A stretch of 64,000 nt of DNA from Rhodospirillales bacterium (GTDB lineage: Bacteria; Pseudomonadota; Alphaproteobacteria; Rhodospirillales; Defluviicoccaceae), in the NCBI GenBank assembly GCA_007695045.1, contig REEP01000052.1, positions 1-64,000 of the forward strand. Reading direction: 5' to 3'. The position numbers and the translations under genes were made by a program. Shown here in pieces: positions 1-64,000 of this stretch (the stretch's first letter is position 1; every line of letters starts with the position of its first letter). Under the pieces are notes generated by a model that saw only the letters and a list, made by a program, of their open reading frames with translations, was not told the origin of the DNA and made no database searches.

Positions 1-185
1 ACGTGGCGCTGGCCGATGCCGCCCGGCGGGCGGAGGCCGTGGCGGCGGAGGTGGAGTTGCCGGAGAGTGCGCGGTTCCAGCGCGCCCGCGCCCTGGTCCG
101 CAACGCCCTCACCGAAGCCGGGATAGCCGAGGAAATCGACACCCTGGTAAACGACCTCCTGGACAGCCCGATGGCCGATCTTTGA
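1..185 (+). CDS. C-terminal end of an unidentified protein (5' partial)
   Basis: An open frame enters from the left edge and ends at a TGA at 183-185. About 60 residues are visible. They are Ala/Glu/Arg-rich and look alpha-helical, ending in an acidic hydrophobic tail (LLDSPMADL). A GTG at position 3 could serve as a start, but nothing upstream can be seen and the frame is still open, so this is more likely the tail of a longer gene. I recognise no domain. It is followed by 151 bp before tldD on the same strand, so it may or may not be cotranscribed with it. Confidence 0.45.
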   Translation, partial: VALADAARRAEAVAAEVELPESARFQRARALVRNALTEAGIAEEIDTLVNDLLDSPMADL

Positions 186-336
186 GTTCGGCGGGGTAGG
201 GCGGTCCGGCCGCCCCGGTGACTCCGCAGGCGGTACGCAGACCGTCGACAGCGGCTGTGCCGATCGCCATATCCCAAGTCGTGCTGTTGAGAGGCTTTGC
301 CCTGCGGGGCAGCTTAGGGAAATCCGGAGAAACGCA

Positions 337-1770
337 TTGAGCGACCTTGTGACCGCCGAGGACCTGTTCTTCAACCGCGCCGGGCTTGACCGGTCCCGCG
401 TCGACGGCGTGGTGGATAACGCGCTGGCCGGTTGTGACGACGGCGAACTGTTCCTGGAGTACTGCCAGTCGGAGAGTTTGATGTTCGACGATGGCCGGCT
501 CAAGACCGCCAGCTTCGACACCGCCCAGGGCTTCGGGCTCCGCGCCGTGGCGGCGGAGGCCACCGGCTATGCCCACGCGTCCGCCCTGGATGAGGAGGCG
601 ATCCGGCGGGCTGCTGCCACCGTTCAGGCGGTCCGGGCCGGCGCCGGCGGGACGTTCATGGAGCCGCCGGCCGGCACCAACCGGCAGTTTTATGCCGATG
701 ACAACCCGCTGGCGCTGACCGACTTCGCCGTCAAGGTGAAGCTGCTGGCGGACATCGATGCCTATGCCCGCGGGCGCGATGCCCGTGTCCGTCAGGTTTC
801 CGCCTCGCTGACGGGGGAATGGCAGGTGGTGGAGATCCTGCGACCCGGCCAGGACCCGGTGGCGGACATCCGGCCGCTGGTGCGTCTCAACGTGTCGGTG
901 GTGGTGGAACAGCACGGCCGGCGGGAAGCCGGTTCTCATGGTACCGGCGGCCGGGTCACCTATGCCCGCTATCTGGAGCCGGAGACGTGGCAGGCGGCGG
1001 TGGACGAAGCGTTGCGCCAAGCGCTCGTCAACCTCGAGTCGGTGGCGACCCCGGCCGGGGAGATGGTCGTGGTGCTGGGCGCCGGCTGGCCCGGCATTTT
1101 GCTGCACGAGGCCATCGGCCACGGCCTGGAAGGCGACTTCAACCGCAAGCGCACGTCGGCGTTCGCCGGGTTGATGGGGCAGCGGGTGGCCGCCCCCGGC
1201 GTCACCGTGGTGGACGACGGCACCCTGCCCGACCGCCGCGGCTCCCTCACCGTCGACGACGAGGGCAGCCCCACGGAGCGCACGGTGCTGATCGAGGACG
1301 GCATCCTGGTTGGCTACATGCAGGACCGGATGAATGCCCGGCTGATGGGGCAGCGCCCCACCGGCAACGGCCGCCGCCAGAGCTTTGCCCATCCACCTAT
1401 GCCGCGCATGACCAACACCCTGATGCTGGGCGGTCAGCACGATCCGGCGGAGATCCTGGCCTCGGTGGAGAACGGGCTTTATGCGGTGTCGTTCGGCGGC
1501 GGTCAGGTGGACATCACCTCGGGCAAGTTCGTGTTCTCCTGCACGGAAGCCTATCGCATCGAGAAGGGTCGCAAAGGCGCGCCGGTGAAGGGCGCCACCC
1601 TGATCGGCAACGGCCCTGACGTGCTGACCAAGGTTGCCATGGTGGGCAACGACATGGCGCTCGATCCCGGCATCGGCACCTGCGGCAAGGAAGGGCAGGG
1701 CGTGCCCGTTGGGGTGGGCCAGCCGACTTTGCGGATCGACGGCCTGACCGTCGGCGGCACCGCGCTTTAG
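337..1770 (+). CDS. tldD: Metalloprotease TldD
   Basis: Zinc metallopeptidase of the TldD/PmbA (U62) family. In characterised systems TldD pairs with TldE/PmbA to trim unfolded or leader peptides, for example in microcin maturation and antitoxin turnover. The 477-residue length is normal for TldD. The metal motif HEAIGH is at residues 257-262, and the Gly-rich C-terminal stretches typical of the family are present. The start is a TTG at 337 preceded by a GGAGA Shine-Dalgarno at 326-330; no in-frame ATG gives the full N-terminus. The partner gene tldE/pmbA is not in this window. It converges on gshA with only 18 bp between the stops. Confidence 0.93.
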   Translation: MSDLVTAEDLFFNRAGLDRSRVDGVVDNALAGCDDGELFLEYCQSESLMFDDGRLKTASFDTAQGFGLRAVAAEATGYAHASALDEEAIRRAAATVQAVRAGAGGTFMEPPAGTNRQFYADDNPLALTDFAVKVKLLADIDAYARGRDARVRQVSASLTGEWQVVEILRPGQDPVADIRPLVRLNVSVVVEQHGRREAGSHGTGGRVTYARYLEPETWQAAVDEALRQALVNLESVATPAGEMVVVLGAGWPGILLHEAIGHGLEGDFNRKRTSAFAGLMGQRVAAPGVTVVDDGTLPDRRGSLTVDDEGSPTERTVLIEDGILVGYMQDRMNARLMGQRPTGNGRRQSFAHPPMPRMTNTLMLGGQHDPAEILASVENGLYAVSFGGGQVDITSGKFVFSCTEAYRIEKGRKGAPVKGATLIGNGPDVLTKVAMVGNDMALDPGIGTCGKEGQGVPVGVGQPTLRIDGLTVGGTAL

Positions 1771-1788
1771 AGAACGGCGCATCCGTAT

Positions 1789-3159
1789 TCAGTACGCGTA
1801 CTCCCGGAACATAGGGTCGACCGAGCCGCGCCATCGCCGGCTGTAGGCGGCAAGAAGTTCCTCCGCCGGGGTGAACCGGCTCTCGGCAATGCGGAACATG
1901 GGGATCAAATACTTGGCCTCGCTCTGGCCGAGGCCGTCGGTGACGCCCCGTCGCTCCAATCCGTTCCGGGCGATTTCCAGCGCGGCAAGCGCGAGATCGG
2001 CGACGGTGCCGCCGCGGAAGCTGGCCGAGAGAGCCAAGCGCGGCACGTCCCGGGCCAGCGCGAGGCGTTCCTCCTCGGTCCAGTCGGCGATCAGATCGGC
2101 CGCCTCCCGGCGGGCCTGGTCGTCATAGAGCAGCCCCGTCCACAATGCCGGCAAGGCGCACAGCCGGGCCCACGGGCCGCCGTCAGCCCCGCGCATTTCC
2201 AGAAACCGCTTCAGCCGCACCTCGGGGAACAGGGTGGTCAGGTGATTGTCCCAGTCGGCGAGGGTCGGGTATGCCCCGGGCAGCCCGGGCAGGCGCCCGG
2301 CCAGGAAGTCCCGGAACGACTGCCCGCCGACGTCGATGTAGTGGCCCTGTCGGTAGACGAAGTACATCGGCACGTCCAAGGCATAATCGACGTAGCGTTC
2401 GAAGCCGAAGCCGTCCTCGAACACGAAGCCGGGAACGCCGGTGCGGTCCGGGTCCACGTCGGTCCAGACATGGGCCCGGTAACTGAGGTAGCCGGTGGGC
2501 CGGCCCTCCTTGAATGGTGAGTTGGCGAACAGGGCGGTGGCCACCGGCTGCAGGGCAAGGCCGATACGGAACATCTCCGCCATCGTCGCCTCGCTGTCGA
2601 AGTCCAGGTTCACCTGCACGGTGCAGGTGGCCTGCATCATCTCCAGCCCGAGACGCCCCCGGGTCGGCATGTAGCGGCGCATGATGGCGTAGCGGCCCTT
2701 GGGCATCCACGGCATCTCGGCCAGCGGCCACTTGGGATGGTAGCCGACGCCGAGAAAGCCGATGCCGAAGGCGGCGCCAATGGTCTTGACCTGGTCCAGA
2801 TGCCGGGACACCTCGCCGCAGGTCTGGTGCACGTCGGCAAGCGGGGCGCCCGAGAGCTCGACCTGACCGGCCGGTTCCAGGGTGATGGAGCAGCCGGCAT
2901 CGTCCTTGAGAGCCAATGGCAATCCACCTTCGCGCACCGGTTCCCAGCCGAAGCCAGCCGCCAACTGTTCTAAAATGGTGCGGATGCCGGGATCGCCGTC
3001 ATACGGCAGCGGGCGCAGATCATCCAGGCGGTAGGCGAATTTCTCGTGCTCGGTGCCGATCCGCCAGTCTTGCTTCGGCTTGCAGCCGCCGGCCAGATGT
3101 TCGACCAGCGTTCGGCGGTCGGTGATCGGCTCGCCGAAAGTTTCTTCGGCACCGGACAT
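1789..3159 (-). CDS. gshA: Glutamate-cysteine ligase, plant/alphaproteobacterial GCS2 type
   Basis: Catalyses the ATP-dependent joining of glutamate and cysteine, the first step of glutathione synthesis, in the cytoplasm. The sequence begins with the characteristic GTEHEKF block (residues about 36-42) and contains further family blocks such as [11 protein letters not shown] and CTVQVNLDF. The 456-residue length matches the plant/alphaproteobacterial form rather than the E. coli form. The ATG at 3159 is chosen because the upstream open frame would run back into rsmE; from 3159 the gene lies 11 bp after the rsmE stop. It therefore probably forms a two-gene unit with rsmE, an arrangement I know from other alphaproteobacteria. 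Confidence 0.93.
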
Positions 3160-3170
3160 GACGCGGCCCC

Positions 3171-3968
3171 CTATCCCGGATCTCGCACGGTCGGCGGCCG
3201 GCTGCCGTCGCCGGCCAGCATCTGCCAGCCGACGATGCCGGCCAGCGCCGCCGTTTCGGCGCGGAGAATGCGCGGACCCAGGGTGACGGAGCAAGCACCA
3301 CGAACGCGTTTCAGCAAAGGCCCGATCTCGCCCGGTGCCCAGCCGCCTTCGGGCCCCACCAGCAGTCCGGGAGGCTTACAGTTGGAAACCGGAAGTGTGG
3401 ACAGGACCTCGGCCAAGGGGCTTCCGCCCCGCTCGTCGAGGATCAGCAGGGCCCGGTCGGCAGGCCAGCACCCGGCCAGATCGGTCAGGTGTACCGGTGC
3501 GGCGATCTCAGGCACTGTCAGGCGACGACATTGCTCCGCTGCAGCGACGGCGTTGGCCACGAGCCGGTCGGTGTTGATCCGTTCGGCCGCGGTGTGGGCG
3601 GAAAACACCGGCCACAGGCGGGTGACCCCCAATTCCGTCGCTTTCTCGGCGATGAAGTCGACCCCGGTTTTCTTGATCGGGGCGAACAGAAGCCACGGGC
3701 CATCCTCCGGCTGCTGGGGCCGGAGTTGCGCCTCCAGAGCGAGGATACAGGCGTCGCGGCCAGCCTCGACGATCGATGCCGTCCATTCGCCGTTGCGGCC
3801 GTTGAACAGGGCCACCCGGTCGCCGATGCCAAGGCGCAGGACCTTCAGCAGGTGGCGCGCTTGCCCTGGTGTGGCCGCGACTCGTGCCCCGGTTACAAGC
3901 GCATCCGGAACGTAGAGCCGCGTTTTCGGCAGGTATTTCGGTAGGCCCTTGGGCGGCATGGGACACAT
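3171..3968 (-). CDS. rsmE: 16S rRNA (uracil1498-N3)-methyltransferase RsmE
   Basis: SAM-dependent SPOUT methyltransferase that methylates N3 of U1498 in 16S rRNA. The protein is 265 residues with an N-terminal PUA-like part ([12 protein letters not shown]) and a C-terminal SPOUT knot seen as [14 protein letters not shown] followed by [13 protein letters not shown], the SAM-binding signature of RsmE. Start ATG at 3968 has a GGAAAG about 10 bp upstream; a second ATG at 3959 is possible and would remove only three residues. It is transcribed first in a probable operon with gshA and is divergent from ubiA, with about 48 bp between the starts. Confidence 0.93.
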
Positions 3969-4016
3969 GGTCTAGAGTCTTTCCGGCAGGCGGGACTGTT
4001 CCATAGCCGAGGACGC

Positions 4017-4943
4017 ATGCCGGAATCGAGGACAAGAGATCTGTCGGCCAGCGACATGCCGACCGCAAGCTGGATCGACCGGATCGCTCCGGCGGGTGCG
4101 CGGCCCTATCTCCGGCTCGCCCGCATCGACCGCCCCATCGGCACTTGGCTGCTGCTGCTGCCGTGCTGGTGGAGCGTTGCCTTGGCCTCTCCGGGCTGGC
4201 CGGACCCGGCGCTGCTGCTGCTGTTCGCCGTGGGCGCCCTGGTGATGCGCGGTGCCGGTTGCACTGTCAACGACATCGCCGACCGGGAGTTCGACGCCAA
4301 GGTCGCCCGCACCGCCTCCCGGCCACTGCCGAGCGGTGCGGTCAGCGTCCGTCAGGCACTGGTTTTCCTGACCCTTCTGCTGGCCATCGGCCTCCTTGTG
4401 TTGCTGCAGTTCAATCCGTTTGCCATTGCCGTGGGGGCCGTGTCCCTGCTGCTCGTGGTACCCTATCCCTTCATGAAGCGGATCACGTGGTGGCCGCAGC
4501 TCTGGCTGGGGCTGACCTTCAATTGGGGTGCGCTATTGGGCTGGGCGGCGGTGCGCGGCGACCTGTCGCTCGCGCCGGTCGTGCTCTACAGTGCCGGGGT
4601 CTTCTGGACTCTCGGCTACGACACCATCTACGCGCACCAGGACAAAGCGGACGACGTGCTGATCGGCGTCAAGTCAACGGCACTCCGGCTCGGCGCGGCG
4701 ACCCGTCCATGGCTTGCCGTCTTCTATGGCCTGACCGTGGCGCTGGCAGGAGTTGCAGGTGGGCTCGCCGGACTGGCCTGGCCATACTTCGCGGCCTTGG
4801 CTGCGGCGGCGGTCCATTTCGCTTGGCAGGTCAAGCGGGTGGATATCGACAACCCCGGCAACTGTCTCGCCGTGTTCAAGAGCAACCGGGATGTCGGTCT
4901 GATGATATTTGCCGGCGCTGTCGCCGGTTCGGCTCTGGCCTGA
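4017..4943 (+). CDS. ubiA: 4-hydroxybenzoate polyprenyltransferase
   Basis: Integral membrane prenyltransferase that attaches the polyprenyl tail to 4-hydroxybenzoate in ubiquinone biosynthesis. The first Asp-rich Mg-diphosphate motif NDIADREFD is at residues 85-93 and the second is YDTIYAHQDKADD in the middle of the protein. Multiple hydrophobic helices span the sequence. The 308-residue length is normal for alphaproteobacterial UbiA, with a short hydrophilic N-terminus. Start ATG 4017 follows a GAGG at close spacing; ATG 4053 is an alternative. A hairpin candidate lies just past the stop. Confidence 0.94.
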   Translation: MPESRTRDLSASDMPTASWIDRIAPAGARPYLRLARIDRPIGTWLLLLPCWWSVALASPGWPDPALLLLFAVGALVMRGAGCTVNDIADREFDAKVARTASRPLPSGAVSVRQALVFLTLLLAIGLLVLLQFNPFAIAVGAVSLLLVVPYPFMKRITWWPQLWLGLTFNWGALLGWAAVRGDLSLAPVVLYSAGVFWTLGYDTIYAHQDKADDVLIGVKSTALRLGAATRPWLAVFYGLTVALAGVAGGLAGLAWPYFAALAAAAVHFAWQVKRVDIDNPGNCLAVFKSNRDVGLMIFAGAVAGSALA

Positions 4944-4958
4944 TCCCGTTCCTGCGGA

Positions 4959-4994
4959 CAGGTGCCTGCCGTCGCGTCAAGGACGGCCCACCTG
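4959..4994. terminator. Stem-loop between convergent ubiA and META-lipoprotein genes
   Basis: Two nested inverted arms are visible: CAGGTG (4959-4964) pairs with CACCTG (4989-4994), and GCCGTC (4968-4973) pairs with GACGGC (4982-4987), around an 8-nt loop with a small internal bulge. It sits in the 59-bp gap between two convergent stops, so it could serve both directions. There is no T-run, so rho-independent activity is uncertain. Confidence 0.45.
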
Positions 4995-5002
4995 CCATTG
5001 GT

Positions 5003-5482
5003 TCACATGCTGCCGGCCGGGCACAGGCGGATCAGCACGGCACCGCTGTCATCGCCAAGGTACAGGCAGTCGTCCGCGTTGATGGTCCAGGTTGCCGCAT
5101 CTTCCAGGGCGGCCAAGAATCGCTGTTCCTGGTCCATCACCTCGGGTGCGCACGCCCGTCGGCTGGACCCGAGAGGCCCAATGGCGATACGCGCGCCCGT
5201 CACCGTCCACGGCCCGAAGTAGCGGTTGCATCCGGTATCGCCGACGACCCGGTCGGGACTTTCGAACAGCAGCGTGGATTGCGGCCGGTCCATCACCGCA
5301 CTGCCGTCGATTTCGCGGGCGATCCACTCGGGGCCGATGAGTGCCTCCGGGGCGGGGGCCGGCTCTGACCCGGCGCAAGCAACCAGGATCAGGCAGCCGG
5401 CGGCGAACAACAACAAAGGGTGCGCACGGCAGTAGGCGCCCGACACTGCACCCGAGACGGTCGCCAAGCGATCACGTGTCAT
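5003..5482 (-). CDS. META/HslJ-domain lipoprotein
   Basis: Predicted outer-membrane or periplasmic lipoprotein with a single META domain, related in fold to the heat-shock-associated protein HslJ. From the ATG at 5482 the 159-residue product has a basic N-terminus, a hydrophobic core and a lipobox-like LVAC, giving a lipidated Cys after about 35 residues. The META domain follows, with GDTGCNRYFGPW and a later EQRFLAAL segment. ATG 5482 is preferred over the longer frame because it places the signal peptide normally and has a G-rich stretch upstream. Function of META lipoproteins is poorly known. rimI ends 59 bp upstream on the same strand. Confidence 0.8.
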   Translation of the reverse strand: MTRDRLATVSGAVSGAYCRAHPLLLFAAGCLILVACAGSEPAPAPEALIGPEWIAREIDGSAVMDRPQSTLLFESPDRVVGDTGCNRYFGPWTVTGARIAIGPLGSSRRACAPEVMDQEQRFLAALEDAATWTINADDCLYLGDDSGAVLIRLCPAGSM

Positions 5483-5541
5483 GACTGGTGGCCCCCCCTT
5501 CCCTGTCCGCCAGGATGGCGACGTAAAAATCGCCGGGAAGC

Positions 5542-6066
5542 TTAGCCGTCTCCTGATTGCGGCACCAGAGCGCATGCAAGGATCAGCGCATCAGTGCTCG
5601 CTCCGCCGGCCGCATTATAGTAACGGCGCCGCTGTCCTACGGTGGTGAAGCCGCACGTTGTGTAGAGCGCTCGCGCGGCCGCGTTGTCGGTCGCCACTTC
5701 CAAGACCATGCGCCGGGCATCCTGGGCTGCGGCCAGTGCCAAGCCTCGGCGCAGCAGCGCGCGCCCGAGGCCGGATCGGCGATGCCGCGGCGGCACGCCC
5801 AGAGTCAGAATTTCGGCTTCCCCAGCGACGGCTTGGCACAGAAGGAACCCCGCAGGAAACCGCTCCACACATGCGATCAGGGCGAAGCTTCCGGACATCG
5901 ACAGCAGGCGGGCGACGGCAGTCGGTGCCCAGGGATCATCGAAGCATTGTTCGTGCAGGGCCGCGATAACAGCCGCATGGGCTGGCCCCAACGGGCCATC
6001 GATGGTCACCCCGACACCCTGCGTGCCGGATTTGGACGTGGGGCTCAGGTCCGAAGGGTCGGTCAT
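5542..6066 (-). CDS. rimI: Ribosomal-protein-alanine N-acetyltransferase (RimI-type GNAT)
   Basis: GNAT-fold acetyltransferase; RimI acetylates the N-terminal alanine of ribosomal protein bS18. The acetyl-CoA-binding pyrophosphate loop is visible as RHRRSGLGRALL, followed by the RimI-typical segment LEVATDNAAARALYTTCGF and RRRYY. The start is taken as ATG 6066, which overlaps the tsaB stop by one base (TGATG), giving 174 residues with a somewhat long polar N-terminus. Coupling with tsaB is a common bacterial arrangement and supports the RimI assignment. Confidence 0.9.
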   Translation of the reverse strand: MTDPSDLSPTSKSGTQGVGVTIDGPLGPAHAAVIAALHEQCFDDPWAPTAVARLLSMSGSFALIACVERFPAGFLLCQAVAGEAEILTLGVPPRHRRSGLGRALLRRGLALAAAQDARRMVLEVATDNAAARALYTTCGFTTVGQRRRYYNAAGGASTDALILACALVPQSGDG

Positions 6067-6812
6067 CAACGCTGCCGGCACGATGCTGGGGCCGGTGTCG
6101 CCTGAGGCGGGCGCAGATAGACGGGAGCGGGTTTGGCGGGGAAGCGCGCGCCGGCAAGCCACCGCCGTGCAGCCACCGCCGCGACGTTCACGGCCCCGGC
6201 GTGGTCGGTGCCAGCCACGAACCGTACCGCGCGACCGGCTTTGCGAAGCCTTGAAGCCACGTCTTCCGCGGCGTCGCCGGCCACCGTGATCGGACCCTGA
6301 GGCAAGATTTCCGCCAGCGCCGTCGCTGGCAGGGCTGTCGGCGTCCCGCCGTCAGCCTGTGCCGGTCCAAATAGCTGGACATACAGGTCCCCCCGCCGCG
6401 TATCCATGGCGACCAGGAGCGGCCGGTTTCCGCGCTGTTCGATCGGGACGCCTTCGGCCACTGCTTCGAGCGTGCCGATCCCGGCGCAGGGTCGGTTGGC
6501 GGCAAGCGCCATGCCTCTCGCGGCGGCGAGGCCCACACGGACACCGGTGAAAGCGCCGGGGCCCACCCCGACGGCAAAGAGGTCGATGGCAGCCGCATCG
6601 AGCCCGGCTTGCTCCAGTACCTGAATGACCATCGGCATCAATGCCTCGGCGTGGCCGCGCACCATTGCCTTGGAGGCGTGAGCGGATACGATTGCGTGCC
6701 GTCGGACCGCAACGGAGCAGGTGGCGGCAGCGGTCTCAATGGCCAGAATCGTCGGTTCTGACGGGATGGAACAAACTCCTGCGGAGGGATGGTTTCGTGC
6801 ATTGCTGGGCAT
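6066..6812 (-). CDS. tsaB: tRNA threonylcarbamoyladenosine biosynthesis protein TsaB
   Basis: Non-catalytic ASKHA-fold partner of TsaD in t6A37 tRNA modification. The core begins with ILAIETAAATCSVAV and contains the TsaB signatures FAVGVGPGAFTGVRVGLA and MDTRRGDLYVQLF. Length from ATG 6812 is 248 residues. About 20 residues precede the conserved core, and this start has only a weak Shine-Dalgarno. An AGGAG at 6776-6782 sits close to the conserved core but no standard in-frame start follows it, so the start is uncertain. Cotranscribed with rimI by a one-base overlap. Confidence 0.9.
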   Translation of the reverse strand: MPSNARNHPSAGVCSIPSEPTILAIETAAATCSVAVRRHAIVSAHASKAMVRGHAEALMPMVIQVLEQAGLDAAAIDLFAVGVGPGAFTGVRVGLAAARGMALAANRPCAGIGTLEAVAEGVPIEQRGNRPLLVAMDTRRGDLYVQLFGPAQADGGTPTALPATALAEILPQGPITVAGDAAEDVASRLRKAGRAVRFVAGTDHAGAVNVAAVAARRWLAGARFPAKPAPVYLRPPQATPAPASCRQR

Positions 6813-6969
6813 GCGGAGTCGCTTTCGGCTTCAGCGTCTATATATAGCATGGACAGTGGGGCAGCGTCGGGGGATGCTGGCAAGCGGCTACGAAGCGATC
6901 GACCCGCGTGTCGGCGCTGGCCAACTCATGCCCCGCTAGGGACTTTTTTTACGATTGACGGATTGAGCG

Positions 6970-8367
6970 ATGGTTCATCTGGAACCCTTGAAGATTTCTG
7001 GCCGTGAAGTGCTTCCTATTGTCGAAGGCGGCAAGGGGGTGTCGGTGTCCAATGGCGTCAGCTGCGGGGCATTTGCCGCGGCCGGCTGCGTCGGGACGTT
7101 CTCCGGCGTCAATGCCGATACCGTCGATGAGAATGGCCGGGCCGTACCTCAGGTCTATCACGGCCGGACCCGTCGGGAACGCTACGAGGAACTGGTGGCT
7201 TACGCCATCCAGGGCGGCATCAGCCAGGCGCAGATTGCCCACGAAATGTCGGGCGGGCGCGGCCGGATCCACATGAACGTTCTCTGGGAGGCCGCGGCGA
7301 CCTCGCGCATTCTGCACGGCATTCTGGAAGGGGCCAAGGGGCTGATCCATGGGGTCACCTGCGGCGCCGGCATGCCCTATCGGATTGCGGAGATCGCCGC
7401 CCAATACGGCATCCATTACTATCCGATCATTTCCTCGGCACGCGCCTTTCGTGCCCTGTGGAAGCGCTCATATCACAAGTACGCCGGCCTCCTGGGGGGC
7501 GTGGTCTACGAGGATCCGTGGCTGGCCGGCGGCCACAACGGTCTCAGCAACTCCGAGGATCCCGGCCGACCCGAACGTCCTTACGAGCGGGTGCGCGACG
7601 TCCGCCGGCAGATGCTGGACTGCGGCCTCAACGGCACGCCCATCTTCATGGCGGGCGGCGTGTGGTGCTTGCGAGAATGGGCCGACTGGATCGGCAATCC
7701 GGAACTCGGACCGATCGCGTTTCAGTTCGGAACACGCCCGGTGGTGACGCAGGAAAGTCCGATATCGGACGAGTGGAAGCAGCGGCTGCTGACGCTCAAG
7801 GAAGGCGACGTATTCCTGAACCGCTTCAGTCCGACCGGGTTCTACTCTTCGGCGGTTCGCAACGACTTTCTCAACGAGCTTGCTGCGCGCAATGAGCGAC
7901 AGATTGCCTATACGCGCGACCCTGTCGGCGAACACGTGGTGCCGCTGGCGATCGGGGCTCGCAACCGTATCGTCTACGTCACCGCGGCCGACAAGCTCCG
8001 CGCTGATCGGTGGACCGAGGACGGCCACAGCGAAGCCATGAAGACACCGGACAGCACCCTGATCTTCGTCTCGCCAGCGACGTCCCAGGAGATCCGGAGC
8101 GATCAGCAGGCCTGCATGGGGTGCCTCAGCGCCTGCCGGTTCAGCAACTGGGCCGAAACGGACGTCGGTACCACGGGCCGCCTCGCCGATCCCCGCTCAT
8201 TCTGCATCCAGAAGACACTGCAATCCATCGCCCATGGCGGCAATATCGACAGCAACCTCATGTTTGCGGGCCACAATGCCTACCGGTTTGCCTCCGACCC
8301 GTTCTACAGCAACGGTTTCGTCCCCACGGTCCGGCAGCTGGTGGACCGTATCGTCACCGGCGACTGA
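6970..8367 (+). CDS. Nitronate monooxygenase-like FMN enzyme with C-terminal Cys motif
   Basis: TIM-barrel flavoprotein of the nitronate monooxygenase/2-nitropropane dioxygenase superfamily. Seen in the sequence: an N-terminal barrel start (VEGGKGVSVSNGVSCGAF), the HGVTCGAGMPYR block near residues 127-138, MAGGVWCLREW near 228-237 and FGTRPVVTQES near 253-263. At 465 residues it is longer than classical NMOs (about 330-360). The extra C-terminal third carries C382-x2-C385-x3-C389 and C412, a spacing resembling the 4Fe-4S ligands of 2,4-dienoyl-CoA reductase-type flavoenzymes. Fe-S binding is inference. It stands alone between tsaB (divergent) and phoB (convergent), and no substrate is indicated by its neighbours. 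Confidence 0.75.
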   Translation: MVHLEPLKISGREVLPIVEGGKGVSVSNGVSCGAFAAAGCVGTFSGVNADTVDENGRAVPQVYHGRTRRERYEELVAYAIQGGISQAQIAHEMSGGRGRIHMNVLWEAAATSRILHGILEGAKGLIHGVTCGAGMPYRIAEIAAQYGIHYYPIISSARAFRALWKRSYHKYAGLLGGVVYEDPWLAGGHNGLSNSEDPGRPERPYERVRDVRRQMLDCGLNGTPIFMAGGVWCLREWADWIGNPELGPIAFQFGTRPVVTQESPISDEWKQRLLTLKEGDVFLNRFSPTGFYSSAVRNDFLNELAARNERQIAYTRDPVGEHVVPLAIGARNRIVYVTAADKLRADRWTEDGHSEAMKTPDSTLIFVSPATSQEIRSDQQACMGCLSACRFSNWAETDVGTTGRLADPRSFCIQKTLQSIAHGGNIDSNLMFAGHNAYRFASDPFYSNGFVPTVRQLVDRIVTGD

Positions 8368-8411
8368 CGGGCTTTGGCTTCGCAGGGACAACATTACGCC
8401 CAGCGCAGGGC

Positions 8412-9113
8412 TCAGGCACCGGTGGCGTCCAGAGCATAGCCGGCACCCCGCACGGTGCGGATCACGTCGTTGTTGCCGTTCTCGTTGAGGGCCTTGCGCA
8501 GGCGTCGGATGTGCACGTCGACGGTGCGCAATTCCACATGGATATCCCGGCCCCAGACCTTGTCAAGCAGCTGTTCGCGGCTGAACACCCGGTCCGGCCG
8601 CTCCATGAACAGTTGCAGCAGACGGTATTCGGTGGGCCCGAGCCGCACCGGCTTTTCGCCACGTGTGACCCGATGCGCCGCCAGGTCCATCGTGATGTCG
8701 CCATACGACAGACGCTCTTCGGCCAGGGACGGCCGGGACCGACGTAGGACCGCCCGTACCCGCGCGATCAGTTCGCTCGGCGAGAACGGTTTGACCACGT
8801 AATCGTCGGCGCCGCTGTCCAGGCCGCGAATTCGATCCGCTTCCTCGCCGCGAGCGGTCAGGATGATCACCGGCAGGGACCGCGTTTCCGGCCGCTTGCG
8901 GAGCCGCTGGCAGACCGAGAGGCCGGACGCGCCGGGCAGCATCCAATCGAGCACCACCAAGTCGGGCATATTCTCGTCGACCGCGTCAAGCGCTTCCTCG
9001 CCGTCACGGGCCACGATCGGGTCAAATCCTTCTCGCGCAAAGTTATAATGAAGGATCTCTGCCTGTACCTCTTCATCCTCGACGATAAGAATGCGGGTCT
9101 TTATGACTTTCAT
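8412..9113 (-). CDS. phoB: Phosphate regulon response regulator PhoB
   Basis: OmpR-family response regulator that activates Pi-starvation genes. The receiver domain occupies residues 5-120 with the acidic pocket EDEE at 12-15, phospho-acceptor D56 in LVVLDWMLPG and the conserved Lys in DYVVKPFS. A winged-helix DNA-binding domain follows, ending VDVHIRRLRKAL...IRTVRGAGYAL. Length 233 residues is typical. Its ATG overlaps the phoU stop by 4 bp (ATGA), so the two are translationally coupled. The assignment as PhoB rather than another OmpR regulator rests on phoU and phoR next door. Confidence 0.93.
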   Translation of the reverse strand: MKVIKTRILIVEDEEVQAEILHYNFAREGFDPIVARDGEEALDAVDENMPDLVVLDWMLPGASGLSVCQRLRKRPETRSLPVIILTARGEEADRIRGLDSGADDYVVKPFSPSELIARVRAVLRRSRPSLAEERLSYGDITMDLAAHRVTRGEKPVRLGPTEYRLLQLFMERPDRVFSREQLLDKVWGRDIHVELRTVDVHIRRLRKALNENGNNDVIRTVRGAGYALDATGA

Positions 9114-9841
9114 TTTCTCTTCACCTCTTCACCGCTCGGCGTCAAAACCGTAAAGCTCGACGCATCTCCCTTTGGTCTCTCATCCGCAGGAATAGTGCCC
9201 AGGACCAAGTAGACCACGTTTTCGGCTATGTTTGTCGCATGATCCCCGATCCGCTCGATGTTTTTGGCGACGAACAACAGGTGGGTACAGGCTGTTATGT
9301 TACGCGGATCCTCCATCATGTACGTGAGGAGCTCACGAAAAATACTGGTGTAGAGTGCATCCACTTCCTGATCACGCCGGCGGACCAGTTCCGCCTTTTC
9401 GGGATCCCGGGCGACATAGGCGTCGAGCACGTCCTTGATCATCGCCTGGGCCAGGTGGCCAAGGCGGGCCACGGTGAAGGCCGGGGGCATCGGCGGCATT
9501 TCCGCCAGAGCACCGGTCCGTTTGGCCACGTTCTTGGCGTAGTCACCAATACGCTCGATGATCGCGGAGGTCTTGAGAGCGGTAATCACGGCCCTGAGGT
9601 CGGACCCCATGGGCTGGCGCAAGGCGATCAGGGCCACGGCATCATGTTCCACCTGGGTTTCCAGGGCATCGATGCGCCGATCGCCACGGGCCACCGCGGC
9701 CGCCTTATCGCTGTCGCGACGGACCAAAGCGGCGATCGCCTCCGCCAACTGGTGTTCGGCCAAACCGCCCATCTCGGCGATCTGGTGATCGAGGTGGTTC
9801 AACTGCTCGTCAAAGGCCTTCACAATGTGCTCGGAAGCCAT
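9110..9841 (-). CDS. phoU: Phosphate signalling protein PhoU
   Basis: Negative modulator of PhoR/Pst phosphate signalling. The 243-residue protein shows the two three-helix PhoU repeats: the first with AFDEQLNHLDHQIAEMGG and METQVEHDA-type helices, and acidic metal-site residues in ERIGDYAKNVAKR and again in ERIGDHATNIAENV in the second repeat. It sits directly before phoB with a 4-bp overlap and 106 bp after phoR. The usual pstSCAB transporter genes are absent from this locus. Confidence 0.94.
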   Translation of the reverse strand: MASEHIVKAFDEQLNHLDHQIAEMGGLAEHQLAEAIAALVRRDSDKAAAVARGDRRIDALETQVEHDAVALIALRQPMGSDLRAVITALKTSAIIERIGDYAKNVAKRTGALAEMPPMPPAFTVARLGHLAQAMIKDVLDAYVARDPEKAELVRRRDQEVDALYTSIFRELLTYMMEDPRNITACTHLLFVAKNIERIGDHATNIAENVVYLVLGTIPADERPKGDASSFTVLTPSGEEVKRK

Positions 9842-9927
9842 TATCGATCACTCACTCCTGAACGCGCGCCTGTCATGCCCGCAGAAGCCGCGCGCCCTGG
9901 CAGCACAACATCTACGTCACGATGGCT

Positions 9928-9939
9928 TAATATATATTA
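9928..9939. promoter_or_regulatory. AT-rich palindrome upstream of phoU
   Basis: TAATATATATTA is a perfect 12-bp palindrome in an AT-rich island in the 106-bp gap between phoR and phoU, very unlike the surrounding G+C-rich DNA. On the phoU strand it is preceded by CTGTAAT, which resembles one half of a Pho box, but a properly spaced second half is not evident. It may mark an internal promoter or operator for phoU-phoB. Confidence 0.3.
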
Positions 9940-9947
9940 CAGTCAGT

Positions 9948-11321
9948 TTACGGTTGCATGACATCGCGCTGGGAGCCCCTGGGCTCCGGCGATGTCACTT
10001 CGGCATCAGCGATAACCGGCAGCAGGACCGTGACAGTGCTGCCAATACCTTCCTCGCTGACAATCTTGAGCTGGCCGCGATGGCGGTTGATGATGTGCTT
10101 GACAATGGCAAGGCCAAGGCCGGTGCCGCCAAGCTTGCGCGATCGGCTTTCGTCAATGCGGTAGAAACGCTCGGTGATGCGCGGCAAGTGGACGGCGGAG
10201 ATGCCCTCGCCGCGATCGGTGACACTGATGGCCAAGCCCGGTCGGCTGGTTCCCGGCAAACGCTCCACGGGACGGACGTTTACCGTGATGTCGCTGCCCG
10301 TTCGGCCGTACTTGACCGCATTATCTACCAGGTTGTGGAAGACTTGAGTGAGTTGATCCTTATCGCCGGTGACGCTTGGTACCCGTTCCGGGGTTTCGAT
10401 TACAATGGTCATGTTCTTGGCGGCGGCCCGGCCGGTCAAGGCGTCTGAAGTGGCGGCCAATACGGTGCGCACATCCAACGCGGTCCGGGGGGGGACGTGC
10501 TCGTTGATTTCCACCCGGGAAAGCGACAGCAGGTCCTCGATCAGACGGGCCATGCGCAGCGCCTCGCCGCGCATGATGTCGAGGAAGCGGTCGCGCGCCT
10601 CTTCGTCATTGCGGGCCGGCCCGCGCAAGGTTTCGATGAAGCCGATCAGGGCGGATAGCGGCGAACGCAACTCGTGGCTGGCATTGGCAACGAAATCCGC
10701 CCGACTCTGCTCCGCGCGTTGGGCCCGAGTCTCATCATGCAGCACCAAAACGGCGGCCGGCGCCGCCGGATCGTCGCCCACGGACAGGCGGCCGATGGTG
10801 AAGGTGAAGGTGCGCGGGACCGGCACCGGCAGTGTGATCTCTTCGCTCAGTTCCGTCACGCCCGAAAAGACCGTTTCCACTGCGGCCAGTACTGCCGGGT
10901 GGCGCAGCGACATGGCCAAGTCCCGGCCCGGCATGCCGATGCCGAACAGGTCGCGGGCGGCACGGTTGACGCCGATGATGACGCGTGCGGCATTGAGCAG
11001 AATCACCGGGTCGGGGATGCGCTCCAGGATGTCGTGGGGGACACCCTCGTTGGTGCGCACGTCAAGGGCGGCGACCGAGCCTCCCCTCTGCCCGGTCAGG
11101 AAGTGGGTCGTGACACCGGCAACCATCAGCAGCCCTAAACCGACCGCGATCAGCGGATCGAGGCGCCCCAGTACCGCCAGCACCGCCAAAGCCGCCACGA
11201 CGGGTGCCATGGCCAGAACGAGAGACCACAACTCAGTCGGTGGTCGGCCGATCTGCATGGTACGGTGGAACACCCATCCATCCCGCGAGTGGCGCCCGCA
11301 GCGCTCCAGCCGGCCCGGCAT
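9948..11321 (-). CDS. phoR: Phosphate regulon sensor histidine kinase PhoR
   Basis: Membrane histidine kinase that phosphorylates PhoB under phosphate limitation. From the ATG at 11321 it has 457 residues: two adjacent hydrophobic helices (about 31-51 and 57-74), a PAS-like domain starting near PHDILERIPDPVILLN, the dimerisation/phosphoacceptor motif ASHELRSPLSAL with H216, then N-, G1- and G2-boxes (FHNLVDNAVKYG, DRGEGI, GGTGLGLAIVKHI). The short periplasmic part is usual for PhoR. An ATG at 11258 just before the first helix is an alternative start; neither has a clear Shine-Dalgarno. It precedes phoU-phoB on the same strand. Confidence 0.9.
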   Translation of the reverse strand: MPGRLERCGRHSRDGWVFHRTMQIGRPPTELWSLVLAMAPVVAALAVLAVLGRLDPLIAVGLGLLMVAGVTTHFLTGQRGGSVAALDVRTNEGVPHDILERIPDPVILLNAARVIIGVNRAARDLFGIGMPGRDLAMSLRHPAVLAAVETVFSGVTELSEEITLPVPVPRTFTFTIGRLSVGDDPAAPAAVLVLHDETRAQRAEQSRADFVANASHELRSPLSALIGFIETLRGPARNDEEARDRFLDIMRGEALRMARLIEDLLSLSRVEINEHVPPRTALDVRTVLAATSDALTGRAAAKNMTIVIETPERVPSVTGDKDQLTQVFHNLVDNAVKYGRTGSDITVNVRPVERLPGTSRPGLAISVTDRGEGISAVHLPRITERFYRIDESRSRKLGGTGLGLAIVKHIINRHRGQLKIVSEEGIGSTVTVLLPVIADAEVTSPEPRGSQRDVMQP

Positions 11322-11449
11322 GGCGGCGGATGACGATCCGTGCTGAGGGGATTTGGTAACGCCAGCGCCAGACCGGCGTCAACGGCTCTGACTCCGGCCG
11401 TCGATCCGGTTCAGCCGGCGTGCCTCGAGAAACGCAAAGACGGGGCGGC

Positions 11450-12508
11450 TCAGGGCACCATGGCGAGGTCTTGAGGGTCCAACTCGGTTTCGGCCACAAC
11501 TCGGTTTCGGCCTCGGTTCTTGGCGAGATAAAGCGCTTGGTCCGCCCGTTCCATCAGTTGACGTACCGGTTCGCCCGGAACAAACGCGGCAGCACCGACG
11601 GAAACGGTGATCTGCCCCAGCCTGTCGCCGGATTTCCGTTGAATGATCGACTTGCCCGCCACCTGGGCCCGGATGGTCTCAGCTACCTTGAGCGCATTGT
11701 CGAGGGATGTCTGCGGCAGGATCACGGCGAACTCTTCACCGCCGAAGCGGCAGGCCACATCCTGGCCGCGGATATTCCTTTGCAGCATGCGACCCAGCAG
11801 TTTCAGGACTTGATCGCCCACGGCGTGGCCGTAGGTGTCATTGAACCGCTTGAAGTGATCAACGTCGACGAACAGCAGAGCCAGCGGCTCAAGCGTTTCC
11901 ATCGCGTCCATGGCATTTTGGCGCAACAGGCTGTCGAACAGCTTGCGGTTGGCAAGCCCGGTAAGTGCATCGGTCATCGCCTCGCGACGGGCGGCTTCCA
12001 GTTCCTCCGTCAACTGGCCTATGCGAGTGGCCGATTCCGCCAGCCGTCGTTCCAGATACTGGCTTTGCTCGACCATTGAACGCGTCTCCGTGAGCAAACG
12101 GCTGACTAAAGGCCTAAGAGTATCCGCATGCTCGGCCCGATCGAGAGCGCCGCTGGTATCCGCGAGAGTTCGTTCGTATGCAGCGGTCCCCTTGCCGGTC
12201 TGTTCGATCACCGCCAGCACAGCGCCCAGTTCCACCTCCATCTTTTCGGCCATGATGTGCAGGGGGAGTGCGTCATAGGGGCTTGCACAGAACTTGCGAT
12301 AGACTTGGTCGTTGCGGGTCTCGCTCAGCGCCAGGCTGCTATTCAGCAGCATGTCCAAGGTCCGCTTGAGCTCCGGATGGTCGCCCGAAAAATAGTTGTA
12401 CCAGACGGTGAAATTATTCGGATGGGGCGTAATGCGCTGATCATCCATCAGCGCCACCGCCAACTGGGCGTACTCGCCCGCCTCATCCAGGGAGTGGGTA
12501 TAATCCAC
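11450..12508 (-). CDS. GGDEF diguanylate cyclase
   Basis: Soluble diguanylate cyclase making c-di-GMP. Using the GTG at 12508, which has a CGGAGG Shine-Dalgarno six bases upstream (12515-12520), the product has 352 residues. An N-terminal helical region with a coiled coil (about 115-175, ending QLTEELEAARREA) leads into the GGDEF domain from TDALTGLANRKLFD. The active-site loop reads GGEEF (256-260) and the inhibitory I-site RGQD lies five residues upstream (247-250), so the enzyme should be active and product-inhibited. No transmembrane segment or known sensor domain is seen. It lies between phoR and the thioesterase, all on the minus strand. Confidence 0.88.
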   Translation of the reverse strand: MDYTHSLDEAGEYAQLAVALMDDQRITPHPNNFTVWYNYFSGDHPELKRTLDMLLNSSLALSETRNDQVYRKFCASPYDALPLHIMAEKMEVELGAVLAVIEQTGKGTAAYERTLADTSGALDRAEHADTLRPLVSRLLTETRSMVEQSQYLERRLAESATRIGQLTEELEAARREAMTDALTGLANRKLFDSLLRQNAMDAMETLEPLALLFVDVDHFKRFNDTYGHAVGDQVLKLLGRMLQRNIRGQDVACRFGGEEFAVILPQTSLDNALKVAETIRAQVAGKSIIQRKSGDRLGQITVSVGAAAFVPGEPVRQLMERADQALYLAKNRGRNRVVAETELDPQDLAMVP

Positions 12509-12599
12509 CGGTACCCTCCGACGACCAGATTCCTTGTTGGTATCGTTTAAGAGTGTGCCGATGAAAGGTTGCCAAACTGGAAACCGGTCGGCCGGGCAG

Positions 12600-13130
12600 T
12601 CAGGTAGCGCCAGGCCGGCGGGCGGCAAGGCTGATGGCGCGCCCGGCCCGGCTGGGCTGCGGCAGGCGGCCGTGCTTGGCCGCCAAGTCCTCAAGCCGGG
12701 CGGCCGCGGCCTCCGGGAGAGGGGCGGTGCGGCGGGTGGTCAGGTCCACGTGCAGGCACATCACCTCGTTGGCGGCAATCACCGTATCGCCGTCGTCCGT
12801 AAACATTTCATGATACAGAATGAACCGCTTGCCATCGAAGCCCAGCACCCGGCTTTCCACCCGCAGGGGATCGCCGGCGGAGACTTCTTGCTCATAGGTT
12901 ATGTGGGCTTCGGTCACGAACACCGACCCGGTCGAGCGCTCCCGATAAGCCGCACCCAGATCGATCAGGTCGAGGACGGCATCGCTGGCATGGTCAAACA
13001 CCAGCACATAGTAAGCGACATTCATGTGGCCATTGTAGTCCAGCCACTCGGGACGGACTTTCTCCCGATGCAGGGATAGCGGGGCTGCGGGCGAGGCTTC
13101 TGCCCAATCGATCTCGGACATGGGGAACAC
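12600..13130 (-). CDS. Hotdog-fold acyl-CoA thioesterase
   Basis: 4HBT-type thioesterase, likely hydrolysing acyl-CoA; the specific substrate is unknown. The catalytic-region motif WLDYNGHMNVAYY appears near residues 29-41, followed by the family blocks VTEAHITYEQEV and FILYHEMFTDDG. About 176 residues, normal for the family. Two starts are possible: GTG 13130, four bases after AAGGAG, or ATG 13121, thirteen bases after it; the difference is three residues. It follows the DUF2905 gene by 13 bp on the same strand, so it is probably cotranscribed with the rtcB group. Confidence 0.85.
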   Translation of the reverse strand: MFPMSEIDWAEASPAAPLSLHREKVRPEWLDYNGHMNVAYYVLVFDHASDAVLDLIDLGAAYRERSTGSVFVTEAHITYEQEVSAGDPLRVESRVLGFDGKRFILYHEMFTDDGDTVIAANEVMCLHVDLTTRRTAPLPEAAAARLEDLAAKHGRLPQPSRAGRAISLAARRPGAT

Positions 13131-13143
13131 CCGTCTCCTTATG

Positions 13144-13344
13144 TCAGCGGTTGATGAGCCACAGGATAACGGTGATCGCGGCGCTCAGCAGCAGCGACGT
13201 CCCCAGCGGCAGGTAGCGGACGAAATTGTCCCGCTCCACCAAGATATCGCCCGGCAAACGCCCCAGACCGATCTTCTGCAGCACAGGCCATAACAGACCG
13301 GCCGCGACCAGAACGATCCCGAAAATGATCAGCCATCGCGCCAA
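13144..13344 (-). CDS. DUF2905 small membrane protein
   Basis: A 66-residue protein with two transmembrane helices (about 4-22 and 46-64) separated by a polar loop with GRLPGDILVERDNFVRYLPLG, the conserved DUF2905 signature. Function unknown. The start is a TTG at 13344; its AGGAGG Shine-Dalgarno (13353-13358) overlaps the stop codon of the upstream DUF72 gene, so translation of the two is probably linked. Confidence 0.85.
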   Translation of the reverse strand: MARWLIIFGIVLVAAGLLWPVLQKIGLGRLPGDILVERDNFVRYLPLGTSLLLSAAITVILWLINR

Positions 13345-13350
13345 CGGCGA

Positions 13351-14103
13351 TCAACCTCCTTTGCGGTCTTCCACCATCGCTCTCAGTTGCTGTGCGTCGT
13401 CGGGTGCATGGCCTTCGGCATCGTTGTCGAAATAAACATGGGCCTCCAGTTTCCGATCAAGCCATCCATGGATTATCTCCACCCAAGGCTTTAGTCTCGT
13501 GCGGCCATACTCGGAAACGTACAGTTTTTTGTGCCCATGCAGACGGGCATAGCCGATTCCCGCCGCCGTCGCGTTCCAGCATGGCCAGCGCGGTGAGTCC
13601 GAGACGCAGGTGCCGAGCCCAGTCTCGTCCAGCAGCGCACGAACCTCGTCATCGAACCAGGTATCGTCGCGAAATTCCAGCACGTGCCGGACTTTCGGCC
13701 ATTCCCTTATGTGCTCGCCGAATCTCTTCAAGACGTCGACATCCTTGACCAATTGTGCCGGCAATTGCCACAGGATGACGCGGAGTTTGCCGGCCAAAGG
13801 TGCCATGCCGTCGCGACTACGTCGGATCTCGTCGCCGACGTCGCGAAGCTTTCGGGTATGGGTGACCACGCGATGCCCCTTGGCGGTGAACACGAAATCA
13901 TCGGGAGTCTCATCGTGCCAACGGGCCAGCGTCTCTTGTTTCATCAACCGGTAGAAGGTGGCGTTGACCTCGACCGCGTTGAATACCTCGGCGTAGCGCG
14001 CGAGCCAACGTCGCTGCGGGATCCCGGCATACAGCGTGTCGCGCCACGCCCGGTAGGACCAGCCGCTGGTGCCGATGTAGAGGCCGTCGGTTTTGCTGGT
14101 CAT
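13351..14103 (-). CDS. DUF72 domain protein (YecE-like)
   Basis: TIM-barrel protein of the DUF72 family, whose biochemical role is unsettled. The sequence has the family start YIGTSGWSYRAWRDTLYAG, then VEVNATFYRL, and later LEFRDDTWF, GYARLHGHKKLYVSEY and HVYFDNDAEGHAP, all conserved blocks. Length 250 residues is typical. Its ATG overlaps the rtcB stop by 4 bp (ATGA), which suggests it is made together with the RNA ligase. Confidence 0.9.
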   Translation of the reverse strand: MTSKTDGLYIGTSGWSYRAWRDTLYAGIPQRRWLARYAEVFNAVEVNATFYRLMKQETLARWHDETPDDFVFTAKGHRVVTHTRKLRDVGDEIRRSRDGMAPLAGKLRVILWQLPAQLVKDVDVLKRFGEHIREWPKVRHVLEFRDDTWFDDEVRALLDETGLGTCVSDSPRWPCWNATAAGIGYARLHGHKKLYVSEYGRTRLKPWVEIIHGWLDRKLEAHVYFDNDAEGHAPDDAQQLRAMVEDRKGG

Positions 14104-15545
14104 CCCTTGATGCAGATCAGCGGTTTCAGACGTGCCACCTTGCGGGTGAGGCCGGCGGCATCGGCGGCATCCACCACTGCGGCAACGTCTTTGTAGGCGC
14201 CCGGTGCTTCCTCGGCGATCCCGCGCGAGGAATGGCTGCGCACCAGGATGCCCTCGGCGGCCAGTTCATCGACGATCCGACGTCCGGACCAGCGCTTGCC
14301 GGCAGCCCGACGGGACAATGCCCGCCCCGCCCCATGACAGGCGGACCCGAACGCCTTGTCCATGCCTTCGGCCGTGCCGTGCAGGACGTACGACGCAGTG
14401 CCCATGGTGCCGCCGATCAGTACCGGCTGACCAGTGGCCCTGAGTGCCTCGGGCAGGTCCGGATGGCCGGGCCCGAAGGCCCGGGTCGCGCCCTTGCGAT
14501 GGACGTAGAGGCGGCGACGACGGCCATCGATCTCATGCTTCTCGACCTTGCACGTGTTGTGAGAGACATCGTACAGCAGGTCCAGTCGGGCGTTCGGCAG
14601 TACCGAGGCGAACACCTCCCGCGTCAACTGGGTGATGATCTGACGGTTGGCCAAGGCGCAGTTGATGGCGGCACGCATCGCTCCCAGGTAGCGCGCACCG
14701 GCTTCGGAATCGACGGGGGCGCAGGCAAGCTCCCGGTCCGGCACCCGGATGCCATAGCGATCGGCGCTGGCGACCATGTCCCGGAGCGCCTCGGTGCCGA
14801 TCTGATGGCCCAGCCCGCGGGAGCCGCAGTGGATGGTGACGACGGCATCGCCCACGCGCAGGCCGAAGGCGTTGGCTGCGTCAGGTTCGAAAACCTCGGC
14901 CACGCGCTGGACTTCGAGATAATGGTTGCCGGACCCGAGGGTTCCCATTTCCCGCTTCTGGCGCTCCTTGGCCTTGGCGGAGACGAAATCGGACCGGGCA
15001 TCGGCCATGCAGCCCCGCTCCTCGGTCCGTTCCAGATCGGCGGCCTCGCCCCAGCCCCGGGCCACCGCCCAGCGCGCCCCGCCCGCCAGCATCGCATCCA
15101 TCTCGACCGGGTCCAGGGTGATGGCGCCGGTGCTGCCGAGACCGGCCGGGATATGGCGCATCAGGGCGTCGGCCAGCTTTTTCTGATAGGCCAGGATGTC
15201 ATCCGCCGTGACGCCCGTCAGTAGAGTGCGCACACCGCAGGAAATGTCGAAGCCGACCCCGCCCATGGAGATGACGCCGCCCTGTTCCGGGTCAAAGGCG
15301 GCGACGCCGCCGATGGGGAAACCGTAGCCCCAGTGCGCATCGGGCATGGCGAAGGAGGCACGAACGATCCCCGGCAGGGTCGCCACGTTGGCGGCCTGCT
15401 CGAACACCTTATCGTCCATCGCCTCGACCAGCTCGGCCGTTGCGAAGAAGACGGCCGGGACCCGCATGTCACCCTGGCGGGGAATCTCCCACGTGTGACC
15501 GGACCGGCGGATCGGCTTGATGCTCGATGTCGTCATTATACTCAT
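14100..15545 (-). CDS. rtcB: RNA-splicing ligase RtcB
   Basis: GTP- and Mn-dependent ligase joining 2',3'-cyclic-phosphate and 5'-OH RNA ends, used in RNA repair. Metal ligands are seen in GGVGFDISCGVR (D100, C103), GSGNHYLEV (about 205-213) and HCGSRGLGHQ (about 239-248). CHGAGR places a histidine at position 404, equivalent to the guanylylated His of characterised RtcB. The start ATG 15545 has GAAGGG eight bases upstream. The archease gene precedes it by 121 bp on the same strand, which supports an active repair ligase. At 481 residues it is full length. Confidence 0.95.
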   Translation of the reverse strand: MSIMTTSSIKPIRRSGHTWEIPRQGDMRVPAVFFATAELVEAMDDKVFEQAANVATLPGIVRASFAMPDAHWGYGFPIGGVAAFDPEQGGVISMGGVGFDISCGVRTLLTGVTADDILAYQKKLADALMRHIPAGLGSTGAITLDPVEMDAMLAGGARWAVARGWGEAADLERTEERGCMADARSDFVSAKAKERQKREMGTLGSGNHYLEVQRVAEVFEPDAANAFGLRVGDAVVTIHCGSRGLGHQIGTEALRDMVASADRYGIRVPDRELACAPVDSEAGARYLGAMRAAINCALANRQIITQLTREVFASVLPNARLDLLYDVSHNTCKVEKHEIDGRRRRLYVHRKGATRAFGPGHPDLPEALRATGQPVLIGGTMGTASYVLHGTAEGMDKAFGSACHGAGRALSRRAAGKRWSGRRIVDELAAEGILVRSHSSRGIAEEAPGAYKDVAAVVDAADAAGLTRKVARLKPLICIKG

Positions 15546-15666
15546 CGTCGCACCCTTCGCTGCAGCATCCGGCGACCATCACCGACCACTCTCTCAGCAG
15601 AGGTGTCCACCACCTGGCCAAGATCAACCGTTGCCGCATTCCGGGCGCGGTGCCGGCCAGCATGGA

Positions 15667-16104
15667 TTACACATCGACCACGCACTGGGCGATCCAGCGC
15701 CCGTCTTCGTCGGTGACGCGAAGCGCTGTGAAGGTGGCCCCTTTCACTTCCACCGTAGGGTCATGGCGGGCGAGATCCACCGGCTCCCCATGCGCGGTGG
15801 CGTCAAGGCGGTTGCCACGAATACGGACGCTGAAGGCACCGAACAGCATGTGCCGGGTGGCCATCTCGTAGAGCAGGATGTTGAGCCAGTCGACCAGGAG
15901 GATGTCGAGGTTCGGGGCCTCGCACGTCAGATGTACCGCCACCGTCGGCCGCACCGAGTCGGGATCGGTCACGGTGGCGACCAGAGCCAGCGCCGCCTGT
16001 TCGAAGGCTGTATCGAGGGTCGGTCCGAAGCCACGAATGCCCACGTCGGCACCGTGCTCGAAATGCTCCCAGCCCCGATCATCCGGATCCCGTTGGCGTT
16101 GCAC
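15667..16104 (-). CDS. Archease (RtcB cofactor)
   Basis: Small acidic protein that promotes RtcB guanylylation and turnover. The 145-residue sequence begins with the archease core EHFEHGADVGIRGFG, where the His and Asp occupy metal-site positions, and continues with DILLVDWLNILLYEMATR and VEVKGATFTALRV, both characteristic. The start is GTG 16104 with GAGG ten bases upstream. The gene lies only 12 bp after the PHA synthase stop and upstream of rtcB on the same strand, so phaC, archease and rtcB may share a transcript. Confidence 0.9.
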   Translation of the reverse strand: MQRQRDPDDRGWEHFEHGADVGIRGFGPTLDTAFEQAALALVATVTDPDSVRPTVAVHLTCEAPNLDILLVDWLNILLYEMATRHMLFGAFSVRIRGNRLDATAHGEPVDLARHDPTVEVKGATFTALRVTDEDGRWIAQCVVDV

Positions 16105-16116
16105 CTGCCGACAGCC

Positions 16117-17973
16117 TCACTGCATCAGCACGTATGTCCCCGGGGCGTCGGCAAGCGGCCGAAGGCCACGGTCGGGGGCGCCCATGGGCGGCGGGGCCTC
16201 CTGTCCCGAGGATTTCTCGGCCAGCCAGCGCTGCCAAGCCGGCCACCATGATCCCTTCTCGCGTGGGGTCGTTTTCTCCCACGTTTCGGCATCGGGGAAA
16301 TGCTCGCCCTGGCGGCAGGTCGCTATCTGGTGCTTGGCCTTGGGCTCTTCAGGCGGAGCCACGATACCGACGTTATGGCCGCCGCTGGCCAGGACGAACG
16401 TCAGTTCGCACGCGTCGCTCTGAAGATGGATCTTGTAGACCGAACGCCACGGCGCCACGTGGTCGCGGGACGCAGCCACGACGAACATCGGTACGTGGAT
16501 GCTGCTGATCGAGATCGGCCGGCCTTCGACCACATACTGTCCCTGGAACAACTGGTTGTCGTGGTAGAGGCGGCGCAGCAGCTCCGAGTGCTGACGGTAA
16601 GGCATGCGAGTGCCGTCGGCATTCCAGGCCATCAAGTCAACCATGGGTTCCCGGTTTCCGAGATAATACTCGCGCACCATCTTGGACCAGATCAGGTCGC
16701 GGGAGCGGAGTAGCTGGAAGCTGCCCAGCGCCATCTTCGGATCGAGATAGCCCCGCTGCCACATCATGTCTTCCATGTAGGCGATCTGGCTTGTGTCCAT
16801 GAACACCGCCATCTCGCCCACCTCGGTGAAGTCGGTCAGGGTGGTGAGCAGGGTGACGCTGGCCAGCCGCTCATCCCCATCCCGGGCCATGGTGGCGGCC
16901 GCGATCGAGAGAAGAATGCCGCCCAGGCAATAACCGACAGCGTGTACCTTGCGCTCGGGCAGGATGGTGTTGATGGCGTCCAGCGCCGCCATCACACCGA
17001 GGCGGCGGTAATCCTCCATGCCGAGATCGCGGTCCTCGGATCCCGGGTTCTTCCACGACACCATGAACACGGTGTGACCCTGGTCGACCAGATATTTGAC
17101 CATGGAGTCGTGAGGCTGCAGATCCATGATATAATATTTCATCATCCAGGCGGAGATCATGAGCACCGGTTCGCGCTGGACCTTGTCCGTCGTGGGAGCG
17201 TACTGAATAAGCTCGATCAAGCGGTTGCGAAACACGACCTTGCCCGGTGTGATTGCCAATTCGTGGCCCACCCGGAAGTCTTCGGCCCCGACCGGCGGTT
17301 CGCCGCGCAGCTTGCGGTTCATGTCCTGCCAGAAATTCCAGGCACCACGCAGCAGGTTGGCGCCCCCTTCGGTTGCCGTCGCCGACTGGATCTCCGGGTT
17401 GACCAGTGGGTTGTTGGCCGGCGCCAGCATGTCCAGATACTGCCGCGCAAAGAACGCCACCAGCGACTCGTGGTGGCGGGAGACTCCGCGCACTCCGGTG
17501 GTCGCGTTGTGCCACCACTGCTGATACAGCAGAAACGCTTGGTAAATCGCTTTGTACGGCCGCCGCTGCCACGGTTCCGAGCGGAACCGGCGGTCCTGTG
17601 GTAGAGGCTCAATGCATGGCTCCGCTTCCGGATCACTCGCGCATCGCGCGAGAAACTCCGAGTAGCGCATAGTCTTGCGCAAAACCTTCTCACCCAGGAG
17701 GTACTGCTTGCCTGGAGATGCCGCCAGATGGACCAGCCAATCCAGATAGGCCAGTTGCAAAGTGACCGGCGACAGGCCAAAGGTCATCGGGGCCAAAGTC
17801 GCATTCAACAGGCGATCCACGTTCTCCAGAGACTCGAATTCCAGCAATGCCCGATCACTTTCCCGCCGGCGCGGGGGTTCCGGTGTGATGGCGGTGATCT
17901 GGCGCTCGAGCGGGACGGTCGAAGCGGGTGCCGAAGTGGCCGGACGTTCCAGGATGTTCGCGCGCTCATTCAT
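16117..17973 (-). CDS. phaC: Class I-type polyhydroxyalkanoate synthase
   Basis: Polymerises hydroxyacyl-CoA into PHA on granules. The protein has the PhaC N-terminal region (about 55-220) and an alpha/beta-hydrolase catalytic domain. Numbered from ATG 17973 (618 residues), the lipase-like box GYCLGG carries nucleophile C349, the Asp is in ASRDHVAPW (D504), and the His is in GGHNVG (H533). WKNPG and the PHDSMVKYL block also fit PhaC. ATG 17973 has GGGAG eight bases upstream and is preferred to TTG 17988. No phaA, phaB or phasin gene is adjacent; the next gene downstream is archease, 12 bp away. Confidence 0.92.
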   Translation of the reverse strand: MNERANILERPATSAPASTVPLERQITAITPEPPRRRESDRALLEFESLENVDRLLNATLAPMTFGLSPVTLQLAYLDWLVHLAASPGKQYLLGEKVLRKTMRYSEFLARCASDPEAEPCIEPLPQDRRFRSEPWQRRPYKAIYQAFLLYQQWWHNATTGVRGVSRHHESLVAFFARQYLDMLAPANNPLVNPEIQSATATEGGANLLRGAWNFWQDMNRKLRGEPPVGAEDFRVGHELAITPGKVVFRNRLIELIQYAPTTDKVQREPVLMISAWMMKYYIMDLQPHDSMVKYLVDQGHTVFMVSWKNPGSEDRDLGMEDYRRLGVMAALDAINTILPERKVHAVGYCLGGILLSIAAATMARDGDERLASVTLLTTLTDFTEVGEMAVFMDTSQIAYMEDMMWQRGYLDPKMALGSFQLLRSRDLIWSKMVREYYLGNREPMVDLMAWNADGTRMPYRQHSELLRRLYHDNQLFQGQYVVEGRPISISSIHVPMFVVAASRDHVAPWRSVYKIHLQSDACELTFVLASGGHNVGIVAPPEEPKAKHQIATCRQGEHFPDAETWEKTTPREKGSWWPAWQRWLAEKSSGQEAPPPMGAPDRGLRPLADAPGTYVLMQ

Positions 17974-18002
17974 CGCAGTCGCTCCCAATTCTCCATCTCG
18001 AG

Positions 18003-18031
18003 AGTGTACCTTACTTTGCCGCGGACGTTAA
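18003..18031 (-). promoter_or_regulatory. Candidate sigma70-type promoter for phaC
   Basis: Read on the minus strand, TTAACG (18031-18026) is followed after 17 bp by TACACT (18008-18003). The start of transcription would fall near 17996, giving a leader of about 22 nt before the phaC ATG with its GGGAG. The -35 match is moderate. Confidence 0.45.
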
Positions 18032-18195
18032 GGATTCATGTTGCGCCGCACAATCAGCGCAGCAAAAGCACCTCGCGCCAGAGCACCTGAATCCGGCCGG
18101 GGCCGATGGCCCGAACCCTCCCTGGTTGCTATATCATTGCATGTCACCATTTCGAGCGCCGATGGGCGCCCCAACAGCAGGTGGAGGGCCAAGCC

Positions 18196-18543
18196 ATGAA
18201 AGCCATCTTGATGCTCACCGGCGGTGGACCCATGGTGATCCTGACGTCGTTCGGATCGCCGACGGCACCGGGCCTGTTGAGCAAGCTCGAGAGCAAGGGC
18301 ATCACAAAGTTCATCGCCTACGAGGTCCCACTGGAACTCGCCCAGGAACGCTACGGCAAGCACTTCGCCCTCGTGCAGCAGGACGTGCATCAGAGCGATG
18401 ACCTGCGAGTGCTCGACTACAACGGCCACCGGGCGTTCGAACTGTTCCACTTCAACGAGCTGGGGCCAGCGACGCTCTACGAGTCCGGTAAGGCTTCCGC
18501 CGGCGCGGATGAAGGCGGGAACGTGGCGGCTGACGTGCAATAG
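18196..18543 (+). CDS. Conserved protein of unknown function
   Basis: A 115-residue soluble protein starting at ATG 18196 with GGAGGG just upstream (18183-18188). The sequence opens with a Gly-rich hydrophobic strand (MLTGGGPMVILTSF) and has VLDYNGHRAFELFHFNELGP towards the middle, suggesting a compact alpha/beta fold. I recall similar short cytosolic proteins in Rhodospirillales but no assigned function. The C-terminal 18 residues are low-complexity Gly/Ala/Asp. It is transcribed divergently from phaC across a 222-bp region, so shared regulation is possible but unproven. Confidence 0.7.
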   Translation: MKAILMLTGGGPMVILTSFGSPTAPGLLSKLESKGITKFIAYEVPLELAQERYGKHFALVQQDVHQSDDLRVLDYNGHRAFELFHFNELGPATLYESGKASAGADEGGNVAADVQ

Positions 18544-18622
18544 ACCCCAGCAAGCGGGCAGGGCAGCGGTCGTATCCGGGACGGATCGGTGTCGTGCGCT
18601 TCAGCGGGCCAACAACAATCGG

Positions 18623-19966
18623 CTAAGGCGACGCGTCGAGGCCTTCCGGTTGCCCAAGCACCACCATTGTCAGCTGCTTCGGACGCAGCAGTTCGCGCGC
18701 GACCCGGTTCGCCTGTTCCAAGGTGACAGCTTCCACCAGGGTGTTGCGCCGCTGTAGATAGTCGATACCAAGATCCAGATGCTGCATGGCGGCGAGTATC
18801 CCGGCGATGCGGTCACTGGAAGTGAAGTTAAGCGGGAATGACCCGGTCAGGTAGGTCTTGGCCTCCGCCACTTCTTCGGGCGTCAAGCCGTGCTCGGCCA
18901 TCCGTTGCCATTCCTGCCGAATGAGGGCGATCGTGTCCCCGGCTTGCGCGTTGGCGGTGGACGCCCGGCCCAGCAGGAGGGCCGAGTGATCGAATGGCAC
19001 CAGGCTGGAATAGATCGAATAGGCCAGTCCCCGTTCCTCGCGCACCTGCTGGAACAGTCGGGAAACGAAGCTGCCACCGCCGAGAACGTGATTGACCACC
19101 TGAGCCGCGTAGTAGTCCGGGTCATCTCGCGTCACTCCGGGCTGCCCGAATGCGATCGTGCTCTGGGGGAACGGCCGCTCGACCACGATCGTGTCCCCAT
19201 CCGCGGCCGGCTTGACGCTCGGCACCTCGATCGGCGCAGCCCTCGCGGGCAAAGCGGCAAAGGTGTCCTCCAGCAGTGGCTTCAGTTCGTCCGGCGTGAC
19301 GGCGCCGACCACCCCGATCACCATGGCGTCCTGCGCCAGGCGGCGCTCAACGAAGTCCCTAAGGTCCGTGGTGTTGATGGTTGCCAGCGAGACTTCGGTA
19401 CCGCGTGCGGGCCGGCCATACGGATGATCCGGGAACAGGGTGGCATAGAACGCCCGGCTAGTTTCAGCGCCCGGGCTCTCGCGGGCCCGGCGCACCGCCG
19501 CCTGCATCTGGCTCCGCACCCGCGCCACCGGTTCGGCATCGAACCGGGGCTCGGTGAGGGCGAGACGCAGCAAGAGGAACGCCTCCTCATGCACGTCTCG
19601 CAGGGTCTGCAGGGTGACGCTTACCGCGTCCAGGTCGGCAGCGGCGTTGAGGCGGACCGCCAAGTCTTCAAGCCGAAGCTGAAATTCCTGGGACCCGAAC
19701 GGGCCGGCACCCTCCGTCAGCAGAGCCGCTGCCATGCGCGCGAGCCCTTCCTTGCCGTCGGGATCAGCTGCGGCCCCGCCGCGAAAGGCCACATGCACGG
19801 TGATCAGAGGGTTGGCGTGGTCTTCCACCAGCCAGGCGTCGATGCCGGCTGCCGTTACCCGCTGCACAGCCACCGGCTCGGCGCGGGCCGGTACACCGGT
19901 CGCCAGCACGACCGCGACGACGAGTACGAGGGTGCGCAGGCGGCTTGTGTTGCGACTGCGGCTCAT
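18623..19966 (-). CDS. M16 family peptidase-like protein, non-catalytic subunit
   Basis: Periplasmic M16 (insulinase/pitrilysin fold) homolog. From ATG 19966, which overlaps the upstream M16 stop by 4 bp, it has 447 residues with a signal peptide ending near VPARA. Two M16 domains are visible, the second with GGGSFVSRLFQQVREERGLAYSI. The zinc motif HxxEH expected near the N-terminus is absent; the equivalent segment reads KEGLARMAAALL. It probably forms a heterodimer with the active partner encoded immediately upstream, as in other bacterial M16 pairs. Confidence 0.88.
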   Translation of the reverse strand: MSRSRNTSRLRTLVLVVAVVLATGVPARAEPVAVQRVTAAGIDAWLVEDHANPLITVHVAFRGGAAADPDGKEGLARMAAALLTEGAGPFGSQEFQLRLEDLAVRLNAAADLDAVSVTLQTLRDVHEEAFLLLRLALTEPRFDAEPVARVRSQMQAAVRRARESPGAETSRAFYATLFPDHPYGRPARGTEVSLATINTTDLRDFVERRLAQDAMVIGVVGAVTPDELKPLLEDTFAALPARAAPIEVPSVKPAADGDTIVVERPFPQSTIAFGQPGVTRDDPDYYAAQVVNHVLGGGSFVSRLFQQVREERGLAYSIYSSLVPFDHSALLLGRASTANAQAGDTIALIRQEWQRMAEHGLTPEEVAEAKTYLTGSFPLNFTSSDRIAGILAAMQHLDLGIDYLQRRNTLVEAVTLEQANRVARELLRPKQLTMVVLGQPEGLDASP

Positions 19967-21360
19967 AGCGCAGCCGCGCTGCCGGATGCCGGCCGGAGCC
20001 AGGTGGTGACGGATCGATTGCGGTCGATGACCACACCAAGCGCGGCACCAGCCTCCTCCAGCGTAACCCGGCCGATCCGCTCCGGCCATGCTTCCACGTC
20101 CTCGACGCTAAGCCCAATGGCCAGCGTCTGGCCCAGCACCTGCGCGGCGGTGTCGGCGGAATCTCGCGCGAACACCGCATCGGCGAGCAAGCGGCGCTTG
20201 GCCCGATCCACCTCCACCTCGGTGAAGCCGGAGTCCAAAATCTCTGCCAGCACTGCTTCCACGGCCGCTTCGATCTGTTCGAGCGTGACGCCGGGACGCG
20301 GCCTGGCATGAACGACGAACCGTGCGGGGCCCAGCACCGTCGGGCTGTAGAAAGCGCCGGCGGTGACGGCCAAGCCATCCTGCACCACGAGACGCTGATA
20401 CAGACGGCTTGTGGGGCCGCCGCCGAGGATGCGCACCGCAACCTGCAGAGGGTAGGCAAGCCGCTCCGACGCCGCGGCTTCGCCAGCGCTGACCCCGGAG
20501 CGGTAACTTGGCACCAAGTAGGTCCGACTCCACACCGGTTCCTGTACCCGCTCGTCGAACAACTCGGCATGACGCGGTCCTGCATGGGGCGGCTCCTGCG
20601 GGAACTGCCAAGCCGGCACGTCGCCGGATGGAATGATCCCGTAGTGGCGCTCGGCCATCGGCCGCAGGTCGTCCGCGGTGATGTCTCCCACCACCACCAG
20701 CACCGCATTGGCCGGAGAATACCAGTCCCGGTAAAACGCCAGGAGATCATCCCGGCTGATCGCTTCAATCTCGTGCTCCCAGCCGATGACCGGGCGACGG
20801 TACGGTGCGTTCAGAAACAATGCCGCATCAGCCAGTTCGGCGAGAATGGCGGGCGGATTGTTGTCGACCCGCTGCCGACGTTCCTCAAGGATCACTTGGC
20901 GTTCGACCTCTACCTGTTCCGGCGTGATGGTGAGGTTGGTCATGCGGTCGGCTTCCAGGCGCATCACCATCTCCAGGTAGTCCCGGGAAACGGTTTGGAA
21001 GTACCCTGTGAAATCGTAGGAGGTGAAGGCGTTTTCGCGGCCGCCAATCCGCGCCACCTCCCGGGAAAACACACCGGGCTCGACAGTCTCCGTCCCCTTG
21101 AACATCATGTGCTCGAGAAAATGGGCGATTCCCGACAGGCCGGGTGGTTCGTGGGCAGCACCCACTCCGTACCAGACCATATGGGTTACGACAGGAACGC
21201 GGTGGTCCGAGACCACAACAACCCTGAGCCCGTTGTCCAGGGTGAAGGTATCCGGCTCGAACACCTGAGCGCGCGCGTCCCACCACCACAGCGCCGCCGC
21301 CAAGCTCAAAATCAAAATACGGAGACTGGCCTTCGCGCATGGCATGATCGGCATCACCAC
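19963..21360 (-). CDS. M16 family zinc metallopeptidase, catalytic subunit
   Basis: Secreted zinc peptidase of the pitrilysin family. The inverted zinc motif HFLEH is at residues 80-84 with the usual FKGT following, and the downstream acidic helix (DYLEMVMRLEADRM) carries the third ligand region. An N-terminal signal peptide ends around DARAQ. The GTG at 21360 is favoured because AGGAG lies seven bases upstream; ATG 21354 is an alternative two codons later. Length 465 residues. Its stop overlaps the start of the inactive M16 gene. Confidence 0.9.
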   Translation of the reverse strand: MVMPIMPCAKASLRILILSLAAALWWWDARAQVFEPDTFTLDNGLRVVVVSDHRVPVVTHMVWYGVGAAHEPPGLSGIAHFLEHMMFKGTETVEPGVFSREVARIGGRENAFTSYDFTGYFQTVSRDYLEMVMRLEADRMTNLTITPEQVEVERQVILEERRQRVDNNPPAILAELADAALFLNAPYRRPVIGWEHEIEAISRDDLLAFYRDWYSPANAVLVVVGDITADDLRPMAERHYGIIPSGDVPAWQFPQEPPHAGPRHAELFDERVQEPVWSRTYLVPSYRSGVSAGEAAASERLAYPLQVAVRILGGGPTSRLYQRLVVQDGLAVTAGAFYSPTVLGPARFVVHARPRPGVTLEQIEAAVEAVLAEILDSGFTEVEVDRAKRRLLADAVFARDSADTAAQVLGQTLAIGLSVEDVEAWPERIGRVTLEEAGAALGVVIDRNRSVTTWLRPASGSAAAL

Positions 21361-21564
21361 GAATAAGCTCCTATCTGGCGCGGAGCATCAGATCGGACTT
21401 GTGTCCGGCGCCCGCCCGAAGACCTCAAGGACTTAGGGTCCGGCCGGTTCCCGATCAACGCTAGCGAGATCGAGAGCCCTCGGATCAGCGCCGGAAGCCG
21501 GCGACGGCGACGTCGCGCCAAGCAAAGTGGTCCCCCGCCAAGCTGATGACGACTGCGGGACAGG

Positions 21565-22149
21565 TCAGTTGAAGATGCCTTCCAGGAGTGCGCGACGCCG
21601 GCGTTCGATAGTGGGCGTCGTGCCGGCGGTGACACTCCGCCCCAGAGCCTGGTTTTCGTTGATGCGTCGCGCTTCCTCCACCGGATCGACCACCGTGCCG
21701 TACTCGGTCGGCGTGGCCCAGAACATGAGGCGCTCGGTGAAGGTGCGGTCCTTCTCGGCCAGAATGGTCGTCTCCCGATTGATCAGGGTACGGATAGCGG
21801 GGTCGGTGCCAGTGGCGCCACTGCGCTCCAGGATCGAACGCGTGCCGGCCGATGCACTGGGGCGCGGGTTGCCGGCGCCCGGGTCCGCCAACGTTCTCCC
21901 GGCAGCGTATCCGAACACGGTGGCGCGGGCATCATCGCGCGGCATGATGGCACTGGGCTCGGCTCCAGGTTGCGGCGGCCGCAGGCCATAATCCGGTGGC
22001 ACGGTCAGCGGAGCCCGCGTGAATACGGCAAATTCGTCTGGCGCCCGCTTGCCTAGGCCCAGTGCTTCCTTGGCACTGCCGCCGCAGCCGGCCAAGAGCA
22101 GGGCTGCGCCAGCGCAGAGCGAAACACTCCTCAGCAGCCTAAACACCAC
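21565..22149 (-). CDS. DUF3035 lipoprotein
   Basis: Predicted lipoprotein of the DUF3035 family, commonly found just after lspA in alphaproteobacteria; its role is not established. The GTG at 22149 is chosen because AAGGAGG (22155-22161) lies six bases upstream. The 194-residue product has a short signal peptide with lipobox LLAGC, then conserved segments PDEFAVFTRAPLTVPPDYGL and a C-terminal RRRALLEGIF. It lies 34 bp downstream of lspA. Confidence 0.85.
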   Translation of the reverse strand: MVFRLLRSVSLCAGAALLLAGCGGSAKEALGLGKRAPDEFAVFTRAPLTVPPDYGLRPPQPGAEPSAIMPRDDARATVFGYAAGRTLADPGAGNPRPSASAGTRSILERSGATGTDPAIRTLINRETTILAEKDRTFTERLMFWATPTEYGTVVDPVEEARRINENQALGRSVTAGTTPTIERRRRALLEGIFN

Positions 22150-22183
22150 TGCGATCCTCCTTACACCCCTGACTGGACTGATC

Positions 22184-22678
22184 TTAACGTTTTTCGTGAG
22201 GCGCCAGCAAGGCATCGGTCACCACCATGACCGCGCCCACCGTGATGGCGGCATCGGCCACGTTGAACGCCGGCCAATGCCAACCGCTCACATGGAAATC
22301 AAGGAAATCCGCAACCGCTCCGTACATGATACGGTCGATAACGTTGCCGATGGCACCGCCGACGATGAGGGCCAGCGCACACCCCAGCAGCATCCGTTGG
22401 ACGCGGTACAGCCAGACCAGCAGAATTGACACAACCACTGCGGCGACCGCCGGCAGCAGCCACGTGGCCGTGGCACCAATGTCCTGGAGCAGACCAAAGC
22501 TTACACCGGGGTTCCAGGTCATCACCAGATTGAAGAACGGTGCGACTTCGATCACCCGCGGCGGATCCATCACCCGGTGCACGATCCACCATTTCGACAG
22601 CTGATCGAGCGCGATGACGCTGATGGCGAGGGCTGTCCCCGGCCAAAACGCCCGGCCCGGTCGCAAAAACTTCCGCAC
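22184..22678 (-). CDS. lspA: Lipoprotein signal peptidase (signal peptidase II)
   Basis: Aspartyl peptidase of the inner membrane that cleaves the signal peptides of lipidated prolipoproteins. The GTG at 22678, one base after the ileS stop, gives a normal 164-residue protein with four transmembrane helices. Catalytic Asp residues are in GNVIDRIMYGAVADF and FNVADAAIT. DQLSKWW near residue 25 and FNLVMTWNPGVSFGLL are standard LspA blocks. The open frame upstream of the GTG is antisense-free but lies inside ileS in another frame and is not part of the gene. Confidence 0.94.
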   Translation of the reverse strand: MRKFLRPGRAFWPGTALAISVIALDQLSKWWIVHRVMDPPRVIEVAPFFNLVMTWNPGVSFGLLQDIGATATWLLPAVAAVVVSILLVWLYRVQRMLLGCALALIVGGAIGNVIDRIMYGAVADFLDFHVSGWHWPAFNVADAAITVGAVMVVTDALLAPHEKR

Positions 22679-22679
22679 T

Positions 22680-25526
22680 CTATTCAGCCGCTGCAAGATG
22701 GCGTTCGACCGCGTCGGCACAGCGCCCGCAGATGTCCGGGTGATCGGGGTCAGTGCCCACGTCCTCCAACACCTTCCAGCAGCGCTGGCATTTGCTGCCG
22801 GCCGCCGGCCGTACCTGCACCGCGACCCCCGGCACGTCCGGCAAGCTGAACGCGTCGGCCGAAAATGGGGCATTGGTGAAGCTGGCACCCGAGGTGATGA
22901 ACAGGTCGGCAAGGTCGAGGCCAGCAGTCGCCTGTTGGAAGGGCGAATCGGTCGGTACATGGATCAAGGGGCTCGCCTGCAGGCTGGAGCCAATGCGCTT
23001 GGCGGCGCGTTCGCGCTCCAGAGCACCTGTGACCACCCGGCGGAGGCTGCGGACAGTCTCCCACCGCTCCGCCAGAGCGTCGTCCCGCCATGCTGCCGGT
23101 ACCGCGGGGAACAGCCGAAGGTGCACGCTCGCGTCCGCGCCGGGATGTCGGGCGAGCCAAGCTTCCTCCGCCGTGAAACACAGGAACGGCGCCAGCCACG
23201 CTGTGAGGTGGTCGAACAGCAGGTCAAGGACAGTCCGTGCCGCGCGCCGGCGTGGTGCCTCCAGGGGATCGCAGTAAAGACTGTCCTTGCGCACGTCGAA
23301 ATAGAATGCCGACAGGTCGATCGCGCAGAAACTGTGCAAATCGGCGAAGAACCGGTGGAACTCGAAGCTGTCGCAAGCCTCTCGCAGGGTTCGGTCCAGC
23401 ACCCACATCCGGTGCAGCACCCAGCGTTCCAACTCCGGCATTGCATCCGTTGCGATCCGCTCGCGCGCATCGAACCGGGCCAGGTTGCCGAGCAGGAAGC
23501 GCAGCGTATTGCGAAGCCGGCGGTACACGTCGGTGTGCTGCTTCAGGATATCCTGGCCGATACGCAGATCCTCGGCATAGTCGGAGCCGACCACCCAAAG
23601 CCGGAGAATATCAGCGCCCAAGTGATCCACCACCTCTTGCGGCGCCACGACGTTGCCCAGGGACTTGGACATCTTCTGCCCGTCCTCGGCCAGCACGAAA
23701 CCGTGGGTCAGCACCGCCTCGTACGGAGCCCGGCCGCGGGTGCCACAGGATTCCAGCAAAGAGGAGTGGAACCAGCCGCGGTGCTGATCGGTGCCTTCCA
23801 GGTACAGCGACGCGGGCCACCGGAGGTCTGCACGCTGCTCCAGCACGAAGCTGTGCGTGGCACCGGAGTCGAACCAGACATCCAGAATATCGGTCACCGG
23901 CTCGTATCCGGCGGGATCGTGATCCGGGGCGAGGAAGCGTTCCGGTGGCGAGGCGAACCAAGCGTCGGCCCCTTCCGCCGCCACTGCGTCGGCGATCCGG
24001 TCCAGCACGCGCTGATCGCGGAGCGGTTCGCCCGTAACGCGGTCGACGAAGACGGTGATGGGCACGCCCCAGGCCCGCTGGCGCGATACGCACCAGTCCG
24101 GCCGGGTCTCGATCATCCCACGCAGCCGACGCTGGCCGGAGGCGGGCACGAACCGAGTGACATCGATCGCGGCCAGAGCCTTGTCCCGGAGCCCGCCGGT
24201 ACTCATGCTGATGAACCACTGCGGCGTGTTGCGGAAGATCAGCGGCGCCTTGGACCGCCAGGAATGCGGGTAGCTGTGGACCAGGGGTGCCGTCGCCAGC
24301 AGCGCGCCGCAGGTACCCAGCGCCTCCAGCACGGCGGCGTTGGCGTCCCCGGTCCTGCCGTCGTCGGTCAGGATGCGGCGGCCGGCAAACAGCGGCACAT
24401 GATCAAGGAAGCGGCCGTCCGGCCCGACCGTCTCGGGCACCGGCACGCCGTGGCGCATGCCGAGTTCCCAGTCATCGGCGCCGTGGCCGGGCGCGATATG
24501 CACGAAGCCGGAGCCGGTTTCCACGTCAACGAAGGTGGCCGGCAGCAGCGGCACCGGGAAGTCGAATCCATGGCCGTGCAGCGGATGGCGGCAGACGGCA
24601 CCGGTGAGGTCCCGCCCTTTGACCCGCTCCAAGATCTTATGGCTGGTGATCCCGGCGGCGGCCAGGAACGCGGCCAGCAGCGATTCCGCCAGCACCAGCC
24701 GATCGCCGGCCCGGGTCGCGCTGTCCTCGCGGCTCGCGACGACCCCGATGATCGCGTAATCGATATCCTTGCCGAACGCGATGGCGCGGTTACCGGGGAG
24801 GGTCCAGGGCGTGGTTGTCCAGATCACCACTGCCGCGTCGGTCAGGGCCGGGATCGGCGCCTCGGCCACCGGGAAGCGCACGAAAATGCTGGTCGAGGTA
24901 TGATCGTGATACTCCACCTCGGCCTCGGCCAGGGCGGTGCGCTCCACCACCGACCACAGCACCGGTTTGGACCCCTTGTAGAGGCTGCCATTCATCAGGA
25001 ACTTGCCGAGTTCCCGCACGATCTGGGCTTCGGCGTCAAAGCTCATGGTGGAGTACGGGTGATCCCAGTCGCCGACGACGCCCAAACGCTTGAACTCCGC
25101 GCGCTGGACATCGATCCAGTGGCTGGCGAACTCCCGGCATTCACGCCGGAAGCTGACGATCGGCACTTGGTCCTTGTCCTGGCCCGCGGCGCGGTAGCGC
25201 TCCTCGATCTTCCATTCGATCGGCAGGCCATGGCAGTCCCAGCCGGGCACGTAATTGGCGTCCTTGCCCAACATCTGCTGCGAGCGGTTGATCACGTCCT
25301 TCAGGATCTTGTTCAGGGCCGTCCCGATGTGGAGGTGGCCGTTGGCATAAGGCGGGCCGTCATGCAACACGAACCGTTCCCGGCCACGGGAAACCTCGCG
25401 CAGCCGCCGGTACAGGTCCATCTCCGCCCAGCGCTCGAGCAGCTGCGGCTCCCGCTGCGGCAAGCCCGCCTTCATCGGGAACGGCGTCGCGGGCAGGAAC
25501 AGAGTCGCCTTATAATCCACGGTCAT
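22680..25526 (-). CDS. ileS: Isoleucine-tRNA ligase
   Basis: Class I aminoacyl-tRNA synthetase charging tRNA-Ile. The HIGH motif is present as [13 protein letters not shown] (about 58-70) and KMSKS as [10 protein letters not shown]. The editing (CP1) domain lies between them. The C-terminal zinc-binding region has CQRCW and CGRCADA, giving the two-CxxC form of bacterial IleS. At 948 residues it is full length. Its ATG overlaps the ribF stop by 4 bp, and lspA starts one base after its stop: ribF-ileS-lspA form a tight operon. Confidence 0.97.
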
Positions 25527-26494
25527 GGTCCAACACTTTGGCTGCTGCCCCGCGGCGCATCGGTGAGCTCGGCAAGCAGGTGCCGCGCCCGGGCGGAATC
25601 GACGGCGATTTGTGCCTTCAAACCGTCGATGCCGTCAAATCTCTTTTCCGGACGCAAGAAATGACGCAGGCGCACCCGCGCATGTCGGCCGTAAAGGTCC
25701 TCGTCCACATCGAACAGATGCGCCTCCAGCAGAGCAACCGTGCCGCCGAAACTGGGTCGCACCCCAATGTTGGCGACCCCATGTCGCCAGGACCCGTTCT
25801 CCACCGCCACTTCCACCGCGTAGACGCCGAACGCAGGGCGGACATAGTCGCCCAGGGCCACGTTGGCCGTAGGATAGCCGATGGTGCGCCCGCGCCGGTC
25901 ACCCTCAACGATTCTGCCTTCGATCTCGAACGGGCGACCCAGCAGCCGGCTCGCCTGCGCAAGATCGCCGTCGCGCAGGGCTTCGCGAATGCGGGTGGAA
26001 GAGTACGGTACCCCATCCGGCCCTCGCACCTCGTGAACGCACGTGTAATCGAAGTCGTACGTGCTACCCAGTTCCAACAGCAAGTCGGGATGACCCTCGC
26101 GGCCGCGCCCGAAGTGGAAGTCGTGCCCGGAAATCACGGCGCGGGCGCCGAGCCCCTCCACCAGGACCGCTTTGACGAAGCGGGTCGCCCTCAGCGCCGC
26201 AAACACCGCGTCGAATGCCACCACCACCAGAATATCGACGCCCAACGCCTCGATCAGCCGCGCCTTGGCATGAAATGGGGTGAGGCGGAACGGCGGCGAG
26301 TCGGGCTGGAACACCGCCCGCGGATGCGGCTCCAAAGTCAGCACAGACCACGGTATGCCGCGGTCATGGGCGATCCGGCCGGCCTCACCGATAACCGCCT
26401 GGTGGCCCAGGTGGACGCCGTCGAAATTGCCGATGGCGACGGCGCCGGATCGTGCCTCCGGCGGCAGGCTCTGATAATGGCGGAACAGACGCAT
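25523..26494 (-). CDS. ribF: Bifunctional riboflavin kinase/FAD synthetase
   Basis: Makes FMN and then FAD from riboflavin. The N-terminal adenylyltransferase domain has [11 protein letters not shown] (about 22-32) and ends with the SSTRIREAL motif. The C-terminal riboflavin kinase domain shows [13 protein letters not shown] and GVYAVEV. Length 323 residues is typical. The Shine-Dalgarno upstream of ATG 26494 is weak. First gene of the ribF-ileS-lspA series. Confidence 0.95.
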
Positions 26495-26527
26495 GGCCGA
26501 TAGGTGTCAGCACCGCCTGCGCAGGTC

Positions 26528-26548
26528 AAGCCGGAAGCGTACCGGCTT
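26528..26548 (-). terminator. Hairpin downstream of the histone-deacetylase-like gene
   Basis: AAGCCGG (26528-26534) and CCGGCTT (26542-26548) form a 7-bp perfect stem with a 7-nt loop in the gap between the deacetylase-like gene and ribF. It lies about 52 nt past the deacetylase stop. There is no T-run, so it may be weak or act otherwise. Confidence 0.35.
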
Positions 26549-26599
26549 ACTGCGCTTGCGAAAGCGGCAGCGATTTCGAAAGACGACGCCATCATGTCG

Positions 26600-27748
26600 T
26601 CATCGGACCAGCACAGTTCTTGTCAGAGCACGGACCTCGGGACGGATCGGGCCAGGGCGGGGAGGATCGGCCAGTGCGGTGAACCAGGCCTCCGGGGCCA
26701 TGCGCGCACGGCGGTGGTTCCATCGCACCGTGCGCATCAGGGTTTCCGCCTCGCTTGACAGCGGCGCAGCGATATCGCAGCCGCTGAGCAGGCCCCACAC
26801 TCCTGCCCAGCATCGGGCGACCGCAAAAGGGTTGTAGCCTCCGCCGCCCAGCACCAGCAAACGAGGCGCCGCCGCGGCCACCTGGGCCACTGCCTGCCAC
26901 AGCGCGCCGTTGGCAAGGGCAAGTCGAGTCATCGGATCGTCGGCCAAGGCATCGGCACCGCACTGCACAACCACTGCCTCGGGTTCTGCTGCCGCCAGCA
27001 ACGGTAACACCGCAGCTTCCATGAGGTAGGCGAACTCGTTGTCGTTGGCCGGCGGCGGCAGTGGCAGGTTGCGGGCGTTGCCGCCACCGCGGTCCTGAAT
27101 ACCGCCGGCTGTCGTCGGCGGACCGTCCCGCCGCATCGGCCACCGCCCGGCCTCATGGATGGAAACGGTGAACACCCGCGGCTCATGATGAAATGCGGCT
27201 TGTACGCCGTCGCCGAAGTGGGCATCCAGATCCAGGTAGAAGACCCGTTCCAGGCCGCCGTCCAGAAGCGCCAGGATCGCCAGAACCGGATCGTTGAACG
27301 TGCAAAAACCGCTGGCGCGGGCCCGCTGGCCGTGATGGGTGCCGCCGGCCGGATTGTAAACCACCCGCAGGCCGCCCAGGAGAAGCCGTGCCGCGAGTAC
27401 GGAGGCGCCGCAGGCGGTGGCCGGTCGGCGGAACATCTCCGGGTAGACGGGATTGCCGTTGATGCCGAGATTGAATCGCTGGATTTCGGCAGGGCTCAAC
27501 GCCTGGCAGCGTTCGGCGCGCATCACGGCGTCGACGTAGTCAGGCGCGTGGAAGCGAGCGAGTTCCGCCGTCGTCGCCATCGGGGCTTCCCGATAAGCCC
27601 CGTCGGGCAGCCATCCCAGCACCCGGCAGAGGTCGGTCATCAGGGCAACACGCGGTATTGCCAACGGATGGCCAGGCGCATGCCGGGAGGTGCGGTAGAT
27701 GTCACTGCCAATGAGCAGGGGCGACAGGCCGGATTTCGGAAATGTCAT
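26600..27748 (-). CDS. Histone deacetylase family protein (AcuC/acetylpolyamine amidohydrolase fold)
   Basis: Arginase-fold zinc deacetylase of the bacterial class II HDAC/AcuC group; the substrate is not evident. From ATG 27748 (GGAG six bases upstream) it has 382 residues. Conserved segments are YRTSRHAPGHPLAIPRV at the N-terminus, NPAGGTHHGQRARASGFCTFND (active-site His pair and substrate loop), FYLDLDAHFGDGVQAAF (zinc ligands D and H), and CGADALADDP plus LVLGGGGYN near the C-terminus. The zinc and charge-relay residues all look intact. The open frame continues far upstream through the antisense strand of lysA, but that extension is not coding. Confidence 0.9.
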   Translation of the reverse strand: MTFPKSGLSPLLIGSDIYRTSRHAPGHPLAIPRVALMTDLCRVLGWLPDGAYREAPMATTAELARFHAPDYVDAVMRAERCQALSPAEIQRFNLGINGNPVYPEMFRRPATACGASVLAARLLLGGLRVVYNPAGGTHHGQRARASGFCTFNDPVLAILALLDGGLERVFYLDLDAHFGDGVQAAFHHEPRVFTVSIHEAGRWPMRRDGPPTTAGGIQDRGGGNARNLPLPPPANDNEFAYLMEAAVLPLLAAAEPEAVVVQCGADALADDPMTRLALANGALWQAVAQVAAAAPRLLVLGGGGYNPFAVARCWAGVWGLLSGCDIAAPLSSEAETLMRTVRWNHRRARMAPEAWFTALADPPRPGPIRPEVRALTRTVLVR

Positions 27749-27886
27749 TTTTTCTCCGCGATAGGACATGTGCGTCCGGCCACCGGGTGACAACACTGCC
27801 GAAGCGCCGTTTGCACCCGTCGCGGTGCCGTGATAACCGGTTCCGTCATTTCGTTGAGCATTTAGGCCGTTGATCAGGAGGATCGC

Positions 27887-28048
27887 ATGCCGGCCGGTAC
27901 GCGACTGCGGAAACGATATCGGGCTGCGGCCCATATCATGCTCGCGCTGCTGTTGACGGTGGGGCTCGGCCTCGGCGCCTGCGCACGCAAGGCGCCCCCG
28001 GAGCACCCGCCGGACTCCGACTTCCCGCGCCAGTACCCGTCGCGCTGA
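27887..28048 (+). CDS. lptM: LptM-like small lipoprotein
   Basis: A 53-residue lipoprotein, missed easily because of its size. ATG 27887 has a CAGGAGG Shine-Dalgarno at 27876-27882. Translation gives a basic N-terminus (TRLRKRYR), a hydrophobic core and GLGACAR with the lipidated Cys at residue 31, then a 22-residue polar tail, APPEHPPDSDFPRQYP. The short Pro-rich tail ending in a YP motif and the position just before a diaminopimelate gene (lysA, 21 bp downstream) match the LptM/YifL family. LptM assists disulfide maturation of the LPS translocon LptD in E. coli. Assignment is by pattern and context. Confidence 0.72.
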   Translation: MPAGTRLRKRYRAAAHIMLALLLTVGLGLGACARKAPPEHPPDSDFPRQYPSR

Positions 28049-28069
28049 GCCGGCCTGGAGCCTTTCCCC

Positions 28070-29371
28070 ATGGACCATTTCACCTATCGCGATGGCCGGC
28101 TTCATGCCGAGGAAGTGACCATTGCGGCGATTGCCGCAGAGGTGGGCACGCCCGTTTACGTCTATTCCCGGGCGACGCTGCAGCGTCACTTTCATGTCTT
28201 GCGCGAAGCCTTTCAGGGGATCGATCCGCTGATCTGCTACGCGGTGAAGGCCAACGCCAACCTTGCGGTGATCCACACCCTGGCCGCCCTGGGGGCCGGC
28301 GCCGACGTGGTTTCCGGAGGCGAGCTGCGCTCCGCTCTTGCCGCCGGCGTCCCAGCCGGGCGCATCGTCTTCTCCGGTGTCGGCAAGACCGCGGACGAGA
28401 TGGCTGCGGCGCTGCAAGCCGGCGTCTGCCAGATTAATGTGGAATCGGTGCCGGAACTGGAGGTGCTTTCCGCCGTCGCCATGTCTCTCGGTCGGTCGGC
28501 CCCCGTCGCCATCCGGATCAACCCGGACGTGGATGCCAATACCCACGCCAAGATCACCACCGGCCGGCGGGAGGACAAGTTCGGCATCGAATGGACTGCC
28601 GCGCATGCGGTGTGCGCGGCCGCGGCCGCGCTGCCCGGCATCGATCTGCGCGGCGTTGCGTGCCACATCGGCTCGCAACTCACCGGGCTGGAGCCATTCC
28701 GGCAAGCCTTCATGCGCTTGCGCGATCTCGTGGTGATGCTGCGTGCCGATGGCCATGCCATCCACAGCCTGGACCTGGGCGGCGGGCTTGGGATCCCCTA
28801 TGGCTGTGAGGATGGACCGGTGCCGGCGCCGGCGGCCTATGCGGAAGTAGTCCGGGAGACGGTGGGGGCGATCGAGTGCCGCCTGATCCTGGAGCCTGGT
28901 CGACTTCTGGTCGGCAACGCCGGGGTGCTGGTCACTCGGGTGCTGTACGTCAAGGAAGGGGCGACACGAACCTTCGTGATCGTCGATGCGGCGATGAATG
29001 ACTTGATCCGGCCTGCACTGTACGGCGCCTTTCATGCGATCGTTCCGGCCATCGCCGCAGATCCGGCGGTCGAGACTCGCCCGGTGGACGTGGTCGGACC
29101 GGTGTGCGAATCAAGCGATACATTCGGCCGGGATCGGGCGCTGGCACCGGTTGCCGCCGGTGACCTTCTGGTGGTGCGCACAGCCGGTGCCTACGCCGCC
29201 ACCATGGCCTCCACCTACAATGCCCGGGCGTTGGTGCCGGAGGTGATGGTCAGCGGCGAGCGTTTCGCCGTGGTTCGCGATCGCGGCACGATCGACGACT
29301 TGCTGGCCCGGCAGCGGATTCCCACGTGGTCATCGGACGATGCCGCCGTCACGGTAGGAGCGGTGACGTGA
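28070..29371 (+). CDS. lysA: Diaminopimelate decarboxylase
   Basis: PLP enzyme converting meso-diaminopimelate to lysine. The PLP lysine is K60 in CYAVKANAN. SGGELRSALAAG, HIGSQLT, LDLGGGLGIPY and EPGRLLVGNAGVL are the usual alanine-racemase-fold blocks. CESSDTFGRDRAL near the C-terminus supplies the substrate-binding Cys of the second active-site half. Length 433 residues is normal. ATG 28070 has GGAG nine bases upstream. Its stop overlaps the next gene's GTG by 4 bp. Confidence 0.96.
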   Translation: MDHFTYRDGRLHAEEVTIAAIAAEVGTPVYVYSRATLQRHFHVLREAFQGIDPLICYAVKANANLAVIHTLAALGAGADVVSGGELRSALAAGVPAGRIVFSGVGKTADEMAAALQAGVCQINVESVPELEVLSAVAMSLGRSAPVAIRINPDVDANTHAKITTGRREDKFGIEWTAAHAVCAAAAALPGIDLRGVACHIGSQLTGLEPFRQAFMRLRDLVVMLRADGHAIHSLDLGGGLGIPYGCEDGPVPAPAAYAEVVRETVGAIECRLILEPGRLLVGNAGVLVTRVLYVKEGATRTFVIVDAAMNDLIRPALYGAFHAIVPAIAADPAVETRPVDVVGPVCESSDTFGRDRALAPVAAGDLLVVRTAGAYAATMASTYNARALVPEVMVSGERFAVVRDRGTIDDLLARQRIPTWSSDDAAVTVGAVT

Positions 29372-31827
29372 ACGAAGGTCGGGAACGGCGTTACCAGTGG
29401 CTTTTGCGCCTCGCCCGGGGCGCGTTGCTCTGGGAACGGTTATGGCCCAGGGCTTGGCCCCTGGCCGGCGTGATCGGCCTGTTCGTGGCTCTGGCCCTGC
29501 TCGACCTATCTCCGGCGGTGCCGGCTTGGCTGCACCTGGTCGCATTGATTGTCTTCGGCCTCGCCATGGCTGTAGCCCTGCGCCACGCTGTTGCGGGCTT
29601 CGGCCTCGTCGGGAGCGCGGCAGCCCGCCGGCGCCTCGAATGCGACAGCGGCCTGTCGCACCGGCCGCTTGCCGCGTTGGAAGATCGGCTGGCGTCCGGG
29701 AGTGCCGATACTTCCGTCACCGCGGTATGGCAGCGGCACCGGCAGCGGATGGCGCTGGCCGCGGACCGGCTGCGGGTGCGCTGGCCGCGGCCCGATATTG
29801 CGTCCGCCGATCCTCTGGCGCTCCGGGCGGTCGTCATGCTGCTGCTGATCATCTCCGTGGTCGCGGCCGGACCCGAGGCCGGGGCGCGCATGGCCCGCGC
29901 GCTCGCTCCCGATCTCGGTTCCTCAGGCCTCGGCGGCGGAACGGTGGATGTCTGGATCACCCCGCCGGCCTATACCGGTCGGGCGCCATTGCTGTTGCGG
30001 AGTACGGCCGAGGCCGGCACCGTGCCAACGCCCGACGTGTTGACACTCCCCGCCGGCAGCACTGTGCTTGCCCAAGCCAGCGGCGTGTCGAGGCCGCCGG
30101 AACTGGCGGTCAATGGCCAACGCGTGGCGTTCCAGCCCATAGCGGGTTCGACCGGTGTGGCCACCGATTACCGGGCCGAGGCCGCTGTGGTCGAGGGCAA
30201 CGCCTTGGCGATTGTCGCCGGCCGACGGACCCTGGCCGAATGGCCGATCCGAGTGGTCGCGGATGCTGCGCCCGAAATCAGCTTCGCGGCGCCGGTGGAT
30301 GCCACCGCCGAGGGCCTGCTGGTGTTGTCCTATCAGGCGTCCGACGATTACGGCGTCGAAACGGTGTCGGCGGTGGTGAGACGGGATGGCACGGATGCTC
30401 CCATCCGGCTCGACTTACCGGTCTCGGAACCGGGCGCCCCGACCGCATCGAACCGCAGCCGCCACGATCTGACCGCCCACCCATGGGCCGGCCGAGCGGT
30501 CAGTATCCATCTCGAGGCCAGCGACGCTGCCGGACAAACGGGCTTGAGCGAAGCCAAAACGGTGCGCTTACCCGAACGCCGCTTCTCGCACCCGGTCGCA
30601 CGCGCTGTGATTGCCCAACGCCGGCAGCTTGCGGATGACGACGTGGACGCCGCCGCCCGGCAACAGGTGGCCGCGGCGCTGGAACACATCGCCGCCGCGC
30701 CGGCCGCGTTCGCCAACGACATTGTCGTCTCTCTCGCCCTGGCGGTGGCACGCAGCCGGCTGCTCGTCAGTCATGCGCCAACCGCAGTGGCAACGGTGCG
30801 CCAGATGCTGTGGGAGACGGCGATGCGCATCGAGCACGGTACTGTGCCGATGGCGGAACGCAGCCTTCGCGACGCCCGTGATGCCTTGGCAGAGGCATTG
30901 CGCCGGGATGCGGCGGCGTCGGAACTGAACAGTCTGATCGATGCTGTCGAGCAGGCGCTGGAGGCATATCTGGCCGCCGTTGTCGATGCGTTGATGCGCC
31001 AGGGCTTGACCGCGGAGGGCGAGACGGTGGTGCCGACGGCACCGCTGGCGGCCCAGGATATGCGCGACCTGCTGGACATGGTGCGACAGCTTGCCGAGGC
31101 CGGCGCGCGCGATGGCGCGCACGCCGCTTTGGCGCAGTTGGAGAGGATGCTGGAGGGTCTGCGCGCCGGGCTGATGGGCGGCGTGCAGCCCGCCAGCGAC
31201 ATGGCCGAGGCCGGACGGTTGATGCGCGCATTGGCCGATTTGACCCAGCGCCAGCAAGCCTTGCTCGACGAGACATTCGCGAGCTTGCAAAGCTTGGGTG
31301 ATCGTCTGGAGGGGGAAAGCCTTGGTCTCATGCCGCAGGAGCCGGCAGCCGAGACCGGGCCGCAGGAAAACTTGCGGCGAGCGCTGGGCGATCTCATGCT
31401 GGGGACGCACGAATTTCTGGGATCGATTCCGGAACCGCTCGGTCTGGCCGAACGGGCAATGCGCGATGCCGGCGATCACCTGCGTCGGAACCGCCTCGGA
31501 CTCGCGGCCGAAAGCCAGGGCCAAGCGTTGGCCCAGCTGGAAGCGGCCGCTGCCGAGGCTGCGGCTGCGATGGCGGAGCGGTTCGGGTCCGGCGGCGGCC
31601 TGCTGCTTGGTTCGCCCGGAATGGGGTACGCCGAGCCTGGAAGTGACCCGTTCGGACGGTTCGGCGGCGGTGCCCATGGCTTCGGCATCGGCGAGGTCGC
31701 GGTACCCGATGGCGCCGAGATTCGCCGGGCGCAGGAAGTCTTGCAGGAGCTGAGACGGCGCGCGGGCGAATCCCACCGCCGGCCTGAGGAACTCGACTAC
31801 ATCGAGCGCCTGCTCCGGCGCTTCTGA
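29368..31827 (+). CDS. TIGR02302/DUF4175 family membrane protein
   Basis: Large protein of an alphaproteobacterial family of unknown function that typically follows lysA. The start is GTG 29368, overlapping the lysA stop as GTGA and preceded by AGGAG at 29356. The 819-residue product has three N-terminal transmembrane helices (about 30-50, 53-72 and 150-170), a soluble middle region with beta-rich repeats, then long Ala-rich helical stretches with predicted coiled coil (about 400-740). It ends in a Gly-rich segment and the conserved DYIERLLRRF tail. Translational coupling to lysA hints at an envelope-related role, but that is inference. Confidence 0.88.
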   Translation: MNEGRERRYQWLLRLARGALLWERLWPRAWPLAGVIGLFVALALLDLSPAVPAWLHLVALIVFGLAMAVALRHAVAGFGLVGSAAARRRLECDSGLSHRPLAALEDRLASGSADTSVTAVWQRHRQRMALAADRLRVRWPRPDIASADPLALRAVVMLLLIISVVAAGPEAGARMARALAPDLGSSGLGGGTVDVWITPPAYTGRAPLLLRSTAEAGTVPTPDVLTLPAGSTVLAQASGVSRPPELAVNGQRVAFQPIAGSTGVATDYRAEAAVVEGNALAIVAGRRTLAEWPIRVVADAAPEISFAAPVDATAEGLLVLSYQASDDYGVETVSAVVRRDGTDAPIRLDLPVSEPGAPTASNRSRHDLTAHPWAGRAVSIHLEASDAAGQTGLSEAKTVRLPERRFSHPVARAVIAQRRQLADDDVDAAARQQVAAALEHIAAAPAAFANDIVVSLALAVARSRLLVSHAPTAVATVRQMLWETAMRIEHGTVPMAERSLRDARDALAEALRRDAAASELNSLIDAVEQALEAYLAAVVDALMRQGLTAEGETVVPTAPLAAQDMRDLLDMVRQLAEAGARDGAHAALAQLERMLEGLRAGLMGGVQPASDMAEAGRLMRALADLTQRQQALLDETFASLQSLGDRLEGESLGLMPQEPAAETGPQENLRRALGDLMLGTHEFLGSIPEPLGLAERAMRDAGDHLRRNRLGLAAESQGQALAQLEAAAAEAAAAMAERFGSGGGLLLGSPGMGYAEPGSDPFGRFGGGAHGFGIGEVAVPDGAEIRRAQEVLQELRRRAGESHRRPEELDYIERLLRRF

Positions 31828-31871
31828 GTCTCCGGGACGCTTTTTCCATGCCGCCGGTGGCCGAAGTGGCC

Positions 31872-32882
31872 TCAAAAAGGGGCATGCTCTGTCGTCGCCC
31901 GGATGGCCGTGGCAAGCGGGCCGGCCAGGAGCGGCGCGGCCATCGCCGCGATCTGTGGCAACTGGGTGTGGATCTGGAAGGATAGCCCGTGGGCGGCGAG
32001 CCATGCAGGTCGCTCATCCATCTTGACGTCCAGCGCATTCATCGTGTTGGCGGCCAAGCCGCTGAGCACCGCCGCCATCGGCAGGTAGAAGCTTGCAATC
32101 ATGAGGGTGAATGTGGTGCCCCAATACAAGGTGATCCCCGTCGCCAACTGCTGCAGGGCGGCTTGATGCGTATTTTCCGTGAGCGTCGCCGCGGCCCAGT
32201 GGGTCCAGGCACCCATGTGGACGACGCCGGCCACCATGAACGCCGCGGCGATGGCGACGAACTCCCGTACCTGCCGGGCTCGGCGCGTCAGCGTGGTGGC
32301 GTTCCAGCCATCGAGCGGCGGCAGGCCGGTGGCAGCTGCGGCGGCCAGCAACAGAGCCGGGACCAGGACGCTCATCACGTTGATAGTACCCACCACCAGA
32401 GCGACGCAGGCCATATGCCTGGACGGCAGAATCTCCTGGGCGGCAAGGGCTTCATGGGTGACATGGAAAATGGCGCTCAGAGGCCGGTCCAGGGCGTCCA
32501 CGGCGAGCAGATGCCCCAGTCCCAACACGGTGATAGCCACTGCAAGAGCTTCGAATGGGCGCCGGGCCTGCCGCGTGACCCGGCTGGACAGCATGCGCCA
32601 AGCGGCCACGGCGGCACCGGCACCCACCACAAGGTACAACAGAGCCGCAGCGCCCCAGCCCACAGCCGCGCGATGCGGTGACACGTTGCCGGTCAGGCTG
32701 GCCGGGGCCGTCTCGGCCGCGGCCAGCGCGGTGGCCACCGGGGCGTATCCGTAACCGACCAGTTCGAACAGCACATTGGCGAGTGCCAGTACGGCCAATG
32801 GCGGTGCCACCCAGAACAGGGTGGCATATTCATGCGCCGCCAAGGCCTGGCACCGCCGCCGCGGCGTGGCGAGCATATCCAT
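31872..32882 (-). CDS. Polytopic membrane protein of unknown function
   Basis: A 336-residue protein with about seven hydrophobic helices (roughly 22-44, 73-94, 108-128, 157-185, 207-230, 247-278 and 312-332). His residues occur at helix ends, for example HMGAWTHW and GHLLAVDAL. I recognise no family. The start ATG 32882 has only a weak AAGG about twelve bases upstream. It converges on the TIGR02302 gene with 44 bp between them and is separated from the zinc-ribbon gene by 122 bp, so it is probably transcribed alone. Confidence 0.65.
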   Translation of the reverse strand: MDMLATPRRRCQALAAHEYATLFWVAPPLAVLALANVLFELVGYGYAPVATALAAAETAPASLTGNVSPHRAAVGWGAAALLYLVVGAGAAVAAWRMLSSRVTRQARRPFEALAVAITVLGLGHLLAVDALDRPLSAIFHVTHEALAAQEILPSRHMACVALVVGTINVMSVLVPALLLAAAAATGLPPLDGWNATTLTRRARQVREFVAIAAAFMVAGVVHMGAWTHWAAATLTENTHQAALQQLATGITLYWGTTFTLMIASFYLPMAAVLSGLAANTMNALDVKMDERPAWLAAHGLSFQIHTQLPQIAAMAAPLLAGPLATAIRATTEHAPF

Positions 32883-33004
32883 TGCGTTTCACATCACCTT
32901 TTCGCGGACTCCTGACACGATGCGGGCGTCGGTTGCAACCGGGTCACGGCGGGATGGGCGGGGGTGCAATGATCCGTGCGCGCGATGCCCCGTCCACGCC
33001 GAAG

Positions 33005-33952
33005 TCACGTCGGCCGGCGTCGCGGGACGAACGTCACCTTGACCCGTCGGGCCAGTGGGTCCGGGCCTTCCACCGTCGCGGTGAACGGGATACTCTCCCC
33101 CGGCTGCAAGGTGGCATTGTCCGGAGCCACCGTTACCGCCTGCAACTCGCCGTCGGCGGCATCGAATAGCGCGATTCGGATCAGCGGCACGGGCCGGACC
33201 GCATCCCCCGGATTGGCGACCACGCCTTGCACAACCAGGATTTCGCCTGCGTCGTTTTCATCGCGCGCTGAGGTGACGTCACGGATGTCCAGACCGGTCC
33301 CGGGCGGTTGGTCCAGGCCAATCGCGGCATAAAAAACGGACGTCCCCGGAAAGGCAGCCACGACCTGTTCGCGCCCCAGCATCAGCCCGGCCAGAGACAC
33401 CACCAGTATCGCCGCCACCGCCGCGGCAACGAGCCACCGCTTCCGGTGGCGTCCGCCCGGTCCGGCCTGTGCCTGCCGGTCGCTCTCCGGCTCCCTGAGG
33501 GCGGCCGGCAGTGGGTCGGGCGCCTCCACGGTTGCGGCCTCCGCCACTTCCGCGACGGGGCAGGGCGGTGGCGTCGTCTCGACGTCGGCCGGTTGGTCCG
33601 GCGTGTCGGCCTTCATCGGCGGCACCGCGTCCGTGCCGCCGGTGACTGTTTCGTTCTCCCTCTCGCCAGGGGCCTCCACGTCGAGAGCCGCTTCGGGTTC
33701 CGGCGTCGCGGGCACCACTGCGGCCAACTGCGGGGGGGACGGCGATTTGGCTGCCGATTCGCGATGTTCAGCCTTGGCGGCCGGCAATGCCGTCCGTACC
33801 GCTGCCAGTCTTGCCGCCACGGCATTGCCCAGGGGCGGCGTCTGGGTCCACTGATGTCCGCAATGGGAACAGCGCACTGGCCGACCCGCCGTGCCCAGGG
33901 CGTCCACCGGAACGTCATAGCGCGTGCCGCAGCGGGAGCAGGTGATGATCAT
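33005..33952 (-). CDS. MJ0042-type zinc-ribbon and DUF3426 membrane protein
   Basis: Alphaproteobacterial protein of unknown function. From ATG 33952 the 315-residue product starts with the MJ0042 zinc ribbon (ITCSRCGTRYDVP then RCSHCGHQWTQ), followed by a Pro/Glu/Ala-rich linker, one transmembrane helix (about 168-187, AAAVAAILVVSLAGLMLG) and a C-terminal DUF3426 beta domain (about 210-315). No Shine-Dalgarno precedes ATG 33952, so the message could be leaderless. An AT-rich stretch (about 33974-34005) upstream separates it from ftsE and probably holds divergent promoters; its position next to ftsE is recurrent in this group. Confidence 0.82.
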   Translation of the reverse strand: MIITCSRCGTRYDVPVDALGTAGRPVRCSHCGHQWTQTPPLGNAVAARLAAVRTALPAAKAEHRESAAKSPSPPQLAAVVPATPEPEAALDVEAPGERENETVTGGTDAVPPMKADTPDQPADVETTPPPCPVAEVAEAATVEAPDPLPAALREPESDRQAQAGPGGRHRKRWLVAAAVAAILVVSLAGLMLGREQVVAAFPGTSVFYAAIGLDQPPGTGLDIRDVTSARDENDAGEILVVQGVVANPGDAVRPVPLIRIALFDAADGELQAVTVAPDNATLQPGESIPFTATVEGPDPLARRVKVTFVPRRRPT

Positions 33953-34079
33953 TGTTGACGGTGGGGGAGGCCCAAAAAAATTATGGTACAATATTGACTT
34001 ATAGGCGCGCCGGGAGCGCGAGGCAAGGCGGCCGTACCGTCTGCCTTCACCCGGCTTCCGAGCGGCAGTGTGACGAAGA

Positions 34080-34823
34080 ATGATGGACAGAACGGAAACG
34101 TCAGCAGTCGTCGCCGGTACCGGGATCGGCTTGAGCTATGCCGGTGACGTCGACGTGCTGCGGGATGTGACCTTTACCCTTGCTCCCATGTCATTTCATT
34201 TTCTCACCGGACCGAGCGGTGCCGGCAAGACGTCGCTGCTGCGACTGATCTACCTGGCGGTTCGTCCCAGCCGCGGCACCCTGAGCCTGTTTGGCCAGGA
34301 CATGGCCAGAACACGCCGACGGCAACTGCCGGATCTCAGGCGCCGAATCGGCGTCATCTTCCAGGATTTCCGTCTGATTCGTCACCTGAGCGTGTTCGAC
34401 AATGTGGCCCTGCCGCTCCGCATCGCCGGTGCACCGGAGGCCGAGGTGCGCCGCAACGTGCGCGAACTGCTGGCCTGGGTTGGTTTGGAGCCGCAAGCGG
34501 CGATGGCGCCGGCAACGCTCTCCGGAGGTCAGCAGCAACTGGTGGCGGTGGCCCGCGCTGTGATCGCCCGGCCGCGCCTGCTTCTGGCCGATGAACCCAC
34601 CGGCAACGTCGATGAACGGGTGGCGAGGCGGCTGATGTACCTGTTCGAGGAGTTGAACCGGCTCGGCACGACGGTCCTGATTGCAACCCATGATCAGGCG
34701 CTGGTGCGCCGTTATCGCCATCCGCTTCTGGCGCTGGATGGCGGCGTGCTCACACCAGACAACGCGGCGGCGCCGGACACCCGGACGGCATCGACCGTGC
34801 ATCCACACCGCGTGTCCGGCTGA
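34080..34823 (+). CDS. ftsE: Cell division ATP-binding protein FtsE
   Basis: ATPase of the FtsEX complex, which controls periplasmic peptidoglycan hydrolases at the division septum. Walker A GPSGAGKTS is at residues 44-52, the Q-loop region is in FQDFRLIRHLSVFDN, the signature is LSGGQQQ, and Walker B is LLLADEPTG. The C-terminal 25 residues are a hydrophilic tail. Length 247 residues. Two adjacent ATGs (34080 and 34083) could start it. The stop at 34821-34823 is immediately followed by the ftsX ATG. Confidence 0.93.
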   Translation: MMDRTETSAVVAGTGIGLSYAGDVDVLRDVTFTLAPMSFHFLTGPSGAGKTSLLRLIYLAVRPSRGTLSLFGQDMARTRRRQLPDLRRRIGVIFQDFRLIRHLSVFDNVALPLRIAGAPEAEVRRNVRELLAWVGLEPQAAMAPATLSGGQQQLVAVARAVIARPRLLLADEPTGNVDERVARRLMYLFEELNRLGTTVLIATHDQALVRRYRHPLLALDGGVLTPDNAAAPDTRTASTVHPHRVSG

Positions 34824-35705
34824 ATGACCCGTCGCCCTTCCGAACTGGCTTTGTACCGAGACCCCATGGGGCGATTTCTGCCTTGGCTGGTGGGATTTCT
34901 TGTGTATATCGCCGTGCTCGCCGCCGCGGCGCTGTTCATCGTTCAGACCATGACCGGCATCTGGCAGCAGGACTTGGCGGGTCGCTTGACCGTTCAAGTG
35001 CCGCCAGCCGTCCATGATAGCGGGAAAGCCGAGAACGGGCTCGCCGCCGTCCTCGCCGAGATCGAGGCGACACCCGGAGTCCGGCGGGTCGAGGTGTTAT
35101 CCGATGACGCCGTCATGGCCCTGCTGAAGCCATGGCTGGTGGATGGCGTGATGGCGGCGGATCTGCCGCTGCCGCGGTTGATCGACGTCTCGGCCGCGGA
35201 TCCCGGTGCTGTACTGCCGGGCCTGCGGGCGCGTCTGGCCGAGGTGGATGCCGGCGCGATGGTCGATGACCATGGCGCTTGGCGTGCCTCGGTCGGCCGG
35301 ATCGGAACCATGATCGAAGCGATTGCCGCTGCCGTCGTGATCGGCATCGTCGTCGTCACCGCCGGGGCAGTGGTGGTGACTACGCTGTCGGCGATCGGCC
35401 TGCATCGGGATGAGATCGATATCCTCCACACCATTGGCGCCCGCCACGGCTATGTCGCCCGCCAGTTCGCAGCACGCGCCTTCAGGAGCGGCCTGATCAG
35501 CGGCGCCGTCGGTTACGCTTTCGCGGCGGTGAGCCTCGTGGCGCTGCACCAACTGGCTCTGAGCCTGCCCGCCGGGATGTCCCTGCCGACAGCATTGTCG
35601 CCGGGGGCCTGGGCGGTGTTGAGCGTGATCCCGCTCGCGGTTGCGGCATTGATGCTGGCCACGACAGTGGTTACCGTCTTGCGCTGGCTGGCGCGACGCT
35701 ATTAA
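34824..35705 (+). CDS. ftsX: Cell division protein FtsX
   Basis: Permease-like partner of FtsE. The 293-residue protein has the FtsX layout: a cytoplasmic N-terminus, a first transmembrane helix (about 18-42), a periplasmic domain with GVRRVEVLSDDAVMALLKPWL, then three further helices near 165-190, 225-250 and 265-290. The ATG directly abuts the ftsE stop with no gap, so the two are coupled. The yjiP-like YdcF gene follows after 13 bp. Confidence 0.92.
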   Translation: MTRRPSELALYRDPMGRFLPWLVGFLVYIAVLAAAALFIVQTMTGIWQQDLAGRLTVQVPPAVHDSGKAENGLAAVLAEIEATPGVRRVEVLSDDAVMALLKPWLVDGVMAADLPLPRLIDVSAADPGAVLPGLRARLAEVDAGAMVDDHGAWRASVGRIGTMIEAIAAAVVIGIVVVTAGAVVVTTLSAIGLHRDEIDILHTIGARHGYVARQFAARAFRSGLISGAVGYAFAAVSLVALHQLALSLPAGMSLPTALSPGAWAVLSVIPLAVAALMLATTVVTVLRWLARRY

Positions 35706-35718
35706 CGGAGGGGCCAGC

Positions 35719-36363
35719 ATGCGGCTCAAACGTCCCAGGGTGCGTGCGGCGATCGTCGTGCTGGCGGTCATGATAGGAGCCTCGTGGACGGCGGGCCTGA
35801 TCGCCTTTGCCGTCAACCTGCCGGGTGTCGTGGTCGACCCGGCCTCCCGGACGGAGGCCATCGTCGTCCTCACCGGCGGCAGCAAGCGTCTTGATACCGG
35901 CTTGAGGCTTCTCAGCGAAGACATGGCGGATCGGGTGTTCGTGTCCGGGGTGCATCGGGATGTCAACATCGAGGAGCTGCTACGGGTGACGCCGGATGCA
36001 TCGGAAGACCTGGCCTGCTGTGTCGATGTCGGGCACGGGGCCCTCGATACCATCGGCAATGCGACGGAAACAGCGGCCTGGATTCGAGCCCGCGGCTACC
36101 GCTCCCTGCGCCTGGTCACCGCCAGCTATCACATGCCGCGAAGCCTTCTGGAACTCCGCTCGGCACTGCCGGAGGCGACCGTGATACCGCACCCGGTGTT
36201 TCCACCCGACGTCAAGCTGCAACAGTGGTGGCGCTGGCCCGGCACGGCCGCGCTGGTCGCCCGGGAGTACAACAAGTACCTGGTCGCCTGGGGCCGCCTC
36301 GCCTTGAATGAACGCTTCGGCCATACCGTCCGCATGGCCTGGCTGCGGCGGGGGCCGGGCTGA
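35719..36363 (+). CDS. YdcF family (DUF218) membrane-anchored protein
   Basis: DUF218/YdcF-fold protein, a Rossmann-like family linked in some species to envelope polysaccharide or vancomycin resistance (SanA/ElyC), with no firm activity. The 214-residue product has one N-terminal membrane anchor (about 10-32), then the family blocks EAIVVLTGGSKRLDTGLRLL, NATETAAWIRARGYRSLRLVT and SYHMPRSLLELR. The start has a strong CGGAGGGG. Located between ftsX and plsC with very short gaps, so likely one operon concerned with envelope growth. Confidence 0.85.
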   Translation: MRLKRPRVRAAIVVLAVMIGASWTAGLIAFAVNLPGVVVDPASRTEAIVVLTGGSKRLDTGLRLLSEDMADRVFVSGVHRDVNIEELLRVTPDASEDLACCVDVGHGALDTIGNATETAAWIRARGYRSLRLVTASYHMPRSLLELRSALPEATVIPHPVFPPDVKLQQWWRWPGTAALVAREYNKYLVAWGRLALNERFGHTVRMAWLRRGPG

Positions 36364-36366
36364 GCC

Positions 36367-37128
36367 GTGCTGGGATCGATTGCCTTTGCCGTCGCCTTTC
36401 ACGTCTGGACGTCGGTGCTCGCCGTCCTGTACCTGCCCCTGCTGCTGCTGCCCCGCCGGACCATGCTGATGGGGGTGCGGATCTGGGTCGGCGGCGCGCT
36501 GTGGCTGGCACTTGTGCTGTGTGGCATACGCTGTCGTATCATCGGTCTGGAACGGTTGCCGGCGGGATCGGTGGTGATCGCTGCAAAGCATCAGTCAGCC
36601 TGGGACACCCTGATCTTCCACCGCCTGCTGGCTGATCCTGTCTTCGCCGTCAAGCGGGAGCTGTTCTCGGTGCCGCTGTTCGGCTGGTATCTGCGCAAGG
36701 CCGGCAATATTCGGATCGATCGTACCTCCCGGGTGCACGCGCTCAAGAGCTTGGTTCGCGGCGCCCGGCATGCTCTTGCCGCCGATCGCCAAGTGATCGT
36801 GTTTCCGGAAGGGACGCGCGTGGCTCCCGGCGTGTCGCACCCCTATCAGGTTGGTATCGCGGCCGTGTACGGACAGTGCGGCGCGCCGGTGGTGCCGGTC
36901 GCCCTCAATAGCGGCGTGTTCTGGGGACGGCGGCACTGGCGCAAGCGTGCAGGGCTGATCACGCTGGAGTTCCTGCCACCGCTGCCGGCCGGACTGGACC
37001 GCGAAGGAGTTTTGAACGAACTCAAGAACCGCATCGAGGCCGCGTCGGAACGGCTTCGGCGGGAGGCGGAAGCTCAACTGCCGGCGGGTTCCCGTCTGTG
37101 CACGAAGCCTGGCGGGAAACGGGCGTAA
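36367..37128 (+). CDS. plsC: 1-acyl-sn-glycerol-3-phosphate acyltransferase
   Basis: Membrane acyltransferase that acylates lysophosphatidic acid to phosphatidic acid. The catalytic HX4D motif HQSAWD is at residues 75-80, and the glycerol-phosphate-binding FPEGTR is at 146-151. A hydrophobic N-terminal half (about 1-50) anchors it in the membrane. The start is GTG 36367, three bases after the upstream stop. Length 253 residues is normal. Confidence 0.92.
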   Translation: MLGSIAFAVAFHVWTSVLAVLYLPLLLLPRRTMLMGVRIWVGGALWLALVLCGIRCRIIGLERLPAGSVVIAAKHQSAWDTLIFHRLLADPVFAVKRELFSVPLFGWYLRKAGNIRIDRTSRVHALKSLVRGARHALAADRQVIVFPEGTRVAPGVSHPYQVGIAAVYGQCGAPVVPVALNSGVFWGRRHWRKRAGLITLEFLPPLPAGLDREGVLNELKNRIEAASERLRREAEAQLPAGSRLCTKPGGKRA

Positions 37129-37224
37129 ACCGGGGATAAGCGCTGCAACCGTCGCCCCTGACTGAGAAAATCGCGCCGCCAGGATGGGGATGATTGTGTG
37201 AAAACATAACAAGAACATTCGTCG

Positions 37225-37253
37225 TTGACGGGACGCGCGACGGTGCCTACTGT
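37225..37253 (+). promoter_or_regulatory. Sigma70-type promoter for nrdJ
   Basis: TTGACG (37225-37230) and TACTGT (37248-37253) are separated by 17 bp, close to the consensus in both hexamers. Transcription would begin near 37260, giving a leader of about 30 nt that contains the AGGAGGGGG Shine-Dalgarno before the TTG start at 37291. Confidence 0.6.
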
Positions 37254-37290
37254 TGTCGTCGATTGATCGCGCACGGCAGGAGGGGGACCG

Positions 37291-39615
37291 TTGCAGGTAA
37301 CGCCCATCGCCCAGCAGATCTGGGACATGAAATACCGCCTCCGCAGCCCGGACGGCCACCCCGTAGACGGCACCATTGAGGACACTTGGCGCCGGGTGGC
37401 GCGGGAACTGGCCCGGCCGGAGGCCGAGCCCGCGCAATGGGAGGATCGTTTCTTCCAGGCGATGCAAGGATTTCGGGTCCTGCCGGCCGGACGCATCCTG
37501 TCCGGGGCCGGCTCCGGACGCCGGGTTACCCTGTTCAACTGCTTCGTCATGGGCGACATCCCGGACGACATGGCAGGAATCTTTGAACACTTGAAGGAAG
37601 CAGCCCTGACCATGCAGCAGGGCGGCGGCATCGGCTACGACTTCTCATCGCTGCGGCCCAAGGGGGCGCCGGTCAAGGGGGTGGGCGCCGATGCCTCCGG
37701 TCCGCTCACCTTCATGGACGTGTGGGATGCGATGTGCCGCACCATCATGAGCGCCGGATCCCGGCGCGGCGCAATGATGGGCGTGATGCGCTGCGACCAC
37801 CCGGATATCGAAGCGTTCGTGGATGCCAAGCGGGAACCGGGTCGGCTGCGCATGTTCAACCTGTCGGTCCTGGTAACCGACGCCTTCATGCAGGCGGTCA
37901 AGGAAGGGGCGCCTTGGGAACTGCGTTTCAACGGTGTCACCTACCGCAGCCTGCCGGCGCGAGACCTATGGGACCGCATCATGCGGGCCACTTATACCTA
38001 CGCGGAGCCGGGTGTGGTCTTCATTGACCGCATCAACCAGCTCAACAACCTCGCCTACTGCGAGATGATCCATGCCACCAATCCCTGCGGCGAGCAGCCG
38101 CTGCCGCCGTACGGCACGTGTCTTCTCGGCTCCGTCAACCTGGCGCGGCTGGTGGAGAAGCCGTTTACGCCGGAAGCGCGCATCGACCTGGACAAGCTTG
38201 CCGATCTGGTGGCGGTGGCCGTCCGTATGCTCGACAACGTGATCGATGTCTCCGGCTACCCCTTGCCCGAGCACGAACACGAGGCCAAGGCCAAGCGCCG
38301 CATCGGCCTTGGGATCACCGGGCTCGCCGATGCTCTGATCCAGTGTCGTGCCCGTTACGGCGGCAGCGAAGCGGTGCGCCTTACCGAACTGTGGCTCGGC
38401 ACGATCATGCGCGCGGCCTACCTGGCTTCGACCCGGCTCGCCGCCGAGAAGGGCGCGTTTCCCTTGTTCGACCGGGAACGTTATCTGGCAGCCCCCCTGG
38501 TGGCACGCCTGGATGCCGACGTGCGCGACGCCATTGCCCGGGACGGTATTCGCAACGCCCTGCTCACGTCCATCGCCCCCACCGGCACCATCTCCCTGTT
38601 CGCCGACAACGTGTCGTCGGGGCTGGAGCCGGTGTTCAGCTTCTCCTACACCCGCCACGTGCTGGGGCGTGACGGCAGCCGCCGGGAGGAAGCGGTCAGC
38701 GACGATGCGTATCGCTTGTTCCGCCGCCTCTATGGCGAGGGACGGCCGTTGCCCGACTACTTCGTCGATGCCCAGGCCCTGACGCCGGGGGACCACCTGG
38801 TGATGCAGGCGGCGGTTCAGAAGTACGTGGACAGTTCCATCTCCAAAACCATCAACTGCCCGGAAAGCATAGCCTTCGACGACTTCAAGTCCGTCTACAT
38901 GCAGGCCTACGATCTCGGCTGCAAAGGCTGCACCACCTATCGTCCGAACGACGTCACCGGCGCCGTCCTGGAGGTGAGCGGACAGGGCCAGGGCGGGGCG
39001 GCACAGCCCCAACCGGAGTTGCCGCTGCTGGCGCCGGAACCGCGCACGGTGCCCCAGGATCTGGGCGATTCCGGCGCTATCGTGCAGATGTTTCGTCCGC
39101 TGGATCGGCCGGAAGCCCTCCCCGGGCGCACTTACAAGGTACGCTGGCCGGAAAGCGATCACGCCATCTACATCACCATTAACGACATCGTCCAGGACGG
39201 TCGCCGCCGCCCGTTCGAAGTGTTCATCAACTCGAAGAACATGGAGCATTATGCCTGGACCGTCGCGCTTACCCGGATGATCAGCGCCGTGTTCCGGCGT
39301 GGCGGCGACGTCACCTTCGTGGTGGAAGAACTCAAGGCCGTGTTCGATCCGCGCGGCGGCCAGTGGATGGGCGGGCGCTACGTACCGTCGTTGCTGGCCG
39401 CCATCGGCGAGGTGATCGAACGCCACATGATCGACATCGGCTTCCTCGCACCGGCCGGGTCCGGCCGCCGCGCGGCTGCGGAAGCCGACCGCAAGGTGGT
39501 GGGGCTTGCTGCCGATTCACGCTTCCGCCAATGCCCCAAGTGCGGCGCGCCCACCCTGATCCGCCAGGAGGACTGCGATACCTGCACCAGTTGCGGCTAT
39601 TCCAAGTGCAGTTGA
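37291..39615 (+). CDS. nrdJ: Adenosylcobalamin-dependent ribonucleotide reductase (class II)
   Basis: Reduces ribonucleotides to deoxyribonucleotides using a B12-generated thiyl radical, independent of oxygen. Active-site Cys positions are seen in RVTLFNCFV (C84), NPCGEQP (C266, loop carrying the radical Cys) and GTCLLGSVNL (C277). A C-terminal CPKCG and CTSCGYSKC tail is the metal-binding and thiol-relay region of class II enzymes. At 774 residues it is the shorter form and has no N-terminal ATP cone. The start is TTG 37291 with a strong AGGAGG. No B12 riboswitch precedes it. Converges on the T1SS adaptor gene. Confidence 0.94.
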   Translation: MQVTPIAQQIWDMKYRLRSPDGHPVDGTIEDTWRRVARELARPEAEPAQWEDRFFQAMQGFRVLPAGRILSGAGSGRRVTLFNCFVMGDIPDDMAGIFEHLKEAALTMQQGGGIGYDFSSLRPKGAPVKGVGADASGPLTFMDVWDAMCRTIMSAGSRRGAMMGVMRCDHPDIEAFVDAKREPGRLRMFNLSVLVTDAFMQAVKEGAPWELRFNGVTYRSLPARDLWDRIMRATYTYAEPGVVFIDRINQLNNLAYCEMIHATNPCGEQPLPPYGTCLLGSVNLARLVEKPFTPEARIDLDKLADLVAVAVRMLDNVIDVSGYPLPEHEHEAKAKRRIGLGITGLADALIQCRARYGGSEAVRLTELWLGTIMRAAYLASTRLAAEKGAFPLFDRERYLAAPLVARLDADVRDAIARDGIRNALLTSIAPTGTISLFADNVSSGLEPVFSFSYTRHVLGRDGSRREEAVSDDAYRLFRRLYGEGRPLPDYFVDAQALTPGDHLVMQAAVQKYVDSSISKTINCPESIAFDDFKSVYMQAYDLGCKGCTTYRPNDVTGAVLEVSGQGQGGAAQPQPELPLLAPEPRTVPQDLGDSGAIVQMFRPLDRPEALPGRTYKVRWPESDHAIYITINDIVQDGRRRPFEVFINSKNMEHYAWTVALTRMISAVFRRGGDVTFVVEELKAVFDPRGGQWMGGRYVPSLLAAIGEVIERHMIDIGFLAPAGSGRRAAAEADRKVVGLAADSRFRQCPKCGAPTLIRQEDCDTCTSCGYSKCS

Positions 39616-39636
39616 GAAGGTTCCTGACGGTGCGGC

Positions 39637-41013
39637 TCACCGCTCCCGGAACGTGCGTTCCAGCGACTGCATGAATGGCTGCACCAGGTAGGCCAGCAGC
39701 GTCCGCTCCGCCGTGGCGATGTACACCTCGGCCGGCATGCCGGGCGTCAGGTTCACGTCCGCCCCTGCGGCGTCGAGCGCCTCCGCCGTCACCTGCACCC
39801 GCACCGCAAAGTATGTGAGGCCGGTTCGCTCATCCTCCACTGCATCGGCGGACACCCGGGTGACCACCGCCGGGATCCGAAGAAGGCTGCGCTGCGGGAT
39901 GGACGGGAACATGACATGGGCATCGAGTCCCGGGTGCACATCGTCGATGTCCTGGGGCGCCACCTTGGCCTCGATCACCAGGGCATCCTCCGCCGGCACG
40001 ATCTCCAGCACCGCTTCGCCGGGTCGTACCACCCCGCCGGACGTCTTGAAGCGCAGATTCATCACCGTACCCGCGACCGGCGCGGTAATGGTGGTGCGCC
40101 GCAGCCGGTCCCGGCTCTCCTTGATCCGTTCCTCCACCTCGATCCGCTGTACTCGGGTCTCCGCCAATTGCTCTTCAACGCGTTCCGCGCGTTCGACGCC
40201 GAGGTTGACGATCTGAAGCTCCGTCTCCCCGATTGCCTCCCGGGCCCGGGCGATCGCGGCCAGGGTTTCGCCCTCGATGCCCAGCAATTCCGCCTCCGTG
40301 CGCTGCAGGCTCAACAGCCTTGCCTTCCGCTCGTAACCCTGCCGATACAATCCCTCCACATCGGCCAGTTCCTCGCGAATCAGGGCGTTCTGCCGCCGGA
40401 TGCTCTCGAGTTGCTTTTCGAAACCGATGATCTGCTGTTCCAGCTGGAGCACACGCTGGCTCAGGATGGCTTCCCGGCTGGCCTTGGTGGCCAGCCGGGT
40501 CTGGCGTTGGCCGACTTGTTCGGCGATTGCGGCAATGACGGCAGGATCACTCTTGTCACGAAGCGCCGGATGGTCGAACGACATGGTCTCGGTGTCGTCA
40601 CGCTCCGCCTCCAGCCGCGTCTCCCGCGCCGCCAGGGTCAACAGGCGGTTGGTCAGCGTGCCCATGTCCGCTTCGGCGCCAACGTCGGACAGCACGACCA
40701 GCACGTCGCCCGGTTCAACGAGTTCACCGTCATCTACCAGAATGGCGTGAATGATTCCGCCCTCCAGGTGCTGCACGGTGCGCCGGCTGCCTTCCGGGCT
40801 CACCACGCCAGTGGCGATGGTCGCCCCGGACAGTGGGGCGGTTGCGGCCCAGCCGCCGCCAAGTCCGAAGAACACCAGGACAACGGCGAGTCCGATGCGC
40901 CCGACCGTCCTGAGGTCGCGTCTCAGCGGCGGAACCGGCGCTAGCGCCGGCGCGGGGCGGGGCCGGCTCTGATCCGGTGTCCGGCCGTTGGCGGCCGCAA
41001 TGTCACTGCTCAT
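39637..41013 (-). CDS. HlyD-family type I secretion membrane fusion protein
   Basis: Periplasmic adaptor linking a type I secretion ABC transporter to the outer-membrane channel. The 458-residue protein has a cytoplasmic N-terminus, one transmembrane helix (about 36-58), a lipoyl-like half motif at GGIIHAILVDDGELVEPGDVLV, a long coiled-coil hairpin (about 105-280) and a beta-barrel C-terminal half with APVAGTVMNLRF. Start ATG 41013 has GGGGGGAAA five bases upstream. It lies 24 bp after the T1SS ATPase gene; no TolC gene is visible here. Confidence 0.92.
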   Translation of the reverse strand: MSSDIAAANGRTPDQSRPRPAPALAPVPPLRRDLRTVGRIGLAVVLVFFGLGGGWAATAPLSGATIATGVVSPEGSRRTVQHLEGGIIHAILVDDGELVEPGDVLVVLSDVGAEADMGTLTNRLLTLAARETRLEAERDDTETMSFDHPALRDKSDPAVIAAIAEQVGQRQTRLATKASREAILSQRVLQLEQQIIGFEKQLESIRRQNALIREELADVEGLYRQGYERKARLLSLQRTEAELLGIEGETLAAIARAREAIGETELQIVNLGVERAERVEEQLAETRVQRIEVEERIKESRDRLRRTTITAPVAGTVMNLRFKTSGGVVRPGEAVLEIVPAEDALVIEAKVAPQDIDDVHPGLDAHVMFPSIPQRSLLRIPAVVTRVSADAVEDERTGLTYFAVRVQVTAEALDAAGADVNLTPGMPAEVYIATAERTLLAYLVQPFMQSLERTFRER

Positions 41014-41037
41014 GGCTTTCCCCCCAATGCCGAGGTT

Positions 41038-42816
41038 TCAGGTTGCCGGTGCCGGTGCCGGGGGAGGCTGAACGTCGCTCTGGCCGGCGACGATGCGGGG
41101 ACGCGCTTGCCCCGACGGTGCCGCACCGAGCTTGGCCAGCACGTCGTCCCGCGGTCCCAGCATGCGGATCTGTCCGTCCTGCAGCAGCATGATCTTTTCC
41201 ACCGGCTGCAGGATCTTGGGTTGATGTGCCACGAGCACCACGGTGGCACCCCATCCCTTGGCCGCACCGATGGCGTTGATCAGGGCGCTCTCGCCGTCGC
41301 GGTCGAGGCTCGCACTGGGCTCGTCCAACACCACCAGCCGCGGTTCACCGAACAGGGCTCGGGCCAGGCCGATGCGCTGGCGCTGACCGCCGGAAAGGAC
41401 CCAGCCGTCATCGCCGATCTCGGTCTCATAGCCGCGCGGCAAGCTCAATATCATTTCGTGGCAGCCGGCGGTGACGGCGGCCTGGACCACGGCGTCGGCA
41501 CCGGCATCGCCGCGCAGCCGGGCGATGTTCTCGCGAACGGTGCCGGAAAACAGCTCCACGTCCTGCGGCAGGTAGCCGATGAACGGTCCCAGTGCCTCCG
41601 ACGGCCACTGGAACACATCGGCCCCGTCCAGGCGGACGTGCCCGCGCGTGGGCTGCCAACTTCCGACCAGGAGCTTGCACAAGGTCGATTTCCCCGCCGC
41701 CGACGGTCCGATGATACCAAGCACTTCGCCGGGCGCGAGGCGGAATGTCACGCCGTTCAGGATCGGCTGATCGCGCCCGCGCTGCATGAACACTACCTGT
41801 TCGCACGAGACGTCTCCCTTGGGCGGTGGCAGCGGCATCGCCGGCGGTGGTGCCGGGACTGCGTCCACCAGACGGTTCAGTCGATCCCACGAGTCGCGGG
41901 CCCCGATCAGTCCCTTCCAGGCGCCGATCGCCTGCTCCACCGGCGCCAGAGCGCGTCCCAACAGGATCGATGCCGCGATCATGCCGCCCGGCGTCAGTTC
42001 CGCCTGTAAGACCAGGTAGGCGCCCGCGCCGAGGATGAGGATCTGCACGAACAGGCGGAAGAACTTTGAGAACCCTAAAAGGGTCGCGTTACGGTCGCTG
42101 GCGGTTAACTGGCGATCCAGGGCGCGGTCGTTGCGCTCGGACCAGCCGGCCAGGAATGCCGGCAGCATGCCCATGGCCTGAAACACGTTGGCGTTGCGGA
42201 TGGCAGCGTCGGCCTTGTGGGTATTGCGGATGGCTAGGCTCTGGCCCTCTCTGATGGGCGTGCGGGCAATGTATTCGTTCAGCAGGGCAACCGCGAACAG
42301 CACCAAAGCGGAGATGAGCGCGATCAGGCCGAGCGTCGGATGCATCAGCCAGATCACTGCAATGAAGATGGGCACCCAAGGCGAGTCAAACACCGTATTG
42401 ATGCCGGTACCGCCAACGAAGCCGCGCACCACGGCAAGGTCGCGGAGCGATTGGGCATTGGCGGCAAGCCCTTGCAACGCGCCACGTACGCTGGCCGCGA
42501 TCAGTTCCGGCGCCAGTCTGCGCTCCATCCACCGGGCAAGACGCCCGAGGATGTGGCCGCGCACCATCTCGAGGACGCCCATGACCAGAACGGCGATACC
42601 CGCGATGATCGTCATGTAGACCAGCGTCTCCACCCGGCCGCTGGTCAGCACCCGGTCGTAGGTCTGCAGCATGTAGATGGGAGACGTGAGGATCAGCAGA
42701 TTGATGAAGAAGCTGAACAGCGCAATCAACGGGAGCCCGGAACGGACCTCCTTCATGGCCGCGCGAAGCGGATTGCTGCTATCGGCAGCGCCTTGCGCCG
42801 ATCCTCGCCCTGACAT
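41038..42816 (-). CDS. Type I secretion system ATPase/permease (PrtD-like)
   Basis: Inner-membrane ABC exporter for type I secretion. From ATG 42816 (592 residues) it has an N-terminal transmembrane domain with about six helices (35-320), then an ATPase domain: Walker A GPSAAGKST, signature VLSGGQRQR and Walker B LVVLDEPSASLD. There is no C39 peptidase domain, so it is of the RTX-protease exporter type (PrtD/HasD/LipB), not a bacteriocin exporter. The frame is open well upstream of 42816, but that part is not conserved-looking. It lies 44 bp after the C45 hydrolase gene on the same strand. Confidence 0.92.
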   Translation of the reverse strand: MSGRGSAQGAADSSNPLRAAMKEVRSGLPLIALFSFFINLLILTSPIYMLQTYDRVLTSGRVETLVYMTIIAGIAVLVMGVLEMVRGHILGRLARWMERRLAPELIAASVRGALQGLAANAQSLRDLAVVRGFVGGTGINTVFDSPWVPIFIAVIWLMHPTLGLIALISALVLFAVALLNEYIARTPIREGQSLAIRNTHKADAAIRNANVFQAMGMLPAFLAGWSERNDRALDRQLTASDRNATLLGFSKFFRLFVQILILGAGAYLVLQAELTPGGMIAASILLGRALAPVEQAIGAWKGLIGARDSWDRLNRLVDAVPAPPPAMPLPPPKGDVSCEQVVFMQRGRDQPILNGVTFRLAPGEVLGIIGPSAAGKSTLCKLLVGSWQPTRGHVRLDGADVFQWPSEALGPFIGYLPQDVELFSGTVRENIARLRGDAGADAVVQAAVTAGCHEMILSLPRGYETEIGDDGWVLSGGQRQRIGLARALFGEPRLVVLDEPSASLDRDGESALINAIGAAKGWGATVVLVAHQPKILQPVEKIMLLQDGQIRMLGPRDDVLAKLGAAPSGQARPRIVAGQSDVQPPPAPAPAT

Positions 42817-42860
42817 GATCCCCCCGGCTGCCTGAATTGCTGCCGCCATAGACCCGGCGG

Positions 42861-45059
42861 CTACTCTACCGTAATGAAGTTCAGTTCCGGAAGCGCCGCG
42901 GCAGCACCGCCGTCCCGCTCGACCGCATCGGCGCATTCGATCCAGCGCTCGAGATCGAAATGGTGCGGCCGGTTTGTGCCGAAGGTTTCCTTCGCCAGTG
43001 TTCCCAGCAAGGTGCGGGCCTCGGACAGGCGCGCCGACCGACCAGCCCACGCTGGGGCGCCCTGCTGAAGGTCCTCGGTCGCGGTGGACAGGAGCAGTAC
43101 CAGGGCGGCCTCGAAGGGGTGCAATAGTGGCATGGCTGCCGGTTGCGCGGGCCACGTCGCGGCCTCACCCGGTTGGCGTTGCTGAACGGCCCAGATGTCG
43201 CGCAACAGCCTCCAGTCTTCGGTTGCGCCGGCATATTCGCCGAGGGCATGTCGCACGCGCGCACGCATGTAATGATACGGCACCTCGACGACGCCGTCGG
43301 CGGCCGCCAAATCGATCGCGGCGCCCAGGAGATGGTTGGCGCGTACCAAACCCGCACGCCACTCCCCTGTGCTGGCCGCTCGGCGCAGCAATTTGCCGAC
43401 CTGGTCACGCGGCCGGTTGAGGCTGACGCGCGCCCACACATATCGTTCCAGCCCCTGCTCCCAGTTGGACAGGTCTGCTTTTTCGAACTGTCGGGTGCGG
43501 CGGATCGGTCGGTCGTCCAAGGGCTTGAGATCGAATGCGGCCCAGTCGATGCGCCACCCGGCGTAATGGCTGTGCGGCGCCGGCTCCCGGTCGCCAATGG
43601 TCATCCAGACTTCGTCCCGCCCCGGCCGGCGCTGCGGATCTCCGACGACGATACTGGCAAGCTGGCCATAGGCTTTGCGCACCACCCGACCGAACGACCG
43701 CCGGCTGGCGCCACTGGGTGTGCCCGGTCCGCGCTTCTTCTGGATCTGCTCCAGGTACCAGTCGTCGCTGGCCGAAAGCCGGTCGATCGCCCAGTCCACA
43801 TCCATGCTGGGCGGCATGCGGGCCGAATCCATGGCATCGCGGACCGCGAAGTAGCGCGCCCGGCTTTCCAGCCACTTGCCGAACGTCGGCGTGAAATGGG
43901 CATCACGGGCATCGAACCGGCGCTCGAACAGGTCATGGGCCAGGAAGTGGTTGGTCTGGGCCAGCGGTTCCGCCATCGCCTGACTGACCCGCACGCCGTC
44001 GCCGTTGACCTCGATCCGGATCGCTCGCCCCGTCTTCGCCTCGGAGCAGAAAATCACCCAGGCGGCGAAGTGCCGCGAGTCCCTGGCGATGTCGGCAGCC
44101 TCGTCCACGGTTGCCGCCTCCCTGAGAATGCGCTGCTGCACGAAGGGGGCGATGTCGCCACGCACCGTGCTGCGATAGCGGGTGGTGGAGAGCTGGTGCA
44201 GGGAGACCGCGAGACCGGCGTCATTGATCCCGCTGATGCCACCCGGGTAGATCAGCCCGGCGGTTCCGAACGCGGCATAGCGGTGCCAAGCGGCATTAGC
44301 CGGAGTCTCGTCGATCAGGAACAGCACCGGGGTGCGGTTCCAGGCGTACAGATCCGCATCCAGATTGCGGGCGTGGATGTGGCGGCCGTCCCGGGTGAAG
44401 CGGCCGGGGATGCTGAAACCGGTACACGCGAAGTCGACGCGATTGTTGGGGCCGGTAACCTGTCGGAACGCCCCGGCCAGAGCATCCTGTTCACCGGCAT
44501 CACGGCGCGCTTTCTGTACGTATGCGGTGGCATCCTGATCCGTCTGTTCCGAACCCAGCATCAGGCCGAGCCCAATGATCTCCCTGACGCGGGCCACCGG
44601 GATCTCCAGTAGTCGGGCCAGCCCGTCGACGAGGTTGCCCACCTCGATCGCCACGACCGCGTCCAGCACCTGCCGACGGCTGAATGGTGGGTCGGCCACT
44701 CCCGCGAACACACCGTCGGCCAGCGCCTCGGCCCCGGCGCGGAACTCGGCGCTGCTGTTGGCCAACACGCGGTCGCTGTAGCAGCGGTAGACGGCCTGGG
44801 CCACCCGGTTGTGGCGGGGGTTCGGCAGATCGAGGCTGCGGGCGATGGTGGCGACGATTTCCGGGAAGACCCCGTCGACGATCTCCGGCGCCAGCAGTCG
44901 ACCATGGTCGTAGGCGATGTCGGCGAAGCGGCCTCGTTGCTTCAGCACCAGGAACGTCTTGCCGTTGATGCGCAGTCGGTGCAACCGGCTGTCCGCACGG
45001 CTTTGTTCCGAAGGAAGGATCGCCGGCGGGTCGGTCCAGCCCTCGATGATTCGGGTCAT
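42861..45059 (-). CDS. C45-type NTN hydrolase, large form with C-terminal extension
   Basis: Predicted autoprocessing acyltransferase/amidohydrolase of the peptidase C45 (penicillin acyltransferase/phospholipase B-like) superfamily. The core matches the family: VDFACTGFSIPGRF, where C212 would be the N-terminal nucleophile after self-cleavage, HARNLDADLYAWNR just after it, and GLIYPGGISGINDAGLAVS further on. At 732 residues it is about twice the usual size. The C-terminal 250 residues are helical and Arg-rich with no domain I recognise. No signal peptide is seen. It sits between a kinase-like gene and a type I exporter on the same strand. Substrate unknown. Confidence 0.78.
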   Translation of the reverse strand: MTRIIEGWTDPPAILPSEQSRADSRLHRLRINGKTFLVLKQRGRFADIAYDHGRLLAPEIVDGVFPEIVATIARSLDLPNPRHNRVAQAVYRCYSDRVLANSSAEFRAGAEALADGVFAGVADPPFSRRQVLDAVVAIEVGNLVDGLARLLEIPVARVREIIGLGLMLGSEQTDQDATAYVQKARRDAGEQDALAGAFRQVTGPNNRVDFACTGFSIPGRFTRDGRHIHARNLDADLYAWNRTPVLFLIDETPANAAWHRYAAFGTAGLIYPGGISGINDAGLAVSLHQLSTTRYRSTVRGDIAPFVQQRILREAATVDEAADIARDSRHFAAWVIFCSEAKTGRAIRIEVNGDGVRVSQAMAEPLAQTNHFLAHDLFERRFDARDAHFTPTFGKWLESRARYFAVRDAMDSARMPPSMDVDWAIDRLSASDDWYLEQIQKKRGPGTPSGASRRSFGRVVRKAYGQLASIVVGDPQRRPGRDEVWMTIGDREPAPHSHYAGWRIDWAAFDLKPLDDRPIRRTRQFEKADLSNWEQGLERYVWARVSLNRPRDQVGKLLRRAASTGEWRAGLVRANHLLGAAIDLAAADGVVEVPYHYMRARVRHALGEYAGATEDWRLLRDIWAVQQRQPGEAATWPAQPAAMPLLHPFEAALVLLLSTATEDLQQGAPAWAGRSARLSEARTLLGTLAKETFGTNRPHHFDLERWIECADAVERDGGAAAALPELNFITVE

Positions 45060-45150
45060 GTCATGGCGTTCCTCTGCACCATGCCGCGGATTGGTGCCGA
45101 ACAGCAGTAGAGTGCCCGATCATCGGTGGCAAGGGGCGGCGGAAAAGGCT

Positions 45151-46626
45151 TCAGGCGGTCGTGTCGTCGCCTGCGGCGTGCACGCCGAGATGGTGTGCCC
45201 ACGCCGCCGTGGGCGCAAACATCAACAGGTGCACCAGATCGGCGTTGGAAAGATGAGTACCGAAATCGCGGGAAAACGGCGAGGATACCATGCGCGACCC
45301 CCATTCCGAAGCCAGCCGCCGCAGGAACGCGCCGGCCAGCGTCACATCCGGCCGGCAGTCCTCCGAGATGTCCGCGATCACACCGTCGAGGGTCTGCAGA
45401 ACCTTGCGAAAAGCCATCAGGTCGGCACGAAACCGTGCCTGTGCCTTGACCACCACGTCATCCATCAGATCCACCAGCCAAGATAGGCCGGGCCAGAGCC
45501 GGGTCCCGCGACTGGCCAAGTGGCCGCGAACGATGTGTTCCAGCATGCCGCGGTCGACCGCGTCGTCGGCCAGACGGGTCACCGCTTGGACGATAGCGCC
45601 AGGATCGGCGGTCATCGCACCGGTCAGGATCTGCGACAGGTTGATCCGGTCATCCTTGCTCAAGTGGCCGACCAGACTCCAGTCCAAGATACCGATGCGG
45701 CCGTCGGGCGTGGCGAGCAGGTTGCCGGCATGGGGATCGGCGTGAAACATGGCATCCGACCCGCGCGCCCATATCGGGCGTGCGATCAGCGCCTCGACGA
45801 TGACATGAGCCAGCCGCCGGCGTTCCTTTGTGGGGAGGCTCGCAACATCGGTCACCTTGCCGCCGTCTATCCGCTCCATCGCGGTGAGGCGGGGCGTGCA
45901 GAACGGATGCAAGCCCGGCACGACCACCGTTTTGAGGGTGGCGTAGTCGGCGTGCGCCCGTTCCAGGTGCACCTGCTCCCGGCGCAGGTCCACCTCCAGC
46001 GACAGAAGCTCCCGGACCCGGGCGAACGTCGCCTCGTATGCGATCTCCGGCAGGCCGTAGACATGGCAGTGTTCATCCAGCAGTGCACCCACCTGCTGCA
46101 ACAGGGCCAGTTCCTCTTCGAGGCGGGCCTCGATCCCGGGCTTGAGCACCTTCATCACGCCCCGGTGTGCGTCGCCCGCGTCGTCGGTCCACAACACCGG
46201 CACCACGACGGCGACGCTGGCCTCGGCAATCGGGGCCGCCTCGATGGTGACGCCGAGCGCGTCGAGGGGGCCCAGTTCCCGTTCCAGTTCGGCTGCAATC
46301 GCCGCCACCGGCTGGCGCGAGTGCATGCTTTCCAGGTGCTGAAGCAGCAGGCGGAGGTCGAGAGGCAGCCGGCGGTCGCGGGCCAGAACCTGGCCCAGCT
46401 TGTGCAGCGCCGGGCACTGCCGGGCGATGGCCACCAGGCGCTCTTGCGGTCCGGCGTGCTCCGGTAGTTCAGCCTGTGCCGCCAGGATCTCGACCGTGCG
46501 CGCCGGCGCAAGGTTGGCGAGGAAATGCGCAATACCGTGCAGAATCGCCGGCCGGTAACGCTCGAACCGCGCCGGAACCACAGCCGCCAGGTCGAGCGAG
46601 TCGCAGAATGCCATCCATTCGGACAT
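45151..46626 (-). CDS. Divergent AarF/ABC1/UbiB-like kinase
   Basis: ABC1-family atypical kinase homolog. The 491-residue protein has the N-terminal KxGQ signature as HKLGQVLARD (about residues 74-83) and the catalytic-loop motif FHADPHAGNLL. The Ala-rich nucleotide loop, normally AAAS followed by GQVH, is degenerate here (IAEASVAVVVPV), and the DFG-like segment reads GILDWSLVG. C-terminal residues lack the membrane helices of UbiB. ATG 46626 has AAGG eight bases upstream. It is the first gene of a four-gene minus-strand series (this gene, C45 hydrolase, T1SS ATPase, HlyD adaptor), so a lipid-linked role other than ubiquinone synthesis is plausible. Confidence 0.8.
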   Translation of the reverse strand: MSEWMAFCDSLDLAAVVPARFERYRPAILHGIAHFLANLAPARTVEILAAQAELPEHAGPQERLVAIARQCPALHKLGQVLARDRRLPLDLRLLLQHLESMHSRQPVAAIAAELERELGPLDALGVTIEAAPIAEASVAVVVPVLWTDDAGDAHRGVMKVLKPGIEARLEEELALLQQVGALLDEHCHVYGLPEIAYEATFARVRELLSLEVDLRREQVHLERAHADYATLKTVVVPGLHPFCTPRLTAMERIDGGKVTDVASLPTKERRRLAHVIVEALIARPIWARGSDAMFHADPHAGNLLATPDGRIGILDWSLVGHLSKDDRINLSQILTGAMTADPGAIVQAVTRLADDAVDRGMLEHIVRGHLASRGTRLWPGLSWLVDLMDDVVVKAQARFRADLMAFRKVLQTLDGVIADISEDCRPDVTLAGAFLRRLASEWGSRMVSSPFSRDFGTHLSNADLVHLLMFAPTAAWAHHLGVHAAGDDTTA

Positions 46627-46773
46627 GATCGGAACCTTGTCGTCCGGGGACGATCGGAACGTTTTACGGCCTGACCATACCTGATGGATGGCGCTCTGCC
46701 GACTCTGTCAGCCGTCCTGATGTGTGCGGATAATGCGGTCAGAGGCGTTGTCAGAGAGACGACGTCGCGACTG

Positions 46774-47502
46774 CTACAGGAACCAAGCTACCATCTCCCG
46801 CCAGCGACGGTAGCCGTGGGCACGACCGCTCCAAACCTTGAACAGGTGCCAGACCCCTTTCTGCCACAGCGTCTCGCTGAGCCGGCGGTTATCGTCCAGG
46901 AACGGGTCGGTCTCGCCGATCACCAACTTGACATCCATGCGGCGAATGGCCTCCAGCGTGTCGCCGTTGCTGATATTGGCCATATAGTGATTGGGCATGT
47001 TGAAATAGACGTCTTCGTCATAGTATCCGTCGAACAGGTTGCGGAAGCCGTCCGGTGTGGCGGTGAGGTCATAGCGGCCACTGAACGCCACCACCCGACC
47101 GAACAGATGCGGATAGCGGAATGCGATGTTGACGGCGTGATAGGCGCCGAAGCTGCAGCCGTGTGCGATCGCGAAAGGGTTATCATTGATCTGGCGGCTG
47201 AGGGGCAGCACCTCGTCCAGGATGTAACGCTCGTAGGCGAGATGGCGAACGATGCGGTCCCGCGGCCGGCACCAGTCGCAGTAGAACGTCTCGTGATCGA
47301 TGCTGTCGACACAGTAAAGCTGTAGCCAGCCTTGCTCCAGGTGGTGGTTAAGGGCCCCGATCATGCCCATGTTTTCGTAATCAAAGAACCGGCCGACACG
47401 GGTGGGAAAGACCAGAACCCGGGCGCCGGCGTGGCCGAACACGAGGAGCTCCATGTCGCGGCCGAGGCTGGCGCAATGCCACTTGTGATATTCGCGTTTC
47501 AT
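46774..47502 (-). CDS. Esterase D-like alpha/beta hydrolase
   Basis: Predicted serine esterase of the EstD/tributyrin-esterase (putative esterase) family. The nucleophile elbow is AHGCSFGAYHAV, with Ser near residue 118 from ATG 47502, and a late SGRAHGYRRWREM supplies the catalytic His; VIGETDPFLDDN holds the Asp. No signal peptide. A TTG at 47535 would add eleven residues and lies inside a TTGACA sequence; neither start has a clear Shine-Dalgarno. It is divergent from the SGNH hydrolase gene over about 200 bp. Substrate unknown. Confidence 0.8.
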   Translation of the reverse strand: MKREYHKWHCASLGRDMELLVFGHAGARVLVFPTRVGRFFDYENMGMIGALNHHLEQGWLQLYCVDSIDHETFYCDWCRPRDRIVRHLAYERYILDEVLPLSRQINDNPFAIAHGCSFGAYHAVNIAFRYPHLFGRVVAFSGRYDLTATPDGFRNLFDGYYDEDVYFNMPNHYMANISNGDTLEAIRRMDVKLVIGETDPFLDDNRRLSETLWQKGVWHLFKVWSGRAHGYRRWREMVAWFL

Positions 47503-47700
47503 CGATGTGGCAAAATGGTGACCGATATATGTCAAATCGATTTCGTCCGCAGGTAAGTGGCCTTTCTTTTATAACGACGTGTTACCATGATCATGCCGCG
47601 GTGCAAAGGAGACTCCATACTTGCCCCGCTGCATTGATTCGTCTATTTTCAGTGTTTTCCCGATGCCGAGTTCATGACGCTTTCGTGACGATCGAGTCCC

Positions 47701-48351
47701 ATGCCGCCCTGGTTCGATGAAGAAGTTGCGACGCTAGAGCAGCGGAGCCGCACTCGCCGGGGTGCCGACCGGCTGGTCGTGTTTTATGGATCGTCTTCGT
47801 TCACGCTTTGGTCCGGCATCGGGGATGCCTTTCCGGAGCACGAGGTGGTGAACCTCGGTTTCGGTGGATCGACCCTGGCCGACTGTCTCGAGTACTTCGA
47901 TCGCCTGGTCGTGCCGCTGGCCCCGAAGGTGCTGGTTGTCTATGCGGGGGACAACGACCTTGACAACGGAGCCTCGCCCGAGGCTGTGCGGGCCACCCTG
48001 GCGGCGATGATCGAACGCAAGCGCGAAACCCTGCCGGCGGTGCCGATGGCGTTCGTTTCTATCAAAGTAAGTCCGGCGCGCTTCCGCTTCATGCACTGCA
48101 TCGCCTACACCAATCTGATCCTGGAACGCTTGGTGGCGCCCATGCCGGATGTCACCTTCGTCGATGTCACCCGGCGGATGATCGGGCGCGGCATCGAGCC
48201 GCTGCGCTGCTGTTTCTCCGAGGATCCGCTGCACATGAACCGGCAGGGCTACCGCATCTGGACCAAGGCCCTCACCGAGTACCTGGACTCGATCGAGCGA
48301 CAGGTGGGCCCGCTCCGGCATGACTCTGATGGGATGATCGCTCCGGCTTGA
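47701..48351 (+). CDS. SGNH/GDSL-family hydrolase
   Basis: Lipase/esterase-type SGNH hydrolase of 216 residues. Block I is VVFYGSSSFTLW (nucleophile Ser in GSSSF), block II is VVNLGFGGSTL, block III is VVYAGDNDLDNG (Asn in GDND), and block V is SEDPLHMNRQGY with catalytic Asp and His. All four are intact, so an active hydrolase is likely. No signal peptide, so probably cytoplasmic. ATG 47701 lacks a good Shine-Dalgarno. It converges on hpnR, with a hairpin in the 48-bp gap. Confidence 0.87.
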   Translation: MPPWFDEEVATLEQRSRTRRGADRLVVFYGSSSFTLWSGIGDAFPEHEVVNLGFGGSTLADCLEYFDRLVVPLAPKVLVVYAGDNDLDNGASPEAVRATLAAMIERKRETLPAVPMAFVSIKVSPARFRFMHCIAYTNLILERLVAPMPDVTFVDVTRRMIGRGIEPLRCCFSEDPLHMNRQGYRIWTKALTEYLDSIERQVGPLRHDSDGMIAPA

Positions 48352-48357
48352 TTGATG

Positions 48358-48390
48358 GCCCCCGGCGCGCCGGTCGAAACCGCTGGGGGC
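48358..48390. terminator. GC-rich stem-loop between convergent SGNH hydrolase and hpnR
   Basis: GCCCCCGGCG (48358-48367) pairs with CGCTGGGGGC (48381-48390), a 10-bp stem with one G-U pair and a 13-nt loop. It fills the gap between two convergent stops, so it could end both transcripts. No T-run follows. Confidence 0.5.
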
Positions 48391-48399
48391 AGGACGGGG

Positions 48400-49944
48400 C
48401 TACTCGCCGGCCCCGCTGCGGGTGGCATCGACGAACTGTTCGGTCGCCGCATCGAGGGACCGGGACCGCCGCCCGCGCGGTTTGTGCACGTACAGTGCCT
48501 TGGCGTCCACCGTCTCGCGCGCCGGCGGCGGCAGGGTGATGGCGTAGTCCACAGGCTTCTGGTGATCATTCAGCAGCAGATCGGGCCGGTAGACGCTGTC
48601 GAACTTCCACAGCATCTTGAGAAAATTGGTCTGGCCGCGGACGACCCGGCCGGCCACATGGGTGGCAGCGCGGGCGAGGGTGCTCCATCCGAGGTGCTTC
48701 TTGTTGAGCACCCGCTGGGTCTCGATCAATTCCTCGTAAAACTCGGCCAGCGGCAGCCGCGTCGGCAATACCGCGTGCTGGATGTCGAACAGCCGGTAAT
48801 CGCGCGTTGTCAGTCTGCGCGCCTCCGTCTGCCAGCTTTCAGTGCCGGGATAGGGGGTGTTGACACTGATGTTGACGATCTCCGGTACCTCCATGCACCA
48901 GTCGCGCACGACCCGGAAGCGCTCCCGATCCCAATCGGGATCGGCAATGATGTTGATCGCCACACGCACTCCCAGGCTTCGCGCGAACTCCAGCGCCTCG
49001 AAGTTCTCGCCGAGGCTGATGCGTTTACGATGCTTGGCCAATCCCTCGGCATCGATGGCTTCCAGCCCGAGGAACATGTAGCGGAGCCCGAGGGCGGTCC
49101 AGAAGCGGAACACCTCCTTGTTGCGGAGCAGGACGTCGCCCCGGGTCTCCAGATAGTATTTCTTGCGGATGCCGGCCTTTGCGATCGCCTCGCCAATCTC
49201 AAAGCCCTGCCTGGACTGGATGAAGGCGACATCGTCGACGATAAAAATCCCGGGCTCGCGGATGCGCTTAAGTTCCTCGACCACATGGTCGGCGCTGCGG
49301 GTGCGGTAGCTTCGGCCGTAGAACGTCCAGGCACTGCAGAAAGAACAGTCCCAGGGGCAGCCCCGGGTGAATTCGATGGAAGCTGCAGGGTCCAGAGCGC
49401 CAATGAAGTACTTGTGTCGGTGCCGGAGAAGATCGCGCGCCGGCAGCAGGTCATCGAGACTGTGGACGAAGCCGGGCGGTGGACCCCTGCCGTCGCGGGT
49501 GACCACACCTGGCAGCGACGCCACCGCCGTGCGGTCGTCCCTGATCGCCGCGAGCAAAGGAGGCAGCCCCGCTTCACCCTCGCCACGCAGCACGGCGTCG
49601 ACCGCCCCCTGTCCATGTTCCAGAATCTCGTCGGCGGTGAATGATGCGCTGTGGCCGCCGACCACAATGAAGGTGTTCGGCTTCCTGGCGCGGGTCTGCT
49701 TCGAAAGATCCAGAATTTCCGGAATGTTGGCTAGGTAGTTGCAGGAAAACGCCACCACGTCGGGCCGCCATTGCTCGATCCAGCGAAAATAGCGGTCGTG
49801 GTCCTCCACCTGCAGATCGATCAGGGCGACTTGGTGGCCGGCGCCGCGTGCGGCCGCAGCGGCCAGTTCAAGCCCCAATGGCTCAAGCCGCAGATAAATC
49901 CGGCTGTACATCAAGGGGCCCGGGTGGACGGCTAGCAGTTTCAT
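48400..49944 (-). CDS. hpnR: Hopanoid C-3 methylase HpnR (B12-binding radical SAM)
   Basis: Methylates hopanoids at C-3 using cobalamin and radical SAM chemistry; it defines 3-methylhopanoid producers. From ATG 49944 (GGAGGG just upstream) the protein has 514 residues. An N-terminal B12-binding Rossmann domain (about 1-150, starting MKLLAVHPGPLMYSRIYL) is followed by a radical SAM domain whose cluster motif CPWDCSFC has C196, C200 and C203. The flanking residues, EFTRGCPWDCSFCSAWTFYG and TTRDYRLFDIQHAVLPTRLP, are those I know for HpnR. No other hpn or shc genes are in the window. Confidence 0.85.
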   Translation of the reverse strand: MKLLAVHPGPLMYSRIYLRLEPLGLELAAAAARGAGHQVALIDLQVEDHDRYFRWIEQWRPDVVAFSCNYLANIPEILDLSKQTRARKPNTFIVVGGHSASFTADEILEHGQGAVDAVLRGEGEAGLPPLLAAIRDDRTAVASLPGVVTRDGRGPPPGFVHSLDDLLPARDLLRHRHKYFIGALDPAASIEFTRGCPWDCSFCSAWTFYGRSYRTRSADHVVEELKRIREPGIFIVDDVAFIQSRQGFEIGEAIAKAGIRKKYYLETRGDVLLRNKEVFRFWTALGLRYMFLGLEAIDAEGLAKHRKRISLGENFEALEFARSLGVRVAINIIADPDWDRERFRVVRDWCMEVPEIVNISVNTPYPGTESWQTEARRLTTRDYRLFDIQHAVLPTRLPLAEFYEELIETQRVLNKKHLGWSTLARAATHVAGRVVRGQTNFLKMLWKFDSVYRPDLLLNDHQKPVDYAITLPPPARETVDAKALYVHKPRGRRSRSLDAATEQFVDATRSGAGE

Positions 49945-50246
49945 GAGTCCCTCCGCGCGGCGGCTCCCGAGGCGACGGATCGGGGTCCCTGGTGTGCTCG
50001 CTGGCTTGGCCCGGTTGGCGGGCTCTCGCCCCCGCTGCTGCACGGTTATTGTCCGCGCCTGTTGCGATTTGGAAGGCGATTTCACGAGACCGGTTGCCAG
50101 CGGCGACGATCATGCGACGTCGCGCTGTGGAGAACGCTCGCGGGGTGCGCGGGTTCCCGTCATCGTCGCGTCGAAGCGGGCGCAGAGCGGCCCGGGGGCA
50201 GATGGATGGGGGGACCGGGGGGCTTCGAGTGCGCTGCCCTTTGGGG
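49945..50246. other. 302-bp gap upstream of hpnR
   Basis: This stretch between the hpnR start and the small unknown gene at 50247 holds no convincing ORF. The open frames crossing it are antisense or out-of-frame extensions of neighbours, with Arg/Pro-rich translations. The hpnR Shine-Dalgarno (GGAGGG, 49949-49954) is at its left end. The hpnR promoter presumably lies here, but I could not pick one hexamer pair over others. Confidence 0.5.
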
Positions 50247-50564
50247 TCAGCCGGCCACCGGCACGGCCTGACGGGTCCCGCCCTCGGTGATCGCGCGGGG
50301 GCGGAAACGGCTGAGGATGCTCATGACCTCGTCGAAGGAGTCGCACACGGTCAGCGCCCAGCCGTCAAAACCGGTCACCATATAGCCGAAGGTCTCGGAG
50401 CGAGCCAGTTTGAGGGTCTGTTGCCGCGGGCTCGCGACGTGAAGCTCGATGACGTCCTCGCCGTGGTCGCCGGTCCGGCGCTGCCATCGGCTCCAGTTCG
50501 GCGTGCGCTCGAACCAGGAGAGGAACTCGGCCAACTCGTCGTCGGTAAACTGCACTTTGGGCAT
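50247..50564 (-). CDS. Small conserved protein of unknown function
   Basis: A 105-residue soluble protein. ATG 50564 has a near-perfect Shine-Dalgarno (CAGGAGG, about six bases upstream) and a well-formed promoter lies at 50669-50696. The sequence begins MPKVQFTDDELAEFLSWFER and has a central beta-like VIELHVASPRQQTLKLARS, then FGYMVTGFDGWALTVCDSFDEV. The last 15 residues look unstructured. I recognise no domain. The strong translation signals argue it is a real, well-expressed gene. Confidence 0.7.
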   Translation of the reverse strand: MPKVQFTDDELAEFLSWFERTPNWSRWQRRTGDHGEDVIELHVASPRQQTLKLARSETFGYMVTGFDGWALTVCDSFDEVMSILSRFRPRAITEGGTRQAVPVAG

Positions 50565-50668
50565 GGAACCCTCCTGCCATCGACGCTACAGAAGACGTTC
50601 CTCCCAAGCCGCGATCTTGCGCCGCGACTGCCCTCACTGCGGGATGGTGCGCCGCAGCAACAACCAAC

Positions 50669-50696
50669 AATATAACGTCGCGGCGGCGTAATGCAA
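50669..50696 (-). promoter_or_regulatory. Sigma70-type promoter for the 105-residue gene
   Basis: On the minus strand TTGCAT (50696-50691) and TATATT (50674-50669) are 16 bp apart, both close to consensus. Transcription would start near 50662, leaving a leader of about 98 nt before ATG 50564. Confidence 0.6.
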
Positions 50697-50745
50697 GTTT
50701 CTTGCGCCCCTTCATGCCGGCTGAGAGGTCGGTAAAGAGTGTGCC

Positions 50746-51288
50746 TCACTCTCCGAGCGGGAGGGCGGGCGCATCGACCGGCTGCTGAAACAGCGGATGC
50801 CAAAGTCTGTCGCCGTTTCGGAGACCGAGGCGCCGCGCCGTGCCGGCGTTCACCTCCAGTACGGCGCGCACCGCCTCAGGCGAGCGGATCGGCGCGAGGG
50901 AGAGCGGTTCTGCATTCTCATGGATGCCAACCACGCGGCCGTCCGCAGCCACAAAGATGATGTCCAAGGCGATCAGGGTGTCTTTCATCCACATCGCCAC
51001 GCGCTCGGGCGGAGCGAACAGAAACAGCATGCCGGCATCGTCCGCCAAGGATGTCCGATGCTGCAAGCCGCGTATGCGCTGCTGCGGCGATATGGCGACT
51101 TCCACGTGGAATCGGGTTCGGCTGTTGCGGGTCGCCACCGTGATGGTTGTCGTCTCGAAGGCGGGCACGGTCCGACTCTCAAGCGCTCGACCGGTTGGCG
51201 CCAGCGATACTGTGGCCAGTGTCCCGGCCAACATAAGAAGCACCACAGCCACCACTCTTACGATCAACTCACGACGCGCTTGCACCAT
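50746..51288 (-). CDS. DUF192 family secreted or membrane-anchored protein
   Basis: DUF192 proteins are small, usually exported, of unknown function. From ATG 51288 (AAAGGA six bases upstream) the product has 180 residues: an N-terminal hydrophobic segment (about 8-31, signal anchor or signal peptide) and the DUF192 domain, with VEVAISPQQRIRGLQHRTSL, GMLFLFAPPERVAMWMKDTLIALDIIFV and AVLEVNAGTARRLGLRNGD. The shorter start is preferred because the open frame upstream is antisense-like and lacks signals. Confidence 0.88.
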   Translation of the reverse strand: MVQARRELIVRVVAVVLLMLAGTLATVSLAPTGRALESRTVPAFETTTITVATRNSRTRFHVEVAISPQQRIRGLQHRTSLADDAGMLFLFAPPERVAMWMKDTLIALDIIFVAADGRVVGIHENAEPLSLAPIRSPEAVRAVLEVNAGTARRLGLRNGDRLWHPLFQQPVDAPALPLGE

Positions 51289-51758
51289 CGTCTGTCCTTT
51301 CGCCCACATGCCTGTGCGGTCGGCGTACAACAGGGAATCCCAGGATAGATCGTCACGCACGCTCTTGTCACAACCACACGAGCCTTTCGGCGATGTCATG
51401 TTGTACAATCTATGATTGTGATAATCGGGACTGCATCGTCGATGCCGATAGTTCTTGTGTGCAAGCCGTGGGAATCGCACTCCGTTTGCGGTAGGATGCG
51501 GAAATGGAAACGTTTGCCCTTGAGGCGCGCGGATGTTGAGCCCGGGCGGTCTTATGGCGAACCGCGCCACGCCGCCGGTTCCGTCCGCGGCGGTGGTGGC
51601 TCAAGGGGCCCGTTGGCGATCGGCGCAGTCGCCCGCTGGTTGCGAACCGTGGCGGGTCGGCGAGATTGGGGAGGGTTCTTCTGTTGCGCGTCTTTTTCGC
51701 TGTCCCGGCGGTCGCGCTCTGCTAGCGTCCCCGCAATGTGCCGCGATCGTGTGAGGCC
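51289..51758. other. 470-bp divergent intergenic region
   Basis: The gap lies between the DUF192 gene (minus) and the P-loop/peptidoglycan-binding gene (plus). No ORF with good start signals was found in it. It contains an AT-rich island around 51395-51430 with the inverted repeat described separately. The right half (51500-51758) is very G+C-rich. Promoters for both genes should lie here; I could not assign hexamers with confidence. Confidence 0.5.
51405..51419. repeat. Short inverted repeat, operator-like
   Basis: ACAATC (51405-51410) and GATTGT (51414-51419) form a perfect inverted repeat around TAT, next to the palindrome TTGTACAA (51401-51408). It sits in an AT-rich patch 117 bp upstream of the DUF192 ATG and 340 bp upstream of the plus-strand gene. 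A regulator-binding site is possible; nothing identifies the regulator. Confidence 0.35.
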
Positions 51759-53861
51759 ATGACACCGATGGACGCCATGCTGCAGGCCGCAGCCGCCGGC
51801 GCGCACGCCGAACCGTTTGCGCTCTCGGGCGGACTTGACGAGGACGACCTCGACGACGCGCGCCGCGCAACGCTCAGCGCCGTCCTCAACGCCATCGCCG
51901 ACAACACGGCACATATCGTGATCCGGACCTCGGCCGGTATCGGGACCAGCGGGTTTCTGCAACTCGTCGTGGCCGCCGCGACCTCACAAGCCCAAGCTCT
52001 GTCGGTCGCGAGGCCGGCCGTGTTCGACTGCCGTCCCAATACGTCGGCGGAGGCTTTTACCGCTTGGTACGCTCCGGTGCTCGCGGCAGACGGCCCCCGG
52101 CTCCTGGTTCTGGACGATGCCGCGCAGCTGGATGCAGGGCTGGCTCGCCGGTTGTGCCAAGCGGTTCGGGACGCATCCGGCGGGCCAAACTCGACCACGG
52201 TGGTGCGGGCCGTCAGACGCCGGGCAGCATCACGCCTCAACGCGGAGGTGGATGATGATGATGGCTTCCCGCCGGCAGCGCTCTCGGTGCAACTGGCACC
52301 GCTGACCACGGCCGACGTCGCCGACTTGGTGCGCCGGCGTCTTGCGGCATCCGGTTATCACGGGCCGGCGCCCTTCACCGAGGACGCGCTGGATCGCGTT
52401 GCGTACTTCGGGAAAGGCAATCCCGAACGGGTGTTGAGGTTGTGTCACCACACGTTCGCGCTGGCCTTGCGGGACGGCGATCTGCCCGTCACTGCCCCGG
52501 TCGTGAAAAGCGCGGCCTACGAACTGTTTTTGCCCAGCCATCTGCAGAAGCTGGCCCGCGGTCTCGCAGGGCAAGGACTGACGACGCCCAACGAAAACGA
52601 ATCGTGGGATCCGGCCCATGCCGACACTGATAAAATCGTCGGTGCCCCGGACCAGCCTGCCGAACCCGACTTGGCCACAACGGACCGCGGATCGCCGAGC
52701 GCGCCCGCCGGCCGCCCTCCGGAAGTGACGTCGTCCGCAGGATCGGTCACTGTGGGCACGCCACCTAGCGATCGGCCATCTCCCCCTTCGCTCGCGATAG
52801 GTGCTGAGGTGGCGGTGCCGCGCGGACCGTTGACGTCGGCTCCGGCCCGGGCCAATCGAACCCTTAACGCGGCGCCAGCCAAGCAGGGCGACATTTACGC
52901 CCGCCTGCCGACCACCCGGACCGGTCGGCGCTGGGTGGGGGCGGCGATGCTGAGTGCCCTTGTCGTGGCCGCCGTGGCTTGGTTTGCGGGGGACGATAAC
53001 GCCCCGCTGCACGGGCAAGCTGACGGTGCCGGTGATGTCGCCACGCCGGACGGTTCGGCAAGTGTCGGGCCGGTTGCGGGGACTTCGCCGGCGGTGTCCG
53101 GCGCGGCGCCAGGAGTGCCTGACGTTCCGTTGTCGGGCGATGAGACCGCCTCCGGCGCCTCCCCCGAACCGGCGGCCGAAGCTGTCCCTGCGCTATCGGC
53201 GGCCGAGCCTCCGGACTTGGCGGCGGATATCGAGGCGGCTGTCGAAGCCGACGACGCGATCCCTGCGCGCCTGCAGCGGGTATTGGCCGACCGGCCGCGC
53301 CCGCGGCCAAGTGCCGATGCAGACACCGCCTCGACCAGAGAGGACCGGGATGTCGAAGGCGCGCCCGGGGTCAGCCATGACTCCATGGATGACTTGATCG
53401 CGGAGCTGACCGACGGCGAGGACGCGACCGAAGCGCCGGCCGGGGCCTCTGACGCGGCCACACCGCCGGCCCCGCCGCCTCAGCCAACGTCGTCGCCCCT
53501 GGTCGCCGATGCTCAGACCTTGCTGGCCGAACTGGGCTACGGCCCGGGTCCGGTGGATGGCCTCATCGGTCCGAGGACACGGGCCGCCGTCCGCGCGTTC
53601 CAGCGGGACGAGGGGGCGGCGGTAGACGGGCGGATAACAGACTCGTTGGTCCAGAGGCTGCGCGCGCGTAAGGCGGCCGGCGAAGCCGTGGACGAAAGCC
53701 GGCGCGGGCGCGGCCTATGGTCGATGCTCGGCTTCGACCTGGACAGTATCCATGCACCGGACCGCTTTTATCGCTATTGCCGGGACAACCCGGATACCTG
53801 GGTCTACGACCATGGGAAGGGCCGCTTCGTCTATTGCGAGCGCTTCAACGCCCGCCGATAG
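51759..53861 (+). CDS. Degenerate P-loop ATPase-like protein with membrane anchor and peptidoglycan-binding domain
   Basis: A 700-residue composite protein. The N-terminal 270 residues resemble the AAA domain of ExeA/GspA-type proteins: a Walker B-like LLVLDDAAQLD and a C-terminal lid region with FTEDALDRVAYFGKGNPERV. The Walker A position reads TSAGIGTSG, so the catalytic Lys is replaced by Thr. A Pro/Ser/Ala-rich linker follows, then one transmembrane helix (about 400-415), a long acidic low-complexity periplasmic region, and a PG_binding_1 domain (LLAELGYGPGPVDGLIGPRTRAAVRAFQ, given in part). The last 55 residues are rich in aromatic and Arg residues. ATG 51759 is preferred over GTG 51738. 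It overlaps the convergent UDG-like gene by 17 bp. Confidence 0.72.
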   Translation: MTPMDAMLQAAAAGAHAEPFALSGGLDEDDLDDARRATLSAVLNAIADNTAHIVIRTSAGIGTSGFLQLVVAAATSQAQALSVARPAVFDCRPNTSAEAFTAWYAPVLAADGPRLLVLDDAAQLDAGLARRLCQAVRDASGGPNSTTVVRAVRRRAASRLNAEVDDDDGFPPAALSVQLAPLTTADVADLVRRRLAASGYHGPAPFTEDALDRVAYFGKGNPERVLRLCHHTFALALRDGDLPVTAPVVKSAAYELFLPSHLQKLARGLAGQGLTTPNENESWDPAHADTDKIVGAPDQPAEPDLATTDRGSPSAPAGRPPEVTSSAGSVTVGTPPSDRPSPPSLAIGAEVAVPRGPLTSAPARANRTLNAAPAKQGDIYARLPTTRTGRRWVGAAMLSALVVAAVAWFAGDDNAPLHGQADGAGDVATPDGSASVGPVAGTSPAVSGAAPGVPDVPLSGDETASGASPEPAAEAVPALSAAEPPDLAADIEAAVEADDAIPARLQRVLADRPRPRPSADADTASTREDRDVEGAPGVSHDSMDDLIAELTDGEDATEAPAGASDAATPPAPPPQPTSSPLVADAQTLLAELGYGPGPVDGLIGPRTRAAVRAFQRDEGAAVDGRITDSLVQRLRARKAAGEAVDESRRGRGLWSMLGFDLDSIHAPDRFYRYCRDNPDTWVYDHGKGRFVYCERFNARR

Positions 53862-54483
53862 CGTTACGTCCTGATGAATGACACAAAACGACCTTCACAT
53901 GGCGCTGCAGTGCCGGCAGCAGGTCCGCGTCGAACCATGGGTGGCGGCGCTGCCAGGCGGTGGTCCGCCAACTGGGATGCGGCAGAGGCAGGTAGGCCGG
54001 CAGGAAATCCCGCCAGCGGGCGCAAGTGGCTGTCACCGTCGACGGAGCCAGGCTCCTGAGATAGAAGCGCTGAGCATGGCCGCCCACCAGGAGAGTCAAA
54101 CGCACCTCGGGCAACAAAGCGCGCAAGGGCGCATGCCAAGTCGGCGCGCATTCCGGACGGGGCGGTGCATCGCCCCCACGATCGAGCCGGCCCGGATAGC
54201 AGAAACCCATCGGCATGATCGCGATCCGGGATGGATCGTAGAATACTGCCCGATCCACATCCATCCAGCTGCGAAGTCGGTCCCCCGACCGGTCGTTCCA
54301 CGGCACTCCCGTTTCGTGGACCCGGGTTCCCGGCGCCTGGCCGATGATCAGGAGGCGCGCCGTGCCGGTGAGCGACAGAACGGGACGCGGCCCCAAGGGC
54401 AGAGCGCCCTCGCACCGGCGGCAGGCGCGCACCTGAACCAGCTGTTCGCGAAGCCGAAACTCGCGCTCACCGATGTCGTTCAT
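53845..54483 (-). CDS. Uracil-DNA glycosylase superfamily protein
   Basis: Member of the UDG fold superfamily. From ATG 54483, which overlaps the upstream permease stop as ATGA, it has 212 residues. Motif 1 is IIGQAPGTRVHETGVPWND (G48-G52 region), with Gln where family 4 enzymes have Glu. Motif 3 is LPHPSWR (H169). It has an N-terminal CRRC pair and later single Cys residues (FCYPG, ECAPTW), but not the clear four-Cys cluster pattern of family 4. It could be a repair glycosylase or a non-glycosylase relative. Confidence 0.8.
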   Translation of the reverse strand: MNDIGEREFRLREQLVQVRACRRCEGALPLGPRPVLSLTGTARLLIIGQAPGTRVHETGVPWNDRSGDRLRSWMDVDRAVFYDPSRIAIMPMGFCYPGRLDRGGDAPPRPECAPTWHAPLRALLPEVRLTLLVGGHAQRFYLRSLAPSTVTATCARWRDFLPAYLPLPHPSWRTTAWQRRHPWFDADLLPALQRHVKVVLCHSSGRNAIGGR

Positions 54484-55247
54484 GCCTTCAACTTGTAGCC
54501 GGTCGCGAACAGGCGGTGGCACAGAAGCCACAGCGCCAAGTTGACCGCCGCGACGACTGCGGCGCTGGTGAGTGGGGCCACGTCGGAATGGCCAATGAAG
54601 CCATAGCGGAAACCGTCGATCAGGTAGAAGAAGGGATTGGCGTGAGCGAAGACCTGCACCCCTTCCGGCAGCCGGTCGAGCGTGTAGAACGTTCCCGACA
54701 GGAACGACAGCGGCGTCACCACGAAGTTGGTGACCGCCGCAATGTGGTCGAACTTGTCGGACCAGATACCGCCCGCGACCCCCAGCAGCGACAGCATCAG
54801 CGACGCCATAACCGCATGATAAAGAACCGGGAGCGGATCGTGGATGTGGATGGTGACGAAGGGCAGCATCGCCCCGGCCACCACCAGCCCCACGACCAAG
54901 CCGCGGATCACGCCACCCATCGCAAAGCCGAAGGTGAGGTCGTGGGCGGTCAAAGGTGGCATCAGGGTATCGACGATGTTGCCCTGCACCTTGGCGATGA
55001 CCAGCGACGAGGAGGTGTTGGCAAAGGCGTTCTGCATCATCGCCATGATGATCAGGCCGGGGGCAAGGAATTCCAGGAACGGCACGCCGGCCACCATCTC
55101 CACGGCGCGGCCCACCGCCACCGCGAAGATGGCGAGGAACAAAAGAGTGGTGATGGCCGGGGCCAAGATGGTTTGGGTGTACACCTTGGTGAAACGGCGC
55201 ACCTCCCGCGCCGTAAGTGTCCAGAGCCCGAGCCAGTTGCTATCCAT
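54480..55247 (-). CDS. ABC-2 type transporter permease
   Basis: Six-helix permease of the ABC-2 family (polysaccharide, lipid or drug export). From ATG 55247 the 255-residue protein has the family pattern, with FLEFLAPGLIIMAMMQNAF in the second helix region and the C-terminal LSGTFYTLDRLPEGVQVFAHANPFFYLIDGFRYGF block. A GTG at 55256 is an alternative start; both have weak Shine-Dalgarno sites. No ATP-binding subunit gene is adjacent; it is followed by the UDG-like gene with a 4-bp overlap. The cognate ATPase must be elsewhere. Confidence 0.87.
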   Translation of the reverse strand: MDSNWLGLWTLTAREVRRFTKVYTQTILAPAITTLLFLAIFAVAVGRAVEMVAGVPFLEFLAPGLIIMAMMQNAFANTSSSLVIAKVQGNIVDTLMPPLTAHDLTFGFAMGGVIRGLVVGLVVAGAMLPFVTIHIHDPLPVLYHAVMASLMLSLLGVAGGIWSDKFDHIAAVTNFVVTPLSFLSGTFYTLDRLPEGVQVFAHANPFFYLIDGFRYGFIGHSDVAPLTSAAVVAAVNLALWLLCHRLFATGYKLKA

Positions 55248-55315
55248 GCTGTTCACACCTGCGTTGGCCTGTCGTATCCGCGGCAACCAGGTCAACGGCG
55301 GCCGTCGGAGCACAG

Positions 55316-55885
55316 ATGACAGGGCGAAGGCAGCCGCGCAAGATCACCCCGCGGTCGCTGGAGAATGCCGCCACGGCCTACTTGCAACGCTTCGCCGCTT
55401 CGGCTGAGAGCCTGCGGCGCGTGCTCATGCGGCGGGTCCAGCGCTCGGCCGCTGTGCACGGTACGGACCAGGACCAGGGCGCGGCGCTGGTATCCGCATT
55501 GATCGAGCGCTATGGCGCCGCGGGCCTGATCGACGACCGTGCCTTTGCCGAAGGACGGGCCGTCAGCCTGCACCGCCGCGGGCAGCCTCAGCGCCGCATC
55601 CGTCACCACTTGGCGGAACGGGGTGTGGCCGCAGCGGACATCGAAGCGGCACTCGCGGCGCTGGACGAGGCCGACCCTCCAGACGGTGTCCGTGCCGACA
55701 CGCGCGCCGCATTCAACCTTGCCCGACGCCGGCGTTTGGGTCCGTTCCGCCCGGAAGCCGAGCGCGCCGCCAAGCGAGACAGGGACTTGGCCGCCCTGGC
55801 CCGGGCCGGATATCCTTATGCTCTCGCCCGCCGCCTGATCGATGCCGAGACCCCGGAAGCTTTCCTGCACGCGGAGGACACCTGA
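55316..55885 (+). CDS. recX: Regulatory protein RecX
   Basis: Modulator of RecA filaments. From ATG 55316 (GGAG six bases upstream) the 189-residue protein shows three-helix RecX repeats: AATAYLQRFAASAESLRRVL, then IERYGAAGLIDDRAFAEGRA with the conserved DD, then RRIRHHLAERGVAAADIEAAL, and a last repeat near AGYPYALARRLID. recA is not in the window, which is common when recX is unlinked. Confidence 0.88.
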   Translation: MTGRRQPRKITPRSLENAATAYLQRFAASAESLRRVLMRRVQRSAAVHGTDQDQGAALVSALIERYGAAGLIDDRAFAEGRAVSLHRRGQPQRRIRHHLAERGVAAADIEAALAALDEADPPDGVRADTRAAFNLARRRRLGPFRPEAERAAKRDRDLAALARAGYPYALARRLIDAETPEAFLHAEDT

Positions 55886-55971
55886 GCCGGCCGGAGCCCA
55901 TTACCTACGGCTCAACAATCCTCGTCGTCGTCGCGGGTTGCTTCTCGAACTTCATTGCGGTGCCCGTCGTC

Positions 55972-56823
55972 TTACTGGCCCTCCTTTGGTGGAGCGGGGG
56001 CATGCGGAACGCTCCGCGCCGGCCGCGCGGCAGCCGCGGTGCGTGGGCGGGGGGCCAAGCTCAGGAGGAACAGGAGCGCCGCCGCGGTCACGATGGCGGG
56101 GCCTGACGGGAGATCCCAATAGAGCGAGCCGTGCAGGCCCAGAATCACGGCGATCGCGCCGATCAGGGCCGCCAGCACGGCCATCCGCTCCGGCGTGCGG
56201 GCGGCGCGCCGTGCCGCCGCCGCCGGGATGATCAGCAGCGAGGTGATCAGAAGGATGCCTACCACCTTCATGGCGAAGGCGATGACCACCGCGATCAGAA
56301 GCATGAACAAGAGGCGCACCGGCCCGGCCGGTACGCCTTCGGCGCGGGCCAGGTCCTCGTGCACCGTCACCGCCAGCAGCGGTCGCCAGATGGCGGCCAG
56401 CACCACCAGCACACCGGAGGCGCTGAGATAGATCCACATCACGTCAGCGCGACCCACCGCGAGGATATCCCCGAACAGGTAGGCCATCAGGTCGATCCTG
56501 AGCCACGCCATCAGGCTGACCGCGATCAGGCCGATGGAAAGGGTCGAATGCGCCATGATACCGAGCAGGGTGTCCATGGACAGCCACGGTGCACGCTGCA
56601 TAAAGACCAGAAGCAGTGCCGCTACGGTGGTGATCATGACCACGCCGAGGGTGAGATCGATGCCGAGGGCGAAGCCGAGGGCGACTCCCAGCAACGCTGA
56701 ATGGGCCATGGTGTCGCCGAAATAGGCCATGCGGCGCCAGACGATGAAGCACCCGAGCGGCCCGGCGGCGAGCGCCACGCCGATGCCGGCGAGCAGGGCG
56801 CGGGTGAAGAAATCGTCCAGCAC
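55972..56823 (-). CDS. znuB: Zinc ABC transporter permease ZnuB
   Basis: Membrane permease of a metal-uptake ABC transporter (ABC-3 family). The 283-residue sequence has about eight hydrophobic helices and the family blocks FIVWRRMAYFGDTMAHSALLG and GILLITSLLIIPAAAARRAAR. The C-terminus is a short Arg/Ala/Pro-rich tail. It lies 13 bp after znuC on the same strand. Zinc specificity is inferred from the zur and His-rich znuA neighbours. Confidence 0.92.
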   Translation of the reverse strand: MLDDFFTRALLAGIGVALAAGPLGCFIVWRRMAYFGDTMAHSALLGVALGFALGIDLTLGVVMITTVAALLLVFMQRAPWLSMDTLLGIMAHSTLSIGLIAVSLMAWLRIDLMAYLFGDILAVGRADVMWIYLSASGVLVVLAAIWRPLLAVTVHEDLARAEGVPAGPVRLLFMLLIAVVIAFAMKVVGILLITSLLIIPAAAARRAARTPERMAVLAALIGAIAVILGLHGSLYWDLPSGPAIVTAAALLFLLSLAPRPRTAAAARPARSVPHAPAPPKEGQ

Positions 56824-56836
56824 GGGGACGCGCCCC

Positions 56837-57664
56837 TCAGCCGCCGGTGCCGGCGGCGGGTGGTGGGTTCAGCGGCACCACCTCCCCGCCCGGACCGTGC
56901 GTGTGGTCGTGATGGTGGGGGTAGACCGCGACGGCGGCCGCCCGCGCCCCGAACAGACTGCGGTAGGCGGGATGACGGGTGACCTGCGCCGGCGCGCCGG
57001 CACAGCAGACGTGTCGGTTGATGCAGACCACATGGTCCGTGGCTGCCATTACGACGTGCAGATCATGGGAAACCATGAGCACGCCGCAGCCGCGGCGGTC
57101 CCGGATCGTACCGATCAGGCGATACAGCTCCGCCTCCCCGGTAAAGTCCACGCCCTGCACCGGTTCGTCCAGCACCAGGAGATCCGGCTCGCGCAGCAGC
57201 GCCCGAGCCAGCAGCACGCGCTGCAATTCCCCCCCGGAGAGAGCTTGTACCGGCGTCGTGATCAAGTGGTCGCCGCCGGTTTCAGCCAGCGCGGCCAGCA
57301 CCGCCGAACGGGAGCGGCGCACGGTAAGGGTCATCAGCCGGGCCACCGTGAGCGGCAGCACCGGATCGAAGGAGAGGCGCTGCGGCAGGTAGCCGACGCG
57401 CAACCCCGGACGCCGGTTCACGTGCCCGGCCGAGGGGGGCAGGAGGCCGAGCAAAACCCGGACCAGGGTAGTCTTGCCGGCGCCGTTGGGGCCGACCACG
57501 GTGACAATGTGGCCGGGCGACACGCCGAGGTCGACGCCATCCAGGATGGGCCGGGCGTCGAGGACCACGCTCACACCGGCGGCGGCGATCAGCGGTACCG
57601 CCGTGCGGTCCTCCGAGGTATGGTCGGTGGCTGGCCCGGCGGTGGGCCGATCACGCCGGAACAT
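56837..57664 (-). CDS. znuC: Zinc ABC transporter ATP-binding protein ZnuC
   Basis: ATPase of the zinc importer. Walker A is [11 protein letters not shown], the signature [16 protein letters not shown] and Walker [13 protein letters not shown]. The C-terminal tail carries a short His-rich stretch (PHHHDHTHG), common in ZnuC. Length 275 residues. Its ATG lies 14 bp inside the end of zur, in another frame, so translation is coupled to zur. Confidence 0.93.
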
Positions 57665-58184
57665 TGCTGTCTCGGCAACTCCGGCACAGGCCGTTCACCT
57701 CCACCAGTGGGGCCGTGACGGCGAAACCGGCGGCGGCGGCGGCGGTGCCGATGGCCCGATCTACCTCGGCGTCATTGAGCTCGCCGACAACGCCACAGCC
57801 GCGACAGATAAGGAACTGTGCGCCATGCGCCCGTTCGGGCCCGGCGCAGGCCACGAAGGCGTTGAGACTGGCCAAGCGATGCACCAGCCCCAGGGCCATC
57901 AGGAAATCCAGCGCGCGATAGACCGAAATGGGGGCGGGACGGCTGCCGTCCTCCGCTAGCCGATCCATGATCTCGTAGGCACCGATGGCGGTGTGGCCGT
58001 CGGCGATCACCGCCAGCACCCGCCGGCGCTGTGGCGTCAGGCGCTGCCTGCGTTCGGCGCATCGACGCTCGGCCTCCTCCAGGAGGGCATCGCGGCAGCG
58101 GTCATGGTCGTGATCCGCATCCGGGGGAGGCACCAGGGCGTCGGGCGGCTGGGCAGGGGTGTCGGACTGTGTTTTCCGTTGCAT
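57651..58184 (-). CDS. zur: Fur-family zinc uptake regulator Zur
   Basis: Zinc-responsive repressor. From ATG 58184 (177 residues) it has the winged-helix domain ([29 protein letters not shown]) and the dimerisation/metal domain with the structural zinc site ICRGCG (CxxC) and LCRSC at the C-terminus. The N-terminal 35 residues include HDHDRCRD, possibly an extra metal site. ATG 58184 is chosen over the frame's GTG at 58220 because the operator and promoter lie in between. No Shine-Dalgarno is present; the promoter position suggests a leaderless message. First gene of zur-znuC-znuB, divergent from znuA. Confidence 0.92.
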
Positions 58185-58191
58185 CAGATAC

Positions 58192-58204
58192 GTTATAGTG
58201 TAAC
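58192..58204. promoter_or_regulatory. Candidate Zur operator between zur and znuA
   Basis: GTTATAGTGTAAC has the palindromic arms GTTA and TAAC around 5 bp, resembling the GTTATAatATAAC-type Zur boxes known from alphaproteobacteria. It lies 7 bp upstream of zur ATG 58184 and 46 bp upstream of znuA ATG 58251, and overlaps the zur -10 hexamer, so Zur bound here could repress both genes. Confidence 0.7.
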
Positions 58205-58220
58205 ACCTTCGATCAGACAA
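58193..58220 (-). promoter_or_regulatory. Candidate zur promoter giving a leaderless transcript
   Basis: On the minus strand TTGTCT (58220-58215) and TATAAC (58198-58193) are 16 bp apart. The first transcribed base would be at or very near the A of ATG 58184, so zur mRNA would have no leader, in agreement with the missing Shine-Dalgarno. The -10 lies inside the Zur box. Confidence 0.55.
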
Positions 58221-58250
58221 CGCGTAAACGAATCAGAGGAGTCGCTGACC

Positions 58251-59297
58251 ATGAGGCAAATGGCAAGGGTCTTGCGGGGTAAACCGGGACGGGCGATGAG
58301 CGCTACCATGGCCATGGTGTCGGCCGGGCTGATGGCCACCACGGCGATGGCCGCCGAACCGCCGAAGGTGATGGTAACGATCAAGCCTGTGCATTCCCTG
58401 GTGGCGGGCGTGATGGACGGTATTGGCGAGCCCTCGCTGCTGATCAAAGGCGCAGGGTCGCCGCACGCCTATAGCATGCGGCCCTCCGAAGCCCGGGCAC
58501 TGGAACAGGCGGATATCGTGTTCTGGGTCGGGAGAGGGCTGGAGGCGTTTCTGGAGCGGCCGCTGCAAGCGCTGGCCGGCGACGCGCACGTGGTGGAGCT
58601 GGCCGAGATCGAGGGCTTGACCTTGCTTGCTTACCGCGAAGGCGGCCCGTGGGAGCCGCATGATCATGCCCATGACCATGCCCATGACCACGCCCATGAC
58701 CATGATCACGATCACGATCATGGACATGATCGGCATCACGATCACGATCAAGCCGATGGCCACCATCACCACAGCAGTCACGATATGCACCTCTGGCTCG
58801 ACCCCATGAATGCGGTGGTGATGGTCGATGCGGTGACCGCCGCCCTCGCCGAACAAGACCCGGCCCACGCCGACCGCTATCGCGAGAATGCTGCCGCTGT
58901 GACCGAGCGGCTGGAGGCGCTGCATCAGGAACTTGACACCGATCTCGCTGCCGTCCGCGACCGGCCCTATGTGGTATTTCACGATGCCTACCAGTACTTT
59001 GAAAAGCGGTATGGCCTCAACCCGGTGGGCTCCATCACCGTGAGCCCGGAACAGGCGCCGGGGGCGGCACGGCTGACGGAAATCCGGGAACGCATCGCCG
59101 TGGCGGACGCGGTGTGCGTGTTCAGTGAGCCCCAATTCGAGCCGGCGCTGATTGCGGTGGTGACCGAGGGAACCAATGTGCGGACCGGCGTCCTCGACCC
59201 GCTTGGCGCCGATCTGGAGGCGGGCCCCGATGCCTACGTCACCTTGATACGGAACCTGTCGGCGTCGCTCCGGGACTGCCTTCTGCCGGCGAGCTGA
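58251..59297 (+). CDS. znuA: Zinc ABC transporter substrate-binding protein ZnuA
   Basis: Periplasmic zinc-binding lipocalin-like (SBP cluster A-I) protein. The 348-residue product has a signal peptide ending at AMA (about 34), and zinc ligands in SPHAYSMRPS (H72), DMHLWLDP (H180) and VVFHDAYQYF. The mobile His-rich loop (about 137-178) has over 20 His residues alternating with Asp. ATG 58251 has GAGGAG ten bases upstream. It is divergent from zur across a shared operator. Confidence 0.94.
   Translation: MRQMARVLRGKPGRAMSATMAMVSAGLMATTAMAAEPPKVMVTIKPVHSLVAGVMDGIGEPSLLIKGAGSPHAYSMRPSEARALEQADIVFWVGRGLEAFLERPLQALAGDAHVVELAEIEGLTLLAYREGGPWEPHDHAHDHAHDHAHDHDHDHDHGHDRHHDHDQADGHHHHSSHDMHLWLDPMNAVVMVDAVTAALAEQDPAHADRYRENAAAVTERLEALHQELDTDLAAVRDRPYVVFHDAYQYFEKRYGLNPVGSITVSPEQAPGAARLTEIRERIAVADAVCVFSEPQFEPALIAVVTEGTNVRTGVLDPLGADLEAGPDAYVTLIRNLSASLRDCLLPAS
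58659..58752 (+). repeat. Tandem CATGAC/CACGAT repeats encoding the ZnuA His loop
   Basis: Imperfect repeats of a 12-bp unit (CATGAYCATGCC, about three copies from 58659) pass into 6-bp CAYGAT repeats up to about 58752. They encode alternating His-Asp pairs in ZnuA. Repeats of this type can expand or contract by slippage. Confidence 0.8.
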
Positions 59298-59383
59298 ACC
59301 TGGCGCCACTGCCCAGGCTGTTCCCGGCTTACCGGGCAGCGGCCTTGCCGGCCGGTAGCAGAATTTCCCGAGTTGTCTGAGCG

Positions 59384-59419
59384 GCCCAACGGCTCCTGAG
59401 CGCTCAGGAGCCGTTGGGC
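59384..59419. repeat. 36-bp perfect palindrome at the end of the DUF4340 gene
   Basis: The arm from 59384 to 59401 (begins GCCCAACGG, ends CTGAGC) is exactly repeated as its reverse complement from 59402 to 59419. It spans the last four codons and the TGA of the DUF4340 gene and lies 87 bp past the znuA stop. In RNA it would give a stem of about 16 bp with a GCGC loop, on either strand. It may end both convergent transcripts; no T-run follows on either side. Smaller hairpins (for example CCCGG and CCGGG near 59327-59340) lie between it and znuA. Confidence 0.75.
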
Positions 59420-60447
59420 GGCTGCTGCTCCAGAAGCGCCTCCAGGGATGGCGCCATCCGGTCGGCGACCGAGCGATGCATCCGGAACACCCATCCGTCG
59501 ACCCGGTCGGCGATGTTCCGAGCCTCGTCCACCACCGTGGCCGGAGCATCGGCCTGTGGCTCGGCCGAGAACGTGGCCCAGGGCAGGTCGTCCACGATGG
59601 CCAGACGATAACCAATCCGAAGGCCGTCGAAGGTCTCCACCGTCACGGCGGCGGCTTCATCCGGCAGGACGAAGTCCTCCGCCGCAGCGACATCCACCAG
59701 TTCGATCAGCGTCAGAACCGCGCCTAACTGGCGTACTGCCGCCGCTTCGGCCGTGCGCTCTTCCGGGACGGTCCGGAGCCGAAGGTCGGCATCGGCGGCG
59801 TTCCGATCGGCACGATAGCGCGCGCCGTCGGGCGAGGTCACGCTGACCTTTTTGACCCGGTCTGCCGACACGTGCACCACCTCCTGCCGCAGCCAAGCAC
59901 CGGCATTGGTGGGCACATCAACGGTGCCGCCGGCGAGCCAAGCATGGTCATCACCAGTCCGCCGGATGTAAGTGCCGGCTTCCCGCCCGCCGGTAACCCC
60001 GTATGCGCGCCGACCGATCAGGGCCTCGGCCAGCACGCGGCCGTCACCCGCGCTGACTGTGATTTTGCGCGACTGCGCTTCCGGGGCGTCCAGAACTTCC
60101 ACCTCCAGTCGGGGGAATCGGTCCGGTCGTGCGGTCTTGGCCTCCGCCAGGCGCATGTCGGCGAGCCCGGCGATGAGCGACCGCACCTTCGCTGGGTCGG
60201 CGGGGAAGCCGTCCTTGTCCGGCAGGATCCAAACATCCGTCCCGTCCCGGGCCAAAAAGACACTGCCGTCGGCATCGGCGATGGCGATCCTGACAGCCGC
60301 GCCGGGTTCCGCCCGAAGACGCGGGAACGCCGGAGCATCATCGCCACTCAAAGTGGTCACCCCGGGGCGCAGCCAGACCGCCATCGCCGCTGCCATAACG
60401 GCGATCAGGGTCACCACCGCGAGAACGCCGACCGATTTCGGTTTCAT
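59404..60447 (-). CDS. DUF4340 domain protein
   Basis: Membrane-anchored protein of the DUF4340 family, typically encoded with Gld-type ABC exporters; function unknown. From ATG 60447 the 347-residue product has one N-terminal transmembrane helix (about 5-25), then beta-rich segments with VWILPDKDGFPADPAKVRSL and RFPRLEVEVLDA, consistent with DUF4340 repeats. It starts 46 bp after the GldG-like gene on the same strand. Its last codons form one arm of the 36-bp palindrome. Confidence 0.85.
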   Translation of the reverse strand: MKPKSVGVLAVVTLIAVMAAAMAVWLRPGVTTLSGDDAPAFPRLRAEPGAAVRIAIADADGSVFLARDGTDVWILPDKDGFPADPAKVRSLIAGLADMRLAEAKTARPDRFPRLEVEVLDAPEAQSRKITVSAGDGRVLAEALIGRRAYGVTGGREAGTYIRRTGDDHAWLAGGTVDVPTNAGAWLRQEVVHVSADRVKKVSVTSPDGARYRADRNAADADLRLRTVPEERTAEAAAVRQLGAVLTLIELVDVAAAEDFVLPDEAAAVTVETFDGLRIGYRLAIVDDLPWATFSAEPQADAPATVVDEARNIADRVDGWVFRMHRSVADRMAPSLEALLEQQPPNGS

Positions 60448-60493
60448 CGGTTGCCGATTTCCATCGTTGGCAACGCGCCCGTGCGGTCGGCCT

Positions 60494-62401
60494 TCATGAC
60501 GCCGGTGCCGTGCGGCGGGCACGTGTGGCACGTCTGCGGCGCACCAATGCCACGACCAGAGCGGAAAGCGTGATCACGGCCGGCACCGCCCAGATGTTTA
60601 ACATCGTTACCCGGCGCTCCAGCCGTTCCACGTCATGCCGCAGGGCATATTGCACGTCGCGCAGTTCTTGGCGCAGTTGAAGCAGCCGTTGCCGACTATC
60701 CTCGATTGCCGCCTGCTGCTCCGCTGTTAGCACGGCACTGCCATCCGCCTCCCCGTGCTGCACCCCGGCGATGCGCTGACGGGTTTCCTCGATGTTGGCC
60801 AGCAGCGCCTGCTCGGATTCCCGATAGGCATCCTCGGCCCGGCGGCGGGTTTCTTCCAGCACGTCGAACCGGCGCTGGGTAACACCGCGTCCGCGCAAAC
60901 CCGCCAGCATCTCGCCGCCACGAAGCTGCTCCAGGGCATTGAGCGCGAAATCCGCATTGTTGGCGGTGGGGATCACAAAACGCTGCCCGCCCACGCCGCT
61001 CGCCTGGACATAGTTTTCGTCCACCAGGATATCGGAATCGGCAACCAGGATCACCTCGATGGGATGGTCGGCAGCGGCACGATGGAGATCCATCTGCGCT
61101 ACCCCCGCCGGGCCATCAGAAGCCCGGTGTTCGGGTGGGCCCTCGGGAAAGGCGGACGAAGCCGGCCCACTGATGCGGGCGGCCAGCACGAGCGGCATCC
61201 CGCCAGGCGCGAATTCCCGCAGCAGGGCCACCGGATCGGGAAGGAATCGGAGCCGTTCCGCCGCGATCTCGGCCGCCTGCGGCCCGGTCTGGATCAATGG
61301 CTGGAGCGTGGTCACGGCCGCGTCGACGCTGCGGATGGCGCCGGCGCTTTTCATGACCAGGAGCCTGAGATCGCCGGTCGCCGGCATCTCGGTAGCAAAA
61401 TTGTCCGGTGTCAGTTCCAGCCATGGCAGGTAATCGGTCACCACCGGCCTGTCCTCGTGCCGGGCCCGCACCCGCATGGCAGCATCCCGGTCGCCGACCA
61501 CGCGGCCCTCGGACACCTCGACGCCCCAGGCCGTCAGCAGTGGCGCCATGGCCGCGACGGCATCGCCGGCCGGCTGCCGACTCTGCATCCGCTCCAAAAC
61601 CTCGGGCAGCGGGTCCACGAAGGCCAGCACCCGGCCGCCGCCGAGCACGAACTGGTCGATGGCATAAAGGTCGGTTTCGTCGAGCGCCCCGGGCTGGACC
61701 AGCATCAGCACGTCCACATCTTCGGTGATGCCCTCCGACGCGGTCTCGATGTCCCGAACCGTGAAGGCCTGCTCCATCGCTTCGACGATCAGCCACGGTC
61801 CGCGTCCGGTCATGGGATCGCCGAACAGCGGCAGGTCGCCCAGCACCGCCACCACCGGTTTTTCCGGGTGCGCCAGATCGTGGATCATCCGGGTGAGGTC
61901 GTATTCCAGGAAATCCGCCCGATCCGGCGCCAGGAACGGGATGGTGCGCCGGTCGTCGGTGCTGTTGCTGCCGGCGATGGCAAGGTAGGCCAGGGTGCCA
62001 TCCGCACTCACGGTGAGGCCGCGGGCCCCGTCCGAGACGGCCAGATCCTCCTCCGGCGAGAACGGTCGCGGATCGTAGCGTTCCACGATCAGCATGCCTT
62101 CGGCCAGCCGGGCATACGTATCCAGCATCTCGTCCATCCGCCGGATGTGGGTGGCGAAGTACGGGCCGGCGTCGGCGAGTTCCTGGGAGCGGTAGAAGCG
62201 CAGCCGGATCGGCTCTTCGATACCGGCGAGCACCGACTTGGTGGCGTCGGTCACCGTGTACAGCCGATCCTCGGTCAGGTCGATGCGGACCCCCTTGAGG
62301 AGCGCATCGGCCAGGATATTGACGGCGAAGAACAGGACAATGACAAGAACGATAGCTGTCGCGGACAGAACGGTCTGTTGCGTATGCAGGCGCGTCCACA
62401 T
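60494..62401 (-). CDS. GldG-like ABC-type auxiliary protein
   Basis: Component of a Gld-type ABC export system, related to GldG of gliding Bacteroidetes but found widely in non-gliding bacteria. The 635-residue protein has an N-terminal membrane helix (about 14-35) and a C-terminal one (about 600-622) around a large extracytoplasmic domain with YDPRPFSPEEDLA, VLMLVQPGALDETDLYAIDQF and GGGRVLAFVDPLPE (DUF4350/Gldg ABC-type domain). A coiled coil precedes the last helix. The start ATG 62401 lies three bases after the permease stop. Confidence 0.88.
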   Translation of the reverse strand: MWTRLHTQQTVLSATAIVLVIVLFFAVNILADALLKGVRIDLTEDRLYTVTDATKSVLAGIEEPIRLRFYRSQELADAGPYFATHIRRMDEMLDTYARLAEGMLIVERYDPRPFSPEEDLAVSDGARGLTVSADGTLAYLAIAGSNSTDDRRTIPFLAPDRADFLEYDLTRMIHDLAHPEKPVVAVLGDLPLFGDPMTGRGPWLIVEAMEQAFTVRDIETASEGITEDVDVLMLVQPGALDETDLYAIDQFVLGGGRVLAFVDPLPEVLERMQSRQPAGDAVAAMAPLLTAWGVEVSEGRVVGDRDAAMRVRARHEDRPVVTDYLPWLELTPDNFATEMPATGDLRLLVMKSAGAIRSVDAAVTTLQPLIQTGPQAAEIAAERLRFLPDPVALLREFAPGGMPLVLAARISGPASSAFPEGPPEHRASDGPAGVAQMDLHRAAADHPIEVILVADSDILVDENYVQASGVGGQRFVIPTANNADFALNALEQLRGGEMLAGLRGRGVTQRRFDVLEETRRRAEDAYRESEQALLANIEETRQRIAGVQHGEADGSAVLTAEQQAAIEDSRQRLLQLRQELRDVQYALRHDVERLERRVTMLNIWAVPAVITLSALVVALVRRRRATRARRTAPAS

Positions 62402-62404
62402 GGC

Positions 62405-63139
62405 TCACGCCCCTTTGCCGCGCTCGATCACGATGGCGTTGATGACAAGGCCAGCCGCCACCAGCGAGGCGAAGAAAACGAGACTGCGCAGGTCGATCAC
62501 GCCTTGGGCAATCACGTTGAAGTGGGACAGGAAGCTGAAGCCGGCGATGGTTTCCGCCAGGATCGGCGGCAGCCAGCCACGGAACAGCGATTGCACCAAG
62601 TCGAGGCCGCTCATCATGAACACGAAGCTGAAGGTGGCACCGAGGATGAAGGCTACCACCTGATTGCGGGTCAATGCCGAAGCGACGGTAGAGAGTGCCA
62701 GGAAGCCGCCGGCCATCAGCCAGCTGCCGAGGTAAGCCGCCAAAATCACGCCATTATCGGGCCGGCCCATTACGTTGACGGTGATCCAAAGCGGGATGGT
62801 GAGGGCCAGGGTGATGCCGAGAAACACCCAGGCCGCGAGAAACTTGCCGACCACCACTTCGCCAGGCCTGATCGGCAGGGTCATCAGCAGTTCAATGGTG
62901 CCGGACTTGCGTTCTTCCGCCCAAAGTCGCATGCCCACCGCCGGCACCAGCAGCAGATAAAGCCAAGGGTGGAACTGGAAGAACGGACGCAAGTCGGCTT
63001 CACCGCGATCGAACAGACCGCCGACGTAGAAGGTCAGTCCACCGGCCAGGGCGACGAAAATCACCATGAACACATAGGCCACCGGGGAGGCAAAGTAGGC
63101 GGCAAGTTCCCGGCGAAAGATCACCCGAACGTGGTGCAT
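62405..63139 (-). CDS. ABC-2 type permease of the Gld-like exporter
   Basis: Six-helix permease (GldF-like) of 244 residues: family blocks RRELAAYFASPVAYVFMVIF at the N-terminus, RLWAEERKSGTIELLMTLPI in the first cytoplasmic loop and GFSFLSHFNVIAQGVIDLRSL towards the end. Its ATG shares one base with the ATPase stop (TGATG). Transport substrate unknown. Confidence 0.9.
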   Translation of the reverse strand: MHHVRVIFRRELAAYFASPVAYVFMVIFVALAGGLTFYVGGLFDRGEADLRPFFQFHPWLYLLLVPAVGMRLWAEERKSGTIELLMTLPIRPGEVVVGKFLAAWVFLGITLALTIPLWITVNVMGRPDNGVILAAYLGSWLMAGGFLALSTVASALTRNQVVAFILGATFSFVFMMSGLDLVQSLFRGWLPPILAETIAGFSFLSHFNVIAQGVIDLRSLVFFASLVAAGLVINAIVIERGKGA

Positions 63140-64000
63140 CAGGCCGCTCTCTCCGACGGCGGTTCGGCCGTGAGTGTGCGGAACACATCGTCCAGGCGGC
63201 CACGTTCCACACGGATCTCCCGGACCTGTATGCCGGCCTTGGTCAGGGCCGCCCGCACCGGCGCGGCGACGTCGGCCCCGCCCTCGGCGATGGCCAGGAG
63301 GCCCGCCGTGCCGTCGGGCCCATTGTCCTCCGCCGCCTCCACGGTGGCGACGCCGGCCACGGTTTGCAGCAGGGCTTTGGCCCCGGTAGCTGCGTCGGCA
63401 GCGACGCGGATCATCACGGCGTTGTGCAGCCTGGAGCGGCCCAGTAAAGCGGCCGGCGTGTCATCGGCCACGATCCGCCCTCCGGCGATGACAACCGCGC
63501 GGGAGCACACGGACTCCACCTCCTCCAGAATGTGGGTGGAGACGATGATCGCCTTGTCGCCGGCCATTTCCTTCAGCAGCATCCGGACGTCATGTTTCTG
63601 ATTGGGATCAAGGCCGTCGGTGGGTTCGTCCAGGATCAGCACCTGAGGGTTCATGAGGATCGCCTGGGCGAGGCCGACACGCCGCTTGAATCCCTTCGAC
63701 AGGGTGTCAATCGGCTGCAGCCAGACGGCCCGCAGGTGCAGGAGGTCGCTCACCATGCCGAGACGGCGGGCCTTGCCGGCGGGGTGCAGGCCGCGAACGT
63801 CGGCGCAGAACTCCAGGAATGATTTGGGAGTCATGTCGCCGTAAAGTGGTGCTCCTTCAGGCAGGTAGCCGATGCGCGCCTTGACGTCGATCGGGCTTTT
63901 GAGAACGTCGTAGCCGGCCACCACGGCGGTGCCGGCATCGGGCGGCAGGTAGCCGGTGATCATCCGCATGGTGGTGGTCTTGCCGGCGCCGTTGGGCCCG
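63139..64000 (-). CDS. ABC transporter ATP-binding protein of the Gld-like exporter (5' partial)
   Basis: GldA-like ATPase whose start lies beyond the right edge. The last visible bases encode Walker A as [10 protein letters not shown], followed by MRMITGYLPPDAG, then the signature TLSKGFKRRVGLAQAI and Walker B LILDEPTDGLDP. The C-terminal third carries the DUF4162-type regulatory extension ending in FRTLTAEPPSERAA. It is the first gene in the set ATPase-permease-GldG-DUF4340. Confidence 0.92.
   Translation of the reverse strand, partial: GPNGAGKTTTMRMITGYLPPDAGTAVVAGYDVLKSPIDVKARIGYLPEGAPLYGDMTPKSFLEFCADVRGLHPAGKARRLGMVSDLLHLRAVWLQPIDTLSKGFKRRVGLAQAILMNPQVLILDEPTDGLDPNQKHDVRMLLKEMAGDKAIIVSTHILEEVESVCSRAVVIAGGRIVADDTPAALLGRSRLHNAVMIRVAADAATGAKALLQTVAGVATVEAAEDNGPDGTAGLLAIAEGGADVAAPVRAALTKAGIQVREIRVERGRLDDVFRTLTAEPPSERAA

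Follow-up and report, generated by a model that had tools for sequence, protein, structure and literature searches.

The gene at positions 51759–53861 of the window (the whole stretch of 64,000 nucleotides of DNA that was analysed) encodes a protein of 700 amino acids that is reasonably likely to be a single-pass inner-membrane pseudo-ATPase, an ATP-independent scaffold tied to the cell wall and derived stepwise from an ExeA-type ATPase. The gene lies on the plus strand as an open frame from ATG to TAG (the coordinates include the stop codon), and a syntenic ortholog of 49–53% identity with the same layout, the same loss of the Walker A Lys and conserved neighbours is present in the one other species of the genus compared, hereafter the congener. 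The layout of the protein, its motif losses, its ancestry and the continuing selection on it were established at the level of sequence. In the proposed arrangement, the AAA+ fold would be retained and its conserved lid, together with the following helix, would offer a surface for docking or self-assembly; the nucleotide site would be dead and the cytoplasmic domain would work without ATP. A flexible linker would lead into one membrane helix and a second linker into a periplasmic PG_binding_1 domain that would hold the protein on the wall, and a small, probably disulphide-stapled C-terminal domain may touch a further envelope partner. The protein would thereby passively connect a cytoplasmic partner with the wall, and is probably a fixed cytoplasm-to-wall bridge rather than a motor.

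The degenerate AAA+ domain occupies residues 1–270 (51759–52568, plus strand); its placement in the cytoplasm and the overall topology of the protein are predicted. It comprises a complete AAA+ core and lid and can be aligned end to end with ExeA-type ATPases. The Pfam scan found no AAA match in the window protein itself, and the best named model for the domain, that of the XrtA/PEP-CTERM-associated ATPase (TIGR03015), matched over the lid with only 16.4 bits against a cut-off of 324.5. Scores for the same model were 16 bits for the window protein (P0001), 19 for P0002, 47 for P0003, 50 for P0004, 94 for P0005 and 112 for P0006, and Pfam assigns AAA_22 or AAA to the intact relatives. Because these relatives bridge the window protein to AAA_22 and TIGR03015, the ExeA-type identity was accepted despite the missing Pfam match and an unrelated N-terminal family was rejected. 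AlphaFold2, supplied with an alignment of 28 sequences, predicted the full AAA+ core and lid with a mean pLDDT of 89.6 and a pTM of 0.85, a model that is not fully independent evidence since the input consisted mostly of intact ATPases. The closest solved folds were those of Cdc6/Orc1 (Z 15.7, rmsd 4.3 over 243 residues), clamp loaders and TnsC, and the top Foldseek match by E-value with the AAA model as query was RuvB. By alignment, tree and fold, the N-terminal domain, which an earlier note on this DNA had described as AAA-like, is an AAA+ domain of the ExeA/XrtA-ATPase kind.

The residues that characterize the ATP site of ExeA-type ATPases, namely the Walker A GxxxxGK[ST], the Walker B Glu and the sensor-2 Arg, are absent from the window protein. 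The ruined Walker A (residues 57–64, TSAGIGTS; 51927–51950, plus strand) lies in the motif TSAGIGTSG, and alignment with 27 ExeA-type AAA domains places Thr57 at the position of the first Gly, Thr63 at that of the Lys and Ser64 at that of the Thr, in agreement with the earlier proposal that the P-loop Lys is replaced by Thr. The Walker B-like strand LLVLDD (residues 115–120; 52101–52118, plus strand) is kept, as had also been noted, though Asp120 stands at the position of the catalytic Glu (Asn in the congener); in addition, the position of the sensor-2 Arg is taken by Glu223, a replacement that goes beyond the earlier description. No second GxxxxGK[ST] was found elsewhere in the 700-residue protein, and a hidden P-loop was rejected on the basis of this whole-protein motif search. 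In the congener ortholog the P-loop reads APSGVGTTG, likewise without the first Gly and without the Lys. Since this syntenic ortholog shows GVGTTG and carries the same losses, a sequencing or assembly error was rejected. The loss of catalytic residues and the domain layout have good support in the sequences, and we infer that the N-terminal domain does not bind ATP.

The loss of the Lys does not extend throughout the relatives and is confined to the genus, represented here by the window's species and the congener. The nearest relatives in two sister genera, two genes each in genomes G004 and G006, keep GxxxxGK[ST] (GPEVGKT, SSGIGKT, ERGVGKT and EHGVGKT), a finding that the earlier note had named as counting against its reading and that here applies outside the genus. 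In the tree, the window protein and its congener ortholog form a pair (support 100/99) that is nested with the two G004 genes, which retain an intact Walker A (99/95), within an enclosing branch restricted to the family (96/91); because the nearest sister-genus relatives are intact, the Lys loss is placed on the stem of the window's genus. The motif table comprised 28 AAA domains, 17 of the canonical ExeA type and 11 from the window's family. All 17 canonical domains, including L007 and L008 from the window's genome and the GspA-like L105, have the first Gly, the Lys, the Walker B Asp-Glu and the lid Arg after GxP, and 15 of the 17 have QR; in a phylum-wide sample, GxxxxGKT, DEAQ and QR were present in 29/29 ExeA-type domains. 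The roles of QR and of the lid Arg as finger and sensor 2, respectively, are carried over from AAA+ proteins in general. On the family branch, the Walker B Glu is replaced by Asp or Asn in every sequence (11/11), the lid (sensor-2) Arg is lost in 10/11, and QR is absent from all 11 alignment rows, its column sitting in a gappy stretch. The Walker A Lys or Arg is kept in 9/11, the exceptions being the window protein and the congener; it is kept in all 26 other aligned sequences and lost in both species of the genus. The alignments point to a likely order of descent in which an ExeA-type ATPase lost its hydrolysis residues on the family-restricted branch and then nucleotide binding in the window's genus.

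Several other relatives were encountered. Two ExeA-type AAA proteins from the same bacterial family (L104:3036-5150 and L110:371-1981) have Arg at the position of the Walker A Lys, and their C-terminal regions resemble Sel1-type repeats, with a weak Pfam match in L110 only. An intact relative in G004 (L047:150-2858) has an acidic periplasmic linker of about 400 residues rich in Ala, Glu and Thr. The intact AAA-ankyrin-PG_binding_1 gene of G006 (L048:626-6904) is situated two genes downstream, on the same strand, of a homolog of pentameric ligand-gated ion channels (Neur_chan_LBD and Neur_chan_memb). Direct searches with the whole protein found no match in the named genomes or among plasmids, and viral contigs gave matches to the peptidoglycan-binding part.

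Comparison with the congener indicates where the protein is constrained. Across its 270 residues the AAA domain shows 62% identity with zero gaps, the PG_binding_1 domain is 82% and the tail 69% identical, and within the AAA domain the lid region reaches 67–70% and the less conserved P-loop stretch 52%. The Pro/Ala-rich cytoplasmic linker (residues 271–385; 52569–52913, plus strand) is 29% identical with 26 gap columns, and the low-complexity periplasmic linker (residues 416–575; 53004–53483, plus strand) is 33% identical, again with many gaps. Values of dN/dS, usable in relative terms only because dS is about 1.3 and near saturation, were 0.23 for the AAA domain, 0.15 for the lid, 0.11 for PG_binding_1, 0.49 and 0.42 for the linkers and 0.32 for the P-loop stretch (residues 51–130). 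A pseudogene or drift was rejected in view of this constraint (gap-free 62% identity, dN/dS 0.23). It is for the same reason highly improbable that the AAA domain is a drifting relic without function in a protein of which only the wall-binding part matters: the graded loss of catalytic residues would suit such a relic, as would the proteins of a sister genus that have the periplasmic modules and no AAA part, but 270 residues have stayed free of gaps at about half the dN/dS of the linkers.

The distribution of constraint within the domain also bears on what the pocket could still do. Nucleotide binding without the Walker A Lys is known for a few P-loop proteins, and the window protein might be a nucleotide sensor, its pocket taking up ATP or a different nucleotide and changing conformation with no hydrolysis; both species of the genus retain Gly62, the Ser/Thr after the Lys position and Asp119, and the loop sits in a fold predicted at high confidence. 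We consider such a sensor improbable: both species have lost the first Gly, the Lys and the sensor-2 Arg, the congener has Asn for the second Walker B acid, and conservation across the P-loop stretch is among the lower values in the domain. Conservation within the AAA domain peaks in the lid helices and the next, FLPxxLxxLAR helix (residues 177–270; 52287–52568, plus strand), in which Glu223 lies. Conservation of the lid above that of the P-loop fits a fold retained for its surface and not for its pocket. A conserved lid is also compatible with a dead subunit of a mixed AAA+ ring, in which either of the genome's two intact ExeA-type ATPases would supply the ATP turnover and the window protein would bring the ring to the wall. 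ORC and the clamp loaders, both of them among the nearest structural matches to the AAA model, are known examples of mixed rings that include inactive subunits. This composition is nevertheless unlikely: the QR motif and the sensor-2 Arg, which would act at the neighbour's or the subunit's own ATP, are also gone, and the intact ATPases are distant (15–17% identity), their relatives occur throughout the order, and their genes do not adjoin this one. Both are without a periplasmic domain and lie in polysaccharide-type gene surroundings. The ATP-independent scaffold remains the reading that we prefer.

A single membrane helix at residues ~393–411 (VGAAMLSALVVAAVAWFAG; 52935–52991, plus strand; Kyte–Doolittle maximum 2.06) joins the AAA domain to the peptidoglycan-binding domain, as had been read from the sequence before, and an equivalent helix is present in all relatives tested. 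The PG_binding_1 domain (PF01471; residues 579–634; 53493–53660, plus strand) was identified by Pfam with an E value of 1.8e-14 and 54 bits (54.1) against a cut-off of 23. Peptidoglycan-binding domains were among the confident matches in a structure search that used the periplasmic model as a whole, and the SltB3 structure matches the PG_binding_1 model over 54 columns with an rmsd of 0.7. The domain presumably binds the wall.

The protein ends in a conserved mini-domain (residues 651–696; 53709–53846, plus strand) that the earlier note had not described. Two Cys and one Trp (Cys674, Trp681 and Cys693 in the window protein) are invariant in this 46-residue tail across ten relatives. It is restricted to the window's family: a profile of the tail matched 10 of the family's 11 genomes but none of the 286 others in the order, and gave no further match among 385 genomes of the class. 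The mini-domain is predicted to consist of a helix and a hairpin bearing both cysteines (pLDDT ~88), and a Cys674–Cys693 disulphide is likely. It comes after PG_binding_1 in most cases, including proteins that lack the AAA domain; these AAA-less carriers of both modules start with a membrane helix (L053, L113 and L114) or carry Sel1 and ankyrin repeats (L051). Proteins combining the peptidoglycan-binding and cysteine modules with a membrane helix and no AAA domain are encoded in several genomes of one sister genus, and since such proteins exist, the periplasmic half can occur without the ATPase. DUF2845 (PF11006) matched the mini-domain with 14.8 bits, below the gathering cut-off of 21, and matched weakly in five of ten relatives (best E 5.6e-4), which is a lead only; a search for DUF2845 members for profile comparison found none, in the control genomes likewise, and so carries no weight either way. 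An AAA lid remnant, suspected by eye in the G008 protein L056, was rejected because the lid profile did not list that protein. In G010, a PG_binding_1 part and a cysteine domain occur in two overlapping frames (L120:6550-7541), either a frame-shifted gene or a sequence error.

The surroundings of the gene yielded no conserved partner gene. The neighbours, encoding a DUF192 protein, a uracil-DNA glycosylase and an ABC permease, are kept in the congener and lie on the opposite strand; being so oriented and having no evident role link, they were rejected as operon partners. By the closest named matches of one neighbouring gene, the genome is that of an alphaproteobacterium near organisms of the Rhodospirillales type. 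Further along the window, Gld-type ABC transporter genes and a gene for a DUF4340 protein are found on the minus strand (59404–63969). In four genomes of a sister genus, an AAA-free PG_binding_1-cysteine protein adjoins a DUF4340-like gene, with DUF4340 confirmed by Pfam in two. The DUF4340 gene is 5.5 kb from the studied gene in the window and on another contig in the congener, where the two are unlinked, and a connection to the DUF4340 and Gld-type ABC genes was left as a lead.

These observations permit a broader, more tentative proposal, which we regard as possible but not probable: an ExeA-type branch specific to the family may have been retired in order, hydrolysis first and binding next, with the AAA domain absent in some sister-genus proteins, while the wall anchor stayed in place together with a new cysteine-pair domain, giving an envelope scaffold system unique to the family. 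Nucleotide-binding, binding-dead and AAA-free versions would then coexist in related genera. Pseudo-enzymes are usually recognized late, and the related genera here preserve intermediate stages, so that a single lineage offers a test of whether the ExeA-type AAA+ fold can act as a plain structural clamp. The proposal also bears on the role of ATP in GspA, as an ATP-independent wall-bound relative would separate anchoring from the energy-dependent task.

Each domain of the window protein is explained by existing families; the open-licence papers searched yielded no description of a protein that unites a dead ExeA-type domain, a wall anchor and a family-restricted cysteine domain and whose intermediates survive in sister genera. 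DamX lies in the inner membrane, binds the wall through a periplasmic SPOR domain and has, in some bacteria, an AAA-like N-terminus. The window protein has PG_binding_1 where DamX has SPOR, for which the Pfam scan gave no match in the window protein, and is set apart from DamX by description. TIGR03015 is an ATPase model of 269 positions without a membrane helix or a wall-binding domain, unlike the window protein. A close parallel in layout is GspA, in which an AAA+ ATPase, a membrane helix, a cysteine-peptidase-like domain and a peptidoglycan-binding domain are combined and which is paired with GspB (PMC9239104). GspA/ExeA binds peptidoglycan and is required for secretin assembly, and the ATPase domain of ExeA is needed for complex formation and for this assembly (PMC4098917). 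GspA/ExeA and the window protein share a cytoplasmic AAA+ domain of one and the same kind, a single membrane helix and a periplasmic PG_binding_1 domain. GspA, however, has an active ATPase and a cysteine-peptidase-like domain, whereas the window protein has a dead site and, instead, a linker and the cysteine-pair domain; no Pfam match to a cysteine-peptidase-like domain was found in residues 411–579, which are of low complexity and poorly conserved. GspB (PF16537) gave no match in the window's genome (~98% complete), and the sole secretin found there sits in a Tad cluster, with no type II secretin. A true GspA was rejected on these grounds, and of the earlier idea of an ExeA/GspA-like structural descendant the ExeA-type ancestry stands and direct descent from GspA, given also the family-only branch, does not. 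With a Tad secretin as the only one found, and GspA/ExeA as precedent, the protein could be a GspA-like assembly factor for the Tad pilus secretin that works without ATP; this is quite unlikely, as the gene lies away from the Tad cluster, ExeA depends on its ATPase domain in the secretin task, GspB is absent and relatives occur in G006, in which no secretin was found (assembly 88% complete). Elsewhere in the family, two genomes (G005 and G008) have GspB and a second, long secretin, in G008 with a GspA-like protein on the same contig, and the GspA-like L105 of a related genome has an intact ATP site. Also close to the window protein are P0004 and P0005 from sister genera of the same bacterial family, which share the order of AAA domain, transmembrane helix, PG_binding_1 and cysteine domain but have an intact GxxxxGK[ST], P0005 differing further in the ankyrin repeats between its helix and its peptidoglycan-binding domain.
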